From Phycisphaerae bacterium (GTDB lineage: Bacteria; Planctomycetota; Phycisphaerae; UBA1845), in the NCBI GenBank assembly GCA_029260235.1, contig JAJDDP010000119.1, forward strand, positions 1-64,000: 64,000 nt of DNA, in the 5' to 3' direction. Every line of letters starts with the position of its first letter. The stretch's first letter is position 1. The position numbers were made by a program, and so were the translations under genes. Shown here piece after piece: positions 1 through 64,000 of the stretch. Below the pieces are notes generated by a model, which searched no databases, had not been told where the DNA came from, and saw only the letters and a program-made list of their open reading frames with translations.

Positions 1-600
1 CTTGCGGGCCTGGAATACGTTCCATTTCACGAGTTCCACACTGCATTCCATGAAATCCGCCACCTGCTTCTGCGGCATACCCTCGATGCTGTACAGGATG
101 AGGGCTAACCGCTGCTTCTCTGGTAGGCGATCAACCGCCTCACCGACTTTGCCCCCAAGCTCCCCAGCCAGCGACGTTACTACTGGCGAAATCCCTCCGC
201 CCTTGGCTTGGCCGGTTGTGGATCGAAACTCGTCAGGCCCTTCGATCACGTCATCCAGTGCCACGGCTTTGCGGGCGACGCCAGTCGCGCGGGATCGCCT
301 ATAATTCAGCGACAAGTTGCTGACGATCCGCATCATCCAAGGCCCAAATCGCCGCCGATCCTCCAAGGAAGCCAAGCCTTTGAATCCACGCACGAAGGCA
401 TCTTGGGATACGTCGGCGGCATCGTGCGAATTTCCCAGCAAGCGATAGGCCACCGCGACTGCCCGGCGCTGATACCGGCGAACCAGGTCGTCGTAGGCGG
501 TCGCGTCGCCATCCAGCACGACCGACACCAGCCGGGCGTCCTCGATGGCTGCCTCCTCCGCAGCCTTCGTCTGCCGATCCTCATACACCTTGTTGGACAC
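1..600 (-). CDS. ECF-type RNA polymerase sigma factor (C-terminus cut off by window edge)
   Basis: The minus strand encodes 200 codons that run off position 1. The start is GTG at 600, because an in-frame TGA lies only two codons upstream, so no longer start is possible. Region 2 is visible around residues 40-90, with DAADVSQDAFVRGF followed by the RRFGPWMMRIVSN stretch and a basic NYRRSR end. Region 4 is visible near the end, with LPEKQRLALILYSIEGMPQK and a helix-turn-helix-like EC.VELVKW segment. Such proteins direct RNA polymerase to extracytoplasmic stress or housekeeping promoters. An anti-sigma gene, if any, would lie outside the window. It is divergent from the thymidine kinase gene. 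The family is secure; the regulon is unknown. Confidence 0.85.
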   Translation of the reverse strand, partial: MSNKVYEDRQTKAAEEAAIEDARLVSVVLDGDATAYDDLVRRYQRRAVAVAYRLLGNSHDAADVSQDAFVRGFKGLASLEDRRRFGPWMMRIVSNLSLNYRRSRATGVARKAVALDDVIEGPDEFRSTTGQAKGGGISPVVTSLAGELGGKVGEAVDRLPEKQRLALILYSIEGMPQKQVADFMECSVELVKWNVFQARK

Positions 601-638
601 GCCCGCTCACCCCGGGGTTAGCTGAATGTACCTAAGAC

Positions 639-650
639 CGCTCCGGAGCG
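639..650. promoter_or_regulatory. 12-bp perfect palindrome between ECF sigma gene and tdk
   Basis: CGCTCCGGAGCG is a perfect 12-bp palindrome 39 bp upstream of the ECF sigma start and about 110 bp before the thymidine kinase start. It could be an operator or chance in GC-rich DNA. No clear -35/-10 pair was found here. Confidence 0.3.
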
Positions 651-762
651 TAGTTTGGGCCAATAATGGTGTCAATTGCAGCCACGCTTGGGTATGTGCT
701 CCAAAATCCAGGGTTCATCTGTCTGATCTGGTGGGACCGCTCTTCCAACCATCCGACAAGTC

Positions 763-1395
763 ATGCACAATGCCCCAGCTATGTTGCATCAACGAGCAGG
801 CCAACAAGAAGACCCATCGTCAGAATCCAGCCCGACGGCGCGAGGCCGCATCGTGCTGATCTGCGGCTGTATGTTTAGTGGCAAGACGACTGAACTACTC
901 GAACGAATTCGGTCTCAGGGCCCCACTCAGGTTCTAGTCATCAAGCATGGTCGGGATGATCGCTACGCCGCCCGAAAAATCGTCGCCCATGGCCAAGACA
1001 GCCAAGAGGCGTGGACGGTTTGGGAGTCGTCAGAGATACCGGACCTCCTCAAGCCTGAGCACAGGATGGTAGCCATCGACGAGGGTCATTTCTTTGATGC
1101 AGAGTTGCCGGCCATTTGCAAGACCCTGGCCAAGCTCAACGTGCATGTAGTCATCACATCGCTGGATCTCAACAGTTGGGGCGAGCCGTTCGCCGTGATC
1201 GAAAGCGTCAAGGCTGTGGCTGACCGCTGCGTAGTGCGGGAGGCCCGTTGCAATGTCTGCAACCGACCTGCTTCCAGAACGCAGCGCCTAACCCCCATCA
1301 TCGACGGCCAAATCGTAGGAGGCCCCGAAGCGTTCGAGCCAAGATGCAGCGACTGCTGGACCCCGCCCCCCGAACAATCGGTAGATCACGCCTAG
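763..1395 (+). CDS. tdk: Thymidine kinase (type II)
   Basis: This enzyme phosphorylates thymidine to dTMP with ATP in the pyrimidine salvage pathway. The P-loop GCMFSGKT is at about residues 35-42, and DEGHFF at about 106-111 matches the family's DEAQFF Walker B/lid segment. Two Cys pairs, CNVC near residue 163 and CSDC near 193, form the usual structural zinc site. The ORF is 210 residues against about 190-200 for the family. The extra N-terminal 25 residues before the P-loop strand are poorly conserved, and no clear ribosome binding site precedes ATG 763, so a later start such as ATG 781 is possible. Uracil salvage (upp) lies 1.4 kb downstream on the other strand. Confidence 0.93.
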   Translation: MHNAPAMLHQRAGQQEDPSSESSPTARGRIVLICGCMFSGKTTELLERIRSQGPTQVLVIKHGRDDRYAARKIVAHGQDSQEAWTVWESSEIPDLLKPEHRMVAIDEGHFFDAELPAICKTLAKLNVHVVITSLDLNSWGEPFAVIESVKAVADRCVVREARCNVCNRPASRTQRLTPIIDGQIVGGPEAFEPRCSDCWTPPPEQSVDHA

Positions 1396-1467
1396 AGGGC
1401 CGCAGCACCTAATTCGCCGGGTATTGTAATGTTGGTTTGCCCTCCTGTGTCGGTTGTCATTGCTGCA

Positions 1468-1491
1468 CTCCATCATTCCCGCCTGCGCAGG
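1468..1491. repeat. Short dispersed-repeat-like element, copy 1
   Basis: The intergenic sequence CTCCATCATTCCCGC followed by CTGCGCAGG resembles a second stretch at 62974-62993 (CTCCGTCATCCCCGC followed by GCAGG). In both cases a GTCxTTGC block lies just upstream. This looks like two diverged copies of a small intergenic repeat of the 'TCATTCCCGC' type. The rest of the 1396-1607 gap shows nothing else I can name. Confidence 0.35.
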
Positions 1492-1607
1492 AACGGCACC
1501 CATTCGGCGACTTGGGCTCTGTCGTTTGCGTTCGTCCATCATCTCGACCAAACTGCCGCTTGTTGCTCGGGCCTTGGCTGGCGGCTCGGAGGGCGAATGT
1601 TCCTTGA

Positions 1608-2804
1608 ATGGAGAGGGTGGCCGTGGAATTTGACTTACCCGAAGATGCTCAGTCGTTGTTCGATTCGGTGCTGGATTTTGCGCGCAAGGAATTGCAAAGC
1701 GACGTCATCGAACGCGACCATAACCATGAATTCTGGCAAGAAGGCTGGGACAAATGCGCAGCCTTTGGCATCTTGGGGCTGCCGGTCCCGGAAGAGCATG
1801 GTGGATCGGGCTGCGACCTGACCACGACCATCGCTGCCATGGAAGCCCTGGGCTACGGCTGCTCGGACTTGGGTCTAATCTTTGCGATCAACGCCCACCT
1901 GTGGACCAACACCATCCCTATCTTGACCTACGGCAGCGACGAACAAAAGCAGAAGTACCTGCCCAAGCTCTGCAGCGGCGAACTCATCGGCGCCAACGGC
2001 GCCAGCGAGCCGGAGTGCGGCTCGGACGTCTACAGCATGACCACCCGGGCGGTGCGCGACGGAGATGACTATGTTCTCAATGGGCAAAAGACCTTCGTAT
2101 CCAACGCCCTAGATTGCGGCCTGATCGTTGCCTACGCATCGACCAACCTGGATGCGGGCCACATGGGCGTCACAGCCTTCATTCTTGAGCGCGACACGCC
2201 CGGATTGGCCATCGGCAACGCCATCCACAAGATGGGCCTGCGCACCAGCAGCATGGCTGAACTGTTCTTCGAGGACTGCCGCGTACCAGCCGCAAACCTG
2301 CTGGGCCGTGAAGGCGGCGGGGCTGCTTGCTTCGACTGCTCGATGGAATGGGAACGCGGCTGCATCTTGGCTATGCACCTTGGAGCCATGAAGCGGCAGA
2401 TGGAAAAATGCATCGACTATTCCCGCCAGCGCAAACAGTATGGCCACCCCATCGGCAGGTATCAGTCGGTTGCTAATCGGATTGTAGACATGAAGGTTCG
2501 CCTGGAAGCCGCCCGCCCCCTGGTCTACAAAATCGGCTGGCAGAAGGATCGCGGCAAGAACGCGATGCTCGAAGCCGCCGTCGCCAAGCTCTTCCTCAGC
2601 GAAGCCGCCGTGGCTTCGGGATTGGATTCCATTCAAGTATTCGGCGGGTACGGCTACATGACCGAGTTTGAACTAGAGCGCGACCTGCGCGATGCGGTCG
2701 GCAGCCGCATCTACTCCGGCACGGTTGAAATCCAACGCAATATCATTGCCCGCTTGATCGGCCTGCCGCCATCCACCGTACCTCCCGTGAAACGCAAGCA
2801 GTAG
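1608..2804 (+). CDS. Acyl-CoA dehydrogenase
   Basis: This is a 398-residue FAD flavoenzyme that would oxidise an acyl-CoA thioester to the 2-enoyl form and pass electrons to ETF. The N-terminal helical domain is followed by the flavin-binding signature GANGASEPECGSDV at about residues 128-141 and the C-terminal QVFGGYGYMTEFELER segment. The classical catalytic Glu of the YEGT motif is replaced (YSGTVEIQRN), while an EWERG helix at about residue 247 offers a Glu where isovaleryl- and long-chain-type enzymes carry theirs. A short- or medium-chain role is therefore less likely than a branched-chain or long-chain one. It is convergent with upp with a 15-bp gap. The substrate is not determinable from sequence alone. 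Confidence 0.92.
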   Translation: MERVAVEFDLPEDAQSLFDSVLDFARKELQSDVIERDHNHEFWQEGWDKCAAFGILGLPVPEEHGGSGCDLTTTIAAMEALGYGCSDLGLIFAINAHLWTNTIPILTYGSDEQKQKYLPKLCSGELIGANGASEPECGSDVYSMTTRAVRDGDDYVLNGQKTFVSNALDCGLIVAYASTNLDAGHMGVTAFILERDTPGLAIGNAIHKMGLRTSSMAELFFEDCRVPAANLLGREGGGAACFDCSMEWERGCILAMHLGAMKRQMEKCIDYSRQRKQYGHPIGRYQSVANRIVDMKVRLEAARPLVYKIGWQKDRGKNAMLEAAVAKLFLSEAAVASGLDSIQVFGGYGYMTEFELERDLRDAVGSRIYSGTVEIQRNIIARLIGLPPSTVPPVKRKQ

Positions 2805-2819
2805 CCGTCCGCCTTGGCA

Positions 2820-3461
2820 TTAGGAGGTACCAAACAGCCGATCTCCAGCATCACCAAGACCGGGCAGTATGTAGCCTCGATGGTCAAGTCCGGCATCTAC
2901 AGCTGCGGTGATTACCGGAATCCCTGGATGACAAGCATTGAGGGCCTCGATGCCTTCCGGTGACGCAACCAAGCACATGACCCGGATGTTCGTCGCCCCA
3001 GCCTGCTTCACCGCGGTGATCGCTTCGTTCAAAGAGCCGGACGTAGCCAGCATGGGGTCGATGACGATGACATCCGTCTCGGCAATTCCAGGAGGCAGCT
3101 TGTTGTAGTAGATGATCGGTTTGAGTGATTCTTCATCGCGGTAGATACCCAGGTGGCCTACCCGAGCAGACGGCAGCAACTCCATAATGCCATCGCTCAT
3201 ACCTAGCCCAGCCCGAAGAATAGGCACCAGGGTTAGTTGCCGCTGCAAACGACTGCCCACAAAAGGCTCCATGGGCGTCTCAATTTCCAGCGGTTCTGAG
3301 GGGTAGTCCCGGGTTAGCTCAAAGGCCATCAATCGGGCGATTTGCCCGATCAGGCGGCGAAACTGCTCAACTCGGGTGTGCTTGTCCCGGGCGATGGTCA
3401 ACCGCTCCTGAACGACGGGGTGGTTCACCACAGTGACGTTAGGCCAACCGCGTTCTGCCAT
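2820..3461 (-). CDS. upp: Uracil phosphoribosyltransferase
   Basis: Converts uracil and PRPP to UMP in pyrimidine salvage. The PRPP-binding loop is DPMLATSGS (about residues 131-139), the family's LRAGLGM segment is present, and the C-terminus ends in the typical GLGDAGDRLFGT uracil-binding signature. The start at 3461 (MAERGWPNV) is chosen over an upstream ATG at 3536 because GGAG sits 7 nt before it and the 213-residue product matches the family length of about 208-215. It is divergent from the ABC-operon gene that starts at 3655. Confidence 0.95.
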   Translation of the reverse strand: MAERGWPNVTVVNHPVVQERLTIARDKHTRVEQFRRLIGQIARLMAFELTRDYPSEPLEIETPMEPFVGSRLQRQLTLVPILRAGLGMSDGIMELLPSARVGHLGIYRDEESLKPIIYYNKLPPGIAETDVIVIDPMLATSGSLNEAITAVKQAGATNIRVMCLVASPEGIEALNACHPGIPVITAAVDAGLDHRGYILPGLGDAGDRLFGTS

Positions 3462-3579
3462 CTTTATCTCCAAGAAGAACACCGGGCTCATCCATTCGGC
3501 TTGGCATAGTAACCGCCTTGACAAGCACTTGGCCAATGTCGAAATATCTCCGCCCGGCGAAAAAACACTTAGGCTAGGG

Positions 3580-3585
3580 TATAAT
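3580..3585 (+). promoter_or_regulatory. Candidate -10 box of the ABC operon
   Basis: A perfect TATAAT lies 70 bp before ATG 3655. The -35 region at the right spacing is poor, so an activator or another -35 may be used. TTGACA at 3518-3523 is present but too far for this -10. Confidence 0.4.
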
Positions 3586-3654
3586 CATCCGACCCGCAGC
3601 TTTGATTGCTCGGGGAACGAGCCTCACTTCGTTGTAGCTAGCAGGAAATCGGCA

Positions 3655-4482
3655 ATGATCCCACGACTGGGCGGCGTATTCATTGTTCTATTCTGGTCGG
3701 CCAGCATGACCTGGCTGCTATGGCACGACATTTGGCCAGGCCTAACCGCCGGGGATCCGCCTGTTGGCGCCAACCTGGTATCTGCTGAATCTGGGCCGAT
3801 CTCTCACCAGTTCGCCATCCTTGATCAATACGAGCATCGAATCGGGACGGCCTGGACCGCCTTCGGAGCCAAAGGCGACGCCTCTTTCCGTCAAGATTTC
3901 TTCTTCATCGAGCGGTTCCTAAACCTCCCGCCGATCCTTATCGCGGTGGATTCAGATTTCCTCGCGGATGGGCAACTGCAAGAGTTCCATCTGAGTGTCC
4001 ACGGCTTGGACATGCGCATCGAAATCGACGGCGAGCGCTTCGCTTCCATGTACGGATTCAATATCAGGGCTGGGCAAATCAAGGACCGCCTTCGCATCGA
4101 TGCCGATTCCGCCGGCTTGATCGGCGACGTATTTAGACCCTTCTCCGCACTGCCAGGCCTTAAGGTCGGACAATCCTGGCGCATGCAAGTGGTCAACCCA
4201 CTTGCCGTGATCACCGGATTCGGCAGCCGCTTCGTGTCCATGTTGGCCCGCGTAACCCGAGCAGAAACCATTACCACGTCCCAAGGCGAAACGGTCGATT
4301 GCCTCGTCGTCGAAGCTCCGAACGTAACCGCCTGGGTCAACAAGCGCGGCAAAGTGCTCGTGCAAAAAGTCGAACTGCCGGTAGGCGGAACCATCACCGT
4401 GCGCGATGAAGCCTACGACGACGACGCGCTCCAAACCGCCAAACGAGCAGTCCCCAGATCGCGGATCGATCCTTATGACTAA
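3655..4482 (+). CDS. Membrane-anchored protein of unknown function, first gene of an ABC operon
   Basis: The product is 275 residues. ATG 3655 is chosen because AGGAA lies 7 nt upstream; a longer frame from 3433 would overlap upp and add an unlikely tail. A single hydrophobic segment (LGGVFIVLFWSASMTWLLW) at about residues 6-24 anchors the rest outside the cytoplasm. The remainder is predicted beta-rich with no catalytic motif I recognise. Its stop overlaps the ATG of the ABC ATPase by 8 nt, so it is very likely co-translated with the transporter, perhaps as a periplasmic partner or a product checked by it. The function is unknown. Confidence 0.75.
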   Translation: MIPRLGGVFIVLFWSASMTWLLWHDIWPGLTAGDPPVGANLVSAESGPISHQFAILDQYEHRIGTAWTAFGAKGDASFRQDFFFIERFLNLPPILIAVDSDFLADGQLQEFHLSVHGLDMRIEIDGERFASMYGFNIRAGQIKDRLRIDADSAGLIGDVFRPFSALPGLKVGQSWRMQVVNPLAVITGFGSRFVSMLARVTRAETITTSQGETVDCLVVEAPNVTAWVNKRGKVLVQKVELPVGGTITVRDEAYDDDALQTAKRAVPRSRIDPYD

Positions 4483-5248
4483 AGACCCCCAGCTAGATCG
4501 CCCAGCCATTGAATTGACTTCAGTCATCAAACGGTATGGGTCAACAACCGCCGTCGATGGCATTTCGCTTTCGGTGAGCCCCAAGGAAATCTTTGCATTC
4601 TTAGGCCCAAATGGTGCAGGGAAGACGACGACCATCAAGATGATCACCGGTCTACTCCGGGCTGATGAAGGCCAAGTGTTGGTCTGCGGACAGAATATGC
4701 ACAACAACGGCATGGTCGCCAAGCGCCGAATCGCCTATGTGCCTGACCAACCATTCCTCTACGACAAGTTGACCGGGCGTGAGTTCCTCTGCTTCGTTGC
4801 CCGTATGTACGACGTTTCCGAAGCTACGCGGGACCGCATCTTGGACGACTTGACCCACCGATTCGACATGAGAGCGTTCCTCGATCAGATGACCGAGAGC
4901 TACAGTCATGGCATGAAGCAAAAGGTTGTCTTAGCCTCGGCGTTCATCCATGAGCCCGACGTCCTGGTTATCGACGAGCCGATGGTGGGCCTGGATCCCA
5001 AGACTGTCCGTGAAGTAAAAGATTTGTTCGTCGAACACACCGCCCGAGGCGGTTGCGTCTTCATGTGTACGCACACACTGGAAGTGGCTGAAGCCATTGC
5101 CGACCGTATCGGCATCATCAATAAGGGCCAGCTTGTGGCACTTGGCTCAATGGCGGAGCTGCGCGACAAGGCCCACCAAGAGCACAGTCTCGAAGAAATC
5201 TTCCTCCATTTGACCCAAGAGAAAGACGGGTTCGGCGATGGCTGCTGA
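4475..5248 (+). CDS. ABC transporter ATP-binding protein (ABC-2 type)
   Basis: The 257-residue ATPase has a Walker A GPNGAGKT at residues 44-51, a Walker B VLVIDEP at 163-169, and an H-loop near THT. The signature is YSHGMKQK at about 143-150, a degenerate LSGGQ typical of ABC-2 exporters. ATG 4475 overlaps the preceding stop (ATGACTAA), and a 24-residue longer frame is not needed. It forms an export unit with the following permease, whose start overlaps its stop by 11 nt. The substrate cannot be read from the sequence. Confidence 0.93.
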   Translation: MTKDPQLDRPAIELTSVIKRYGSTTAVDGISLSVSPKEIFAFLGPNGAGKTTTIKMITGLLRADEGQVLVCGQNMHNNGMVAKRRIAYVPDQPFLYDKLTGREFLCFVARMYDVSEATRDRILDDLTHRFDMRAFLDQMTESYSHGMKQKVVLASAFIHEPDVLVIDEPMVGLDPKTVREVKDLFVEHTARGGCVFMCTHTLEVAEAIADRIGIINKGQLVALGSMAELRDKAHQEHSLEEIFLHLTQEKDGFGDGC

Positions 5249-6932
5249 CGTTGCCCCGAACACGGTTGGCTTTGCACTGCTTCTTCGGCTGAAGCTGACC
5301 ATGCTGCGCAATCTTCTTGCCCAGTCAATCCAAAACAGTCCATTGAAACTTGCGGTCAGTGCGGTTTTCGTCGAAGCCATCTGGCTGGGCTTGTTCGGGC
5401 TCTTCGTAGCCATCTTCCATTCGTTCCAAACGTCGCCCATGGAGGCGGCGGTGATCATCCCAGTCGTATTCAACCTCTTCTTCTTAGCCCTGTTGATCCT
5501 GCTGTCCTTCTCTAACGCGGTAATCGTTTACGGATCGCTGTATGGCCGAAACGAGCCTAGCTTTCTCTTGGCAGCCCCTGTCCATCCGACGCATTTGGTT
5601 GCCCTCAAGTATGTTGAAAGCCTATTTTTTGCCAGCTGGTCGCTCATTCTCCTGGGCTTGCCCTTGATGATGGCCATGGCTAGGTCTTTTGAGGAATCCA
5701 CAGAGTTCTACCCGCTGTTCGTAGCCTTCTTCATTTTCTTCGTGCCCATTCCTGGCGCCGTCGGACTGCTGCTAGCTTGGGCGGCTGCGAGATTCTTTCC
5801 CAAGCAAGGCCACCGTGCCCTGGCAATAGGCGGAGCAGCTTTGTTCGTCGTAGCCGCGGTCGGGCTGATCCGCACCGTCCGACAGGTCGAAGGCATGACT
5901 GATCAATGGATGGCTGGCTTCTTCGCGGGGATGGAGTTCATTCAAGGAGCCATGTTGCCCAGCACCTGGATATCCCGTGGCATCGAGCTGGTACTTCGTC
6001 AGCGTCATGTCGAGGCGCTTGGCTATCTGGCGGTCACCCTGGCCAACGGCTTGTTTCTCAGCATGATCGCAATAATGGTCTGCGGGCGAAGCTTCACCGC
6101 CGCCTACAATCGGGCAACTTCCGGCAGCAGCATGCGGCTTGGATCAGGGTTGCAGCGTCCGCGATGGCTAGGCACCTGCGAAGACGTCTTCTTCTACTTG
6201 CCTCAGCGACTGCGACTCATCGCTGCGAAAGATCTGCGGACCTTCCTCCGCGACCCTTTGCAGTGGAGCCAGTTAGTCATCCTCTTTGGGCTGATGGCCT
6301 TGTATCTTCTGAACGTCCCGCGGTTCTACGGCGAGTGGGCTGACACCTCCTGGGCATTGCTGCTTCCATTTCTCAATCTGTCAGCCGTATCCCTGATGCT
6401 GGCTACCTTTACCAGCCGTTTCGTATTTCCGCTGGTCTCGCTGGAAGGGCACCAGCTTTGGCTGCTAGGCCCGCTGCCTCTCTCCCGCGGCCGAATTTTG
6501 CTAGCCAAGTTCGCCTATGCCGCCACGGTGACTGTCCCCTTTGCCCTCTCAGCCACGGCATTTGCCGCCCGTTCCCTCAAAGTTTCTTGGCCTTGGGCGC
6601 TGATCAATCTGGCAGGAGCGCTGACCATCACGTTGGGACTCTGTGGATTAGCCGTTGGGCTGGGGGCTAGGCTGCCGATGTTCGGCCAGCGCAATGCGGG
6701 CCGCATCGCCAACGGATTCGGCGGCACGGTCAACCTGATTGTTTCGATGTTCCTGGTAATGATTGTCTTAGCGGGATTCGCCGCCGCTAGTATTCGGGCC
6801 CACAAGATGGGCCTAGCCGCGCCCGACGCCGTCATTGTGCGGCTCATTGCCGCGACTGTGGTGACCGGCTTGGGCATTGGTGCCGGAGCAATGCTGATCG
6901 GGGCGAGGCATTTCTCACGCTTGGAACTGTAG
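5238..6932 (+). CDS. ABC-2 type transporter permease
   Basis: This 564-residue integral membrane protein has about 12 hydrophobic segments in two groups, one at about residues 35-275 and one at about 350-560. A cytoplasmic region with DLRTFLRDPLQWSQL, typical of large ABC-2 permeases, lies between them. It starts 11 nt inside the ABC ATPase gene, so the two are translationally coupled. It most likely forms the pore for the ATPase, while the upstream anchored protein may be an accessory. No substrate-specific motif was seen. Confidence 0.85.
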   Translation: MAADVAPNTVGFALLLRLKLTMLRNLLAQSIQNSPLKLAVSAVFVEAIWLGLFGLFVAIFHSFQTSPMEAAVIIPVVFNLFFLALLILLSFSNAVIVYGSLYGRNEPSFLLAAPVHPTHLVALKYVESLFFASWSLILLGLPLMMAMARSFEESTEFYPLFVAFFIFFVPIPGAVGLLLAWAAARFFPKQGHRALAIGGAALFVVAAVGLIRTVRQVEGMTDQWMAGFFAGMEFIQGAMLPSTWISRGIELVLRQRHVEALGYLAVTLANGLFLSMIAIMVCGRSFTAAYNRATSGSSMRLGSGLQRPRWLGTCEDVFFYLPQRLRLIAAKDLRTFLRDPLQWSQLVILFGLMALYLLNVPRFYGEWADTSWALLLPFLNLSAVSLMLATFTSRFVFPLVSLEGHQLWLLGPLPLSRGRILLAKFAYAATVTVPFALSATAFAARSLKVSWPWALINLAGALTITLGLCGLAVGLGARLPMFGQRNAGRIANGFGGTVNLIVSMFLVMIVLAGFAAASIRAHKMGLAAPDAVIVRLIAATVVTGLGIGAGAMLIGARHFSRLEL

Positions 6933-6991
6933 CAAGCCCATACTTGAGGTTGCAAAGCCACATCGATTGAGGCGCTTGGATTGATCGACTT

Positions 6992-8296
6992 CTAAAGGTG
7001 CTTGCGGACGTGCTCGTCCAAGTAGGTGTAGGGCTTGGTGAGTTCGCCCTGATAGAGAATCGTAGCCCGCTTGAATTCTTCGGGCAGGCCGCTCTGCTCG
7101 AAAGACTTGGTGAAATCAACACCGGCTAAACTTGGCAGGAACGGCAGAAGGCTGTCGCCAAAGTACTCAGATGCATCGATGGGCAGTTCGCACGGCAAGA
7201 TATCCACAGCCAGCACAACAGGCCCGTTACCTTCAACGCCGTCGATGACGGCATCCTTGGCTACATCATAGACGTAGACCGGATGCCCCGGATCGGTAGC
7301 CCGCAATGTGCATTCGATCGAGCCTTCAATGTCGCAACTGATATCGGCGATCACTTCCAAACGCGGAGGCACTGCTTCCCCGAAGAGTCCTTGCAAGTCG
7401 CCTCGCGTAACCAGTCGTGGGCATTGCGTCGTCCAATAAATGCAGTTGATCAACATGGAAAGGCGCGGCAGGTGCTGGCCAAACACGCCGCGATAGAGCT
7501 CAGGATGGTCAAAGTATTCCTGCAAGTCGAAAGGTCTTGAGTCGTCGATGCGCTCGAACATGTGCTCTTCGCGAAAGACCACTTTGTAGCACCCCTTGGC
7601 TGAGGCTGGCAATTCATGAAGCGCTTCGGGTGTGATCTCCTGGGGCCTAATCAAGTCATAGATTTCCTGTGCCCCCCTTGAGACGTTTCCGTATCCCGCG
7701 AATCCACAGACCAGCGGTTCGATTCCCTCGGGCAAGCCATCCCTGGCGAGTGTGTCGCCAAGTTCGGCGAGGGCGTTCTTGGCGTCGGCTAGGTCGGCAT
7801 AGTGCAGCGACTGCTTGATGGCTGTAAAGGGGTTGCCCATTTCCCGTGATTTCAGACGTCGCCCCAATGTCCACAAGGCGTCGATCATCCCGGCTGATCC
7901 GGCGAAGTTGCCGAAGAAAACCAACCTTCGTCCCTGCTCATCGGCGATGCGTTCATAGTCGATCAGCGTGCAGCCCAGTTCCATCATCCGGGCCAACATG
8001 GGCATGTTGTATTCCTGAGCTTTGATGGTGTGCGAGAAGAAGACGTAGGCTTGGCCCGTGCGAAACATCTCGATGGGTATTTCTTTGACCCCAAAGACGA
8101 TGTCGCATGCTGAGAGGTCAGCCGAAGGGTCGGCCCCAGCTTCGGCATAATCGGCGACGTCAAAGGCGCGAATTTCAGAAGGCTCGACCTCAAAATCAAG
8201 CCCTCCGCGACCGGCCAACTTAGCCACATGGGCTGGCGTCAGGGGCACACGTCGTTCAAACGGGCTTTTGTCTTCGCGGCGGATTCCAATTCTCAA
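6992..8296 (-). CDS. Lysine-ketoglutarate reductase-type (alanine dehydrogenase/PNT fold) enzyme
   Basis: The 434-residue protein begins with the IGIRREDKSPFERRVPLTP signature of the N-terminal half of lysine-ketoglutarate reductase/saccharopine dehydrogenase. Further family blocks are FFSHTIKAQEYNMPML and LIDYERIADEQGRRLVFFG. A nucleotide-binding GFAGYGNVSRGA segment follows at about residue 200. The family joins lysine and 2-oxoglutarate into saccharopine with NADPH, but this gene ends without the saccharopine dehydrogenase half, and none is next door. The only available start is TTG at 8296, preceded by GAGGGG at good distance. The precise reaction is inferred from family membership. Confidence 0.8.
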   Translation of the reverse strand: MRIGIRREDKSPFERRVPLTPAHVAKLAGRGGLDFEVEPSEIRAFDVADYAEAGADPSADLSACDIVFGVKEIPIEMFRTGQAYVFFSHTIKAQEYNMPMLARMMELGCTLIDYERIADEQGRRLVFFGNFAGSAGMIDALWTLGRRLKSREMGNPFTAIKQSLHYADLADAKNALAELGDTLARDGLPEGIEPLVCGFAGYGNVSRGAQEIYDLIRPQEITPEALHELPASAKGCYKVVFREEHMFERIDDSRPFDLQEYFDHPELYRGVFGQHLPRLSMLINCIYWTTQCPRLVTRGDLQGLFGEAVPPRLEVIADISCDIEGSIECTLRATDPGHPVYVYDVAKDAVIDGVEGNGPVVLAVDILPCELPIDASEYFGDSLLPFLPSLAGVDFTKSFEQSGLPEEFKRATILYQGELTKPYTYLDEHVRKHL

Positions 8297-8456
8297 TGCA
8301 ATGCCCCTCTATGAAGTTGCTGGTGTCGTAATTGGCCAGCATGGCGATCGAGGCGGGGATGATATGAATCTTGCAGGGAGAGGTCAACCGCACAGGCTTG
8401 TCCGCCCTGGGCGTCGTAGGCGATTAGCGGCAGCGCCGCGCGGAGGCTTTTTGCAG

Positions 8457-8870
8457 TCACTCAAACTCGGCGCCAATCTTGTAACCCCGAAGCGACCGTG
8501 TGCAGTGGCGGACAATAGCCTTGGCGTATGAGTTTTCGCCGCAGACGGTGATCTCGACAGAGGTGTAGGGCTCCACTGGTTCACGACAACGAAAGCCAAT
8601 GCCCTGTTCCGAGATTTGCAGGCCCTCCGCGTTGAAGACGACCTCATGTCCCTTTGGGGTCTTGTATTTGACTTCCAACCTGGCTGCCCATTCATATCGT
8701 GTGCTGCAGCGCTTGGCTGGGTACTGATCAGACTCACCCTGCCTGCGGGCCTCCTCGAGCCATGCGTGGCAGATCGGGGCTGAACTATTAGATTGCTCCA
8801 GCTCCGATTCCGCCGGAGTCTCACCCTCATCGGCGTTGGCGCCGGAAATGTTGGTCGTTTCTTCGCTCAT
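8457..8870 (-). CDS. PilZ domain protein (candidate c-di-GMP receptor)
   Basis: The 137-residue protein has an acidic, disordered N-terminus of about 45 residues followed by one PilZ beta-barrel. The RxxxR c-di-GMP-binding motif is intact (RCSTR, about residues 54-58). The second motif (D/N)xSxxG reads QISEQG, so the first position is Gln. The barrel ends with the usual GYKIGAEFE. It stands alone, but a large pilus cluster with an HD-GYP phosphodiesterase lies 14 kb away, so a link through c-di-GMP is possible. Binding would have to be tested because of the changed residue. Confidence 0.8.
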   Translation of the reverse strand: MSEETTNISGANADEGETPAESELEQSNSSAPICHAWLEEARRQGESDQYPAKRCSTRYEWAARLEVKYKTPKGHEVVFNAEGLQISEQGIGFRCREPVEPYTSVEITVCGENSYAKAIVRHCTRSLRGYKIGAEFE

Positions 8871-9426
8871 CTACACCTTAAGTGTCGGAAGATTGGCCCG
8901 GCAAGTTCCAGATTTCTCCTGGATTGTCCGCAGTTGCAGAATCAGCTGGGCGGCGATAACGCCGTTCGAGGTCGAGAATGCTTCTCGTCTGATAACATCA
9001 GCCATCCCAGGCCTACAGCCCCTTGCAGCGTGCAGTTCTTGTGCAAGTCAGCCAGATTCGCAGCGGGCTATGGATCGCTGGCTGCAGGCGTTGCTGTGCC
9101 TGCCGGACTCCATCAGGTGGAACGTCTGGCGGGTTGCAGCTGGGTACTGCCCGGGCCGGAAGGATAACCCGACCGAGCCGGTCGCTAGGGCGAGCCTTGC
9201 CGGCGAACGCGACTCGGTACGGGTTTCAATTCATCGATATGCCGGGGCAAAAACCTCCTACATCTGTCGTAGAGTAGCAGTCTACTACAGTAGTCGGAGG
9301 AAGTCAACAGCTCTACGCATTCTTACATGCCCAGTGGGTGGTGCTGGCTGAACTGGGGCTAGCGAAGGAACCGATTCTGGGTCAGAAACATTTGAGGGTT
9401 CAAAAGATCGCTCCGGGGTAGTACGC
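8871..9426. other. 556-bp divergent intergenic region
   Basis: This gap separates the PilZ gene (minus) from the lipoprotein gene (plus). Several open frames cross it (for example 8836-9351 plus) but none has a ribosome site or recognisable domain, so I see no gene. Its only clear structure is the tandem dyad at 9258-9293. Confidence 0.6.
9258..9293. promoter_or_regulatory. Tandem dyad resembling BlaI/MecI-family operators
   Basis: CTACATCTGTCGTAG at 9258-9272 contains TACA-N2-TGTC, one base from the TACA-N2-TGTA core of BlaI/MecI sites. A second perfect dyad, CTACTACAGTAG, is at 9282-9293, ten bases on, and AGTAG/CTACT also pair across 9273-9286. No blaI-like gene is adjacent. The likely target is the lipoprotein that starts 134 bp downstream, or the PilZ gene on the other side. 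Confidence 0.45.
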
Positions 9427-12400
9427 TTGCCTGCTATGCAATGCGATGATTTACGATTCAGCAGAGGCATGCCTTCCACCCGCCGCGTGCCAGGCGTGGC
9501 CGCGGTCTTTTGTGTCTGCCTCGGTTTGGGTGCGTGCTCGAAGGACCAGCCTGCCAAGCCCGACCCTGGTGATTTTGCCCGACTGATGAACATAGGCAGG
9601 GCGCACGTCGAAAACCGCGAGTCAGCTCAGGCCATCGCCGTCCTTGAAAGGGCGGTCCAAGCAAACGAGCAATCTCCCCAAGCGTGGCGAAATCTGGGAC
9701 GGGCCTACCTGATCGACAAGACCGCAGAACAAGCTGGCAATGCAATCAACGCAACAACCAGGGCGCTTAAACTTGACTCTGCATCCGCCGCGGCCAACTA
9801 CTTGCTGGCTTTGGGCCTTAAGCGCCAGGAGAAATATGAAGCGGCGTTGCCTCACTTTGAAGAAGCAGTTCGCCTCGACCCCCGGACGCCCGCTCTGCGT
9901 TTTCAGTTAGGGCGATCGCTGGAGTCAATGGGTCGCCATGACGAAGCCCACACGCAGTTCATCGAAACTATTCAACTCGACCCCATGCACCGATTTGCCT
10001 ACTACCGCCTAGCGGCCCAAGCCCGGGCCAAGGGCGATCGGGAAGGGCTTCAAAAATACACGCTAGAATTCCAGCGGCTAAAGAAGCTGTTCGGTGAGCA
10101 GCCAGACACAGTTCTGGAGCAGTGCATCCACACCGAACCTGAATCCCTGTCAGCCACACCAAGCCAGACCATAACGACGGCGACACCGGCCATCGACGTG
10201 CGCTTTGTAGATACGACCGCCGCAGCTTTCCCGCAACCCGACAGTAGATCGGCGTCGCTCGCTGCGGTGCTGGAAGTTGACCAGAAGGGCATCCCCAGCC
10301 TGTTCGTGGTGGCCTCAGATGGTTCTTGGCGTATGCTGCGCTGGAGCGGTGCCGGCGGTTTCGCCCAAATATCCACCGGTGCAGGTTCACCCGAATGGGG
10401 AAGCTTAGCCTCAATCATTGCGGCTGATTTCTATAGTGAAGTACCGCAGAAAAAGAAGTTCGCCGCCAAAGAAGACGTTCTCAACGACGTCTTCTTGATC
10501 GGTCCAGCCGGTGCGGCCCTGCTTGAACAGGTTCAGCCAGGTCAGTTCGAAAATCGAACAGCTTCGTCCGGCATGGGCGAAGTAAGCGGCACGCGAGGGC
10601 AATGGGCAGACTACGACCACGACGGCGACTTGGATCTGCTAGTCGCAGGCCCGGATCGCATCAGCCTCTTGCAGAACAATGGTGATCGATCCTTTGAAGA
10701 TGTAACCGAGCAAGTCGGTATCAACCCGGCCGGCGTATCGACCGATGCGGTAGCCGTAGATCTGGATGGAGAGTCAGCCGTAGATCTCATCATCGCTCGC
10801 GGTGACCAACCTACCCAAGTGTTCCTGAATCAACGGGCGGGGAAATTCAAACCGATGCCCCAGCCACCAGGGCCGTGGCCAAGGGCGCGACGAGTATTCG
10901 CCGACGATCTGGACAATGATGGGGTTATCGATCTGCTCTTGATGACCAGCAGCGGTATCACCATCATGTACGACCAGGGGGCTGGGCGCTCCAGGATCGA
11001 GTTCACTGGGTTTGAGGCGTCGTCAGCAACCTTGATCGATTACGACAACGATGGCTGGCTAGACATCGCCGTCGCTGGACAGAAGGGACTGCGTTTGTGG
11101 CGAGGCAGCGGCGACCGGCGGTTTGAAGAAACCAGTGAGGCCGTCGGGATCAACACTTGGCAAGACCGCCCGGTCAAGGATCTCATCGCGGCCGATGTCG
11201 ATGGCGACGGGGATTCAGATCTTCTGGTTTTGGGCGAGCAAGGCCTGTCCTTCCTCAAGAACGAGGGCGGCAACAGCCAGCCTCAGTTGAAGCTGCGGCT
11301 GGTCTCGATCCTGACCAATCCGACATGCTTGGGCGCCAAGCTGGAGATTCGAGACCGTGACCGCTTGGTGTCCCGACTTGTCACTCGTCTTCCGATTGAA
11401 ATCGGCCTCGGCGGTATCGAACAGATGGACACAGTGCGTGTCGTTTGGACCAACGGGGTAGTGGATAACAAACTCGATGTCGTCCAGTCGGCAGAGCCAA
11501 TTCGACTCGTCGAAAAAATGGTCGAGGCTGGCTCCTGTGGATTCCTGTTCGCCTGGAATGGATCGGGCTTCGATTTTGTGACCGATACGCTAGGAAATTC
11601 CCCGTTGGGGCTATCGCTCAAGAGGAATGTACTGCTAGATGCCGATCCCGACGAGTTCGTCTTGATAGGCCATGAAAAAGATTTGGCCAGTCGGGGTGGA
11701 AAGTACGTCTTCGAGATGGCAGAGTGCTATCGTGAAGTGCTCTATGTGGATCAGGTTCACTTGGTCGCTGTTGACCACGCGGTGGCTGATGAAGTCTTCG
11801 CCAACGACAAGCTCATGCCCGCACCTTTCCCCAAGTCGCGACTCTGGCAGCTTGAAAGCATGCAGCCGGCGAGTTTGGCCTTGGGCGACGATGGAATTGA
11901 CCGGACCGAGGCTGTTCAAGCCATAGATGGCCAGTTTGCACCCCCAGGGCCTCCAATGCAGATCCGCGGAATGTGTCAACCTATGGCACTGACCATGCAA
12001 TTTGATGCGACAGAGCCTGGGCAGTACATGCTGGCGCTCACCGGTTGGTTGCGATACGGCAGCGCCAGCGTCAATATCGCCATGTCTCAGAACAATAGCC
12101 TGAGCATCATTCCACCGAAGTTGGAAATCGAACAAGCTGATGGCACTTGGCAGCCAATCGATGCCGTCGTGGGTATGCCAGCCGGAAAGACAAAAACTAT
12201 TCTGTGCCCTCTTGGAGAGCTGGAGGGTGGCCCGTGCAGGCTGAGACTGACCACGACGTTCGAGATTCGCTGGGACCGCATTGCCATCGGACGTACCGCA
12301 GAGCCGATCGACGATTTGAAAGTGCAAACACTGGCCCCGGATCGAGCCTCGATTCATTGGCTCGGTTTTCCTGAAATGAAGTCCGACGCCCCGGGTCACC

Positions 12401-12777
12401 CCATCACGCCGGACTATGCAAACCGATCAGACCAGCCCCCATGGCGCGAAGTGCCTCAGGGTTGGTGTACGCGCTACGGCGACGTAACCGCGTTGTTGTC
12501 CGACCGCGACGATCAATTGGTCATCCTAAATTCAGGCGATAGCGTTTCGCTGGAGTTCGACTCAACCCAACTGCAACCTGTTCCCCCCGGCATGGCCCGC
12601 AGCTTCTTCTTCTATTCAGTCGGTTGGGACCGCGACATGGATCACAACGTCGTAGGGGGCGATCAAGTGTTACCCTTGCCCGCGGGCACCACCAGCGACA
12701 GCGTTGAGCCCGAAGCCTGGCGCATCGAATACAACACCCGTTGGGTGCCGCGAGATCGTTTCAAAGAGCCGGTCTGA
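9427..12777 (+). CDS. Large lipoprotein with TPR, FG-GAP/VCBS and ASPIC/UnbV-like domains
   Basis: The frame opens with TTG at 9427, with ATGs at 9436 and 9469. The last gives the cleanest signal peptide ending in the lipobox LGACS, so export and lipid anchoring are very likely. Residues of about 50-230 form tetratricopeptide repeats. FG-GAP/VCBS calcium-loop motifs follow (DYDHDGDLDLL, DLDNDGVIDLL, DYDNDGWLDI, DVDGDGDSDLL), then an ASPIC/UnbV-like block with LGAKLEIRDRDR and VRVVWTNGV near residues 640-690. The last 400 residues are unassigned. Planctomycetes carry many such CRTAC1-like proteins, usually thought to act in outer-surface binding or carbohydrate uptake. That role is an inference here. 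The start is uncertain. Confidence 0.88.
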   Translation: MPAMQCDDLRFSRGMPSTRRVPGVAAVFCVCLGLGACSKDQPAKPDPGDFARLMNIGRAHVENRESAQAIAVLERAVQANEQSPQAWRNLGRAYLIDKTAEQAGNAINATTRALKLDSASAAANYLLALGLKRQEKYEAALPHFEEAVRLDPRTPALRFQLGRSLESMGRHDEAHTQFIETIQLDPMHRFAYYRLAAQARAKGDREGLQKYTLEFQRLKKLFGEQPDTVLEQCIHTEPESLSATPSQTITTATPAIDVRFVDTTAAAFPQPDSRSASLAAVLEVDQKGIPSLFVVASDGSWRMLRWSGAGGFAQISTGAGSPEWGSLASIIAADFYSEVPQKKKFAAKEDVLNDVFLIGPAGAALLEQVQPGQFENRTASSGMGEVSGTRGQWADYDHDGDLDLLVAGPDRISLLQNNGDRSFEDVTEQVGINPAGVSTDAVAVDLDGESAVDLIIARGDQPTQVFLNQRAGKFKPMPQPPGPWPRARRVFADDLDNDGVIDLLLMTSSGITIMYDQGAGRSRIEFTGFEASSATLIDYDNDGWLDIAVAGQKGLRLWRGSGDRRFEETSEAVGINTWQDRPVKDLIAADVDGDGDSDLLVLGEQGLSFLKNEGGNSQPQLKLRLVSILTNPTCLGAKLEIRDRDRLVSRLVTRLPIEIGLGGIEQMDTVRVVWTNGVVDNKLDVVQSAEPIRLVEKMVEAGSCGFLFAWNGSGFDFVTDTLGNSPLGLSLKRNVLLDADPDEFVLIGHEKDLASRGGKYVFEMAECYREVLYVDQVHLVAVDHAVADEVFANDKLMPAPFPKSRLWQLESMQPASLALGDDGIDRTEAVQAIDGQFAPPGPPMQIRGMCQPMALTMQFDATEPGQYMLALTGWLRYGSASVNIAMSQNNSLSIIPPKLEIEQADGTWQPIDAVVGMPAGKTKTILCPLGELEGGPCRLRLTTTFEIRWDRIAIGRTAEPIDDLKVQTLAPDRASIHWLGFPEMKSDAPGHPITPDYANRSDQPPWREVPQGWCTRYGDVTALLSDRDDQLVILNSGDSVSLEFDSTQLQPVPPGMARSFFFYSVGWDRDMDHNVVGGDQVLPLPAGTTSDSVEPEAWRIEYNTRWVPRDRFKEPV

Positions 12778-12788
12778 TCGGTCGAGTA

Positions 12789-13832
12789 CTAGCGAGCCCC
12801 AAAGGTCTGGAGCACCTCGATAGCCCGGTCGATCCCTTCGGTATCCACGTCACGGTGAGTCACCGCCCGTACCCGCTTAGGCCCGATGGCCATCATCCAG
12901 ACATCCTTGTCGTGCAAGCATGCGCAAACCTCAGCGGCCGATCCCACCGATTCGGCCGCATCGAAGTAGACGATGTTGGTTTCCACTGCGGCTAGATCAA
13001 TGTCGAACCCTGGCATCTCGCTCAACGCTTCAGCCAATCGCTTTGCATTGGCATGATCTTGGGCTAGGCCATCGATATTGTGGTCCAGGGCGTAAACGGC
13101 TGCCGCAGCCAAAATGCCCGACTGCCGCATCCCGCCGCCGAACATCTTGCGGAAACGATGCACGCGGCGAATCATCTCAGTTGTACCAGCCACAGCCGAT
13201 CCGACGGGAGCTCCCAAGCCTTTGGAGAAACAAACGGACACCGTATCGAACAGCTCAGCGTACTTGCTTGGCTTGATGCCCGCAGCTACCGAGGCATTCA
13301 TTAACCGGGCACCGTCCAGGTGCATGGATAGCCCAAACTCATCGGCTACCTTGCGAATGTCCTGAATCCGCTCGATGGGCCAAATCGAGCCTCCGCCTCG
13401 GTTATGCGTGTTCTCGATCACCACCAGCCGCGATTGAGCAAAATGAGACTCGACAGGCCGAACGGCTGACCGAACCTGATCGGCATCGAAGATCCCCCCC
13501 TTGCCCTGCATCATGCTGATCGAACAACCCGAAATGGCAAAAGGAGCGCCGCCCTCGTAGTGGTAAATGTGGGAATCAGCGTGGGCGATGATCTCATCAC
13601 CGGGCTGGGTCTGGGCGCGGATAGCCGCCTGGTTCCCCATCGATCCGGAGGGCACGAACAGAGCAGCCTCTGTCCCGAGAAGTTTGGCTACTTTCTCTTG
13701 AAGAGCGATGACGGTTGGATCATCACCAAGCACGTCATCGCCCACCTCAGCTTCGACCATAGCCTGAAGCATCTCCGGGCTAGGTTTGGTCACCGTGTCA
13801 CTTCTCAGATCAACAACGCGCTTCTCAACCAT
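12789..13832 (-). CDS. ltaE: Low-specificity L-threonine aldolase
   Basis: A PLP enzyme splitting L-threonine or allo-threonine into glycine and acetaldehyde. The family start [16 protein letters not shown] is clear, as are the [10 protein letters not shown] substrate loop, [10 protein letters not shown], and the Schiff-base lysine in [14 protein letters not shown] at about residue 197. The start at 13832 is preferred to 13862 since AGGAAG lies 8 nt upstream and the 347-residue product fits the family. It converges on the large lipoprotein gene with an 11-bp gap. Confidence 0.94.
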
Positions 13833-13996
13833 GGGGGGAACTTCCTTTCTCCAATATGCCAAACCACCGTTATGGCACGTTTTGCGGAGTCAATCAACGG
13901 ATCGGCTGTTCGAGGCTACTTGTAGCCGTTCTCTGAGTCGGGTTGACCATACTTGGCTGGGCGATTCTTCATCGCCTCGTACCGGAACATGTTCCC

Positions 13997-15073
13997 CTAC
14001 GGGGCGATTTGAGGCGAATGTCTCCCGATGAATTCGATCACCGTCTCACGGATCTTGCGCTCTTCCTCGCTCATCCAGATTAGGTGGCCGCACGATTCAG
14101 CCACGCTCATGGACGCACCCGGCACGCCCTGAGCTACGAATTCAGCGTGATCGAAGGTGACGTTCCCGTCGTATCGACCGTGGACGACCAGAGTCGGACA
14201 AGCGATTCGTTTGATCGGGTAATCTTCGATCAGGGCGAATTGTTTGAGGTCGTTGTCCAGACCGATTTTGCGAATGCTGAGCGGATAGCCCGAATGCAGA
14301 AGCCCGCGCATCCAACGAAACTGAAGCGGGGCGCGGCGGATGGTCGCTAGGCGCTCTTCGATCCTCGCTCGATCAAATGTCTCGGTGGCGCGCAGTAGCA
14401 GCCGCGTGAAGGACTCCGGGGCCACCGCCGCAAATGCCAATCCGCCGCGATAGAGTAAATCCACGAGCCAACCAAAACCGTGCGCGAACACAATTTTACC
14501 TACGAAACTGTTGGTCGTGCGGGCCGGCTGAACATGCCTCTTGCTAATCGCCGCCACCATAACCAGCGAGGAAGTTCGTGACACATGTCGTAGCGCGAAC
14601 TGAAGTGCCGTCGGCCCGCCGCCGGAGACTCCAATTACATGGGTCTTATCAATCCCCAACGTGTCGAGCAAGGCGGCCATCGCGTCAGCGCCTTCCGCAG
14701 GCGTTTGTCCAGTTGAGAGCGGCGTTCGCAGATAGCCCACGCGCGACGGCGCGATGATCGTGAATCTGTTTCTCAACATCGCGTCGCCATCTTGCAACGC
14801 ACGGTGGTAGTCTACGCAGGCATCGCGTTCTGCATCATCGGCCTGAGCTAGAAGGGACACACCCAGCGCAACGCCCTGATCCCAGCCTCCCATGCCGCCG
14901 TGCAATACGAGGACCGCCGGTCCGCTTCCGGCCGAAGCGTATTCGACCGGTCCCTTGGTCGTCTCGACAACGCGGCTGCAGTGTCGAAGCCGATGGACCG
15001 ACTTCGACCGTTCCCATCGAAAGGCGAGTAGGCCGAGTGCGACAACGACAGTAATCGGAATCAATATGCCCAA
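13997..15073 (-). CDS. Membrane-anchored alpha/beta hydrolase
   Basis: A 358-residue protein with an N-terminal hydrophobic segment (ILIPITVVVALGLLAF) and an alpha/beta-hydrolase domain from about residue 45. The oxyanion-hole HGG occurs in VLVLHGGMGG, the nucleophile Ser in GVSGGGPT near residue 150, the likely acid Asp in HGRYDGNV and the catalytic His in ESCGHLIW near 330. The catalytic triad therefore appears complete. The substrate is unknown. It is divergent from the ECF sigma gene at 15193. The 134-bp gap downstream of threonine aldolase holds nothing clear. Confidence 0.85.
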   Translation of the reverse strand: MGILIPITVVVALGLLAFRWERSKSVHRLRHCSRVVETTKGPVEYASAGSGPAVLVLHGGMGGWDQGVALGVSLLAQADDAERDACVDYHRALQDGDAMLRNRFTIIAPSRVGYLRTPLSTGQTPAEGADAMAALLDTLGIDKTHVIGVSGGGPTALQFALRHVSRTSSLVMVAAISKRHVQPARTTNSFVGKIVFAHGFGWLVDLLYRGGLAFAAVAPESFTRLLLRATETFDRARIEERLATIRRAPLQFRWMRGLLHSGYPLSIRKIGLDNDLKQFALIEDYPIKRIACPTLVVHGRYDGNVTFDHAEFVAQGVPGASMSVAESCGHLIWMSEEERKIRETVIEFIGRHSPQIAP

Positions 15074-15153
15074 TATTTACTTCCTCTCGTCGCCACACCG
15101 GCGATGATCTCGATCCGATTTGAAAATCGCTGGCCATACCCGGGCATTTGAAC

Positions 15154-15186
15154 TGCGGTTGACCATACCCTACCGCAGGCCACAAT
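15154..15186 (+). promoter_or_regulatory. Candidate promoter with overlapping inverted repeat upstream of ECF sigma gene
   Basis: TTGACC (15159-15164) and CACAAT (15181-15186) are 16 bp apart, and ATG 15193 follows closely, so the leader would be very short. A hyphenated repeat TGCGGT (15154-15159) and ACCGCA (15172-15177) overlaps the -35 and spacer, as an operator would. The same ggttgaccatac string recurs at 13941-13952. Confidence 0.4.
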
Positions 15187-15192
15187 ACAGCC

Positions 15193-15792
15193 ATGAATTC
15201 CCCGCCGCCTCTTGATCCTTCGGATGATGCCTTGTTCGCCCGCTTAGCCGACGGCGACCCCATGGCACTGCGTCCGTTGATGGATCGCTATGACCGGCTG
15301 GTGCGATTCACCATCTACCGCATGAGCCAGACCCGGGCTAGGCGCGATCCGCTTTGGCTCGACTCGGTTGCCTCTGAGGTGTGGACCGATCTCTGCCGCT
15401 CCCTCCGCACCTCGCCGGAGAAGAAAATCGATCACCCCGCAGCCTACCTGATCGAAATTTCGCGCCGCAGGTGCATCGACGCCCTTCGCAGGCGGAACGA
15501 AACCCCATCTCAGGGTGATCCCCACGAGGATCACTTCGCGCAAACGACTGCCAATGAAGAGGATACGGCAGACATGCTGGAACAGTCAGAGGAGTTGTCC
15601 GCCCTCCGAGACTGCACCCACGCCTTGGAGGGCGATGACGCTCGGCTCTGCAGTGAGTTGCCAGCCATCACCGCAGGTCGATGGCGAGAGGCTGGGGCAA
15701 AGCTAGATATGCCCGAATCCACGCTGCGATCCCGCTGGAAGAAGATCCTGGCACAACTCCGCTCATGCCTGGAAGGCAAGATGGACCGATAA
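15193..15792 (+). CDS. ECF-type RNA polymerase sigma factor
   Basis: The product has 199 residues. The N-terminal LFARLADGDPMALRPLMDRYDRLVRF segment and the region-2 end HPAAYLIEISRRRCIDALRRR (about residues 82-102) fit an ECF sigma factor. The region-4 helix-turn-helix appears as GAKLDMPESTLRSRWKKIL near residues 174-192. The linker is acidic and rich in Glu. It differs from the usual RpoE type, and resembles planctomycete-specific ECF groups. The next gene starts 128 bp downstream and encodes a short membrane protein with the size and topology of an anti-sigma factor, so the two may be a sigma/anti-sigma pair. Confidence 0.78.
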   Translation: MNSPPPLDPSDDALFARLADGDPMALRPLMDRYDRLVRFTIYRMSQTRARRDPLWLDSVASEVWTDLCRSLRTSPEKKIDHPAAYLIEISRRRCIDALRRRNETPSQGDPHEDHFAQTTANEEDTADMLEQSEELSALRDCTHALEGDDARLCSELPAITAGRWREAGAKLDMPESTLRSRWKKILAQLRSCLEGKMDR

Positions 15793-15920
15793 TAACTGCA
15801 CAACTTGACCTAAATCACATTAACGCGGGTTGGTGCGTTTTTCTTCGCGCCGTGGGCATTCAGGTGCGACTATCTAGATTGAGCGGACCAGAGGTGTCCG
15901 ATCTGCCCTGGAGTCGTCTG

Positions 15921-16346
15921 ATGAGTCAAGACAAATACACGCCCGACAACATCGAGAAGCTCCTGGCCGACGTGCAATCGGCTGAGGAGGCCGGTGTTTT
16001 TGGCCGTACTCTGGTGAGTCCGTCGGCTTTGGTTATACCCAAAGGCCAGCCGGCCAAGACGCGACGACATTGGGTCATCGGCCTGGAAATAGCAGCCTGT
16101 GCAGCCCTGCTCATCGGTGTCGGTAGTTTGTGGTCATTCGGCAACGGCTGGGGCAGCACGTCTGGGTCAGGCGGAAATCCGCCCATTGAGATGGCCGAGG
16201 CTCCCTGTTCCGACGTAGCCCTGCTGGTTCGCTGTGTCGGGGACGGCAGTGGAGCCGAGTGCCAATGCCTGGACGCTGATGACGATGGTGATGTCGATCT
16301 AGCCGATTTCGGATCGTATCAACGCTCGATTTCTCGGCAGAACTGA
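15921..16346 (+). CDS. Single-pass membrane protein with dockerin-like repeat, candidate anti-sigma factor
   Basis: ATG 15921 is preceded by GGAG at 7 nt; the longer frame from 15681 would overlap the sigma gene and is rejected. The 141-residue product has a cytoplasmic part of about 50 residues, one membrane helix at about 51-73, a Gly/Ser linker and an outer domain with four Cys (about residues 96-116). It ends in one EF-hand/dockerin-type loop, LDADDDGDVDLADFGSYQRS, at about 117-136. The layout matches a small membrane anti-sigma factor whose outer part could bind calcium or a partner. No zinc anti-sigma HxxxCxxC motif is present, so the regulatory role is inferred from position only. Confidence 0.65.
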   Translation: MSQDKYTPDNIEKLLADVQSAEEAGVFGRTLVSPSALVIPKGQPAKTRRHWVIGLEIAACAALLIGVGSLWSFGNGWGSTSGSGGNPPIEMAEAPCSDVALLVRCVGDGSGAECQCLDADDDGDVDLADFGSYQRSISRQN

Positions 16347-16430
16347 GTGACCAACTCCGGCTGAAGCTGTACTGACCGACAGCATCGCTCATTGAGCGCA
16401 GGCCGTCTCCACAATTCGTATCTACGTTTT

Positions 16431-16479
16431 GTAGCCAAGGCAAGTCCCGCTCTCAAGCGAGGCTTGCCTTGGCTGCTAC
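16431..16479. terminator. Long inverted repeat between convergent genes (bidirectional terminator candidate)
   Basis: GTAGCCAAGGCAAG pairs with CTTGCCTTGGCTGCTAC with one bulged base, and an inner CCCGCT/AGCG.GG stem closes on loop CTCA, giving about 20 base pairs in 49 nt. It lies between the stop of the dockerin-like gene and the stop of the minus-strand gene at 16492. No long T-run flanks it. Confidence 0.5.
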
Positions 16480-16491
16480 GCTGGAAGGTGG

Positions 16492-16815
16492 TCAGGGGGC
16501 CAAGCCGCCTTCAGAGAATCGATCCTCTAGGTCCAGCTGCCCGCTTTCCATGGATCCACTTGGGGTGGCCGACTTGAACGGATCCGGCAGTACTTGGTCA
16601 TCCGGCTCGCTGATCGAATAGGGCACGCCCAAGACCGACGACCAAAAATCTCGGGCGAACTGGGCGGTGAATCTGGCTCGACCGACGACCACCGAAGGAA
16701 CGCGATTTCCGTATCCTGGAATGCTGCGCCCCGCCTCAAGGTAGGCCTCGGTCTCGCGAATCATGCGCCGCCGAAGTTGGGTATGACCATCGTCAGGTTG
16801 ACGGTTGCGTACCAT
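16492..16815 (-). CDS. Small conserved-type protein of unknown function
   Basis: A 107-residue protein with a basic, Arg-rich helix near its start (LRRRMIRETEAYLEAG) followed by a mixed region RFTAQFARDFW and an acidic end. It has no signal peptide, membrane helix or catalytic motif that I recognise. The start ATG 16815 is preceded only by a weak GGGTGA. It is a lone minus-strand gene between the dockerin-like gene and the Gfo/Idh dehydrogenase. Its amino-acid mix is protein-like, but I cannot assign a function. Confidence 0.5.
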   Translation of the reverse strand: MVRNRQPDDGHTQLRRRMIRETEAYLEAGRSIPGYGNRVPSVVVGRARFTAQFARDFWSSVLGVPYSISEPDDQVLPDPFKSATPSGSMESGQLDLEDRFSEGGLAP

Positions 16816-17075
16816 GGATCACCCGCAGGGGACGAGGCATAACCACCTCAAGCGGGGATCATCTCCCGCTCTTGTGAGCGTAGATTGTAGGCGAAATCGA
16901 ATCGGAAATCGTCCCCCTAGGCAGAGATCGATGCCGATTTCGGTTGCTTCCTTGGACTATTGACAGGCCTATCTCTCGACACGTTGCCTCGGGATTGCTA
17001 GGTTTGTGCGTCTAAGTCGTCGAGAAGGTTCGTCGGCAGATACACTCGGTTTGCTGCTGCAGGAATGACGGAATC

Positions 17076-18098
17076 ATGGCAAAGAAAATGCGGGCTGCGG
17101 TCATCGGGGCTGGGCACATGGGCAAGCACCATGTCCGCATCTACCACGAGTTACCCGAAGTCGAGCTGGTGGCTGTGGTTGATGCCGATCAAGATCGGGC
17201 GTCCAAACTGGCCACCCAGTTCGGGGCCAAGTCGCTCACCGATGGTGCTGATTTGCTCGACCTGGGCCTAGACGCAGTAACAGTTGCCGTGCCGACCGTC
17301 CACCATGAAGCGGTGGCCAAGCCACTCATCGAAGCGGGCTTGGCTGTGCTGATCGAAAAGCCGCTAGCTCCAGACACAGCCTCAGCCCGGCGTCTGCTGG
17401 ACTTAGCCACTGCTCACAACTGCGTACTTCAGGTGGGGCACTCGGAACGGTTTAATCCCGTTGTGCAAGCGATGCTGCGCATGGACGTCGCGGCTAAATT
17501 CATCGAAACCCATCGCATCAGTCCGTTTACTTTTCGCAGTGCCGACATCGGCGTGGTCTTCGACATGATGATCCACGACATCGACATCCTTCTGCACTTG
17601 GTGCCATCGCGTGAATACAAAGTCAGTGCGGTGGGCATCTCTGTGCTGAGCAAGTACGAGGATGTCGCCAACGCCCGCGTAGAATTCGCTAATGGCTGCG
17701 TCGCCAACCTGACTGCTTCGAGGCTGGCCCTGAAGACCGAGCGCAAGATCCGCGTCTTCTCCCCCGGGGCTTACTTGTCTATGGACTATCAAAAGAAAAG
17801 CGGCGTCGCGATCAAACTGGACGCCAATCTCAATCTGCTCAAGCTGGCCAAGGAAAAAGACCTGACCGATCTCTCGCAGGTAGCTGGATTAGATTTTGGC
17901 TCCATGGTCAAAGTAGAGCCGCTCGAAATAGATGACGTAGAACCGCTTCGGGCAGAGATACAATCATTCCTTGATTCGATTCGGACCGGTATCACACCGG
18001 CGGTCTCAGCCGAGGATGGCTTTGCAGCTGTGCAACTGGCTGAGTCGATCGTCAACGCTCTCGAAAAGCACGACTGGAATCGACCAGTTCCTCAATAA
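17076..18098 (+). CDS. Gfo/Idh/MocA-family NAD(P)-dependent sugar oxidoreductase
   Basis: The 340-residue protein opens with a Rossmann fold (VIGAGHMGKHH, about residues 9-19). It also has the family's EKPLA motif near 95, and GHSERFNP near 122, a segment seen in UDP-GlcNAc 3-dehydrogenases (GnnA) that make 2,3-diamino lipid A precursors. The catalytic-region HDIDILLHLV with the conserved His lies near 168. The GnnA suggestion rests on this segment alone. No lpx gene is adjacent, so I call only the family. AGGAATGAC lies upstream of ATG 17076. Confidence 0.88.
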   Translation: MAKKMRAAVIGAGHMGKHHVRIYHELPEVELVAVVDADQDRASKLATQFGAKSLTDGADLLDLGLDAVTVAVPTVHHEAVAKPLIEAGLAVLIEKPLAPDTASARRLLDLATAHNCVLQVGHSERFNPVVQAMLRMDVAAKFIETHRISPFTFRSADIGVVFDMMIHDIDILLHLVPSREYKVSAVGISVLSKYEDVANARVEFANGCVANLTASRLALKTERKIRVFSPGAYLSMDYQKKSGVAIKLDANLNLLKLAKEKDLTDLSQVAGLDFGSMVKVEPLEIDDVEPLRAEIQSFLDSIRTGITPAVSAEDGFAAVQLAESIVNALEKHDWNRPVPQ

Positions 18099-18174
18099 GC
18101 GCACTGTAGATTCTCATCAATACTCTCGCTCTTTCTCACGTCCTGATTCCTTTGATGGCCTCTGGAGGTTGAAC

Positions 18175-18252
18175 ATGGCTGGCCTTGCGGTCAAAATGCG
18201 AGCATGTAATTCAGCACGCTCTTGCTCAGCCGGCGTGATGCATCTCATCTGA
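18175..18252 (+). CDS. Possible 25-residue leader peptide before the hybrid kinase
   Basis: ATG 18175 is preceded by a strong GGAGG with 6 nt spacing, far better than the site of the kinase itself. The frame encodes 25 residues (MAGLAVKMRACNSARSCSAG to the end) and stops 10 nt before the kinase ATG. It may be a coupled leader or a regulatory uORF. Nothing but position and the ribosome site supports it. Confidence 0.35.
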   Translation: MAGLAVKMRACNSARSCSAGVMHLI

Positions 18253-18262
18253 GAACGACGCT

Positions 18263-20089
18263 ATGTTCGGTTCCGCGTTATTGACAATCTCGACGCTTCT
18301 TCAGTTCTTGGCAGCCATCCTGGCGCTGCGTTTGATCAAGATAACAGGCCGGCGCTGGGCGTGGTCGTTGATTGCCGCAGCAACCCTACTCATGGCAGTC
18401 CGGCGTAGCGTGACTTTGTTCTCGCTTTGGCAAGGTCAACTGCTGGAATCGCCCAGCCTGACCGCTGAGGGCATCGCCCTAGTGATTTCTGTCCTGATGC
18501 TGATTGGTATCGCGGGAGTGGCGCCCATATTTCATTCAGTGAACCAAGCAGCCCAAGACGTTCGGGAAAGTGAAGCAAGGCTGCGCCAGATCATCGACTT
18601 GGTGCCTCACTTGGTTTCTGCATGGAACTTGCACGGTGAGTACATCCTGGCCAACCAAGCGGTAGCCGACGCCTTGGGTACTGATGTTGACAAGGTACCT
18701 GGCCAGAAAGCCATCAGTTTTGATCCGTCGCTGACTCAAGACGAGCGGCTCAGGCATAATGATGCGGAGGTGATCCGTAGCGGCCAACCGAACATTGTGC
18801 CTGAAGAAGTGCTCATCGATGCGAGCGGCAAGGAACGGGTCTTCCGCACGACGAAGATCCCTTTCTCGGTCTCTGGGTCGGAACAACCCGCGGTTCTCTG
18901 TGTTGCTGAGGACATAACCGAGCGCAAGAGGCTGGAAGAACAACTCCGGCAGGCCCAGAAGATGGAAGCAATCGGCCATCTGGCCGGCGGGATTGCCCAT
19001 GATTTTAACAACATCCTCACCGCCATCATCGGCTACACCACGCTGATCGAAAATCGACCGGGTGAATCTGCTCGCGTATCGGAGTATGCCCATCAGATCA
19101 ACTACAGCGCTGACCAAGCAGCCATCCTGGTTCGCCAACTCCTGGCCTTTGGACGCCGGCAGACCCTAAAGCTTGAATCGCTGGACTTGAACGACGTCAT
19201 CAAGCAAATCAAACCCATGCTGGAGAGGTTGATCGACGAATCCGTCAGTTTGGAAGTAACCTATGCTCCAAAGCTCCCCATGCTGAAGGCTGACCCCGGC
19301 CAGTTGGAACAAGTGGTGATGAACCTGATCATCAACGCCCGCGATGCCCTCCCTAGGGGCGGCAAAATCGTGATGGAGACGCGGAACTTCGTACAGACAG
19401 AAGAGCACCCAGCCAAGCTGGATCTCCAGCCAGGCCGGTACATCGAATTGTGTATCCAAGACAATGGGTTCGGCATGGACGCGGACACCCTGGAACACAT
19501 CTTTGAACCATTCTTCACCACGAAAGAGCAAGGCAAGGGGACGGGTCTGGGGCTGGCTACAGTCTTCGGTATCGTTAAGCAATGTGGCGGCCGCATTTCT
19601 GCCGATGCGAAGGTCGGGAAAGGATCGACGTTCAAGGTCTACTTCCCAGCAGCAAATGGAGAGGAAGAAGGTTCACCAACAAGTCTGGATAAACTAGCCG
19701 ACCATCGTGGAGGCGAAACAACCCTGCTGGTCGAAGACGATGCTTTGGTCAGAGATTTGGCCTTTAGAATCCTCGATGGCAAGGGTTACCGGGTTCTAGT
19801 AGCCGGCTGTGCCAACGATGCGATCTCCCTGGCCCATGACCACGGGGGGGCCATCGACATCTTGGTCACTGATATCGTCATGCCGGACATGAGGGGGACC
19901 GAACTGGCCAAGATACTGAAACTGGCCCGCTCAAATCTTCGCGTCTTGTTCATTTCTGGATATGCCCCTGACGTCTTTGCCTCACAAGGCATGGATGGGG
20001 GTGGGCTCGAATTGCTCGCCAAGCCGTTCGCCCCGGCTGCTCTTACACGACGCGTGCGGGAAATACTCGACCGCTCTACAGCCCAATAG
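18263..20089 (+). CDS. Hybrid sensor histidine kinase with PAS and receiver domains
   Basis: The protein has 608 residues. Three hydrophobic segments in the first 95 residues anchor it to the membrane. A PAS domain follows (about 100-220, ending in DITERKRLEEQ), then a HisKA dimer domain with the phospho-acceptor His in AGGIAHDFNNILTAI near 244. The HATPase domain has NLIINARDAL, DNGFGM and GKGTGLGLATV, and a C-terminal receiver has the acceptor Asp in VTDIVMPDMRG near 542 and KPF near 588. The CheY-like part suggests an internal phosphorelay. No separate output regulator is adjacent, so the target is unknown. Confidence 0.94.
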   Translation: MFGSALLTISTLLQFLAAILALRLIKITGRRWAWSLIAAATLLMAVRRSVTLFSLWQGQLLESPSLTAEGIALVISVLMLIGIAGVAPIFHSVNQAAQDVRESEARLRQIIDLVPHLVSAWNLHGEYILANQAVADALGTDVDKVPGQKAISFDPSLTQDERLRHNDAEVIRSGQPNIVPEEVLIDASGKERVFRTTKIPFSVSGSEQPAVLCVAEDITERKRLEEQLRQAQKMEAIGHLAGGIAHDFNNILTAIIGYTTLIENRPGESARVSEYAHQINYSADQAAILVRQLLAFGRRQTLKLESLDLNDVIKQIKPMLERLIDESVSLEVTYAPKLPMLKADPGQLEQVVMNLIINARDALPRGGKIVMETRNFVQTEEHPAKLDLQPGRYIELCIQDNGFGMDADTLEHIFEPFFTTKEQGKGTGLGLATVFGIVKQCGGRISADAKVGKGSTFKVYFPAANGEEEGSPTSLDKLADHRGGETTLLVEDDALVRDLAFRILDGKGYRVLVAGCANDAISLAHDHGGAIDILVTDIVMPDMRGTELAKILKLARSNLRVLFISGYAPDVFASQGMDGGGLELLAKPFAPAALTRRVREILDRSTAQ

Positions 20090-20139
20090 GACACGATCTG
20101 CCACGCTCGGTGCTCTCGCAGATGCAGTGAGCAATCTGA

Positions 20140-20430
20140 TCACTGAGCAGGCGGCAGAAGCAGCGCCCCGAGAACCAAAACCACCAAGAGCAGCATCGCC
20201 AGCAGGGCGGCCAGGGCGATCTTCCGCGCCCATGGTGGCGTTGGAGGCCTATAAGAGGCTGAGTAGGTCGAATCCAATGCTTCCCCGCACTGGGGGCAAA
20301 CCGGGGCATACACTTCCAACCGGAGTTCACAGCGGGGGCATTGGTACTCGATTTCCTCGGGGCTTGTTCCAAGGCTGGGGCTATCCGTCGCATGGGCAAG
20401 ATCGCTGCTTGGTTCGACTGGGCGGTGCAT
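20140..20430 (-). CDS. Small zinc-ribbon membrane protein
   Basis: A 96-residue protein with a zinc-ribbon formed by CPRC and CPQC at about residues 31-34 and 45-48, and a membrane helix near its C-terminus (about 70-90). The N-terminal 25 residues are Ser- and Pro-rich. It sits on the opposite strand between the hybrid kinase and the EIIA gene, with the palindromic hairpin at 20487 just upstream. No function is known; such proteins are common in planctomycetes and may be regulatory or structural. Confidence 0.62.
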   Translation of the reverse strand: MHRPVEPSSDLAHATDSPSLGTSPEEIEYQCPRCELRLEVYAPVCPQCGEALDSTYSASYRPPTPPWARKIALAALLAMLLLVVLVLGALLLPPAQ

Positions 20431-20486
20431 GACTGCTTAGTCTACCCGCGATGGCCAGTCCGTAAATGGATGCTTGTAATTTGCAG

Positions 20487-20508
20487 CCGCTGGCGATGCC
20501 GCCAGCGG
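20487..20508. terminator. Strong GC hairpin in divergent region upstream of EIIA gene
   Basis: CCGCTGGC and GCCAGCGG form an 8-bp stem around loop GATGCC. It lies between the start of the minus-strand zinc-ribbon gene and the promoter of the EIIA gene. There is no T-run, so it may be a regulatory structure rather than a terminator. Confidence 0.4.
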
Positions 20509-20549
20509 AGCTTCCGACCCAGCTCACGTCGCAGAGGAGCATTAGGCCA

Positions 20550-20578
20550 TTGCACCCCAGCCATCAGCGGAATATAAT
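20550..20578 (+). promoter_or_regulatory. Sigma-70-type promoter of the EIIA-like gene
   Basis: TTGCAC (20550-20555) and a perfect TATAAT (20573-20578) are separated by 17 bp. The ATG of the EIIA gene at 20614 lies 35 bp downstream. This is the best housekeeping-type promoter in the window. Confidence 0.65.
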
Positions 20579-20613
20579 GAGTGATTCCCTACATTGAACT
20601 AGGAACAGCCTCA

Positions 20614-21069
20614 ATGAAACTAACGGATATTCTTTCGGAATCATGCGTCTGCGTTCCCCTGAAGGCGACCGACAAGGTTGGCGTCATCACCGAGCTGGTC
20701 GATGCGCTGGACAAGGAAGGCAAGATCCAGGATCGCAGCAAGGTACTTAAAGCCGTGTTGGATCGCGAGAAAACGCGTTCGACAGGAATCGGCTATGGTT
20801 TGGCCGTACCCCATGGAAAATCGGCCTCGTGTAAGACCCTGGCCATGGCGATAGGTAGGCCTATCGAACCTATCGATTTTCAGGGCAGTGACGGTGAACC
20901 TGCAAACATTATTGCCCTGCTGGCTTCGCCACCAGAGCGCACTGGCCCACACATCCAGGCGCTGGCCCGAATCTCGCGATTCATGCTCGTAGAAAAATTT
21001 CGCCAATCGTTGGCCACTGCCAAGGACGCCAGCGAATTTTACGAACTCATCAAGAAGCACGACGCCTAG
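20614..21069 (+). CDS. ptsN: PTS IIA-Ntr-like (PtsN) phosphocarrier domain protein
   Basis: The product has 151 residues. The start ATG 20614 is chosen since AGGAAC lies 8 nt upstream; a GTG at 20581 is rejected. The phosphorylated His of the family is in GYGLAVPHGKS near residue 66. The fold begins with the usual MKLTDIL segment. EIIA-Ntr proteins relay nitrogen or carbon status through phosphorylation. No EI, HPr or NPr gene is in the window, so whether it is phosphorylated here is open. Confidence 0.88.
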   Translation: MKLTDILSESCVCVPLKATDKVGVITELVDALDKEGKIQDRSKVLKAVLDREKTRSTGIGYGLAVPHGKSASCKTLAMAIGRPIEPIDFQGSDGEPANIIALLASPPERTGPHIQALARISRFMLVEKFRQSLATAKDASEFYELIKKHDA

Positions 21070-21122
21070 GCTGGATTCTGGGTTGGACCCCCGGCGACCC
21101 AACGGTTGATCTGCTCCGTCGA

Positions 21123-22550
21123 CTAACGTCGATCAGAACCCGCCCAGATTGCTTCTTGCCGCTGGGCAGGATTCAATTCAGGAATAGGGTCGGCTGGGTG
21201 AACCAGGACGAGATGCCTTGAGGCGATTTGGATGGCAATGATTGCTCCGGTGACGGCTAGGAGCAGGTCGGTCGTGTCAGCCGTGCGTACACCGCCACGA
21301 TACTGAAGAAACTCGCGGGCAAGAGCAAGCAAACCCACGGCTGCAACGGGCAATAGCCACTGAAGCCACGACTTGATCGGTCCAAGCAACAGGGCGATGG
21401 TCAGGGCCAGCAGGGCTGAATAGCCAACGATAGACAACACCTCAGCCAGTACAGAAATCAGCGAACGATGGTAGTAGGCTGAGAACGGCACCCACACCAC
21501 GGGATGGGGAACTGACGTCAGCAAGCTGGTCTTGCCAAGTGGGAGAGAGCTAAGAAGAGAAACCCCTAGCTGAGCGAACAGGATCGGAACAAGAAAGATA
21601 GGTCGTAGCAAGACAGCCGGATTCTTCATCCAGGAAGATCCGCTCGGTTCATCCACGGTGAATAGCGCAAAGAAGGCGCCCAATCCTCCACAACAGATGT
21701 TCAAAACCGCATCCATACCATCAGACACCCTTGAGCACACAAACAGCTGCATAAGCTCGACGAGCACGGCCAACAGGATGATCGAACCAACGGCACACTC
21801 GAGCGATCGAGCAGCGGACCTGCCCTTCTCTCGACTTGACAGCGCGGACATGAATCCAAAAGCGGCAAACAAGGCAGCCGCTTCCAGGGCTGAGACAAGC
21901 GCGCCAGGACCCGCAACCGCCCGCTGGCCCGCGAACATCTCAGAAGGCGCCAGCCAGCGCGATCGAACCAAAGAGCGATGAAGCTCATCCGTGCCACTCA
22001 CAAAATCGAACGGTAGAAGTCCTACCACCAGGAGCACAAGCCCCAGGATGATTGTGGCGGTCGAGACGGGATAGTTGGACCATTTCTTGGCTGCTCGTTT
22101 GGTCGCGAGCGTGATAAGCAGGCCAACAAGCGGTGCCAGCACAATGCCTCCAAGCGTACCGCCCACATTAACCAGCACGTCCACCCAGGAGGCCACACGC
22201 TGCGGGATGAACGTTTGGGTCAGTTCAATGGCGAGGCTCAAAGCGAAACCAGCGGTAAGCGTTGCAGCGGTTGCGATGAGATAGCCAGTCCGTCTGCGAA
22301 GCCAGAGACAAATCGAGATGCCCAGGGGAAGGTAGACAGCCATATTAGTCAGCAGGTCGCTGGGGTCTGATGCAGGCCAACCAATCGCCGATAGCATTGC
22401 CGACGCATCGCCAAATGTCTGGGGAAACTGGAAATCGAACGGCGACAGAGATCCGGCTACGACCAGCAGGATGAGCATGGCTGGCAACCACCAAGGGATC
22501 AACACCCAGGAACCGGGCGCCGACTGAATTGTGTCCCGCACCTTGCCCAT
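21123..22550 (-). CDS. Tandem VanZ-like membrane protein
   Basis: About 475 residues with about 11 hydrophobic segments. Two VanZ-type repeats can be seen: the first has LSPFDFQFP, DLLTNMAVYLPLG and IELTQTFIPQRVASWVDVLVNVGG. The second has LPFDFVSG, VELMQLFVCSRVSDGMDAVLNICCG. A third partial copy near the C-terminus has REFLQYRGGVRTADTTDLL. VanZ-family proteins give low-level glycopeptide resistance in some bacteria, but their general role is unknown. The start is 22550 or 22559, since GGGGGGAGG lies just upstream. It could be the last gene of the pilus cluster, though a 334-bp gap separates it. Confidence 0.78.
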   Translation of the reverse strand: MGKVRDTIQSAPGSWVLIPWWLPAMLILLVVAGSLSPFDFQFPQTFGDASAMLSAIGWPASDPSDLLTNMAVYLPLGISICLWLRRRTGYLIATAATLTAGFALSLAIELTQTFIPQRVASWVDVLVNVGGTLGGIVLAPLVGLLITLATKRAAKKWSNYPVSTATIILGLVLLVVGLLPFDFVSGTDELHRSLVRSRWLAPSEMFAGQRAVAGPGALVSALEAAALFAAFGFMSALSSREKGRSAARSLECAVGSIILLAVLVELMQLFVCSRVSDGMDAVLNICCGGLGAFFALFTVDEPSGSSWMKNPAVLLRPIFLVPILFAQLGVSLLSSLPLGKTSLLTSVPHPVVWVPFSAYYHRSLISVLAEVLSIVGYSALLALTIALLLGPIKSWLQWLLPVAAVGLLALAREFLQYRGGVRTADTTDLLLAVTGAIIAIQIASRHLVLVHPADPIPELNPAQRQEAIWAGSDRR

Positions 22551-22884
22551 CAACCGCATCCTCCCCCCGAGTTGGGCGGAGAGGACTTCGGACACGTCCG
22601 AAAACCAGCTACGCCCACCATCCCGATCCACCCCTAGGGGTCATGCAGCACGGTTGGAACCGATGAGCTTGCTATCTGGTGAAGATGGATGGCAACCGCG
22701 CTGTGGCCAGGAAGGTCCGCTAATCAACGCATTGATCAGGCCAATGCGCCCAGCCATCGCGCAGGGTTGGCTGCTGTCTAGTTGGGGGATTTGTGCGGTA
22801 TGTGAAGAGGCGTTGCTTCAGTTAGACGAAGGGTGAAGTGGATGTTGTCCGACGATGACAGGCCAGGTCGATTGTCCCTGAACC
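22551..22884. other. 334-bp intergenic region after the pilus cluster
   Basis: No gene, RNA or clear hairpin terminator could be recognised between the PilX/GspK-like gene and the VanZ gene. A leftover frame at 22531-22836 has no supporting signal. Confidence 0.5.
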
Positions 22885-23370
22885 TCACTTAACGATAATG
22901 ATGGGCGTACTGATGACGTGCTTCCAGGTCCCCGGGTCAACCGCCATGCCTCCGTCTAGTGGAATCGCTGTAACCTCGACCCGGTGGATCGCGTTTCCGC
23001 ATTGCCCCTTGCCCACAAACATGACTGGAAAGAGGCCGTCCACTATCGGTTGCCCCGTGAGGATGGTCGCATCGAGGCTTATTGTGCCATTTCCCAACGT
23101 CTCATCAGTCAGCCAGCTGCCGGTACCCATGAATGACTGCCAGCCCGCGAACCGTGTCATCAGAAATCCCCACTCGATAGCGGACTGGGCCATGGCACGG
23201 GCTTTGACCGAGTCCTGGTTGTCTAGTGCGCCGCGGTGCTCCACACGGGCGATCGAGATTGAGCCGAGGCCAATGATGGTCACCAGCATAGCTGTGCTGA
23301 TCAACAAGACGTAGGTGGTTCCCAGACGCCGATGCCGCCCGGCCAACAAGCTGGATTTAGATCGATTCAT
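22885..23370 (-). CDS. PilX/GspK-like minor pilus assembly protein
   Basis: ATG 23370 has GAGG 6 nt upstream; the longer frame from 23511 is rejected. The 161-residue product starts with a basic stretch and one hydrophobic helix (TTYVLLISTAMLVTIIGLGS), then RARAMAQSAIEWG-type sequence seen in PilX- and GspK-like minor pilins that work with GspI/J. It lacks a clear class III prepilin site (no F-T-x-x-E). It is the last gene of the pilus cluster and probably initiates or caps the filament. Family assignment rests on topology, the AQSAIE motif and position. Confidence 0.6.
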   Translation of the reverse strand: MNRSKSSLLAGRHRRLGTTYVLLISTAMLVTIIGLGSISIARVEHRGALDNQDSVKARAMAQSAIEWGFLMTRFAGWQSFMGTGSWLTDETLGNGTISLDATILTGQPIVDGLFPVMFVGKGQCGNAIHRVEVTAIPLDGGMAVDPGTWKHVISTPIIIVK

Positions 23371-23407
23371 AGTTGCCTCTGATCTATCATGCCCATGGTT
23401 GACGGCA

Positions 23408-24985
23408 TTAGGGATTGCCATCGCAAATCGAGCCATCCCCTTCAGCGGTCTGCAAGGTTCCATCGCCGCAACAATATCTTCCCGACTGATTGCCGTTGAG
23501 CTCACTGTCACAGTCAGCCGAGCAGCTGTTGCAGTCTTCGCCCACCTCGCAGATTCCGTTACCGCACGCCGTGCCAGGTAGCAGACAAGTTACATCGGTT
23601 GAGCAATTGATGTCGGCGCAGTCGGTAGATCCGTCGCAGTCATTGTCTAGGCCGTCCGCACAGGTTGCACCTGCGACTTCAAATGATGGTGGAAGTCCGC
23701 AGTCATCAGGGCATGTGCAAGCGTTTTCGCCAGCGTCACAGGTCCCATCTCCACAGACCGCAGGCGGCGGATCACCAGCGCCTGCCGCCCATTCGATGGC
23801 GCGCTTCATCATTGCTTGGCCATCGCTGTTCAGCGAAGTGATGTCGAACACCGCTGTCCCCCACGGCAGCTGAACTCGACGGCCCGGAACAGGTGAACCG
23901 GTCCAAGCGGTAGACCCAGCTTCTAACACCACGAGAGAAGGATAGGCAATCGCGCCCATCGTAATCGTGTAGGCCAGGGGGGCATAATCTGGGCTTACAG
24001 TTCCGAATAGCGTGTAGACCGCTTGGGGCGAATCAAAGATGGTCAGCGCACTTATAGCCAAGTCGGTCGTGATATAGTGAGTGTTGTCAGTTACCTGTAC
24101 ATCGGATTGAGTTGTGGCCTTAGACGATTGGCAAAATCCAAGAATGTCCATCTGCTCTAAGTGCTCGTTCGCCACCCCGATATTCACGTTTTGCAACTTG
24201 GTCCCCAGATTGGCGCTACTCAAGTGCATGGAAAGGTAAACTGCATCGTTGAGGTTCATGGCCGACGTGAATGCGCCTGATGGGCCGTTGCATGCGATTC
24301 TGGTCACCTCAAATCCCCAGGCTAGAAATAGTGATTCGCGGGTAATTTCGTCTGCCAGGGGGAAATCAACATCGGTAACCACATAGAGCAGCCGAACGGT
24401 GGCGCCGGGCGGCTCTAGACCCGCCGTCCGCAATGCCTCAAGCGTAATGGAAACCCCATTCGAGTCGGTGGCCACCACGGTGATCAGCTTCATCCCCGCG
24501 TCTTCGCCAAACATTGCAGCACCAAACGTCCACGGATCAAGCAGCTTGATGCTGGCGGTTCGTGTCCAGCCATCCGCTCCGGGCAGCTGTGCGCCGGTAT
24601 TGTCGGTAGGCGGAGAAGACGACCATCCGTGGTAATCATCGCAATCGTCGAACTTCGACCGGTCACTGCCCAATTCGTCGGCCTCGGGGCCCGGCACCGG
24701 CAATTCCAAAAGCTGCCCGCTAGAGCGATAGGAGAATGTTGAACCACCTCCATTATCCGGGTCGGCGTACGGTTGCTGGCGGATTTCCTCCATGAGTGAT
24801 TGGGCCAGAATCATGCCCAGTTGCTGATTACTGCTGGAGCGGCGACCCATGCGCGATGCGCCGAGCGTATTCAATGAGGCGATCAGAAGCCCGCCGACCA
24901 CGCCGATGGAAATAACCGCTTCTGCCAAACTAAGGCTTCGGCGTCTCAAAGGGGAATCGTGTTGCCTGGGTTGCATGCGTGTCAT
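23408..24985 (-). CDS. Modular pseudopilin with GATase-like middle and Cys-rich MopE-like tail
   Basis: The 525-residue protein begins like a GspI/GspJ pseudopilin (RRRSLSLAEAVISIGVVGGLL, residues 14-34). It lacks the usual Gly or Ala before the cleavage point. Residues of about 190-400 have LLYVVTDVDF, ITRESLFLAWGFEVT, VTDNTHYITTD and GRRVQLPWGTAVFDI, which resemble ThuA/glutamine-amidotransferase-like domains found in planctomycete pilus proteins. The last 110 residues are Cys-rich, with CGDGTCDAGENACTC, a MopE-type DGLDNDCDGSTDCAD, and further C-x-x-C units. Its ATG overlaps the stop of the upstream gene by 4 nt. A calcium- or metal-binding tip adhesin is an inference; the domain chain is seen directly. 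Confidence 0.7.
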   Translation of the reverse strand: MTRMQPRQHDSPLRRRSLSLAEAVISIGVVGGLLIASLNTLGASRMGRRSSSNQQLGMILAQSLMEEIRQQPYADPDNGGGSTFSYRSSGQLLELPVPGPEADELGSDRSKFDDCDDYHGWSSSPPTDNTGAQLPGADGWTRTASIKLLDPWTFGAAMFGEDAGMKLITVVATDSNGVSITLEALRTAGLEPPGATVRLLYVVTDVDFPLADEITRESLFLAWGFEVTRIACNGPSGAFTSAMNLNDAVYLSMHLSSANLGTKLQNVNIGVANEHLEQMDILGFCQSSKATTQSDVQVTDNTHYITTDLAISALTIFDSPQAVYTLFGTVSPDYAPLAYTITMGAIAYPSLVVLEAGSTAWTGSPVPGRRVQLPWGTAVFDITSLNSDGQAMMKRAIEWAAGAGDPPPAVCGDGTCDAGENACTCPDDCGLPPSFEVAGATCADGLDNDCDGSTDCADINCSTDVTCLLPGTACGNGICEVGEDCNSCSADCDSELNGNQSGRYCCGDGTLQTAEGDGSICDGNP

Positions 24986-25542
24986 TGTTGTATGACCTGC
25001 TGCCCATCGGTGGTTGGCTCATTGAGGATCTGAACCGAAATCCGCGCTTCGAGCTGGACATCCTTCTTGGTTCTGATGAAGATGGTGGCACCTGTGAAGA
25101 CGTTTGTATCATTTCCTTGTTGGTCTTGACGGATGCCTTCGACAAGATTGAATTCCAAAACATCCACGTCTTCCAGAACGGCCACAGCGGCATCGCTGTT
25201 GTACTGTCGCATGAGCGGGCCGCCTGAGGATCCTCCCCAGTAGTAGCGAATGGTCTCATCGCCGACCGGACCATGGCTGCGATCCGCCACCGAGAAAGTC
25301 ATGTCCTCTTTCATGGGGTTGGTGAACGTGACGGCGTACTTGACTTCTGAGGCTATCTGGTCGAGCAGGTTGTGCAGCTCGATCAGCTGTTCCGGCGCGC
25401 TATCGCCAGCCGGTATCGTCTGAGCAGCTACGACCAAGGCTGATGTAAGTCCGCCCATCAGAATCACCATGATGAACATGCTGACCATCATCTCGGCGAG
25501 GGTAAATGCAGGCCTTCTGGTTCTCTTGGGATGACGATTCAT
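24982..25542 (-). CDS. GspJ/PilW-like pseudopilin
   Basis: Start ATG 25542 (MNRHPKRTRRPAFTLAEMM) is preferred to TTG 25584, since the basic leader then ends at the class III site PA-FTLAE with Glu at +5. GAGG lies 11 nt upstream. The 186-residue product has the long hydrophobic helix typical of type II/IV prepilins and a beta-rich C-terminal half. Minor pseudopilins of this kind form the tip complex of type II secretion and type IV pili. Its TGA overlaps the ATG of the modular pseudopilin (ATGA), showing tight coupling. Confidence 0.78.
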   Translation of the reverse strand: MNRHPKRTRRPAFTLAEMMVSMFIMVILMGGLTSALVVAAQTIPAGDSAPEQLIELHNLLDQIASEVKYAVTFTNPMKEDMTFSVADRSHGPVGDETIRYYWGGSSGGPLMRQYNSDAAVAVLEDVDVLEFNLVEGIRQDQQGNDTNVFTGATIFIRTKKDVQLEARISVQILNEPTTDGQQVIQQ

Positions 25543-25592
25543 TCGAATTTGTTCCTCTTCCAATCTTCTGGAAGGCACTCTCAACTCAGAGC

Positions 25593-26069
25593 CTATGGCC
25601 CAACGCTCGCCTTGCCGGTATCGGCGTCAAGCGTAACGGTCATCGCTCGGCTTCCTGAGCTGATCTTGATCGTGCCCCCAGAATCAGGCAGGCCATACCC
25701 ATCGAAGATGACTGCCGTAGTACCACCGAAATCCGCCTTCACCGCGCGTAGGCGGTAAGGCTCCTCGGACAATTCTACGGTATAGGTGTTGCCTGATCGG
25801 TCCAGGTCCGCTACTCCGAACAATAGGTATGATCTGCCGACCTGATCGAAGCTGACCATCTGGTTTGCTCCGGTGGTACGGGCATTCCTGCGGGCGTAGT
25901 CGAGATCAGCCACGATGCGGTAGGCAGCTACCTCTGCCCGATAATTAGACATGCTCGAAGCCGCCCGGGGGGCAGCAATCGCCGTGAACAGGCCAATGAT
26001 CAGCAGGACGACGACCAATTCCGCGAAGGTGAAGGCTCTGATTCTCTGGTTGATTCGCAACATGCTCAT
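25593..26069 (-). CDS. GspH-like pseudopilin
   Basis: The 158-residue protein has the class III site A-FTFAELVVV with Glu at +5, a hydrophobic helix, and a beta-rich remainder with AEVAAYRIVADLDYARRNAR and VGP at the end, as in GspH/FimT minor pseudopilins. It would sit near the filament tip. Genes flank it with gaps under 60 bp, in the same orientation as the rest of the pilus cluster. The homology call rests on site, size and order. Confidence 0.8.
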   Translation of the reverse strand: MSMLRINQRIRAFTFAELVVVLLIIGLFTAIAAPRAASSMSNYRAEVAAYRIVADLDYARRNARTTGANQMVSFDQVGRSYLLFGVADLDRSGNTYTVELSEEPYRLRAVKADFGGTTAVIFDGYGLPDSGGTIKISSGSRAMTVTLDADTGKASVGP

Positions 26070-26077
26070 ACTTCCGG

Positions 26078-26608
26078 TTACTTGATCATGGCTGCTCCAC
26101 CGGCGTCTTTCATCGGTATCTCCGCCAGATCTGCTGCCGTCGCGTTGATTCCGAACTCTCCGGTAGAAAGGACCGCCACCCAGCCACTGGATCCAGCGAT
26201 GACCGGACTGGTGGGCGTGAGTATTACCCTGACGGTGTCCAGGTCATTCAATGGGTTCGTCGGGAATGGTGGGCGCAGGTAGGGCCCGAATATATAGGGA
26301 GACCCGTAGGTCGTGCTTACGTTTCCATTTTGATCACTGAATTCCATCAGTTGTCTGGGGAACATGGCGTTCTCCGGCGAGCCCGAGCTCGGGTTGTATC
26401 CAGGGTACTTTCCGTGCTCTGCCTCGTAGATTGCCATTGCCCGTGTCACTGTCGCTATGTTTGATTCAACAGAAGTACCCACAGCTGACGAAATGGCGGA
26501 ACTAAACCGAGGTGCTGCAATGGCTGCTATGATGCCGATGATCACCACCACGATGACAAGCTCGACCAAGCTGAATGCACGCCGGGCTGCACTGCTCTGT
26601 CCGGTCAT
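26078..26608 (-). CDS. GspG-like pseudopilin
   Basis: The 176-residue protein has the class III site A-FSLVELVIVVVIIGI with Glu at +5 and a GspG-type stretch MAIYEAEHGKYPGYNP near residue 55. The C-terminal part is beta-rich and Gly/Ser-rich. It is the second of two GspG-like proteins here; the first ends 160 bp upstream behind a terminator. One may be the main fibre subunit and the other a variant or minor one. Prepilin peptidase is not encoded in the window. Confidence 0.85.
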   Translation of the reverse strand: MTGQSSAARRAFSLVELVIVVVIIGIIAAIAAPRFSSAISSAVGTSVESNIATVTRAMAIYEAEHGKYPGYNPSSGSPENAMFPRQLMEFSDQNGNVSTTYGSPYIFGPYLRPPFPTNPLNDLDTVRVILTPTSPVIAGSSGWVAVLSTGEFGINATAADLAEIPMKDAGGAAMIK

Positions 26609-26687
26609 GTAGTTGGCCCCAAAGCAGCAGAGGGATGATGGTGGCCGATGCCCCGACAGACGCCACTATACTTTCCCACATAGAGAA

Positions 26688-26722
26688 GGCCGTCAGGAGC
26701 GTTGATGCTCAGACCGACGGCC
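26688..26722 (-). terminator. Intrinsic terminator after the first GspG-like gene
   Basis: On the minus strand GGCCGTC pairs with GACGGCC across 35 nt with an inner GAGC/GCTC stem, followed by TTCTCTAT. It would stop part of the transcription from the upstream genes, so the first pseudopilin gene may be expressed at higher level than those after it. Confidence 0.6.
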
Positions 26723-26765
26723 CTCGTACAAATCGTTAGGTGCGAACAGCAACCGCAGGATGCGA

Positions 26766-27254
26766 CTAGTAGTCCACATAGTCCGTGCCGGCTTCGTCGG
26801 CGGCGGTTCCGGTGTTGGCGCTAATGTTTCCGGTGCCTTCGATGTAGATCCAACCCACCGTGGCTGCGTCCGCCGCTGCAGCCACCGTGTCACCGATGGC
26901 TCCCCCTGTAGTGCCGACACCGGCGATGGGCAAACCGGGAACAGCTTTTAGGTACGGACCGAAAATATGCGTCGCATCTTTGGTGGCGACTGTAGCGCCA
27001 GCCTCATCAGAGTAGGTCGTCAACATGTTTACGAAGGCAGCTACGGTCGGAAAGTTCCCGCCATGCTCTGCTGAGTACAGCTCGATCGCATTGCGCATCA
27101 CAGCCAAGTTGCCACGGAGGGATGCGTCGCGGGCGCCCTTGGCACCTCGGCTCAACCGAGGTACGGCGATGGCGGCTATGACGCCGATGATGACGATGAC
27201 GATGACCAATTCGACGAGACTGAAACCTCGGAGTCTGCGGTGAAAACGATGCAT
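26766..27254 (-). CDS. GspG-like major pseudopilin
   Basis: The 162-residue protein has a canonical site G-FSLVELVIVIVIIGV with Glu at +5. GGGGG precedes ATG 27254 by 9 nt. The GspG-type IELYSAEHGGNFP segment is near residue 52, and the rest is Ala- and Gly-rich. A hairpin terminator follows it and about 96 bp with a TAAAAT -10-like box precedes it, unlike the tightly packed neighbours. That pattern fits a strongly expressed main subunit. It is the only pseudopilin here with Gly before the cleavage site; others have Ala. Confidence 0.88.
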   Translation of the reverse strand: MHRFHRRLRGFSLVELVIVIVIIGVIAAIAVPRLSRGAKGARDASLRGNLAVMRNAIELYSAEHGGNFPTVAAFVNMLTTYSDEAGATVATKDATHIFGPYLKAVPGLPIAGVGTTGGAIGDTVAAAADAATVGWIYIEGTGNISANTGTAADEAGTDYVDY

Positions 27255-27350
27255 GGGTGGTGCCCCCTTGCGCTAACCAAAGTGGATATTTTAACGTTCT
27301 TCTTACCCCAATCTATCGTCGAAGGCTGCGTGCCTCTTTAGCGGGATGAA

Positions 27351-27899
27351 TCAATCAGAAGTATCAGAAACCATCAATTCTGCACGGTTCTCGCCATTCT
27401 TGAAAACGGCAATGCGTCCGGTAATGTCGGCGAGTTTCCAGCCATCGACGACGTCGCCGATATTAACCCACCTCCCATCCAAGACTGCGATGTTTACACT
27501 TGCTCCGTGGATTACCGCCTCGAGCTTGTGGCTGGCGGAGAATTCGTCGGCAGAGATCCGTTGAGCCTGCTGCTTGCCGCTGCGAGGTCCTTCAGGACCA
27601 TCTTCTGCTGTGATCAGTCGCATCGATTTGAGGACGGAAGGGGTCAGCTGAAACGCGTCCCGGAGATCGACTGCAGGCCGAGCTATTAGGCCGTTCGGAA
27701 ACGCCTGAGGGGTTACTGCCACTGCATCCTCGCCATGAGCGGTTGAAGATTGGGCAGGGCCGGTGTTGCTGTCCGTGGCGGGCCGCGTTGGGGAAGCAGC
27801 TGCCGACGACGGTTCGCTGAAGACAAAGCGATCAAGCAACAAGGCCAAGAATCCAAAGGCCAGGAGTGCCGCGTAAAGTTTCTTCTTCTTTGGGTCCAC
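27351..27899 (-). CDS. PilP/GspC-like inner-membrane pilus protein
   Basis: The start GTG 27899 directly follows the TAA of pilO. The 182-residue product has one N-terminal membrane helix (LYAALLAFGFLALLLDRFVF), a Pro/Ala/Ser-rich linker, and a C-terminal domain with LEAVIHGASVNIAVLDGRWVNIGDVVDGWKL, a pattern typical of the PilP/GspC homology region that binds the secretin. It is in PilM-N-O-P order. No PilQ secretin is found next to it, so it may act with one encoded elsewhere. Confidence 0.7.
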   Translation of the reverse strand: MDPKKKKLYAALLAFGFLALLLDRFVFSEPSSAAASPTRPATDSNTGPAQSSTAHGEDAVAVTPQAFPNGLIARPAVDLRDAFQLTPSVLKSMRLITAEDGPEGPRSGKQQAQRISADEFSASHKLEAVIHGASVNIAVLDGRWVNIGDVVDGWKLADITGRIAVFKNGENRAELMVSDTSD

Positions 27900-28466
27900 T
27901 TATTGTTCCGTCGACTCTTCTTCCGCCTTATCCGCTGCGGAGTAGAAACTGAAGGTCAAATCCGCCCGCTTGTTTTGGGTGACTTGGGGGTCGGCAGATG
28001 CCATTTTCAAAAAAGTTACGTCTGCCCACGAAGATGATTGCTGAAAATCGTCCAGGAACTGAACATAGTCGTTGAACGTGCCGCTGGTGGTCATCTTGTA
28101 ACGCAATTCTTGGATGCCAGGATACTGGTATGCCCCCAGAGGCATCAGGCCAGCCACCTGCAGGCCATTCTTGCGGGCCAATTCACTCAATTGCCTCAGC
28201 TCTCGTTCGACGGGAGTGGCCTGAGGGAGGAAGTCGCTTTCCCCGACAGTATCCTGGCGTTCATGCCCCGCGTCCGTTTTTCGACGGATCGCTTCGTCCA
28301 TCCGAGACTGCATATCTTCAGCATGGCGGACTTCCTGATTGAGCGCATGGAGGGTCTTTGCCGTTGCTCCGGTGCCATAGAACGAAAACCAAAAACTTGT
28401 CCCGAGGCAGGCAGCCACCGAGAGTGCACCGGCAATATCGATCATGACGACTGAGTTTAGTTTCAT
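27900..28466 (-). CDS. pilO: PilO-like pilus assembly protein
   Basis: The product starts MKLNSVVMIDIAG with AGGA just upstream; ATG 28478, which overlaps the stop of the previous gene as TAATG, is also possible. One membrane helix is followed by a coiled-coil segment (about residues 35-70) and a ferredoxin-like domain with ELRQLSELARKNGLQV and FNDYVQFLDDFQQ, as in PilO. PilN and PilO form the inner-membrane alignment subcomplex with PilM. The call rests on order and fold pattern. Confidence 0.78.
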   Translation of the reverse strand: MKLNSVVMIDIAGALSVAACLGTSFWFSFYGTGATAKTLHALNQEVRHAEDMQSRMDEAIRRKTDAGHERQDTVGESDFLPQATPVERELRQLSELARKNGLQVAGLMPLGAYQYPGIQELRYKMTTSGTFNDYVQFLDDFQQSSSWADVTFLKMASADPQVTQNKRADLTFSFYSAADKAEEESTEQ

Positions 28467-28477
28467 CGTTCCTGCCA

Positions 28478-29089
28478 TTACCAAGTACAGGTCAGCTCAA
28501 AGTGAACCGCTCGTGACCGAAGTACATCCTGGCGTTCGGCGCGGACCAGCTCGACATAGTCAAATGCTCCCGACGCCTTGAGCCGGGCCATGAATTCGTA
28601 CAGATCATCATGGTCTATGGCATAGCCATCCAACATGAATGCACGAGCCCCAGCCAGAACCGTGAGTCCTTGGGTCGGCTCGTCTTTAGAGGCGGGTGGC
28701 CGCCCGGCTGGACGCGAGGGAGCCTGGGGCGTTTCGGTCGCCATGGTGGTCAACCACACCTCAGACGGCATTTCTTGGGAGATCATGGCCAAGAACGAGG
28801 CCCAGGATCGTTTGGTCCGCAGTGCATTGGCCCGCTCGATTTGCTCTACCAACTGGTCAAATTCGCCAATGACGTCTGCCAGTTCGATGCGGGCGGAGGC
28901 GATCCTAATTGCCAAGTCGGCATTCTTGCGCCGAAGGCGATTGGCTACCGACTCCTGGTGAATTTGCCAACTGATCGGAATTGCCGTCACGATTGCTGCC
29001 AACGTAAGGGCCAAACCCCAGCGGCGCAGGTGGCGCGCTCGGCGCTGACCTTCCATAATCGGCGGTGGAATCAGGTTGATACCGATCAC
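28478..29089 (-). CDS. pilN: PilN-like pilus assembly protein
   Basis: The start is GTG at 29089, because GGAG is 8 nt upstream and the GTGA overlaps the stop of pilM by 4 nt. The longer frame from 29323 overlaps pilM and is rejected. The 203-residue product begins with the classic VIGINLIPPP segment of PilN/GspL-like proteins, then one membrane helix at about residues 24-42, a coiled coil and a ferredoxin-like domain. PilN binds PilM through its INL motif. A Pro-rich insert with RPAGRPPAS occurs near residue 125. Confidence 0.88.
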   Translation of the reverse strand: MIGINLIPPPIMEGQRRARHLRRWGLALTLAAIVTAIPISWQIHQESVANRLRRKNADLAIRIASARIELADVIGEFDQLVEQIERANALRTKRSWASFLAMISQEMPSEVWLTTMATETPQAPSRPAGRPPASKDEPTQGLTVLAGARAFMLDGYAIDHDDLYEFMARLKASGAFDYVELVRAERQDVLRSRAVHFELTCTW

Positions 29090-30228
29090 AGATCTATCTC
29101 CGGATCCAAGGCTAACCCAATGGCACCCAGGTAAGTGCTCATTGGTTTCTCTGCCCGGCCGCCAACTGCGTAGGACGCACGTGCCGAGCACCCCTGCTCC
29201 AGAAACGCGTTGGCTGGTTCGACCGGTATTCCGAGTCGATTTTCCAGATAATGATCCAAATTGTGCATTGTGGATCCCCCCCCCGAGAGCACCAGGAAAC
29301 CCACCGACCGACCACGATAACACTGAAGGGCATACTCGTACGAACGCTCGATTTCTCCAACGAGATGGTCAAGCTCAGTCCGCAGCGCCGTCAAGATAAG
29401 GGCGGACAACTCATCAAGGCCGCCGCTGCTATGCTGAACCTCAAGGCCCGTACCCGGCGAGGTTGCGGTCTTGGGCTTGGTGATCCCATGATCCAGCTTG
29501 TGCGTTTCGGCTGCGCCGGTACTCACTTGGAGCGACTTGGCAATCAACTCTGTCCAATGGATTCCGCCTGCGCCCAACGAGCGAACCAGAATCGGGGTTC
29601 GATCCACACACAAGATCAAACGGCAGCCTCGTGCTCCGATATCCAGGATACCCCACACTGATTCTGGGGCCCCAGGCCTCATTAGAGCTACTGCCCGTGC
29701 TAGGGCGCATGCTGTGGCATCTACTCGGCTGCATTCCATCTTGGCCTGGCTGCACGCCTGCCAAATCTGGGTGACCATGGACACAGCCGTCGCTACGCCT
29801 ATGGCGCTGCAAGCGTGACCCTGCGTCTTGGGCAACCGCCAATGAGCGGTCTGGATCTCTTGCCCTCCCATGCTGCAGAGACGTTCGATTTCCCAGTGGG
29901 CAGCCGATCCAAACTGATCTTGCCCCATCGAATCTCCGGCTTGGGGAAGTTCCAGGGCATGTAATTCAACGTCCGGCGCCGAGAGGCCTACCACGACTTC
30001 CCTGCCGATGAATTCCTGCTCCCAAGCCGCTCGATTTAGGCGCTCCGTAACGGTACTGCATACGCCGTCGATGCCCGCTCCGGGAGGAATCTGCCAGGTC
30101 GATGCCCGCAGGACCACCCAACGGGACCCGCTTCGTTGCAGCTGGACTGCGCGCACCGCCGCCGCACCGATATCCAATCCGATGGGCGTTATTTTCGCAG
30201 TCCGTTTTGACTTAACAGCGGGTCTCAT
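29086..30228 (-). CDS. pilM: PilM-like actin-fold pilus assembly protein
   Basis: Start ATG 30228 has GGAG 6 nt upstream. The 380-residue protein has an actin/FtsA-like ATPase fold: GLDIGAAAVRAVQL (phosphate 1, about residue 17), LDIGARGCRL (phosphate 2, near 193) and LSGGGSTM (adenosine motif, near 318). It would sit on the cytoplasmic side and dock PilN. Its stop overlaps the pilN start by 4 nt, and gspF ends 8 bp upstream. A Thr/Lys-rich insertion lies near residue 240. Confidence 0.92.
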   Translation of the reverse strand: MRPAVKSKRTAKITPIGLDIGAAAVRAVQLQRSGSRWVVLRASTWQIPPGAGIDGVCSTVTERLNRAAWEQEFIGREVVVGLSAPDVELHALELPQAGDSMGQDQFGSAAHWEIERLCSMGGQEIQTAHWRLPKTQGHACSAIGVATAVSMVTQIWQACSQAKMECSRVDATACALARAVALMRPGAPESVWGILDIGARGCRLILCVDRTPILVRSLGAGGIHWTELIAKSLQVSTGAAETHKLDHGITKPKTATSPGTGLEVQHSSGGLDELSALILTALRTELDHLVGEIERSYEYALQCYRGRSVGFLVLSGGGSTMHNLDHYLENRLGIPVEPANAFLEQGCSARASYAVGGRAEKPMSTYLGAIGLALDPEIDL

Positions 30229-30236
30229 CAAGGCTC

Positions 30237-31466
30237 CTACTGGGTCATCGAGGTGATGTCGAACATCGGCAAGAATAGCGAGATCGCCACCGCACCGACG
30301 ACAACTCCCATCAGAATGATGATGGCTGGTTCGATCAACCGCGTGACCGCGCCGACCAGCTCAACATTGTCTTCGTCGAGGATGTCAGCCGCATAGCTGA
30401 TCGCTCCTCCGAGATTGCCGCTCTCTTCCCCCGTGCGAACAGCTTGGCAAAGTGCAGGGGCGACTAAGTTGGAGGACTCCATCGCGTCGCTCAACATATT
30501 GCCGGAGGTGACGGCATTTTCCATTCGATCAAACAATATCTGGAAGCGGTTGTTCTTCGTTACCCGTCGGGTCAATTCCAGCGCCTCAAGGACTGCGACA
30601 TGGGCCTCGAGCAGCATGCCCAAGGTGCGGAAGACCTGTCCTTGAATCAGGCTGGTCGCCAGCCTTCCGAGCACTGGAATCTGAGTTTGCATGTTGATGC
30701 AGGTCCGCCGACCCGCCGAAGAGATCGCCAGGAACACCACTCCAGCGAGCAGCGTTCCCACGCCGATCACCACCAGCACCCAATTGCCTCTGAGGAACCC
30801 AGACAGGTCAAGCATGAGCTTGGTTGAAGAGGGCAGCGGTGCTCCCAATGACGCGAACATCTCTCCGAAGCGAGGCAAGACAAAGAACAGGAGCACATTC
30901 ACCTGGGCGGTGGCAAGCCCCATCAACAGCACCGGATAGGTCATCGCCCCCAGCACTTTGTTACGGAGAGCCCGGCGCTTGCCGATGATCTGGCTCAGCC
31001 GATCAAACATTTCAGGAAGCGTCGCACTAGATTCGCCTGCCGCGATGATAGCGCAATAAGATGCATCGAACACTCTTGGAAAGCGGCACATGGCCTCCCC
31101 CAACATCGCTCCCTCTTCCAAATCGTCGCGCAATTGGCGAATCATCTCGACATGCTTGGGATGCTTCATTTGCCGCCCTATGGCTGCCAAGGCGGGGACG
31201 AGTGCGCTCCCACTCTTGAGCAACATGGACATCTGCCGGGTGAAGAGAAGCAATTGCTTTAGCGGAAGTTTGAACTCCGCAGTCCAGCCCTCGGCGAGCT
31301 GCACCTTTTTCTCGACCTCATGGACCGTGGCTTCGGTGATGTTGGTCACCATGAGGCCCTTTTGGCGCAACTGTTCAACGGCCGCTTTGGACGAGTCAGC
31401 CATGATCAGATCACGGACCGGTTTTCCGCTGGTGTCGATCGCTTCGTAGGTCAGACTCAAACTCAT
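30237..31466 (-). CDS. Type II secretion/type IV pilus platform protein (GspF/PilC family)
   Basis: The 409-residue protein has the duplicated GspF fold. The N-terminal cytoplasmic half begins YEAIDTSGKPVRDLI and has LLLFTRQMSMLLKSGSALVPAL, and the second copy has QGQVFRTLGMLLEAHVAVLEAL. Three membrane helices are visible (about residues 168-190, 212-235 and 380-402). It forms the inner-membrane platform on which the ATPase works. It starts three bases after the GspE stop, with GGAGG 8 nt before its ATG. Confidence 0.93.
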   Translation of the reverse strand: MSLSLTYEAIDTSGKPVRDLIMADSSKAAVEQLRQKGLMVTNITEATVHEVEKKVQLAEGWTAEFKLPLKQLLLFTRQMSMLLKSGSALVPALAAIGRQMKHPKHVEMIRQLRDDLEEGAMLGEAMCRFPRVFDASYCAIIAAGESSATLPEMFDRLSQIIGKRRALRNKVLGAMTYPVLLMGLATAQVNVLLFFVLPRFGEMFASLGAPLPSSTKLMLDLSGFLRGNWVLVVIGVGTLLAGVVFLAISSAGRRTCINMQTQIPVLGRLATSLIQGQVFRTLGMLLEAHVAVLEALELTRRVTKNNRFQILFDRMENAVTSGNMLSDAMESSNLVAPALCQAVRTGEESGNLGGAISYAADILDEDNVELVGAVTRLIEPAIIILMGVVVGAVAISLFLPMFDITSMTQ

Positions 31467-31469
31467 TGC

Positions 31470-33239
31470 CTAAGCCTCCACCTCATGGGACGCCATGCCG
31501 CTGGGGTCACAAACCGAAATCGCTTCTGCCCGGGTAACCCGGAGAACTTCCTCCAAGGTCGAATCTCCCCGATTTACGACTTCCAGCGCCTTTTCCCGCA
31601 AGGTCTGCCATCTGGTTTGGGCAAGATAGGTCCGAATGTCGATCTCACTCCCGCCTTCCTCGATGAGTCGTTTCAGCTCTGCATCCAGAACCATGACCTC
31701 GTAGATCCCTACCCTGCCCTTGAACCCGGTGTTGTGGCAAGACTGACATCCTTCGCCTTTGCTAAATAATTCGTTGCTGCGATCCTCCCAACCGACCGAC
31801 TCTAGAAGTTGCGAAGATGGGTAGTACGAGGTCTTGCACGAGGGACAGATCTTCCGGGCCAACCGCTGGGCGATGAACCCCAGAACACTCGAGCTGATCA
31901 GGTACGGTTCGATCCCCATGTCCAATAGACGGGCAATTCCGCCCGGGCAGTCGTTGGTGTGCAGCGTGCTCAGCACCAAGTGCCCCGTTAGAGCGGCTTG
32001 AACCGCGACACGGGCAGTATCCGTGTCCCGAATTTCTCCGACCATGATGATGTCGGGATCCTGCCGAAGTATGGAACGCAAAGCCCGAGTAAAATCCAAG
32101 CCTACCTGAGAATTCACTTGGATCTGGTTGATCTGGCCCAATTGATATTCGACTGGATCTTCTACGGTGACGATGTTGACCGACTCGCTCCTGAGCAGAT
32201 CAAGTGCCGAATACAAGGTGGTTGTCTTACCACTACCGGTGGGTCCAGTGACCAACAACAATCCGTAAGGACTTCTCAGCATCGCCTCGATGGCTGTCCG
32301 GTCTTGGTTGAGGACGCCTAGATCCCCAAGCTCGAAGCTGAGGTTGGTCTTATCCAGGATGCGGAGAACCATTTTTTCGCCCAGGATGGTGGGCATGCTG
32401 GAGACGCGCAGGTCTATTTCTCGGCCGTCAGCAACCAGATGCACTCGGCCTTCCTGTGGTAGTCTCTTCTCCGAGATATCCATTCTGCCAATCACCTTGA
32501 TCCTTGAGATGATGGCTGCGTGAATGTTCTTCGGGGGCGATAGCAGGTCGCGGAGTTGGCCGTCGATCCGGTACCGAATGTGGGTCGTGCCGCGCTCGGG
32601 TTCGATATGAATGTCGGATGCACCCTCTCTAAGCGCGGTCAAGATGGCCAGGTTCACCAGGTTGATCACCGGCGAACCGTCAATCATCTTGTCGAGGTCG
32701 GTGACAGGCCCTTCGTCGATCGCCTCAGATTCTGAGATGGTAACGTCGGCTTCCTCCATCGAGGCGAGGAAAGCGTCGACGGTGACTTCCTGTTGAAGAT
32801 ACTTCCGTTGATACTCCTCGATGTTCTCTTCTAGGCAAAGCACGGGCCTGATCTGGCAGCCTGTCAACAAGCGAAGTCGGTCGAGCACGGGCAACGACTG
32901 CGGCTCAACCATGGCGACGGTCAGGGTTTGCCCTCCGTCGTGCCGGTCGCTGACTCGGAACAGGGGCAGCACCATCAGCCGCTCAGCCTCTTCCTTTGGG
33001 ATGCACTTGGCGACCTTGGGATCAATCAGGCCGTGTCGCAACACGCAGCCAAGCACGCCCAGACGCCGTCCCAGAGCAGACACCAAGGAGGCTGAGTTAA
33101 TCGCCCCGATGTCCATGAGCGCAGAACCCAACTTCGCTCCGCTGCCCTGCTGTTTAGACAGCGCATCGGTCAGCTGATCTTCGGTGATCAGCCCATCAGC
33201 GATGAGCTGCTCGCCAAGTCTAGCAGCTTGTCCGATCAT
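31470..33239 (-). CDS. Pilus/type II secretion assembly ATPase (GspE/PilB family)
   Basis: The 589-residue protein has an N-terminal MshEN-type domain (about residues 1-140, a possible c-di-GMP-binding region), then the GspE core. Walker A GPTGSGKT is at 332-339, the Asp box is DPDIIMVGEIRD, the His box is STLHTND, and the zinc knuckle CPSC with CQSC lies near 470-510. The N-terminal domain resembles the c-di-GMP-binding domains of MshE-like ATPases, which fits the signalling genes next to it. A retraction ATPase is not seen. Confidence 0.94.
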   Translation of the reverse strand: MIGQAARLGEQLIADGLITEDQLTDALSKQQGSGAKLGSALMDIGAINSASLVSALGRRLGVLGCVLRHGLIDPKVAKCIPKEEAERLMVLPLFRVSDRHDGGQTLTVAMVEPQSLPVLDRLRLLTGCQIRPVLCLEENIEEYQRKYLQQEVTVDAFLASMEEADVTISESEAIDEGPVTDLDKMIDGSPVINLVNLAILTALREGASDIHIEPERGTTHIRYRIDGQLRDLLSPPKNIHAAIISRIKVIGRMDISEKRLPQEGRVHLVADGREIDLRVSSMPTILGEKMVLRILDKTNLSFELGDLGVLNQDRTAIEAMLRSPYGLLLVTGPTGSGKTTTLYSALDLLRSESVNIVTVEDPVEYQLGQINQIQVNSQVGLDFTRALRSILRQDPDIIMVGEIRDTDTARVAVQAALTGHLVLSTLHTNDCPGGIARLLDMGIEPYLISSSVLGFIAQRLARKICPSCKTSYYPSSQLLESVGWEDRSNELFSKGEGCQSCHNTGFKGRVGIYEVMVLDAELKRLIEEGGSEIDIRTYLAQTRWQTLREKALEVVNRGDSTLEEVLRVTRAEAISVCDPSGMASHEVEA

Positions 33240-33301
33240 CCTGTTTCACCGTTGTCAGCAAGGGTCACCATTGGGCACACACCATGGATGACCAAGAACC
33301 A

Positions 33302-33637
33302 TCAAATAAAACTGCGGGCAGCCGAAGAACTATCTTCAAAGAACTGGAAGCGAGACGACAAACCGGTCAACTCCAAAATCTCGCGGCAAGTTGAACCAAC
33401 AGCTACGAGTTTCAGCCGGTTGCCCTGATCCATCAGTTCGTCCGCGGCGGTAATCAGCACATCCAAGCCTTGCGAATCCATGTAGGGAACATTCTGCAGC
33501 GAGATGGCTACGCGCGGGTTGGGATGGTTCAAGTGCACCATTAGAGCATCCGCAAACTGGGTTGCATCTTCATCCGCCAGTGCTCCTTGAGGACTTAGCA
33601 CTGCAACCGTGCCGACTTCCTGCATCTCGATCTTCAT
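33302..33637 (-). CDS. STAS-domain (anti-anti-sigma-like) protein
   Basis: Start ATG 33637 has GGAG 7 nt upstream and its ATGA overlaps the stop of the preceding gene; the longer frame from 33733 is rejected. The 111-residue product is a lone STAS domain: MQEVGTVAVLSPQG, VAISLQNVPYMDSQGLDVL with the phosphorylatable Ser-type site at MDSQGLDVL near residue 56, and NRLKLVAVG. Such proteins switch partners by Ser phosphorylation. No RsbW-type kinase gene is near. It may be a switch protein for the pilus operon. Confidence 0.83.
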   Translation of the reverse strand: MKIEMQEVGTVAVLSPQGALADEDATQFADALMVHLNHPNPRVAISLQNVPYMDSQGLDVLITAADELMDQGNRLKLVAVGSTCREILELTGLSSRFQFFEDSSSAARSFI

Positions 33638-34983
33638 GACTTGACTCCGGCGGTTGCTATCACCGAGGCACTTGTCTCGGGCGACGCCACATCGCTGAGC
33701 AAAGCTACGTTCCTGGCCCGGGCCTCGTGGCACCGGTTGATGGCCCGCGAAATCAATTCTCTAAGCGGTGGCTGTTCTGTGCCGCTGCCAGACACCCCGC
33801 AGCGCACAACGAGCGGAACTCGCCAACGGTCTCCGTCGCTGCACAGGTCGCTGAACGACTTATGCAGCTGCTCGATGATCAGTGCGCCTAGGGCTGAGTC
33901 CACGCGGCGCAGCAGAACCACAAACCTGGAATCATCGAACCGGCCTATGCAGTCATCAGTCCTGACGCGCTCACCCAATAAGAGGGCGGCCTCTGCGGCC
34001 AGAGCATCCGCTAGATCCCAATCTCCTCGGTCACAGAGTAAGCGAATGCCTTCCACCGCCACGATGCCAACCGCAACAGGCTCATTGTGTACATAGGCGG
34101 CCGAGAGTGTGCGGTCAGCTTCGAATAAAAAGGACTCGCGCGCAAGCAGTCCCGACAAAGGATCTCTAATCTCAGCCGTGCGACGTCGGCAAACTTCTCC
34201 AAGCGTTACCCAGAACGAGGAAACTATGTTTTGAGCAAGGGTCAGCATTTCCGGATCGCACGCAGCCCCGGCACTTAGGCTACCTATTTTTAGCAGTCCG
34301 ATTCGCCGCGTACCTTGGCTGATCGCGAAGCACCAAGCCACCGGCTCGCCTGATTGACGGGCGAGCTGATCGACCAGCTCACCGTGGGCTTGCTCGTTCT
34401 CGACATAGGCCCGCCCCGTGGTGGCCACATGTCCAACAATTCCACAGCGTGCCGAATCAATATCCATCAGTTCTCCTGGACCAATGGCCCGGAGAGGAAC
34501 CAGGGCGTCGTCCTCACTGAGAATTCTGTAGGGGTGAACGTGCGTCGCCCCGGTTAATCGGTTCAGGGCGATACGCAGAAACTCGCCGAACTCAGGCCAT
34601 GGATCTTCCGAGTGGCGGTGGGCTTCGAGCCAATCGTCGAAGGCAAGGAATGTTTCGGTCAAGCCTCCGACGTAACTGTGTTTGGAAGATGCCTCCTCGG
34701 CCATCGCCGAGTCGGGTACATCGCTTACCCCAGAATTTGGCTCGCCCCGGTCCGTCGAAGACCAAGCGCCGATGGCTGCAATGGCCACCGCGCCCGACGA
34801 CAAGGCCAAGAGCGTCCAGGCGTCTAGGAAGGTCTCCACGTCACCCTCTGCGAATACCAATACAAGCCAGAATGTAGCGCCGAGCACTCCGAACCACACA
34901 CCCCGTGTCGGGAGCACCAGCCTGGCGCCGACGCCCACGGCCAATACGATGGGGAACCAAAGCAAGATCAAGGACATACTCAT
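33634..34983 (-). CDS. Membrane GAF protein with degenerate GGDEF domain
   Basis: ATG 34983 overlaps the stop of the HD-GYP gene (ATGA), so it is preferred to 35001. Three membrane helices (about residues 3-80) precede a linker, a GAF domain (about 125-270, with HVATTGRAYVENEQ and RRIGLLKIGSL) and a GGDEF-type domain that begins IRDPLSGLLARESF. The active-site GGDEF reads GRFDDSRF, so it is probably not a cyclase; it may bind nucleotide or other partners. A second member, the HD-GYP phosphodiesterase, is directly upstream. Confidence 0.8.
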   Translation of the reverse strand: MSMSLILLWFPIVLAVGVGARLVLPTRGVWFGVLGATFWLVLVFAEGDVETFLDAWTLLALSSGAVAIAAIGAWSSTDRGEPNSGVSDVPDSAMAEEASSKHSYVGGLTETFLAFDDWLEAHRHSEDPWPEFGEFLRIALNRLTGATHVHPYRILSEDDALVPLRAIGPGELMDIDSARCGIVGHVATTGRAYVENEQAHGELVDQLARQSGEPVAWCFAISQGTRRIGLLKIGSLSAGAACDPEMLTLAQNIVSSFWVTLGEVCRRRTAEIRDPLSGLLARESFLFEADRTLSAAYVHNEPVAVGIVAVEGIRLLCDRGDWDLADALAAEAALLLGERVRTDDCIGRFDDSRFVVLLRRVDSALGALIIEQLHKSFSDLCSDGDRWRVPLVVRCGVSGSGTEQPPLRELISRAINRCHEARARNVALLSDVASPETSASVIATAGVKS

Positions 34984-36359
34984 CCTGGATTCCTTCCGCA
35001 TTGGTGACTCCGGGTCGCGTTCACCGGCGCCCCGAGCGTACTGCCCTTGTCAATTCGGCTTGCAACTTGGATGCGTTTGAAATGATCAGGCTCATTCTCC
35101 GCCAAGTTGCGAATTAAACCGGTGAAGATCGTCGCCAATTCTGGATCGATCGTGCTGCCTGCTTCTTCGGCAATGATTTCCAATGCCTTGGGCCAGTCGA
35201 ACGCCCTACGATAGGATCGGTTGGACGTCAAAGCGTCGAAGATGTCGGCCACTTGAACGATTCGAGCCTGCCGCGGGATGTCCTGGCCGGCAAGACCGCT
35301 CGGGTAACCTTTGCCGTTCCACTTCTCGTGGTGATGCATAACTCCATCCAAGGCATCAGCCAGCTGGGGTATCTCTCGGACCACCTCATAACTGCGCACC
35401 GGATGTTCCTTGATGTGCTCAAATTCCTCGTCTGTGAGCTTCCCCTCTTTCTTGAGCACTGCGTCTCGGATGCCAATCTTCCCCACGTCGTGCAGCAGGG
35501 CGGACCACTCCAGCATCTGGAGTTCCTGGGCATCCAACCCCACCGCCCGTCCGAGCATGACCGCATAGATCGCCACGCGCGATGTATGCCCCGAAGTGTA
35601 TTCGTCCTTTTGTTCGATCGCGTTGGTCAACGCCTCAACAACGTTCACCGACAGATTTCGCAGCTCAGCCACAAGACGAAAATTGCGAATCATGTCGCCA
35701 CAGAAAGCGGTGAGCGACTCGAGAAGCGACATGTCACTTGCTTCAAAAGGACGGAACGAACCTGACTTGGTATCTGACGGCCCATGGGTTAGCAGCAAGA
35801 CCACAACCAGCGAGTCTCCGGCATAGACCGGGCCGGAGATCAGCCGTAGCACGGGCGGCTCATCGCTGCAGGGGTGCGCACAATGATTGCAGTGTGGCAG
35901 GTCACCCTCGATGCGGGATTCTGGGCAATCCTTCACGATCAACCGCCTCGTGGTGATACTTTCCTCCACCGCCTCTACTATCCAGTCGTGCCGAGGTACG
36001 TCTCCGTCGAAATTCAACGAATCGGCAGTCCCGGCGCACTTCACAACGGCGATGCGCGTGTGTGGGTAGGTGACGCGAAGACTCTTGGTGAAAAGTTGAA
36101 GGACTGCCTCCTCATCGTGCAAGGTGGGCAATTGGCGGGTAACTTCGAACACAATGCCCAATTGCTCATACGCCCGAAGAAGCTCATCAGCCATCCCCGT
36201 ATGCTCGGTGACGATGTTTTGAACCTGCTGATCCAGCACATCGAGTCGCTCATGGAATTCGATATCCGTGTCGGGCAAAGCGTGGGCAGTCGTCGCCCGC
36301 AACGCGCTCAAGGCCCCCTGCACGGTTCCCTCTATTGAGTCGCTTGCACAATCCGCCAT
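34980..36359 (-). CDS. GAF/HD-GYP phosphodiesterase
   Basis: The 459-residue protein has a GAF-like domain at about residues 60-235 and a C-terminal HD-GYP domain at about 240-430. The metal HD is in LLHDVGKIGI (His290-Asp291), and the signature HHEKWNGKGYP follows near residue 342. HD-GYP domains degrade cyclic di-GMP. A three-Cys cluster (Cys157, Cys160, Cys164) in HCNHCAHPC within the GAF part may bind a metal or a cofactor. The product lowers c-di-GMP next to a pilus operon. Confidence 0.9.
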   Translation of the reverse strand: MADCASDSIEGTVQGALSALRATTAHALPDTDIEFHERLDVLDQQVQNIVTEHTGMADELLRAYEQLGIVFEVTRQLPTLHDEEAVLQLFTKSLRVTYPHTRIAVVKCAGTADSLNFDGDVPRHDWIVEAVEESITTRRLIVKDCPESRIEGDLPHCNHCAHPCSDEPPVLRLISGPVYAGDSLVVVLLLTHGPSDTKSGSFRPFEASDMSLLESLTAFCGDMIRNFRLVAELRNLSVNVVEALTNAIEQKDEYTSGHTSRVAIYAVMLGRAVGLDAQELQMLEWSALLHDVGKIGIRDAVLKKEGKLTDEEFEHIKEHPVRSYEVVREIPQLADALDGVMHHHEKWNGKGYPSGLAGQDIPRQARIVQVADIFDALTSNRSYRRAFDWPKALEIIAEEAGSTIDPELATIFTGLIRNLAENEPDHFKRIQVASRIDKGSTLGAPVNATRSHQCGRNPG

Positions 36360-36440
36360 TAAATCATCCCTACTTCCGATTCAATCTCAATTCCAACCAA
36401 ATCCGCTTGCAAAGCGCAACTGCTCCTCGCCTCGATTGGG

Positions 36441-36815
36441 TCAAGCCGGTACATCGACCGACAACAATTGTTCGACCTCAACCATCAATCGAGACGGCGA
36501 GAATGGTTTGGGATGCAGGTTCACGTTGCATCCTCTAATTTGCCCTGCTATGGCGTCTTGGTCACAACGGCTTGAGAGCATGATCACCGGCAGGGTCTTA
36601 CTCTTCTTTGAGCGAAGCCACTGCACCAACTCGATCCCACTCATGCGCGGCATGTTGACATCAGACACGATCAGGTCCACGTCCACCTTGGACAGGACAT
36701 CCTGGGCAGCCTGCCCGTCTCTGGTCTCTAGAACCTCGTGCCCATTCCGTGCCAGCCACATCGACAGAATGCGCAACATGTGGGCGTCGTCTTCGGCTAT
36801 CAAAATCTTGGCCAT
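36441..36815 (-). CDS. Single-domain response regulator
   Basis: The product has 124 residues. ATG 36815 is used, with GGAG about 10 nt upstream, and overlaps the stop of the kinase gene by 17 to 20 bp on the other end. A complete receiver is seen: acidic pair EDD near residues 8-10, phospho-acceptor Asp52 in IVSDVNMPRMSG, switch Ser in MLSS and Lys103 in HPKPFSP. It has no output domain, so it likely signals by protein contact, as CheY does, to the HD-GYP protein or kinase next to it. Confidence 0.92.
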   Translation of the reverse strand: MAKILIAEDDAHMLRILSMWLARNGHEVLETRDGQAAQDVLSKVDVDLIVSDVNMPRMSGIELVQWLRSKKSKTLPVIMLSSRCDQDAIAGQIRGCNVNLHPKPFSPSRLMVEVEQLLSVDVPA

Positions 36816-36831
36816 GTCTGCTTGGCTCCTG

Positions 36832-38751
36832 CTATCCGTGCAACACAACCGCTGGCGCTGCGTTCTTGACCGGCATTCTCATAACGAACGTAGCTCCTTG
36901 TCCCTTCTCGCTCATCACTTCAATGTCACCGCCATGCCGACGGGCAATCTCTCGCGCCGTGGTCAAACCGATACCCGTGCCGGTTTCCAATTGGACATCC
37001 GGGTCATCGGCCCGTTGGAATTTCTCGAAGATGCGCGTTTGATCTTCCGCCGAAATGCCCAACCCCGTGTCCTTTACCGTGATCAGCATTTCGGTTTCTG
37101 ACATCTTGCAGCCCAGATGAACCGAGCCGCCCGATGGCGTGTACTTCAGCGCATTGCCAAGCAAGTTATTGAGTACGACGGCCAACTTGTCGCGATCACC
37201 TTGCGTGGTCCCCAGCTTGGCTGAGAGATCCATCTGCAAGTCGATCTTCTTTTCATCGGCCAAGCCGCGCACGTCGCGAACCGCCTCGGACACCAAGGCG
37301 CGCACATCGACGACGTCTTCGAGCAGCTGCATACTGCCCGCTTCGATCTGGGAGATGCTCAAGATGTCTTCGATCAATCTCGACAAACGACGCGTCTCCT
37401 TAGTGATGACGTTGTAGCAATCTGTCACCACCTTGGGGTCGTCGAACATGCCACTTGAGAGCGTCTCGGCGTAGGCCCGAATGTTGGTCAATGGGGTCCG
37501 CAGTTCATGCGTCACCTGGGAAACGAACTCTTCACGAGAGCGATCAGCCCGCACCTGTTGCGAGATGTCGGTCATCACCACCAAACATTCATCAGCCCGT
37601 CCACGGCGGACCGAGAGCACGCGGAGCCGGTAGGTGCTGCCGTGTTCCTCATCCTCCACGTTCTTGACCGCAGAACGAAACGAACCGTCGGGCCCCTGCA
37701 GTTCGCGAATTGCATCGACGAACTTCCGCCCAAGACGCCCAGCTTCAATGTCATCCAAGGAGACCCGCGTCGAATCCTCATCCTTGGGACGGTTCCAACC
37801 CAGCAGGTGAACTGCCTTCGAGTTGAAGTAGCGTAATACGCTGCCGTCGGTGACATGGATCAGGGCATCGGGGAGCGCATTAAGCACTTCAGCCAACTCG
37901 CCACCGCTGGATCGTTGCAGCGCTTCCTTCAACTCCGCGCTGGCCGTTGAACGCTGAGTCTTGTCTTGAAGTTCAACCACCAAATCGATTAGCGTGTTCC
38001 AGGTTTGGGCAAGGGCGCCAAGTGAATCCGCTACGCGCAGCGATTCGATCTGCTCTGACAGAGCATCAGATTTTGCTTCGAGGTGGTCAGCGATGCAGGC
38101 CATCCCCCGGTAGTGCTTCCGCATCAGGCGGTACAATCCCAGGAACACGGCAATGGCTCCAGCCATCACCCACATGGTTGCCGTCTGATTCGTCCAGAGA
38201 CTGCCCTCGGGCGATGAAGTCAGCACGCCCTCCACAAAATGAATCGCAGTTTGGCCTCGAACAGAGATTGGAAATCTAAAGAGAGACCGTGATCGTCCCT
38301 CGGCATCAAGCCCCAGCGGGACTACCTCCATCCATTCCGATGCCTGGCCAGCGAAGTTCGGATCGGTCGGACGCGTCGTACCGACCTCTTCGGGCCTGGC
38401 CGACACCACAACCTTACGTTGCCCGTCGATGACTCTTAGTTCGCTGCAGCCCAAATGACTTGAAATGTCCCGGATGGCGCTGCCCTGTTCAGATATGTCT
38501 GCCTCAGCCAGCGACCCTAGCCTTCCTCCCATGCACTCCAAGGCGCGGTACTGCACCCGGGCGAGTTGGCGGCTGCTCTCCTTGTTTGCTTGAAGCAAGG
38601 CAGTCCACGCGGTGAGCGCGAGCGAGATCGCAAACAGGGCTAGCAGGCAAAATCCCATCCATCGTGGAACTTCTTCGCGGACCCAAAAACCTCTAATTCT
38701 CTCTACAAAATTCTGCACGTCGTCTATCACCTGTCCCGTCAATTTGCGCAT
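36832..38751 (-). CDS. Membrane PAS sensor histidine kinase
   Basis: The 639-residue protein has two membrane helices (about residues 33-53 and 187-209) flanking an extracytoplasmic sensor of about 130 residues, a HAMP-like linker, a PAS domain (about 275-400, with VLNALPDALIHVTDG) and a class-I kinase core. The phospho-acceptor is His415 in VTHELRTPLTNIRAYAETL. NLLGNALKYTP, DTGLGIS and GTGIGLTTAREI mark the HATPase. It is the first gene of the cluster and overlaps the receiver gene, so the two are a natural pair. AGAGG lies 9 nt before ATG 38751. Confidence 0.94.
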   Translation of the reverse strand: MRKLTGQVIDDVQNFVERIRGFWVREEVPRWMGFCLLALFAISLALTAWTALLQANKESSRQLARVQYRALECMGGRLGSLAEADISEQGSAIRDISSHLGCSELRVIDGQRKVVVSARPEEVGTTRPTDPNFAGQASEWMEVVPLGLDAEGRSRSLFRFPISVRGQTAIHFVEGVLTSSPEGSLWTNQTATMWVMAGAIAVFLGLYRLMRKHYRGMACIADHLEAKSDALSEQIESLRVADSLGALAQTWNTLIDLVVELQDKTQRSTASAELKEALQRSSGGELAEVLNALPDALIHVTDGSVLRYFNSKAVHLLGWNRPKDEDSTRVSLDDIEAGRLGRKFVDAIRELQGPDGSFRSAVKNVEDEEHGSTYRLRVLSVRRGRADECLVVMTDISQQVRADRSREEFVSQVTHELRTPLTNIRAYAETLSSGMFDDPKVVTDCYNVITKETRRLSRLIEDILSISQIEAGSMQLLEDVVDVRALVSEAVRDVRGLADEKKIDLQMDLSAKLGTTQGDRDKLAVVLNNLLGNALKYTPSGGSVHLGCKMSETEMLITVKDTGLGISAEDQTRIFEKFQRADDPDVQLETGTGIGLTTAREIARRHGGDIEVMSEKGQGATFVMRMPVKNAAPAVVLHG

Positions 38752-38756
38752 CTGGA

Positions 38757-38783
38757 ACTACCTCTGTTCTATCGAGTTCCGCC
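38757..38783. promoter_or_regulatory. Inverted repeat upstream of the sensor kinase gene
   Basis: On the minus strand GGAACT and AGTTCC are separated by 15 bp, just before the ribosome site of the kinase. It could be an operator or an ECF-type -35-like element (GGAAC). It is weak evidence for the start of the long cluster transcript. Confidence 0.3.
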
Positions 38784-38892
38784 CGCATCTACTTGACCTC
38801 AGTGCCCCAGGATAGCCGTTGCAGCGGTTGACCAAGCTCACAGGGTTTTCTCTCCTTGACCGACAAGCCGACCGCTCTTAGAAGCTAGTGCT

Positions 38893-39711
38893 ATGAATCC
38901 AAGTTCAAAGAAGAGCTCAATGGCCAACAGCAAGTCTATTATTGGAATGGTCCATGTTGATGCGCTGCCAGGTACGCCCAAGAACATCCGCCCACTATCG
39001 GACGTCGTGCAGCGCGCGGCGGATGAGGCTGTCGCCCTAGCCGAGGCGGGTTTTGATGCTCTCATTCTTGAAAATATGCACGATCGACCCTACCTGCTGC
39101 GCGAAGTAGGGCCCGAGATCGTAGCCAGCATGACTGCCGCAGCTACCGCGGTGCGGGCGGCGGTCATTCTGCCTATGGGCATTCAAGTGCTGGCCGGCGC
39201 CAACCGGCATGCCCTGGCCGTTGCTCAGGCGGCGGGTGCTTGTTTTATCCGGGCGGAGGGCTTCGTATTCGCTCACGTCGCCGACGAGGGCCTGATGCAG
39301 AAAGCAGACGCAGCTGATCTCTTGCGTTATCGGAACCACATTGGCGCCGAGCACATCGATGTCATGGCTGACATCAAGAAAAAGCATTCAAGCCACGCAA
39401 TCACATCTGACATTGATCTGGCCGAAACTGCCCAGGCGGCCGAGTTCTTCGGCGCAGGCGGGGTAGTGGTTACGGGTTCTGCGACGGGTCAACCCACTGA
39501 TCCGCGGGACGTTGCCCGTGTGAAGTCCGCCGTTTCCATTCCAGTGCTCGTCGGTAGCGGCATTACCGATGACAACTTAGCCGACTACTGGGCAGCTGCG
39601 GATGCATTCATCGTCGGATCATCAATCAAAGAAGACGGTCTGTGGTCGAACCCCATCGACGATGCACGGGTCGCGCTGCTTATGACTCAGGTGAAGGAGC
39701 TCCGCCGGTAG
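38893..39711 (+). CDS. BtpA/SgcQ-family TIM-barrel protein
   Basis: The 272-residue protein starts near SIIGMVHVDALPGTP and has the BtpA-family blocks AGFDALILENMHDRPYL, MGIQVLAGANRHALAVAQAAG, FIRAEGFVFAHVADEG and VVVTGSATGQPTD, consistent with a TIM-barrel fold. The family is named after the photosystem I biogenesis factor BtpA and includes SgcQ, but its reaction is not known. ATG 38893 or 38920 could start it; TTGACC lies 38 bp before the first. It is divergent from the pilus cluster. Confidence 0.88.
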   Translation: MNPSSKKSSMANSKSIIGMVHVDALPGTPKNIRPLSDVVQRAADEAVALAEAGFDALILENMHDRPYLLREVGPEIVASMTAAATAVRAAVILPMGIQVLAGANRHALAVAQAAGACFIRAEGFVFAHVADEGLMQKADAADLLRYRNHIGAEHIDVMADIKKKHSSHAITSDIDLAETAQAAEFFGAGGVVVTGSATGQPTDPRDVARVKSAVSIPVLVGSGITDDNLADYWAAADAFIVGSSIKEDGLWSNPIDDARVALLMTQVKELRR

Positions 39712-39786
39712 GCGAGGGCATTCTCAACGGTAGCGTCTTGGCAGGTAGGCTCTTGTGCGGGTTGACGCGGGTCTGAAGTGCTGAGG

Positions 39787-41640
39787 TTAGTCGGCCCGAT
39801 ACGTAACCACCATCTCCGTCCGCCAGGTGAGGCCGTCGAATGTGGTCTTGCTGGCTGAAGAAGAAAAGAAATCAATCTGCGACAAGACCGGAACCATTTG
39901 GGCAATCAGGCCGGAGAGGGCCGCCACAGCCCGCTCGCTTGAGTTGGTGTCCTTCATCATGCCTATCAGTGCGGCGGCGGCTATCCCAGCCCCTGCTGCT
40001 TGCGTGGTCTTGCCCATGTCTGTGAAGGAGGCTGCATGTACAGGCCCCTCGATTGGCAGCCCTTCCGCCTTGAAACGAGGTGAGTCCGAAATCGATGGCG
40101 AACGCCCAGCCGCCGTTTCGATGCACTTGTTGATCGCACTCTCGGAGGTGGCCACGATCAGCGTCTGGCCATAGATGCCGATCACCGGTTGGCCAAACAT
40201 CATCAGAGGCGGGATCAGCAGTTTCTTGAATCCCCCCCCTTTGACGCCCGGGGCGTCACTGATGAGTACAGTTTGGCCCAGATGCTGCATGGCCAATTCT
40301 CTTAGTTTTTCCAACCCGCTCTGCAGTTTCTCTTTGGCCAATTTCGGATCGGTGACCGTCATCAAGAGCACGCCGTCTCCATCGAGCAGGAGGGGTTTGT
40401 GGACTGCGGGCAAGCTAATAGTCAGATACTCGCCGCTGATCCACTCAAGCAGGTCTTCACGCAGGTGAAAGCCAACCTCGGTCTGGAACTCGGCCCAGCC
40501 TTCAAGCAGTTCTGCCCCTCCGGGAACCTCTTCACCGACAAAGCCCAGGATGGCTGCGTAGGCAGCCTTAAAATCCACGCCCGATCCCGCCGCAAAGCCA
40601 AATGCTTCAACGGGCACTACCTGAAGAGGTCTATTCAAGGTCGGCCGCTTGCTAAAGATGCGGCTAACGGGTGAATCAAGGCGGTCCTCGCGCAGGGATG
40701 TGACCATATGGGCAAACTGCTGATCGCCCTCCGTTCGCTGCACGATCACCGTGTAATCCAAGACATTCAGGCGGTCGATCACCTCAGCCACAAGCGTCAA
40801 CCCTGGTCTCTCCGGCGCGCCGTCCATGGATCGACCCGTGGCTGTCTCAACCAACTTGCCCAGCCCCGCAGCAAACACCTCAAAATCAATATAGGCAATC
40901 TCGTCTTCGGGCACGGGCAAATCACTGACCGCTCTTTGATACTTGTCAGTCTGGGTGATGGATCGTCCAGGGCTGTGTCCTGACATCAACTTCATGGTGC
41001 GACGGGCCAAGATCTTGCTGGTAGTGATGCCGATCAAATCGCCACGCACAAAAACATGCAGACTCAAGGGCGTATTCTCAAAGTCCAGAGTCCACAGCTT
41101 CGACTTGCCGGAACGCCCGACCCTGAAGACAGCAATCTCGCTCATCGAGGCTGTGTAGCGGAGCAAGTCGAGCAATACCGGTAGGTTCTTCCGCGCAGAT
41201 CCAGGCTTGCCCAAGCAAAGCAGCATGGCGCTAGGGTAAGGATCGAGGCTGCCGGCAATCACGAATTCACGCTTGATCATATCCTGCCAAGCAACTTGCC
41301 GGCCCAAGTCGATGATGTGATCCCACTGCAGTTGAAACTCAGCCCGATCCGCATCAGCCATCTCTGCGCTCAAGGCCCGGCCAATCGCATCTGACAAGTC
41401 AACCTGCTGCAGCGCCTCCCAAACACCTTCCCAATGCCTTTCTATCTGAGCGGACTTGGGATTTGCAGACCTATGGACGTAGCAGAAGCACGAGTTGGGG
41501 ACGAATCGGCCTAGCTTGAATGCAGGGGGTGGAGCCCCGGCGCGAGCGACCATCCCTGAACTCAGGGCGATCAGCGCCGCTATGACCGCTGCGGTGCGTC
41601 TGTGCGTACGCGACATAAGGAAAGAAAAATCGGCTCGCAT
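39787..41640 (-). CDS. Secreted protein of unknown function (DUF3352-like)
   Basis: A 617-residue protein with a signal peptide (basic RTHRRT, hydrophobic AAVIAALIALSSGMVARA, cleavage near residue 36). The mature part has repeated blocks such as PLSLHVFVRGDLIGITTS and QPVIGIYGQTLIVATS, which look like a duplicated fold, and a VPNSCFCYVHRS start. The pattern resembles DUF3352-type planctomycete exported proteins, but I could not confirm this. The start is probably ATG 41640, with GAGAATC upstream. It is convergent with the BtpA gene and divergent from mfd. Confidence 0.65.
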   Translation of the reverse strand: MRADFSFLMSRTHRRTAAVIAALIALSSGMVARAGAPPPAFKLGRFVPNSCFCYVHRSANPKSAQIERHWEGVWEALQQVDLSDAIGRALSAEMADADRAEFQLQWDHIIDLGRQVAWQDMIKREFVIAGSLDPYPSAMLLCLGKPGSARKNLPVLLDLLRYTASMSEIAVFRVGRSGKSKLWTLDFENTPLSLHVFVRGDLIGITTSKILARRTMKLMSGHSPGRSITQTDKYQRAVSDLPVPEDEIAYIDFEVFAAGLGKLVETATGRSMDGAPERPGLTLVAEVIDRLNVLDYTVIVQRTEGDQQFAHMVTSLREDRLDSPVSRIFSKRPTLNRPLQVVPVEAFGFAAGSGVDFKAAYAAILGFVGEEVPGGAELLEGWAEFQTEVGFHLREDLLEWISGEYLTISLPAVHKPLLLDGDGVLLMTVTDPKLAKEKLQSGLEKLRELAMQHLGQTVLISDAPGVKGGGFKKLLIPPLMMFGQPVIGIYGQTLIVATSESAINKCIETAAGRSPSISDSPRFKAEGLPIEGPVHAASFTDMGKTTQAAGAGIAAAALIGMMKDTNSSERAVAALSGLIAQMVPVLSQIDFFSSSASKTTFDGLTWRTEMVVTYRAD

Positions 41641-41863
41641 GATTCTCTTTCGGCGGACCACGGCTTAGGCGTGTCCAAGGCAAACAGCGTCATTTCAAGA
41701 GACGGGCATGATACAGCAGTCTCTCGAACCATTAAAGGGTACCCCTCGGGTCATCGCGAAACCAGCAAAGCCCTGTCGTTTGTTGTGCGAACTTGTCACC
41801 ACGCTCTGGTCCCATCCTATCTTGCCAACATGAACCTGCTCCGTATGATCTGCCCCTAAGAAC

Positions 41864-44800
41864 GTGATCGAATCGATCGCCAATGACCGTCATCTGCGCG
41901 ACTTCCTTGCGCATGCAGCCAACGCCAAGGGTGGGCTGCATGTTTCCGGACTGTGGGGGTCGTCTGCGCGCATGGTTGCTTCCCTCGCTGCGGAGCGGGC
42001 GGGAATGCCCCTCCTCTATATCACAGCCCATCTTGACGACGCCGACGCCGCTCAAGACGATCTGGAACTCTTCCGAGGTCAACCTTGCCAGCTCTTGCCC
42101 GCATGGGAGGCACTTCCCGGCGAAGGCGCTGCCCAGAGCGAAATCGCCGCGGAGCGAACCAGGCTCTGCAACCTGCTGAGGAAGCAGTCCGATAATCGGC
42201 GCACCATCGTTGCACCCATCCAAGCCCTGATGCAGGCGGTGCCAAACCCCCAAGCTCTCAAAGCCTCCACTTTGGAGTTGGCCACCGGCGACCAGAGAGA
42301 TCCTTCCCTCCTTGCCGAGTGGCTTACCGACCACGGATTTGAAAGGCTAGACCGCGTCGAAGCGACCGGAGACTTTGCCTGGCGCGGCGACATCCTGGAT
42401 ATCTTTCCCCCGGGCGATTCCGATCCCCTGCGCATTGAATTCTTCGACGAGCGAATCGAATCCTTGCGCCGATTCGACGTGTCCACGCAGCGATCAATTG
42501 GCCACATCGATGTAGTCATGGTTTCAGCCGGCTCAGTTTCAGCCCTAACCCGCCGGGACCAGGCCACCTCCTTCCTGACCTATCTTCCTAAAGCGACGTT
42601 GATCGTGCTGGAGGAACCGGCCGAGATTCAAGAGTTTGGCCAGACCTTCAGATCGCGGGTGGGAGGTTCAGCCGCAGGCGTTTCTCCGGTTTTGGACGTC
42701 CTTGCCGAAGTTGTTCAACACAATGACATTCACCTGTCCAGATTGGGCGGGGGGGGCACGGACCCAAGTCGAGGAGAGTTCCACTTCGCGGTCAATTCGT
42801 TGACTCGCTTTGAGGGCCAAAGTCAGGAAATTCTCAAAAACCTCTGCCAGGCAGCAGATACGCAGGATGTGATCGTCTTCTGCGACAACCCAGCAGAGCA
42901 GCAGCGCCTAGGGGAAATGGTCAGCGAGATCGCCGGCCGCATTCCCAAGCGATTGACCATGCAGGTTGGTCTTCTGCATGCCGGTTTTGAATGGACCCCG
43001 ACCGGAACTATCTGCATAGGCCATCACGAGATCTTCCATCGTTACCAGGAGCGAAGGCGACTCCGCCGCATCCACGCGACCAGGCCGTTAGAGAGCTGGT
43101 TGGATTTGAAGCCCGGCGACTTGGTCGTTCATGTGATGCATGGAATCGCCCGCTTCGCAGGAATGAAGTCCCTGGCCAAGGGCAAGGCTGAGGATCGAGA
43201 AGAATTCCTGAGCCTAGAATTTGCCGGCGAAGCTGTGCTGCATGTTCCGGTCTCCCAGGTCGATCTGGTCCAAAAGTACATCGGCGCCGGTCAGATCCAA
43301 CCACGACTATCCAAGTTAGGTTCAGCCCGTTGGAAAAACCTGACCGAGCAGGTATCCGATGCGGTTTCTGACCTGGCCGAATCGCTGCTCCGCACCCAGG
43401 CAGCCAGGGAGAGTCATGAGGGTATCGCCTACCCAGCCGACACCATTTGGCAGCAGGAGTTCGAAAGCTCCTTCCTCTACGAAGACACCGAGGATCAGTC
43501 GATCATCTCAGCCGAGGTCAAACGCGATTTGCAGCGATCCAGACCCATGGACCGGCTGCTATGTGGCGACGTTGGCTATGGCAAAACCGAGTTGGCCATC
43601 CGGGCTGCGTTCAAGGTGATGGAGTTCGGCAAACAAGTAGCGGTCCTGGTGCCCACCACCGTCTTGGCAGAACAGCACTACCGCACCTTCTGCGAGCGGT
43701 TGGCAGACTATCCTTTTTCAGTAGCTAGCCTCTCCCGCTTTCGCAGCGGCAAGGAACAGAAACAGATCATCGAAGACGCCCGCAAGGGAAGAGTCGACCT
43801 ACTCGTAGGCACCCACCGCATCCTGAGCAAAGACGTTGGGTTCGCCGATCTTGGCTTGGCCATCATCGATGAAGAACAGCGTTTCGGTGTCGAGCACAAG
43901 CATCGGCTCCGCACCCTGCGCCAAACGGTTGACGTGCTGACCATGACAGCCACACCCATTCCGCGCACCTTGCATATGTCCATGCTCGGTCTTCGAGATA
44001 TCAGTTCGCTGGCTACGCCGCCGATGGACCGCCGGGCTATCGCCACCCAGATTCGAAACTTCGATCCGCAGCTCATTCGCGAAGCCATCCTCCGAGAGAT
44101 GAACCGAGAGGGGCAAGTATATTTCATTCACAACGTGGTCAAGACAATCCACCAGATGGCCAGCGAGCTTGCCCAAATTGTTCCCGAGGCCCGAGTGATC
44201 GTTGGCCATGGACAGATGAAAGCCGGCGAACTCCAAAAAATAATGACCGCCTTTGTCCGCCACGAAGCTGACATCCTGCTAGCCACCACCATCATCGAGA
44301 GCGGCATCGATATTCCCCGGGTCAACACCATCTTCATCAACTTGGCTGATCGCTTTGGACTGGCTGACCTGCATCAACTTCGCGGACGGGTCGGACGAAG
44401 CAAGTACCGAGGCTACTGCTATCTCTTCTTGCCGCGAGAGCGCAAAGTTACCCCCAAGGCCGCCCGGCGATTGAAATCCATCGAGGAGTTCAGCGAATTG
44501 GGGGCCGGTTTTCAAATCGCCATGCGCGACCTGGAGATTCGAGGAGCAGGCAACATCCTCGGCGCCGAGCAGAGTGGCCACATAGTCGACGTTGGGTATG
44601 AACTGTATTGTCAACTGTTGGAGAAATCCGTACGACGCGCCCGCGGCGAACCTGAAGAAGAAGCCCTCCGCGTGCAGCTCGAATTGGGCATTTCAGGCCA
44701 CATTCCTGCCAAGTACATCAGTGCTGAGCACACGCGAATCGATGCCTACAAACGAATCGTCTCAGCCCGGACTCTCGAAGCCATCCGGCAGGCCGAGACC

Positions 44801-45106
44801 GACTTGGTCGATGCCTTCGGGAAGTTTCCCAAGCCCGTGGGCAGGCTGTTGGAGTTGGCCGAGATTCGAATCTTGGCAAGCGCCTGGGGTATTCAGCGAA
44901 TCACGGTGCAGGAGCCTGACATCGTGTTCGGCGTGGAAGACCATCGGCGGCTAGAGCCAATTTTCGCAGAAGCCATCGGCACCGCACGCATGCCCGATGC
45001 ACATACGGTACACTGGAGGCCGCCTCGAGCTTATCTGGAAGGCGGCACGTTGCTGGCTGTACTGCGCAAGCAATTGGCCAAGAAGCAAGAGGTGCAATTG
45101 AAATGA
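41864..45106 (+). CDS. mfd: Transcription-repair coupling factor
   Basis: The 1080-residue translocase removes stalled RNA polymerase and recruits UvrA. The UvrB-like homology module is seen at about residues 20-200 (LLPAWEALPGE, RRGDILDIFPPG-like FAWRGDILDIFPPGDSD). The RNA-polymerase-interaction domain has DLVVHVMHGIARFAG. The RecG-like motor has Walker A GDVGYGKTE near 568-576, DEEQRFG near 669, TATPIPRTLHMS, and the RVGRSKYRGYCYL motif VI. A C-terminal D7-like part follows. The start is GTG 41864. Its stop overlaps the next gene's ATG (ATGA). Confidence 0.96.
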   Translation: MIESIANDRHLRDFLAHAANAKGGLHVSGLWGSSARMVASLAAERAGMPLLYITAHLDDADAAQDDLELFRGQPCQLLPAWEALPGEGAAQSEIAAERTRLCNLLRKQSDNRRTIVAPIQALMQAVPNPQALKASTLELATGDQRDPSLLAEWLTDHGFERLDRVEATGDFAWRGDILDIFPPGDSDPLRIEFFDERIESLRRFDVSTQRSIGHIDVVMVSAGSVSALTRRDQATSFLTYLPKATLIVLEEPAEIQEFGQTFRSRVGGSAAGVSPVLDVLAEVVQHNDIHLSRLGGGGTDPSRGEFHFAVNSLTRFEGQSQEILKNLCQAADTQDVIVFCDNPAEQQRLGEMVSEIAGRIPKRLTMQVGLLHAGFEWTPTGTICIGHHEIFHRYQERRRLRRIHATRPLESWLDLKPGDLVVHVMHGIARFAGMKSLAKGKAEDREEFLSLEFAGEAVLHVPVSQVDLVQKYIGAGQIQPRLSKLGSARWKNLTEQVSDAVSDLAESLLRTQAARESHEGIAYPADTIWQQEFESSFLYEDTEDQSIISAEVKRDLQRSRPMDRLLCGDVGYGKTELAIRAAFKVMEFGKQVAVLVPTTVLAEQHYRTFCERLADYPFSVASLSRFRSGKEQKQIIEDARKGRVDLLVGTHRILSKDVGFADLGLAIIDEEQRFGVEHKHRLRTLRQTVDVLTMTATPIPRTLHMSMLGLRDISSLATPPMDRRAIATQIRNFDPQLIREAILREMNREGQVYFIHNVVKTIHQMASELAQIVPEARVIVGHGQMKAGELQKIMTAFVRHEADILLATTIIESGIDIPRVNTIFINLADRFGLADLHQLRGRVGRSKYRGYCYLFLPRERKVTPKAARRLKSIEEFSELGAGFQIAMRDLEIRGAGNILGAEQSGHIVDVGYELYCQLLEKSVRRARGEPEEEALRVQLELGISGHIPAKYISAEHTRIDAYKRIVSARTLEAIRQAETDLVDAFGKFPKPVGRLLELAEIRILASAWGIQRITVQEPDIVFGVEDHRRLEPIFAEAIGTARMPDAHTVHWRPPRAYLEGGTLLAVLRKQLAKKQEVQLK

Positions 45107-46314
45107 TCGACAATCAACCAAGCAGATGGATGATCAAAATGACGAGCCGCACCATGCCAAGAGTCAGCCTTTGTGTACCTATCATAGTGGGGCTGTGGCT
45201 GGGAGGTTGTTCGGGATCCAAGCTGTCAAGGTGGGGAGCAAGCAACGGAGTTTCACCGCAAGCCGGACCGCAAGGCTCTGCAGGACCCACAAACGCAGAA
45301 TCGCCATCCGATCAAGTCGCGGATGGAGCGCCTTCTCTCCCTCAGGACCAAGAGCCGCAGCAAGACACAACCGTTCTCATCATCAATGAAGATTCGTTGA
45401 CAGTCGAGGACATACTGGCCCCCCTTCGTCCTGAGTTGCTTGCCAAGGCAAAGTCCATGGCCCCGGCCCGGTATCGCGATTTCTTGCTGGCCCGCGTGCA
45501 GGAACGCGTGCGGACCCAAGCCCGTGATCTGTTGCTGTATCAAGAGGCATCGCGGCGACTAGGTGAGGCACAACACAAACAACTGGAAAGTTTCGTGGAC
45601 CAGCGCATTCGCGACATCGTGCAGGAGGAATACAGCGGGCGCCAGGTCCGTTGGGAGCTAGCCATGGCAGAGCAGGGCTACTCAATTGAACAGGCTCGCG
45701 ACAATGTGCGCCGTGAACTCCTCATCATCATGCACCTGCGCCAAACCATCAGCCCGCTTATCCAGGAACCTACCCGCCGTGAACTCATGCGCTACTATGA
45801 TCAGCGTAAGGAGGAGTTGACCACGCCTGAACGTCGCGAAATGTTGTTGATCGAACTGCGCAAAGAGGGGAACCAGCAGCAGGCTAGAGATCTGGCAGAA
45901 GCGGCGCTGGCAGAGTTGAATCAAGGAGCCGATTTCGCCGACACTGCACGAAAACACTCTCAGGGCTTGCACGCTGCCGATGGTGGATCCTGGGGGTTCA
46001 TCGAGCCGTCAAGCATACACGGACGGTGGGCCAAGGCGGCCCAAGTTCTTGGCGAACTGCCAAAGGGTGGCACTAGCCCGATCATTGAAACCGAGCATTC
46101 TCTTTTTATCGTCCGAGTAGGCGATATTGAGCCGCGACAGGAACCGGACTTCACACAGATGCAGCAGGGCCTGATGAAGTCCTATCGCGACCAACAATTC
46201 AACATCCTAGTGGAAGAGACCGTCGGCCGACTGCAAGATAGCGCCACCATCCGCCCCAAGAATTTGAACCTCTTCCTGCAAGCAGTGATCGATGCCAGCC
46301 CCAGGCCAGGGTAG
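45103..46314 (+). CDS. Parvulin-type peptidyl-prolyl isomerase lipoprotein
   Basis: The 403-residue product overlaps mfd by 4 nt. A lipobox LGGCS with Cys36 ends the signal peptide; ATGs at residue 10, 13 or 18 would give a shorter one. An N-terminal chaperone-like helical region with a coiled coil (about 95-220) precedes a PpiC/parvulin domain (about 235-335), with REMLLIELRKEG, ADFADTARKHSQG, GGSWGFIEPSS and HSLFIVRVGDIEP. It resembles SurA/PrsA foldases that help proteins after export. Coupling to mfd is unexpected. Confidence 0.86.
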   Translation: MIDNQPSRWMIKMTSRTMPRVSLCVPIIVGLWLGGCSGSKLSRWGASNGVSPQAGPQGSAGPTNAESPSDQVADGAPSLPQDQEPQQDTTVLIINEDSLTVEDILAPLRPELLAKAKSMAPARYRDFLLARVQERVRTQARDLLLYQEASRRLGEAQHKQLESFVDQRIRDIVQEEYSGRQVRWELAMAEQGYSIEQARDNVRRELLIIMHLRQTISPLIQEPTRRELMRYYDQRKEELTTPERREMLLIELRKEGNQQQARDLAEAALAELNQGADFADTARKHSQGLHAADGGSWGFIEPSSIHGRWAKAAQVLGELPKGGTSPIIETEHSLFIVRVGDIEPRQEPDFTQMQQGLMKSYRDQQFNILVEETVGRLQDSATIRPKNLNLFLQAVIDASPRPG

Positions 46315-46554
46315 GCGCCAGATTTGCACTTGAAATGGCTTGGTGGTGGGGAAGCCCACTTGTCACCTACTTGGCAGTGCTGCATGTCGCTGCGAGCGGC
46401 AAGCGTGGACTGGCTTTCTCGGCGAAGCGTTCGGCCTTATCCAAGACCCACCGAGAGTAATTCATGAGGATGTCTCACTGCTCCACCGGTGGTGAACAGC
46501 TGTTTCAACCCCAATTTGCAGGACGGAATCAACGGAATGGACAGTACGGGCCGA

Positions 46555-46563
46555 TGCTATATA
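46555..46563 (+). promoter_or_regulatory. Extended -10 promoter candidate for the DUF362 gene
   Basis: TGCTATATA at 46555-46563 fits an extended -10 element (TG-N-TATATA). The transcript would start near 46570, which leaves too little room for an ATG at 46572 and so supports the start at 46605. No good -35 was found. Confidence 0.4.
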
Positions 46564-46604
46564 GACGGTAGATGCCGGTGTCACCTGGAAGGACCACACC
46601 GAGA

Positions 46605-47591
46605 ATGAGCAAACAATCAGACCATCCCCATGCCCTGAGCCGTCGTGATTTCCTCGCCCAAGGATCGGCCCTGGCTGTAGGTGCAGCGGTCGGTGCGCCG
46701 TTGCTCATTCAGAATCAGACGTATGCAGGCCCTGCTTTATCGCCCGACCCCACCGTAGTGCGTATTCGATCTGAGGGCATCACCAACGAAGGCCAAATTG
46801 ATCGCCGTGTTCTCAAGGAAATGGTCGAACACAGCCTAAGGACCTTGACCGGCACAGAGACAATGGTTGCGGCCTGGATGTCCGTGCTAAAGCCTGATGA
46901 CGTCGTGGGATTGAAATTCAATCAATCAGCCTCGCGAGAGTTGGGTATCACCATCGAGATGGCGGAGATACTGGCCTCATCGCTGGTCGAGGCAGGATTC
47001 GACCGTTCCAAGCTTAGCCTCCTGGAAGTTCCTGAGGCTGTGTACGAAGAAACGGGCACAACCAAGCCGCACCTCGGCTGGAGCAAGGAAGAGGCTTCGT
47101 TTGGCAGTGGGCGGGATCAGCTGTCAATTTGGCTCGACCAAGTCTCTGCTGTGATTAACGTGCCTTTCCTCAAGAGTCACAATATTGCCGGCCTTACAGC
47201 CTGCCTGAAAAACATCTCCCATTCCATGGTCAAGCATCCCGCGCGATTCCACGAGAACCACTGCTGCCCCTACATCGCTGACATAGTGGCTTTGCCGAAG
47301 ATTCGCAGCAAACTCCGATTGCACATCGTGAACGCGATCAAGATGGTCTATGCGGGTGGCCCCGAAGCCCGTGAGGGGCACGTTTGGAACGCCAACACGC
47401 TGCTTCTCTCTCGCGACCCTGTCGCCGCAGATACAATATCGCTTGAAGAATTAAACAACGTACGGATTGCCCACGGGCTTGAGCCCATCCAGGCAAAGAA
47501 TGGGCTTATCAAGTACCTCGCCCAGGCCGCCGAAAGAGGGCTTGGCAGAGCAGAATTGCACAACGTACCGCTCGTAAAAATCGTTATCTAG
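46605..47591 (+). CDS. DUF362-domain protein with Tat signal
   Basis: The 328-residue protein begins with a Tat-type signal (LSRRDFLAQGSALAVGAAVG), so it is likely exported folded. The DUF362 core has DVVGLKFNQSASRELGITIEMAEIL, DQVSAVINVPFLKSHNIAGLTACLKNI and a C-terminal DPVAADTISLEELN segment. The family often sits near iron-sulfur proteins but its function is unknown. ATG 46605 is preferred since ATG 46572 is too close to the -10 box. No Cys cluster of the ferredoxin type is seen. Confidence 0.82.
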   Translation: MSKQSDHPHALSRRDFLAQGSALAVGAAVGAPLLIQNQTYAGPALSPDPTVVRIRSEGITNEGQIDRRVLKEMVEHSLRTLTGTETMVAAWMSVLKPDDVVGLKFNQSASRELGITIEMAEILASSLVEAGFDRSKLSLLEVPEAVYEETGTTKPHLGWSKEEASFGSGRDQLSIWLDQVSAVINVPFLKSHNIAGLTACLKNISHSMVKHPARFHENHCCPYIADIVALPKIRSKLRLHIVNAIKMVYAGGPEAREGHVWNANTLLLSRDPVAADTISLEELNNVRIAHGLEPIQAKNGLIKYLAQAAERGLGRAELHNVPLVKIVI

Positions 47592-48314
47592 AGAGGATCT
47601 TCCCAGTCAGCTTGACTTGGACAAGGCGATACCCGCTGGCCGCAGAGATCAGTGCGGCAAAACTTCGGTAATTAGTTGACATATCCTCCTCGGCGTGATA
47701 GCCTTTACAACGTAGGAGAGTAGGTGGTCTTGGGTGGTCGTATACCTCTTTTATTCGGTGTGCCTTATACTTGAATATACATAAATTGCTTCTTGCGGAA
47801 TTTACCCGCTATCCTTTACCGAATCATACCCCATCACTCAGTTCCACCGCTGACATAGGACGTAGACCAAGCGTACCCGTATTTGGCTAGGTTTGGTCGC
47901 CACTGGTCACGGACTTCGCGTCTTTGGTGCGTGCTGCGCATCAAGGAATGTGCGTCGCTGGCTGAGCGTCCCATTCGTCATGGCTTCCTCTCCCCCACAA
48001 GAGCGTACCAGAATTGCGTATTACCCATGGGCCTGTGTTTTCTGGGTGCGTTGCCCGGTTCAGGCGTAGGGTCGGTGTCGGTTGGGAATCTGCTCCGGTG
48101 GATCCTGCCAGACGTTGGCGCCGTTCAACACTCCCTATCGGCTTTGCCACTTGGTGGCAGCCCTGGGCATGACCTTTGGTCGGGTTGATCGGCTTGGCGT
48201 CATACCGCAGTAATCGGTTTTTTCTATTGTTCGGGATACGGGCAATTCAAACCGGTTCCGGCCCGTAGGTGGCGGTGATTTTGCCGCGGAACTGAAAATG
48301 GGAGGTGTTGTGTG
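47592..48314. other. Long intergenic region before the prepilin-like gene
   Basis: 723 bp without a gene I can support. It holds TTGACA (47676-47681) with a weak -10 (TAGCCT) 17 bp on, an AT-rich stretch at 47745-47790 that differs from its surroundings, and a frame at 47883-48188 that has no ribosome site or domain. It may hold the promoter and long leader of the prepilin gene, or decayed DNA. Confidence 0.5.
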
Positions 48315-49280
48315 ATGAAGAAGAAGATTCAAGGATTTACCCTAATCGAACTGTTGGTGGTGGTGGCGATTATCGCGCTGCTCATCTCCATCCTCTTGCC
48401 CAGTTTGTCGCGGGCCAGAGAGCTGAGCAAGCGGCTGGTCTGTGGTGCCAACGTCAAGGGCATCGGCACGTCGTGCAAGATTTATGCCAACGACAACTTC
48501 GAGCAGTGGCCTCTGGTCCCCTTCGACTCGGACGAGATCGCTGTTGCCCAAAATTCCGCTAGTGGCATCACCTACTTCGGCGAGATTTGGGAGTTGGGCA
48601 CCGGAAACCCGCCAGCGCTGGACCGGGCTGACATTTCGGAAGCACCCAATGATACGGCGCCTAATGGGATTGCAAGCTTGAACGTCTCTACGACCCGCTG
48701 CTTTTGGATGCTGGTCCGCACCGGCGACGTAACCACCAAGCAGTTCATTTGCCCAAGCAGTGACGACACGCCCGATGACACCGAGGAGATCGACCGCTAC
48801 TACGATTTCGCCAGCATCTCGCGGATTAGCTACGGCTATCAAGTGCCATTTGGCGCCCCGGATACCCGGGCGAGCGAAAACTCAGACAACCGCCTAGCCT
48901 GTGCAGGCGACAAGGGACCGTACTCCATGAGCGGTGGCAACGATCCATCAGGCTGGCAAGACTCTTTCACAGATTATGATCGAAACACGCCCCCCAACCG
49001 CTGGAAAGGACTCAACTCGCCTAACCACGGCGGCCGCGGCAGCGGCGAGGGCCAGAACCTACTCTTCGCCGATGGTCACGTTGACTTCACGCGAAAGCCG
49101 ATCGTAGGTATTGACGACGACAACGTGTATACCCAGATGGCGGGTTTTGAACCCATAGAGCGTTGGCTTGGTAACTCGCCGGTCACCGAAGCAATGCCCC
49201 AAGGTGCAGGCACGCCTGGCTTCGAGGCATTCGACGCGGGTGCGGTGGATGCGATCACTGATGCCCTCATCTATCCGTAG
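48315..49280 (+). CDS. Prepilin-type protein of the planctomycete H-X9-DG class
   Basis: The 321-residue product starts MKKKIQGFTLIELLVVVAIIALL, a canonical class III site G-FTLIE, with GGAGG 9 nt before ATG 48315. The C-terminal half has the family's NHGGRGSGEGQNLLFADGHVDF block, which ends in the ADGHV signature, though the His to Asp-Gly distance is 14 residues rather than 9. Such proteins (DUF1559-related) occur in many copies per planctomycete genome and are thought to be exported surface or pilin-like proteins. It lies alone, away from the pilus cluster. Confidence 0.9.
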   Translation: MKKKIQGFTLIELLVVVAIIALLISILLPSLSRARELSKRLVCGANVKGIGTSCKIYANDNFEQWPLVPFDSDEIAVAQNSASGITYFGEIWELGTGNPPALDRADISEAPNDTAPNGIASLNVSTTRCFWMLVRTGDVTTKQFICPSSDDTPDDTEEIDRYYDFASISRISYGYQVPFGAPDTRASENSDNRLACAGDKGPYSMSGGNDPSGWQDSFTDYDRNTPPNRWKGLNSPNHGGRGSGEGQNLLFADGHVDFTRKPIVGIDDDNVYTQMAGFEPIERWLGNSPVTEAMPQGAGTPGFEAFDAGAVDAITDALIYP

Positions 49281-49329
49281 ACGGTTGACATAGGAATAGC
49301 CGACGGCTTTTCCGCCAATTGCTAATAAC

Positions 49330-49369
49330 AAGAGCCGGAGGACGGGCAATTGCTCGGCATCCGGCTCTT
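49330..49369 (+). terminator. Intrinsic terminator after the prepilin-like gene
   Basis: AAGAGCCGGA and TCCGGCTCTT form a 10-bp perfect stem around a 20-nt loop, 50 bp after the stop at 49280. The downstream T-run is short (CTGTTGCG). Confidence 0.7.
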
Positions 49370-49538
49370 CTGTTGCGCGGGTTTCTGTTCTGGGGCTGAC
49401 AGCCGGAAACTCAGAAGAGCTCGCCAAGTGCGTTCTTTCGCTACAAGCGCGGTTCGCCTGCGGCTAATGCGGAGACGCGTTTGGGCAGGTCCGGTCGCGA
49501 TTGCCCTACGCTTGGGCGGAGAATCACCAAACTCAAGT

Positions 49539-49742
49539 CTACGGCGAAGTCGTGGCCAATTCGCATGCGGCCTTGAGGGCCGTTTCCTTGGTGGGGAACA
49601 GTTCGGTCGAGAGCAAGATCGCTGCTGGTTCGCCGGCCAAAGTGATGACGATGGGGCGGCGTGTCTCGCGCGCTTTGGCTACCAATTTCTCGGCATCGAC
49701 GCACAACTCGCCCACGCTGCAGATGTCTTCAGGAACATACAT
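49539..49742 (-). CDS. Phd/YefM-like antitoxin without a recognisable toxin
   Basis: The 67-residue product starts at ATG 49742, with GGAG 9 nt upstream; a TTG at 49757 is possible. The sequence VGELCVDAEKLVAKARETRRPIVITLAGEPAAILLS fits the DNA-binding Phd/YefM family (compare PVVITxxGxPxAVLLS). Usually a RelE-, Doc- or PIN-type toxin gene follows; here the DNA after the stop has no such frame (an open frame at 49441-49704 is out of register and unlike a toxin). It is probably an orphan or solitary regulator. Confidence 0.6.
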   Translation of the reverse strand: MYVPEDICSVGELCVDAEKLVAKARETRRPIVITLAGEPAAILLSTELFPTKETALKAACELATTSP

Positions 49743-49817
49743 GAAGGCCCGCTCCAAAAAAGGAATTGAAAGAAACCGCAGGCGGAACTACAGGCAGCAC
49801 CGCATACGGAACCGAAC

Positions 49818-49834
49818 AGGCTGACGACCAGCCT
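49818..49834 (-). terminator. Small hairpin between guaA end and the antitoxin
   Basis: AGGCTG and CAGCCT form a 6-bp stem around ACGAC, between the guaA stop and the antitoxin start, followed on the minus strand by GTTCGGTT. A weak terminator for guaA. Confidence 0.35.
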
Positions 49835-49937
49835 ATCGCTTCATCGGTCAGCGTCAACAACAATGTTTGCCCAACTGCATGGAATTGTGGGGGGCATCGA
49901 ATGGCTTGTGGACTGTAACCTTAGTTTTCAGCGAGGC

Positions 49938-51488
49938 TTAAGACCATTCTATGGTGGCTGGCGGTTTGGTGGAGATGTCGTAGACCACGCGATTGATGCG
50001 AGGCACTTCGTTGATGATCCGGGTCGAAATCTGGCCCAGGATGTTGTAATCGATGTGGGACCAATCAGCCGTCATGAAGTCTTCGGTCTCGACAAGTCTA
50101 AGAGCGATCAAGTTTTGATCGGCATAGGTTTGCTCGTCACCCATGACCCCAATGGTGGCCACCGGCACCAACACCGCCAGTGCCTGAGCGATCCGGTTGT
50201 ACCAGCCTTCGGCAAGAAGCTCTTCGATCAAAATCGCATCGGCATGCCGGAGGATTTCCAATCGCTCCGGCAGAATCTCACCCATGATGCGCACGGCTAA
50301 GCCAGGCCCCGGGAAGGGGTGCCGCCAAACGATTGCTTTGGGCAGTCCAAGGTGCTCGCCCATGAGACGAACTTCATCCTTGAAGAAATCTCGCAATGGT
50401 TCAATCAACTCGAAGCCCAACTCTTCAGGTAAGCCGCCGACGTTGTGGTGCAGTTTGATACTGGCTGACACTCCGCCGATGCCCTGTCCTGATTCGATCA
50501 CATCGGGGTAGAGTGTTCCCTGGGCCAAGAAGCGGGCGTTTGGGATAGCCTTTGCCTCCGCTTTGAACACTTCGATGAATTCCCGCCCGATGATCTTTCG
50601 TTTTTGCGGAGGGTCGCTGACACCGCTCAATGCATTGATGAAGCGCTCGCCTGCATCGGCAACAATCAGATTGATCTTGAAGTGTTCCCGAAATGTGGCC
50701 TCGACCAAGTCGGTCTCATCCCGGCGCATCAGGCCGTTGTCAACGTAGATGCAAATCAAGCGGTCGCCGATGGCTTCGTGAACAAGGGCAGCCGTCACGC
50801 TGCTGTCTACGCCGCCCGACAGGCCGCAGATGACTTTTTCGTTCGGGCCGACCCGATCGGCAATATTGCGGATGCAGTCCTGGACGAGGTTGCCCACACT
50901 CCAACCGCCGGTGGCACCGCAGACGTCGTAGACGAAATTCCGAATGATCTGGATGCCCCCGGGCGTATGGGTCACCTCGGGGTGAAACTGCAATCCGTAG
51001 AATGGCCTGGATTGATGGCGGACGGCTGCATTGGGGCAGGAGTCCGTGCGGGCAATGACGTCAAAGTCGTCAGCCGTCGAAGCAACATTGTCGCCGTGGC
51101 TCATCCAGACAGAGGTTGGACTGGGCAGGTGGGCCAGCAACGGATCCTTCGAGACGATGTCCAGCAACGCCCGGCCGTACTCGTTCGATGGCGAGGACTC
51201 TACCTGGCCGCCGAGCATGTCGGACATCAACTGAAATCCGTAGCAGATACCCAAGAGCGGTAGTCCCATGTCGAGAATCTCGGGTGTACATCGTGGCGCT
51301 GCTTTTTCGTAGACGCTGGCAGGGCCGCCTGAAAATACGATGCCAACGGCATTCATACCGCGAATTTCATCGGGCGTAATCATTGGGCCACACAATGCGC
51401 TGTGCACGTTGTTATCGCGCACGCGCCGGGCGATCAGTTGGCTGTACTGACTACCAAAGTCGATGACCACGATGGTTTCAGGCGGCAT
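49938..51488 (-). CDS. guaA: GMP synthase (glutamine-hydrolysing)
   Basis: The 516-residue enzyme turns XMP, ATP and glutamine into GMP. The class I glutaminase part has GICYGFQLM with the catalytic Cys near residue 81 and QFHPEVTHT with His-Glu near 170. The synthetase part has the PP-loop GLSGGVDSS near 226, then the TLYPDVIES and GGLPEELGF segments, and ends TKPPATIEWS. ATG 51488 (MPPETIVVIDFGSQ) is used since the upstream 21 residues of the longer frame are not conserved and GGTGAACC precedes it. It lies 7 bp after the zinc-ribbon membrane gene. Confidence 0.96.
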   Translation of the reverse strand: MPPETIVVIDFGSQYSQLIARRVRDNNVHSALCGPMITPDEIRGMNAVGIVFSGGPASVYEKAAPRCTPEILDMGLPLLGICYGFQLMSDMLGGQVESSPSNEYGRALLDIVSKDPLLAHLPSPTSVWMSHGDNVASTADDFDVIARTDSCPNAAVRHQSRPFYGLQFHPEVTHTPGGIQIIRNFVYDVCGATGGWSVGNLVQDCIRNIADRVGPNEKVICGLSGGVDSSVTAALVHEAIGDRLICIYVDNGLMRRDETDLVEATFREHFKINLIVADAGERFINALSGVSDPPQKRKIIGREFIEVFKAEAKAIPNARFLAQGTLYPDVIESGQGIGGVSASIKLHHNVGGLPEELGFELIEPLRDFFKDEVRLMGEHLGLPKAIVWRHPFPGPGLAVRIMGEILPERLEILRHADAILIEELLAEGWYNRIAQALAVLVPVATIGVMGDEQTYADQNLIALRLVETEDFMTADWSHIDYNILGQISTRIINEVPRINRVVYDISTKPPATIEWS

Positions 51489-51495
51489 GCTCGGT

Positions 51496-52461
51496 TCACC
51501 ATAAGACTTGAAGAGAAGAGGCCAACACCCGCTGGATGGCCCGAAGCCCAAAGAACGAGCCAGACAACACCATTACAATTACCACAGGCATCCACAGGCC
51601 GAAGAAGAGCAGAACCCTTGTCCGCGTCACCACAGGGACGGTGTAGGCCAAGCGGATCAAACCAAACCAGCCGGCAAAGATAGCCAGCGCTGCCGGGATT
51701 GCTGCGACGACGAAAATCGTGGACTCGGTTACGGGGTACAGCCAGTGCTCTAGTCGGCCAATGAGGCATAAAGGCAGGGCAGCAAGCACCAAGCCCGCCG
51801 GCACCAACGGTGCAGCCCAGGCGGTTGCATAACAGAGAGCAGCCGACAATCTCTCTTCGCCGCGGAATTGGGGTCTGAGCGAGTGTTCAACTCCCATCCG
51901 CAAGAAAGGCATCAACAGCCCGATCAAGACAGTACACCATATTAGGCTGACGGCCGCCCCCGCTACAGCGAGCGGCGGGTTCCACCATAGGCCTACGATT
52001 CGATTCGGGTCGTCAATGCCTGCTGCGGGCATCTGGGCAATCTGAACCCAACCGCGCCCGCTTGGCTGAGGCGGTTCTCCTCCGGCATCCTCAGCCAGAA
52101 TCTTTACTTCGTGCCAGCCAGAAAGCGTCAGCCAGCAGAAAGCAACGGTGAACGCCAGAGGAAACAGGTTCCGCCAGGAGTACTTCCTGGCGGCCAGCGA
52201 GATGCACATCAGAGAGAGGTGGGCCAACCGTCCCGAGTTCGCGCTCCAGATATGCCAGGTCATAGCCAGCCAACTTCCCCAACCTGGCTTTTCAGTCGCA
52301 GCATAGGGTGAGGTGTCTTCTGCGGTAATGGGTTCTTCTTCGATTTGCAGGCCACACAAAGGGCAGCGGCCCCGCTCCAGGTGGTCGAGCGCCTGCCCGC
52401 AACCGGTGCAACGGGGCGTGTTGGGTTCAGAGATGGCAGCGTCTGGAGCTGATCGGGTCAT
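51496..52461 (-). CDS. Zinc-ribbon multi-pass membrane protein
   Basis: ATG 52461 gives 321 residues; the longer frame to 52641 overlaps addB and is rejected. An N-terminal zinc ribbon CTGC/CPLC (about residues 17-36) is followed by about six hydrophobic segments (roughly 85-320). The function is unknown. It lies just upstream of guaA in the same direction, and is divergent from the addB gene, so addB and guaA share this border region. GAAGCAAG precedes ATG. Confidence 0.66.
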   Translation of the reverse strand: MTRSAPDAAISEPNTPRCTGCGQALDHLERGRCPLCGLQIEEEPITAEDTSPYAATEKPGWGSWLAMTWHIWSANSGRLAHLSLMCISLAARKYSWRNLFPLAFTVAFCWLTLSGWHEVKILAEDAGGEPPQPSGRGWVQIAQMPAAGIDDPNRIVGLWWNPPLAVAGAAVSLIWCTVLIGLLMPFLRMGVEHSLRPQFRGEERLSAALCYATAWAAPLVPAGLVLAALPLCLIGRLEHWLYPVTESTIFVVAAIPAALAIFAGWFGLIRLAYTVPVVTRTRVLLFFGLWMPVVIVMVLSGSFFGLRAIQRVLASSLQVLW

Positions 52462-52600
52462 CTTGCTTCGAGATGGTAACGCACTTTCACCGACATCGAA
52501 ATGATGATTCCGGGTTTCATTCTGGAGAACTACGCAGCTGGCAGAACGTGTTCGCCGGGCGCACGTTGACCGTCTGCCTCGCATGGGATAACAGGTGGTT

Positions 52601-55600
52601 ATGGCCACTCGGTTTGTGATAGGTCGGGCAGGTGCCGGCAAGACCGAGCATTGCTTGTCAGCAATGCGGGATCAGCTGGTTGCCTCGGTTGACGGCCCCC
52701 GTCTATTGCTCCTGGTACCCGAGCAAGCAGCCCTGCAAACCGAGAGGGCATTGATCACCGATCCGCGCGTGGGCAGCTCTCACCGGGGCGAGGTAATGGG
52801 CTTTGCCCGCCTCGCTGATCGAATCCTGGCTTCGACCTCCCAAGCCGGGCCCAAAGCGCTAACCGCCAACGGCAGGGCGATGACACTTCGGTACTTGTTG
52901 GCCCGACTTTCAGGCCAACTCCAGTACTATCAGCGACTCGAAAGATTAAACGGTTTCATCAACCAATTGGCCCGGTCCGTGGGCGAGTTGTTTGAAGAAG
53001 CCATCGAACCAGACCAACTCCAAGCGGCGGCTGGTGCCTGCGCGGACGATCCGATGCGGGCACAGAAATTGGCTGACTTACATTTGATCTACCAAGCCTA
53101 TCTGGACCATTTGGGCGGCGAACGCCTAGACCCGTCGCAGCACCTTGAGGCTGCCCGCCGCCGCGCAAACCAAGTGCCTTGGCTGCGCGATGCCCATATC
53201 TGGGTGGATGGCTTTGCCGGGTTCACACGCCAAGAGACGCTGCTATTGTCCAAAATCGGTTCAGTCGTTGGCGCTGTGGAAGTGACGGTGATGGCTGATC
53301 CTGCCTTGGCGGAGCGCTTGCCTCGGTCGCTGGGCGAGCTGCCGTCTGAGTCGGTTGACCTCTTTGCCAAGACAGCCCGTGCCCACGCCCGGCTGTGCCA
53401 CGACTTCCGTGAGGCAGGGGTGACCATCGGAGAGCCGTTGCTGCTGCGACAAACTTCCTCCAAACGCTTTGGTAGTGGTAGCGCTTTGGAAGAAATGGAA
53501 CGCCAACTCTTTTCAACGAGGCGTCCAACTGCCCAGGTGCCAGAACCAAGCACTTCTGAAGAGGCCGCAGGCACTGTGGGCCTGATCGAGCTATCTAGCC
53601 GCCGGGCAGAGGTAGATTATGCGGTGTTGCAGATCTGCAATTGGGTGCAGCGGCCGCGCACCCCCCTGCGCTATCGAGACATCGCCCTGATCGTTCGCAA
53701 CTTGGATCCCTACCACGACTTGCTCGGCGCCGCCCTAACTCAAAGAAACATCCCGCACTTCATCGATCGGCGCAAGCCAACGACTCACCATCCACTGGTC
53801 GAACTGCTCCGAGGCCTGACCGTCATGGTCGCAGATGCTATGTCGCTGTCATCGGTGCGACCACTACTCAAGACCGGATTGATGGGTCTTGATGATGAGC
53901 ATGCCGACACCCTGGAAAACTTCATCCTAGCCCACAACATTTCTGGGTTTGATGCCTGGCTGGGCGACGATTGGAAACCTCTCTCGGACGAAGCCCGCCT
54001 GCCTGGACCGCGGAAGGCTCTGCAAGACCCCTCTCAAGCAGAAGTGGCTCACTTGGCCTTGATCAACCAAGCCCGGAGGCAGTTCATCGGCAAGCTGAGC
54101 GGCTGGTTGTCTGTCGCCCACGATGAGCAAACACTGACTGCCGATCAATGGGCCAAGTCGCTGGCAAGAGCCCTCGTTGACCTCGACGTCGCCAAGCAAC
54201 TCGAGTCATGGGCTGCCGATGCCCAGGAGGACGGCCGACCCGAAGAAGCGGAGGAGCATCGCCAGCTCTGGCGAGACTCGGTCGCTTTTGTCGAAGATCT
54301 AGCCGACGCCCTCGGCGATCAACGGATGAATATCCACGAGTTGGCCTCGGTGATCGATGCGGGCTTATCCCAGTTCACGCTGGGACTGGCACCGCCCATG
54401 TTGGACCAGGTTATGGTGGGAGGCATCGAGCGGAGTCGGCACCCAGAAATCAAGGCTGCGGTCATCTTGGGTTTCAATGACACCGCTTTCCCCCAAGTGT
54501 CATCGGAAGGCACTATCCTTAACGACGACGACCGGCTGTACTTGGCGGATCAAGGCTTGACGGTGGGCACGCGGCGCAAGCAACGCATTCTCGAAGAGAA
54601 ACTCCTGGTCTATGTCGCCTTCACCCGGGCGAGCGATGAGCTTCTGATTACTTATCCCCTGACGGATGAGCAAGGCAACGGGCTTCGCCCTTCACCCTTC
54701 GCAGCCGATCTTCGGGCTGCGTGCCCGTCGCTGGCGGAGACCTCAATTCCTGATCCGACCACAACCCGGGCGACTTGGCCGCTGATGTCATCGACCGATC
54801 TAGCTGAGGCGCTGACCCGCGAGTTCCGAGAACGACCTGCGATTGATGAGGACCCGTTAGCTTCGCGGAGCCAATGGAACGATATCTATCGAGCGGCGAT
54901 CCAAGATGAAAGCCTGCGCAGCGGGTTGGCTGTCCCCTTGGCGTCGCTGGCGTTCTGCAATCAGGCTCAACTGTCCCCCAAATCCATTGAGCAAATGTCA
55001 CCAACTCCGTTCCAGGCCAGCGTGTCACGTCTTGAGCGCTATGCCGCCTGCCCTTTCCAGCACTTCGCCGATTACGCCCTGAGACTCCAGGAGCGAGAAA
55101 CGACAGTTTTGCAGGACAACGACTTGGGCACCTTGCACCACGCGGTTTTGGAAGATTTCATGAACGGTCTCGTAGCCAATGGCCAGCGTTTGGCGGATCT
55201 CGACGAAGTCTCAGTTCTAGAGCGTCTTGACGAAAGTTCAGCCCGGATGGCGCTCAGGCCTGCCCTGGCATGCAGCATGTCCATTGCCCGGGAGGCGTAC
55301 TTATTGCGCAGGCAGCGCGAGGATCTGGGTCGGGTACTCAGTGCTCAGCGTCACACCGCGTCGAGAGGGAATTTTAGGCCTAAGGACACCGAGGTGCCGT
55401 TCGGCTTCAAGGACGATGCAAACTCTCTGCCTGCCTTGGAGTTGGATACGCCCGCCGGCAGACGGCTTCATCTTCGCGGCTATATCGACCGGGTTGATTT
55501 GGCTGAATTGTCTGACGAGTTGCTGGGCATTGTCATCGACTACAAGCGCTCTGGCCAGAAGAAGACCCTTGATCTTGCCAGGGCGTACAACGGCTTGTCT

Positions 55601-56149
55601 CTTCAACTGCTCGGCTATCTGCTGGTACTGGCCCGGCATGGCACTACGCTGGCAGGTAGGCCTATTCGGCCAATCGGGGCGTTCTTTGTCACTTTGACCA
55701 GTCACTACATCCCGCTGGAGCATCCCGATGAGTACTTGGAAGCTACACACGATGCCAAAAAGAGGCACTACCCAAGAGGGCTGATCGATTTCGACAGTGT
55801 CCAAGCGCTCGAGGCAGGGTTCAGTTCGGGCAAAGCGGAATGCCACCAGGTCGAAATCAAGAAAGCGGGCGGGATCAGCCGCAGGAATACCTCTGATGCC
55901 GCCACTCACCATGAATTCAATGCCCTCCTGGATCGAACGCGGCGTGAATTGGGGAGATTGGCCGATGGAATTCTGGATGGGGATATACGCGTAGCACCTT
56001 ATCGTCTCAAGAGTTTCTCTCCGTGCAGTTGGTGCGCTTACCGAAGCGTATGCCGGTTCGAGTTCGACCGCGACGACGTTCGCCATCTGCACCCCATGGG
56101 CAAAGACCAGGTGCTCGATACGGTTGTGCAAGAACAGGGGAACGCATGA
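52601..56149 (+). CDS. addB: AddB/RexB-type helicase-nuclease subunit
   Basis: The 1182-residue protein has the AddB signature Walker A GRAGAGKT at residues 8-15 and an inactive-helicase body. The RecB-type nuclease lies near the C-terminus: GYIDRVDL and IVIDYKRSG give the Asp and the Lys of the active site. The four iron-sulfur Cys are at 817, 1142, 1145 and 1151 (C..CxxCx5C), as in AddB. AddAB resects double-strand breaks for RecA loading. The start may be GTG 52595 or ATG 52601; AGGTGG lies just upstream. Its TGA overlaps the ATG of addA. Confidence 0.93.
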   Translation: MATRFVIGRAGAGKTEHCLSAMRDQLVASVDGPRLLLLVPEQAALQTERALITDPRVGSSHRGEVMGFARLADRILASTSQAGPKALTANGRAMTLRYLLARLSGQLQYYQRLERLNGFINQLARSVGELFEEAIEPDQLQAAAGACADDPMRAQKLADLHLIYQAYLDHLGGERLDPSQHLEAARRRANQVPWLRDAHIWVDGFAGFTRQETLLLSKIGSVVGAVEVTVMADPALAERLPRSLGELPSESVDLFAKTARAHARLCHDFREAGVTIGEPLLLRQTSSKRFGSGSALEEMERQLFSTRRPTAQVPEPSTSEEAAGTVGLIELSSRRAEVDYAVLQICNWVQRPRTPLRYRDIALIVRNLDPYHDLLGAALTQRNIPHFIDRRKPTTHHPLVELLRGLTVMVADAMSLSSVRPLLKTGLMGLDDEHADTLENFILAHNISGFDAWLGDDWKPLSDEARLPGPRKALQDPSQAEVAHLALINQARRQFIGKLSGWLSVAHDEQTLTADQWAKSLARALVDLDVAKQLESWAADAQEDGRPEEAEEHRQLWRDSVAFVEDLADALGDQRMNIHELASVIDAGLSQFTLGLAPPMLDQVMVGGIERSRHPEIKAAVILGFNDTAFPQVSSEGTILNDDDRLYLADQGLTVGTRRKQRILEEKLLVYVAFTRASDELLITYPLTDEQGNGLRPSPFAADLRAACPSLAETSIPDPTTTRATWPLMSSTDLAEALTREFRERPAIDEDPLASRSQWNDIYRAAIQDESLRSGLAVPLASLAFCNQAQLSPKSIEQMSPTPFQASVSRLERYAACPFQHFADYALRLQERETTVLQDNDLGTLHHAVLEDFMNGLVANGQRLADLDEVSVLERLDESSARMALRPALACSMSIAREAYLLRRQREDLGRVLSAQRHTASRGNFRPKDTEVPFGFKDDANSLPALELDTPAGRRLHLRGYIDRVDLAELSDELLGIVIDYKRSGQKKTLDLARAYNGLSLQLLGYLLVLARHGTTLAGRPIRPIGAFFVTLTSHYIPLEHPDEYLEATHDAKKRHYPRGLIDFDSVQALEAGFSSGKAECHQVEIKKAGGISRRNTSDAATHHEFNALLDRTRRELGRLADGILDGDIRVAPYRLKSFSPCSWCAYRSVCRFEFDRDDVRHLHPMGKDQVLDTVVQEQGNA

Positions 56150-59100
56150 TGTCAGTCATCCCCTTTACCAAAGATCAACAACAAGCCATCGAGATTGCCG
56201 ACCGCAGTGTAGTCGTGACCGCAGCAGCCGGTTCGGGGAAAACGGCTGTGCTGGCTGAGCGCTGCGCCCATCTGGTTTGCGACGCTGATCCGAAGCAGCG
56301 ATGTTCGGTGGATGAACTCTTGGTAGTCACCTTCACCGAAGCCGCCGCAGCCGAGATGAAATCGCGAATCCTCGCTGCCATCCGGTCGCGCCAACAGGAG
56401 AACCCCATCGACCGCCACCTACAGACCCAGGCGGTGCTAATCGACACCGCTCAGATATCGACCTTGCATGCCTTCTGCTTGTGGTTGCTGCGGCGCTGGT
56501 TCAGCGAGGCATCCATCGACCCCACCGCGGTGATTCTCCAGGCAGAGGAAGCCCGGTTGCTGCGCGAAGAAACCATCGACCGGCTGTTCGATGGGTTGTA
56601 TGAAGACAATGGTGAGCTGGGCCAAGGGTTCGTCAAGCTGGTGGACGTGTACGGTTTGGGCCGCGATCAAGGGTTGGCTCAAATCGTTTTGAAATTGGCC
56701 GACTTCTTGCGCAGCTTGCCCGAGCCGGAGAAGTGGCTGGAAGATGCCCGCCAGGCGGTAGGGGATGGGATCGAAAACGTAATCGACCAAGCCAATGGCA
56801 TTTTGCACAAGGAGTTGACTGCCCAGGCTATGTATGTGCGGTCATTGGCTGAGATCATCCAGCAGGATCTACCCGCCGGCGCCGACTATGGCATCGCCTT
56901 GGAAGAATACAACCAAGCGCTGGACTGCTGGGCGAACAGCAACAATTGGGATCAAACCCGGCAGGAAATCGTCAACTTCAAAGTCAGTGCAGGTCGAGGC
57001 GTCAGGGTTACAAAGAGCACGCCGCAAGAACAGGAAATTCAGATTCTCCAAGCCCGTGAACTCTTCAAGTCGGTCCAAAAGAAGCTGTTCGAGGATCGAC
57101 TTCTCAAGACAGCCCGGCTCAACAGTGAAGAAATGGCCGATGGATTGCAGAAGACAGCCCCGTATGTCCTTACCTTGTGCCAACTGGCTTCGGAGTTTTC
57201 TGATCGATACTCGGTCGCCAAGAAAAAAATCGACGCCCTCGATTTCTCTGATCTGGAGCGTGGTGCCTTCGATCTGCTTCGTGATCCTCTGCAACCGTAT
57301 GGCCTCTCTACGATTGCCCATGAGCTGCACGCCCGGTTCCGTTATGTGTTGGTGGATGAGTTTCAGGACATCAATCCCCTGCAAGCAGCTATTTTAGAAT
57401 GTGCCAGTCTTGATCGCATAAAGAGCCGTGCCGGGAATCTATTCTGCGTCGGCGACATCAAGCAAAGCATTTACGGTTTTCGGTTGGCAGAACCGGAGAT
57501 GTTTCAACGCCGTATTGATCGGGCGAACGGCAATGGGCTGAGTGCCAGCTTGATTCGCCTCCAGAAGAACTTCCGTAGCCAACCCGACCTCATCGAAGCC
57601 ATCAACCTGATCTTCGCCCGCACCATGAGCCGTGAGCTTGGCGGCGTTGACTACGACGACAACGCAAAGCTTCACGCGGGTCGTGAATCCGATAGCAAAC
57701 TCACCGGCCCGCCGATTCAACTGCACCTGCTGGAACGCAAACTGGACGCCTCAACCTCGCCAAACGCTGACGAGCACGATGATGCCCAAGGGTTGGATCA
57801 ATCGGCCGATCCTACCGAACCAGCAGAGTGGAAGGCCATCGCCCGCGAAGCCTATGTGATCGGCAACACCATTCGCCAGATGCGCGATGAATCTGGCAGT
57901 AGCGGTGACGATGGGCTTGCCTGGAGCGATATTGCCGTGCTGCTGCGCTCGACGGTCCATCGGGCAGGGACTATGGCTGAGATGTTGAGGCGGATGGGCA
58001 TTCCCGCCAGGGCAGCTGCGGGTGAAAACCTGTTTGAAGCCACCGAAATTCGCGACGTACTAGCCCTCTTGCAGGTGCTGGACAATCCACAACAAGATAT
58101 CCCCATCGCATCGGTGCTGCGATCGGGCGTCGGCGGATTGGCACTGACTGAAGATGACTTGCTCGCCATCCGCAATGCCAACCGCGATCTACCATTTTGT
58201 CGAGCGGTGCTGCACTACCGCAGCTACGGATCAGACCCAGATTTGGTCGAGCGCCTCGATCAACTCTTAAGCCGCCTGGATCGTTGGCGTCGTAACGCTC
58301 GGCAGCGACCACTGGCTGATGTGCTTTGGGCGATCTATCAAGAATCGGGCTACCTAGCCTATGTGGGCGGGCTTGCCCACGGCGCGACCCGACGGGCGAA
58401 TCTGCTGTCCCTTCATCAGCGTGCCCGACAGTTCAGCCAGTTTTTTCGCCAAGGGTTGCATCGCTTCTTAAGATTCATCGAATCGCTGGAAGCGACTAAC
58501 CAAAATCTGCAAAACGACCCACCGACTTGCTCAGCTGAGAATGCGGTCAGCATCATGAGCATTCACCGCAGCAAGGGCCTTGAATTTCGCGTGGTGTTCG
58601 TAGCCGACCTGGGCACCCGCTTTAACTTCACAGATTCCCAGGGGCGAATCATTTTTGACCGCAGGGCTGGGCTAGGCGCCAAGGTCGTCGATATCGAACG
58701 GATGATCGAATATCCATCCGTTCTGCACAATCTGATCAACCAGGCCGGTAAGTCGTCAGTCTACGATGAAGAAATGCGCCTGCTCTACGTCGCCCTCACC
58801 CGGGCCAAGGAACGATTGGTGCTCATCGCCTCTACCGATCTTGAGAAGACTGAGGCTGATCGAGCTGTGTGGAATCGGCTAGGCCGGCACGGATTATCCA
58901 TATCCATGCCTCCAGCTGGCACGCCACTTGATTGGATAATTCGAGGACTTGCCTCAGCCGCAGACTCTAAGGTCGATTGGATGTTCTCAGGCAGCAAGGA
59001 AAGCACACTTGTTCAAGTTATGCGCCACGATGCAGCGTCAATGAGCGATTGGGACACCCAAGCCCTATTCGGCAAGGCCCAAGACCCAGCCTTGCAGGCG

Positions 59101-59877
59101 GTCGCAGCGCTCCAGCCGCTGCCCGACCACGAGCCTCACGCTGCTGATGCTTTCGATGCCGCCCAACTGCTGGATCGGCTTGACCTTGCGTATCCACACC
59201 TGTCCGCATGTTCGGTTCGGGCGGCGTTGGGGGCCAGCGAAGCCAAGCGGGCCATCGATCCCTTCGCCGACGAGCATCAAACCAGCGGCGGGCTACACCA
59301 AGCCCCGAGTTTCGACGCCCCAGCCATTCTGACCACAGACCTGGCTTCGGTGACGCCGGCCCTACGCGGCACGCTGACCCATCGGGTTCTACAAGTGTGG
59401 GACTTCCAACAGCCGGCCCAAGAACACTTAGCCCAACTGCTCGACCAAGGTGTGCTAAGCACAGAAGAAGCGACAGCCATCCGTGTCGATTCTCTTGATT
59501 GGCTGGCTTCGACCGAGCTAGCCAATCGCATCCAGCGCGCTGGCGATGCCTATCGACGCGAAGTCACCTTCATTTCGCTCGAACCAGTCCCCCGCTTCGA
59601 TCCCGCCTTGGAAGGCATTTGCGACGATGAGGTGCTGGTCCGCGGGATCGTGGATGGCCTCATCGTGGGCGACGATGGGTTAGAAATCGTCGAGTTCAAA
59701 ACCGATGCCATAGACGATGACCAGGTGACTGATCGCACCGAGAAATACCGAATGCAGGTTCAACTCTATGCCCGGGCGATGGAGCGTGCCTGGCGACGGC
59801 CTATCCGGCATTGTTGGCTGGTCTTTCTGGAACCCCGGCGTATCATCGAGGTTTCTCTGGAGCACGATCAGGCATGA
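56146..59877 (+). CDS. addA: AddA/RexA-type helicase-nuclease subunit
   Basis: The start is ATG 56146 inside the end of addB (ATGATG over TGA). The 1243-residue UvrD-like helicase has Walker A AAAGSGKT near residues 26-33, the Walker B DEFQDINPLQ, GDIKQSIYGFRLAEP and motif VI LLYVALTRAKERL. The C-terminal RecB-type nuclease has RGIVDGLIVGDDGLEIVEFKTD, which carries the metal and catalytic residues. With AddB it forms the RecBCD-like complex. It overlaps putA by 4 nt at its end. Confidence 0.95.
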   Translation: MMSVIPFTKDQQQAIEIADRSVVVTAAAGSGKTAVLAERCAHLVCDADPKQRCSVDELLVVTFTEAAAAEMKSRILAAIRSRQQENPIDRHLQTQAVLIDTAQISTLHAFCLWLLRRWFSEASIDPTAVILQAEEARLLREETIDRLFDGLYEDNGELGQGFVKLVDVYGLGRDQGLAQIVLKLADFLRSLPEPEKWLEDARQAVGDGIENVIDQANGILHKELTAQAMYVRSLAEIIQQDLPAGADYGIALEEYNQALDCWANSNNWDQTRQEIVNFKVSAGRGVRVTKSTPQEQEIQILQARELFKSVQKKLFEDRLLKTARLNSEEMADGLQKTAPYVLTLCQLASEFSDRYSVAKKKIDALDFSDLERGAFDLLRDPLQPYGLSTIAHELHARFRYVLVDEFQDINPLQAAILECASLDRIKSRAGNLFCVGDIKQSIYGFRLAEPEMFQRRIDRANGNGLSASLIRLQKNFRSQPDLIEAINLIFARTMSRELGGVDYDDNAKLHAGRESDSKLTGPPIQLHLLERKLDASTSPNADEHDDAQGLDQSADPTEPAEWKAIAREAYVIGNTIRQMRDESGSSGDDGLAWSDIAVLLRSTVHRAGTMAEMLRRMGIPARAAAGENLFEATEIRDVLALLQVLDNPQQDIPIASVLRSGVGGLALTEDDLLAIRNANRDLPFCRAVLHYRSYGSDPDLVERLDQLLSRLDRWRRNARQRPLADVLWAIYQESGYLAYVGGLAHGATRRANLLSLHQRARQFSQFFRQGLHRFLRFIESLEATNQNLQNDPPTCSAENAVSIMSIHRSKGLEFRVVFVADLGTRFNFTDSQGRIIFDRRAGLGAKVVDIERMIEYPSVLHNLINQAGKSSVYDEEMRLLYVALTRAKERLVLIASTDLEKTEADRAVWNRLGRHGLSISMPPAGTPLDWIIRGLASAADSKVDWMFSGSKESTLVQVMRHDAASMSDWDTQALFGKAQDPALQAVAALQPLPDHEPHAADAFDAAQLLDRLDLAYPHLSACSVRAALGASEAKRAIDPFADEHQTSGGLHQAPSFDAPAILTTDLASVTPALRGTLTHRVLQVWDFQQPAQEHLAQLLDQGVLSTEEATAIRVDSLDWLASTELANRIQRAGDAYRREVTFISLEPVPRFDPALEGICDDEVLVRGIVDGLIVGDDGLEIVEFKTDAIDDDQVTDRTEKYRMQVQLYARAMERAWRRPIRHCWLVFLEPRRIIEVSLEHDQA

Positions 59878-62800
59878 GCGCAGCCATCCCCTTCGAACAT
59901 CGCATCCGTGAACTAGGCCGAGAAATCTTCGAGCACGCCCGGGCCGCCCAACCTAAACCATGGCAGTCAGCCTTCTGGATGGAGGTAGCCAATAATTTCG
60001 CCACCAGCGACGACGATCTCAAAGTGCGCGCCTTTCGATGGGTAGACGCTCTTCCCTCCATGCACGACGAAGCCGATGTCGCCGCCCATCTCAAAGACTA
60101 CTTGGACCCTGCCCAGGTCAAGCTGCCGGCGCCGGTGCGACTGGCCTTGTCATTCTCCAAGGCCGATTCGATCTGGGGCAAGGCGCTGGGCAAAGCCGCG
60201 CAGCAAGCGGCATCGATGATGGCCAACCGATTCATTACCGCTTCCAAGCCGGCAGAAGCGATCGCCGTCGTCGAGCGCATGCGCAAGAACAGGACAGCCT
60301 TCACCCTCGATGTCCTCGGCGAAGCTACGATCAGCGGCACCCAAGCGGATAAGTACGCCCAGACCTACATCGACCTCATCGAAGCGGTGGGACGTCGTGC
60401 CCGTGGCTGGAACGAAATTCCGATTATCGATCGCTGCCGAGCCGGACCCATGCCGCGGGCCAACGTCTCGGTCAAACTAACCTCATTAGACACCCACTTT
60501 GACCCCATCGACCCTGATCGGGCCTATGATCGCGTCTCTGCCCGGCTTCGCCCTATCCTGCGGTCAGCCCAAATGCACGGCGCCTTTGTCAATATCGATA
60601 TGGAATCCTGGGCGGTCCATGACCTTACCCTCGACCTGTTTGAACGCCTGCTCATGGAGCCGGAGTTCGCCGATTGGCCCGACGTGGGCATCGTAGTACA
60701 AGCCTACCTGACCTGCGCCGAGGATGATCTGCACCGATTGCTAGCCTGGGTGACGCGACGTGGCACTCCGATCGGCATTCGCTTGGTCAAAGGTGCTTAC
60801 TGGGATCACGAGACAGTCTTGGCTGAGCAAAATGGATCAGCCGCCCCCGTATGGACTCAGAAGTGGCAATCCGATGTCTGCTACGAGAAGGTGGCCCGGA
60901 TCATGCTCGAGAATCATGACCGCATCCGCTCTGCCTTTGCTTCTCACAACGTTCGCACCATCGCCCACGTCTTAGCCTGTGCCGAGCATCTGGGCTTGGG
61001 GGCCGGTGACTATGAAATTCAGATGCTCCACGGGATGGGCGATCCGCTCAAAGAAGCCATCCTCAAGAAAGGACGCTGTCTCCGCGTTTACTGTCCCTAC
61101 GGCGACATGATTGCCGGGATGGCCTATCTGGTCCGGCGACTTCTTGAAAATTCCTCCAATGACTCGTTCCTGAAGCAGGGGTTTTCAGACCGGGCTGCCC
61201 ACGAACGGCTCTTGGTCGATCCCAACGAATCCCGACTGCCCAGTGCAGCTCCTGCCAAGCGATCCTACCAAGACACCGATTCGGAGTACGAACAACCCAT
61301 GCACTCCTTTAGAAACCAAACCGCAACCTCCTTCGCCGATGCGACCAATCGAGACCAGATGACCAAGGCACTAGGCGAATCCCGCAGTCGCTTTGGCCAG
61401 CAGGTGCCCTTGGTTATCAACGGAGTTGGTGTCATCGGCGGTCCGACCTTCGATTCGGTCAATCCTGCCAACCCGACAGAAGTCGTAGCCCAGGCGGTTC
61501 AAGCGACACCAGCCCATGGAGATCAAGCTGTGGCGGCTGCCTTGGCTGCATTCGACGGTTGGAAGAATACATCGGCACCAGATCGGACCCGAATCTTGAA
61601 TCGGGCAGCCGACCTGCTCTACAGAGACCACTTCGGCATATTGGCTGACATCGTTCTGGAGACCGCAAAGCCGTGGCGTGAAGCCGATGCCGATCTATGC
61701 GAAGGCATCGACTATATTCGCTACTACGCCCGGCGGGCGCAACTGATGGACGGCCAGCCGCGCCGCCGTGACTTGCCCGGCGAGGGCAATCTCTTACTCT
61801 ACGAACCGCGTGGCGTCTGCGCGGTGATTTCGCCGTTCAACTTCCCGCTGGCTTTGCTGGCTGGCATGACCTCAGCCGCCCTGGCCGTGGGCAATACGGT
61901 GGTGATCAAACCATCTTCCGATGCCCCGTTGGTAGCTTCCAAACTGGTGTCTGTCTTCGAGCAGGCAGGTCTGCCGCCCGGGGTGATCAACTTCTTGCCC
62001 GGATCAGGCCGCCAAATTGGCACGCAACTGGTGCAACACCCTGACACCCATCTCATCGCCTTCACCGGCTCGACGGCCATCGGCTTGAAGCTCATCGAAA
62101 TCGCCTCAGTGGCTAGGCCTGGTCAGCGGCACGTCAAGCAGGTTGTGGCTGACATGGGCGGTAAGAATACCACGCTGATCGATGGCGATGCCGAGCTGGA
62201 TGAAGCCGTCACCGGCGTATTGGCTTCTGCTTTTGCTTATGCCGGACAACGCTGCAGTGCTTGCTCGCGGGTCGTCGTGGTCGCAGACGTGTATGAATCA
62301 TTCTGCGCTAAACTGGTCGAAGCAGCCGGCGCCCTGGTGGTCGGCCCACCCGAAGAGCCGGGCACGCAGGTAGGCCCGGTGATTAACCAAGCTGCGCTGG
62401 ATCGGATTCGAGCATACATCGAGCTGGGCGGCCAAGAAGGCGACATCCTGCACCAGACCAACACCGACAACCTTCGTTCGGCAGGTTACTACGTCGGCCC
62501 AACCATCATTGGCAACGTCGATTCGGAAGCCCGCGTCGTCAACGAAGAAATCTTCGGCCCCGTACTGACGGTCATCAAGGCGACGGACTTTGCCGGAACG
62601 CTCAAGATCGCCAACGACAGCCCCTACGGCCTAACCGGCGGTGTCTATTCGAGAAGCCCTGCCCATCTCGAGCTGGCCCGGCGGGAGTTTCGCGTGGGCA
62701 ATTTGTATCTCAACCGGAAGATCACCGGCTCGCGGGCGGACATTCAGCCCTACGGTGGTTTTGGCCTAAGCGGCACAGCCAACGGCAAGGCGGGAGGCCC

Positions 62801-62900
62801 TGACTACCTCCTCCAATTCTGCGTGGCGAGAACCATCACCGAAAACGCCCTACGCCACGGATTCGCCCCCACCGAACAAGAGGCAGAGACGCACGCCTAG
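59874..62900 (+). CDS. putA: Bifunctional proline dehydrogenase / glutamate-semialdehyde dehydrogenase
   Basis: The 1008-residue enzyme oxidises proline to glutamate in two steps, through P5C. The FAD-dependent proline dehydrogenase part (about 100-430) has GIRLVKGAYWDHE and RVYCPYGDMIAGMAYLVRRL. The aldehyde dehydrogenase part (about 510-1000) has PFNFPLALL, GNTVVIKPSSDAPL, FTGSTAIG, and the nucleophile Cys794 in GQRCSACS. The general-base position 34 residues before it is Asp760 (VADMGGKN) instead of Glu. There is no DNA-binding ribbon-helix-helix. ATG 59874 overlaps the addA stop (ATGA). Confidence 0.95.
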   Translation: MSAAIPFEHRIRELGREIFEHARAAQPKPWQSAFWMEVANNFATSDDDLKVRAFRWVDALPSMHDEADVAAHLKDYLDPAQVKLPAPVRLALSFSKADSIWGKALGKAAQQAASMMANRFITASKPAEAIAVVERMRKNRTAFTLDVLGEATISGTQADKYAQTYIDLIEAVGRRARGWNEIPIIDRCRAGPMPRANVSVKLTSLDTHFDPIDPDRAYDRVSARLRPILRSAQMHGAFVNIDMESWAVHDLTLDLFERLLMEPEFADWPDVGIVVQAYLTCAEDDLHRLLAWVTRRGTPIGIRLVKGAYWDHETVLAEQNGSAAPVWTQKWQSDVCYEKVARIMLENHDRIRSAFASHNVRTIAHVLACAEHLGLGAGDYEIQMLHGMGDPLKEAILKKGRCLRVYCPYGDMIAGMAYLVRRLLENSSNDSFLKQGFSDRAAHERLLVDPNESRLPSAAPAKRSYQDTDSEYEQPMHSFRNQTATSFADATNRDQMTKALGESRSRFGQQVPLVINGVGVIGGPTFDSVNPANPTEVVAQAVQATPAHGDQAVAAALAAFDGWKNTSAPDRTRILNRAADLLYRDHFGILADIVLETAKPWREADADLCEGIDYIRYYARRAQLMDGQPRRRDLPGEGNLLLYEPRGVCAVISPFNFPLALLAGMTSAALAVGNTVVIKPSSDAPLVASKLVSVFEQAGLPPGVINFLPGSGRQIGTQLVQHPDTHLIAFTGSTAIGLKLIEIASVARPGQRHVKQVVADMGGKNTTLIDGDAELDEAVTGVLASAFAYAGQRCSACSRVVVVADVYESFCAKLVEAAGALVVGPPEEPGTQVGPVINQAALDRIRAYIELGGQEGDILHQTNTDNLRSAGYYVGPTIIGNVDSEARVVNEEIFGPVLTVIKATDFAGTLKIANDSPYGLTGGVYSRSPAHLELARREFRVGNLYLNRKITGSRADIQPYGGFGLSGTANGKAGGPDYLLQFCVARTITENALRHGFAPTEQEAETHA

Positions 62901-62904
62901 CGCT

Positions 62905-62941
62905 CCGCCACACTTACTTATTTCTTCGGATATTGTGGCGG
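62905..62941 (+). terminator. Hairpin after putA
   Basis: CCGCCACA and TGTGGCGG form an 8-bp stem with a 21-nt AT-rich loop, starting 5 bp after the putA stop. No T-run follows, so its strength as a terminator is unclear. Confidence 0.45.
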
Positions 62942-62973
62942 GCTTGCCACTGGCGCCATTTGTCGTCGTTGCG

Positions 62974-62993
62974 CTCCGTCATCCCCGCGCAGG
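62974..62993. repeat. Short dispersed-repeat-like element, copy 2
   Basis: CTCCGTCATCCCCGC plus GCAGG matches the stretch at 1468-1491 apart from a few substitutions and a 4-bp gap, and is preceded by GTCGTTGC as the first copy is by GTCATTGC. No other copy was noticed in the window. Confidence 0.35.
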
Positions 62994-63109
62994 CTTCTCT
63001 TGCCGAAATGGTGGCTTGCAAACATCAACCCGAAAGATTTGGCGTGACACAGCACCGGGCCACCGGCAACCTCTTGTTTCGATCCCGGTCCCGACTACGA
63101 TGATCATCC

Positions 63110-63748
63110 ATGAGTGACGAATCAACTATCCGGGCGGAAATCTGCGAGATCGGCAAGCGGGTGTACGCCAAAGGTTTCTCATCAGCCAACGACGGAAACA
63201 TCTCCTGCCGATTGAGCGATGGAAGGGTACTCTGCACCCCGACCCTGATCTGCAAAGGCTTTATGAAGCCCGAAGACTTGTGCATCGTCGATCTCGACGG
63301 TGTGCAGTCGGCAGGCCACCGCAAGCGCACCAGCGAAATCTTGCTCCACCTTGAGATTTACAAGAACGATACCAAAGCGATGGCTGTAGTACATTGCCAC
63401 CCACCGCACGTCCTAGCCTTCGCCATGACCGGCGCCGAAATCCCCACCGGCCTACTACCCGAAGTCGAAATCTTCCTGGGCAACATCCCCCGAGTAGAAT
63501 ACGAAACCCCCGGCACCCAAAAATTCGCCGAAACCATCAAACCCTTCGTAGCCAAGGCCAACACAGCCGTCCTAGCCAACCACGGCTCAGTCAGCTGGGC
63601 AAACAGCCTGGAACGGGCCTACTGGTACACCGAAATCCTAGACGCCTACTGCAAATCCCTAATCCTAGCCAAACAACTAGGCGAACCGCAGAAGCTACCG
63701 CCCGACAAAATTGCCGAACTTCAGCAACTGCGCCAAAGGTTCTGTTGA
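63110..63748 (+). CDS. Class II aldolase/adducin-family protein
   Basis: The 212-residue protein has the family start SSANDGNISCRL, the metal ligands HCHPPH near residues 94-99, and ANHGSVSWANSLERAYWYTE near 157, which carries the third His. It would split a sugar phosphate such as fuculose- or ribulose-phosphate by zinc catalysis. The substrate is not fixed, since a short sequence does not separate members. ATG 63110 is used. It follows putA after about 200 bp and is not overlapping. Confidence 0.88.
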   Translation: MSDESTIRAEICEIGKRVYAKGFSSANDGNISCRLSDGRVLCTPTLICKGFMKPEDLCIVDLDGVQSAGHRKRTSEILLHLEIYKNDTKAMAVVHCHPPHVLAFAMTGAEIPTGLLPEVEIFLGNIPRVEYETPGTQKFAETIKPFVAKANTAVLANHGSVSWANSLERAYWYTEILDAYCKSLILAKQLGEPQKLPPDKIAELQQLRQRFC

Positions 63749-63754
63749 GTTCTA

Positions 63755-64000
63755 TCATCGGCTGCTATCACGGTAGTATGTCATCACATCTTGAGCTACC
63801 AACTCAGCTTCAGCCGGCCAGCAAGTTCGATTCGAAGCGCCCAAGTCGGGTATGTTGGCGGCCTGCCTCGTTGAAATCTGCAAGGCCAATCGGTTACCAT
63901 CAAAGCAAGGCCGGTTGTGAGTGTTTGCCATGGACATCATCTGTCCAACTTGCCACGCGAAGAATTCGGCACGTTGGGTCATATCAGCCAGGAACGTCAA
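63755..64000 (-). CDS. Possible C-terminal part of an unknown protein (5' end outside window)
   Basis: The minus-strand frame ends in a stop at 63755 and runs off the window at 64000, giving 81 residues with an AEFFAWQVGQMMSMANTHN segment. The composition is protein-like, but no domain is recognisable. Its stop is 6 bp from the aldolase stop, as is usual for convergent genes here. I cannot tell its function. Confidence 0.42.
   Translation of the reverse strand: MTFLADMTQRAEFFAWQVGQMMSMANTHNRPCFDGNRLALQISTRQAANIPDLGASNRTCWPAEAELVAQDVMTYYRDSSR

Follow-up and report, generated by a model that had tools for sequence, protein, structure and literature searches.

The window, which is the whole 64,000-nucleotide stretch that was analysed (contig JAJDDP010000119.1 of a Phycisphaerae bacterium), holds on its minus strand a type IV filament operon with the gene order E-F-PilM-PilN-PilO-G-G-H-J-I-K. 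The first genes encode an assembly ATPase with MshEN and T2SSE domains (31470..33239; Pfam E value = 2e-139), a GspF/PilC inner-membrane platform protein (30237..31466; Pfam T2SSF, E value = 4e-45) and PilM (29086..30231; Pfam PilM_2, E value = 2e-18). These are followed by a PilN-position gene recognised from its ORF and from the operons of relatives, with an inferred start (28478..29089), by a PilO-like gene whose Pfam PilO match lay under the cut-off (27900..28484; E value = 0.003), and by a conserved gene in the PilP position that gave weak matches only and is kept in the operons of relatives (27351..27899). The remaining genes encode pilins, namely, a GspG-like major pilin (26766..27254), a second GspG-like pilin (26078..26608), an H-type (GspH) minor pilin (25593..26069; Pfam GspH, E value = 3e-7), a J-type minor pilin that is plain here (24982..25584), a modular I-type minor pilin of 525 residues (23408..24985) and a short form of the K/PilX-type minor pilin, for which the ATG at 23370 is the likely start (22885..23370). 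PilM-, PilN- and PilO-like genes thus take the place of GspL and GspM in this operon. The operon genes tested include neither a secretin nor a retraction ATPase of the operon's own; the source genome has four secretins and 11 T2SSE-family ATPase matches, with the secretins and several of the ATPases encoded elsewhere than in the operon, and several type IV filament systems coexist in it.

The gene for the 525-residue protein, in the I (GspI/PilV) position, is a single intact ORF with an ATG start (24985..23408). The position and length given in a preliminary description of the locus were correct, to which the minus strand is now added. The gene and the J pilin gene upstream of it share the sequence ATGA, in which the ATG of the former (24985-24983) and the TGA of the latter (24984-24982) overlap, and the ORFs adjoining the gene overlap it at both ends. 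Within the H-J-I-K minor-pilin cluster, which is conserved throughout the order, it comes third, and a complete J-I-K cluster was present at 56 loci of related genomes.

Three modules in one reading frame

Relatives of the 525-residue protein were sought in 100 related genomes, and matches were obtained in 85. The matches fell into three blocks with separate distributions, corresponding to residues 1 to 190, about 190 to 405 and about 405 to 525, so that all three parts of what had been described as a pseudopilin with two grafted modules were indeed present. Two other genomes encode residues 11 to 525 in one open frame at 43 to 44% identity (E values of 7e-112 and 2e-111), which indicated that the protein is neither a frameshift product nor an accidental fusion. 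A tail derived from a frameshifted neighbour had been named beforehand as one finding that would overturn the description, and the overlaps with the adjoining ORFs could be taken to favour such a chance joining of a pilin to an unrelated neighbour; given the single-frame homologues, the combinations of pilin with middle domain, with or without the tail, in many further genomes and the separate, conserved recurrence of each of the three modules in many genomes, this explanation was rejected as having practically no chance of being right. As a separate observation, two genomes (G009, loci L037 and L066; G043, loci L038 and L067) each have two H-J-I-K clusters, with one I pilin carrying the middle domain and the tail and the other carrying the middle domain alone.

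The first module (24416..24985, minus strand; residues 1 to 190) consists of a leader, a hydrophobic helix and a complete pilin domain. I-type orthologues occur throughout the order, and the I-slot pilins of most other genomes end soon after residue 190, which places the extra modules, both found independently elsewhere, C-terminal to the pilin fold. The prepilin N-terminus reads ...LRRRS/LSLAEAVISIGVVGGLL, with the leader junction RRRS/LSLAE, Ser at position -1 and Glu at position +5. The lack of Gly or Ala before the cleavage point had been pointed out correctly, and the residue is not unusual for the group: Ser occupies this position in 8 of 75 orthologous pilins, and the idea that it marks a non-pilin was rejected on that ground. 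Orthologues in the same slot match Pfam N_methyl. The 525-residue protein itself gave a weak match to NCBIfam PilV (E value = 0.017); because its type_IV_pilV score of 15.6 bits lies below the curated cut-off of 52.2, and with the gene lying between J- and K-type minor pilin genes of a filament operon, we refer to it as an I-position pilin and not as a formal GspI or PilV.

The second module (23768..24418, minus strand; residues about 190 to 405), here termed MID, is an unnamed domain that was aligned in a narrower set of 36 sequences (A1) and a broader set of 30 sequences (A3). Gly81, His114, Ile116, Arg180, Val182 and Trp210 (numbered from residue 190) are invariant in the 36-member alignment. 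None of its members matched a relevant Pfam family, with no match to ThuA (PF06283) at an E value of 1, and a profile search with MID matched no PDB chain. Comparison of alignment A3 with a 25-sequence ThuA alignment by hhalign gave a probability of 81.9 over 178 co-linear columns. Among the controls, reversed profiles scored 0.3 or less, ten operon families 0.6 or less and 60 block-permuted ThuA profiles 40.7 or less, with the highest of these on 16 columns. The narrower alignment A1 reached a probability of only 5.0 against ThuA, and MID matched neither a small ThuA alignment nor GATase1_like (PF07090). A ThuA-like fold is therefore likely for MID, which differs from the ThuA family in having no Pfam-level match and in occurring as a part of pilins and of other extracellular proteins. 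Of the earlier reading of this block as resembling ThuA or an amidotransferase, the likeness to ThuA was supported, whereas an amidotransferase in the catalytic sense was not. Class I glutamine amidotransferases need a catalytic Cys nucleophile, and since no Cys is conserved in either A1 or A3, MID is not an amidotransferase. Modelled by AlphaFold as a single sequence, MID reached a pLDDT of 32.5.

A phylum-wide profile search found MID in 12 of 293 other genomes, partly in proteins that are not pilins. Viral contigs contained no relative. Among the non-pilin proteins (loci L104, L106, L107, L108 and L110) are a secreted protein bearing LamG-like repeats, another secreted protein that resembles sugar dehydrogenases and a protein-kinase-like protein. 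MID may represent an unnamed domain family of wide occurrence, which the present alignments could serve to define.

The third module (23411..23770, minus strand; residues 406 to 525) is an acidic tail whose 120 residues include 18 Cys and a single basic residue but neither His nor Trp. It contains the motifs DGLDNDCDG and CGDGTC/CGNGIC, ends in ...EGDGSICDGNP and, at residues 439 to 467, matches a single repeat of the acidic double-disulfide family NCBIfam NF033662 (E value = 2e-6), at 27.2 bits against a cut-off of 41. With the same or nearly the same ending, this module also stands at the very C-terminus of seven other I pilins and of five proteins of the secreted type, among them Peptidase_S8 and reprolysin-like proteins. 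In another group, the J pilins carry three consecutive shorter repeats of it. We class the tail as a generic module of secreted proteins. Its use as the C-terminus of secreted proteases, like the trading of modules among three neighbouring minor pilins described below, goes beyond the preliminary description. The secreted proteins at loci L074 to L078 (among them subtilases and a reprolysin-like protease) share a Cys-rich C-terminus of the form ..RYCCGNG..EGDG.ICDGNP, and L082 has related repeats with another ending; such C-termini are possibly an unnamed sorting or anchoring module. AlphaFold modelling of the tail together with two stretches of one locus gave a pLDDT of 39.5.

The suggestion that the tail might bind copper in the manner of MopE did not survive. 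The copper site of MopE is made of two His residues and a Trp-derived kynurenine (PMC3423442), and the tail cannot hold such a site because it has neither His nor Trp. What it shares with the MopE-type putative metal-binding motif and with NF033662 is an acidic loop of the DxDNDCDG type between disulfide-type Cys residues; it differs from them in scoring below the curated cut-off and in being common to secreted proteases of the same lineages. Calcium would be a likelier ligand than copper, as the DNDCDGSTD loop resembles a calcium-binding acidic loop.

Exchange of modules among the I, J and K pilins

The search for the middle block in related genomes, proposed in the preliminary description, located MID on all three kinds of neighbouring minor pilin, with 17 I-type, 16 J-type and 12 K/PilX-type hosts; six further hosts were other proteins or fragments. 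At least 10 changes of slot were needed in the best MID tree, few branches of which had strong support. The manner of attachment depended on the host. On I-type pilins, MID follows a complete pilin, and on K-type pilins LamG domains or a YWTD propeller come after it. On J-type pilins, it mostly interrupts the pilin just ahead of the last strand; the segment that ends plain J pilins was recognised after the insert in most MID-bearing J pilins (E values of 1e-9 to 1e-3) but not in controls.

Other modules occupy the same slots elsewhere in the order. The I slot holds LamG (PF13385; E values of 1e-24 to 1e-26) at loci L049, L064 and L196 and PKD at L198 (E value = 4e-17), with L199 and L213 reading similarly; the K slot holds CBM_4_9 at L189 (E value = 3e-17) and LamG or a YWTD propeller in other genomes; and the J slot holds an unnamed beta-rich insert at L042 and L202. 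In the tree of pilin cores, the nearest relatives of the protein from the window were those at L064 and L196 (support of 87), which have LamG in place of MID and tail. As far as these architectures tell, the I, J and K slots are interchangeable and accept alternative modules, most of which are known ligand binders.

The unnamed beta-rich insert (about 190 to 240 residues) precedes the last strand in the J pilins of most genomes (L042, 5422-6579; L202, 2437-3537; L195, 3990-5654), and some of these J pilins have a further C-terminal domain. At L045, L047, L048 and L053, the J pilins are about 770 to 840 residues long and combine MID with three repeats of the tail and an additional beta-domain; they have apparently lost the last pilin strand, and the I pilin at these loci carries a large insert after residue ~80.

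A probable modular minor pilin and its competing readings

We favor the view that the 525-residue protein is probably a modular, tip-displayed minor pilin of a type IV filament of the T4P/T2SS-like kind, bearing a grafted binding head. The leader would be cleaved after Ser, and the N-terminal helix would build the pilin module into the I position of an H-J-I-K tip complex, so that the ThuA-like domain and the Cys-rich tail would be displayed outside the filament end. There they would act as a ligand-binding head, either adhesive or sensing, in a slot that relatives appear to fill interchangeably with ThuA-like, LamG, PKD or CBM modules on I, J or K. Such a head at the tip is suggested mainly by the alternative modules of the slot, which are mostly known ligand binders, and the adhesive tip entertained in the preliminary description accordingly emerges as the likeliest reading. 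Both a surface pilus and a periplasmic pseudopilus are compatible with an operon that lacks its own secretin and retraction ATPase in a genome with four secretins and several T2SSE-family ATPases encoded elsewhere.

The strongest competitor, which we regard as unlikely, is a T2SS pseudopilus whose grafted modules stay in the periplasm or the secretin channel and either recognise exoproteins or plug the secretin, replacing the bulky GspK domain that is missing from the short K. Secreted proteases with the same tail do occur in these lineages, and in T2SS it is GspK that carries a bulky extra domain at the pseudopilus tip (PMC6211770, PMC8179133). Moreover, among 53 clusters, K was short at 13 of the 15 loci with an enlarged I and at 2 of the 38 loci with a plain I, one of these two being cut by a contig end, and the sizes of I and K were inversely related over 56 loci (rho = -0.61). 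Bulk may thus have moved from K to I; however, the relation is tied to ancestry, no more than two independent contrasts being supported (sign test, P value = 0.5), and shared ancestry could underlie the pattern. A pseudopilus is disfavored by the LamG, PKD and CBM modules, which occupy the same slots and suggest extracellular ligands, and by the operon genes, which are of the PilM/N/O type and not of the GspL/M type.

It is rather improbable that MID is instead an enzyme of the ThuA or keto-sugar type borne on the filament, with the tail as a spacer. The profile similarity to ThuA and the invariant His114 and Arg180 are consistent with such a function, but the overall similarity is weak, a conserved catalytic Cys is missing and the slots in which MID lies are filled by binding modules in relatives. 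Still more doubtful is the idea that the tail serves as a recognition or docking element of the filament machine and is for that reason found on both the tip pilin and the proteases; the tip pilin would then mimic or capture substrates, with the ThuA-like domain replacing the GspK cap.

The protein with its probable binding head fits the established class of modular pilins. In Streptococcus sanguinis, the modular pilins PilB, with a vWA module, and PilC, with a lectin module, have been shown experimentally to be tip pilins that bind ligands, and a census in 2021 counted more than 1,200 modular pilins in 264 architectures, more being expected by its authors since many modules lack a database signature (PMC8179133, PMC9934059). 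As in PilB and PilC, a non-pilin module is grafted after the pilin module of a minor pilin, and the concanavalin-like lectin of PilC has a counterpart in the LamG domains at loci of the same architecture here. In contrast to the S. sanguinis pilins, modules here are common to, and swapped among, three neighbouring minor pilins (I, J and K) of one conserved cluster, the module in question is an unnamed, non-Pfam, ThuA-like domain followed by a Cys-rich tail, and the operon is presumably of the diderm type; ligand binding, experimentally established there, is predicted here. Likewise, the H, J, I, K gene order follows the logic of the T2SS tip complex, of which the I-J pair is the core (PMC6211770). 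GspK has an alpha-domain inserted in its pilin fold (PMC8179133), and an extra domain is similarly inserted into the pilin fold here, in J; the inserted domain is nevertheless ThuA-like and not an alpha-domain, the bulk lies on I (and J) with a short K, and the operon contains PilM/N/O. What appears to be new is the module itself, unnamed and ThuA-like, its presence on three adjacent minor pilins and its combination with a secreted-protein tail; among the open-access papers searched, none describes such a pilin.

The locus is a case of the kind that the census foresaw, in which modules have no database signature (PMC8179133), and within a single bacterial order, unnamed, lectin-like and PKD or CBM modules are traded among three pilin positions of one cluster. 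The composition of the tip thereby becomes a comparable and testable trait, in terms of which slot holds which module for which ligand, in bacteria for which attaching to surfaces and polysaccharides is ecologically important.

Two further features of the window were recorded. Directly upstream of the filament operon and on the same strand lie STAS-like, GGDEF and HD-type genes (33302-36359, minus strand), which makes control of the operon by c-di-GMP or by a partner switch possible. At 15681-16346 on the plus strand, an ORF that overlaps a sigma-factor-like gene encodes a hydrophobic segment followed by a dockerin/EF-hand-like end (DADDDGDVDLADF).
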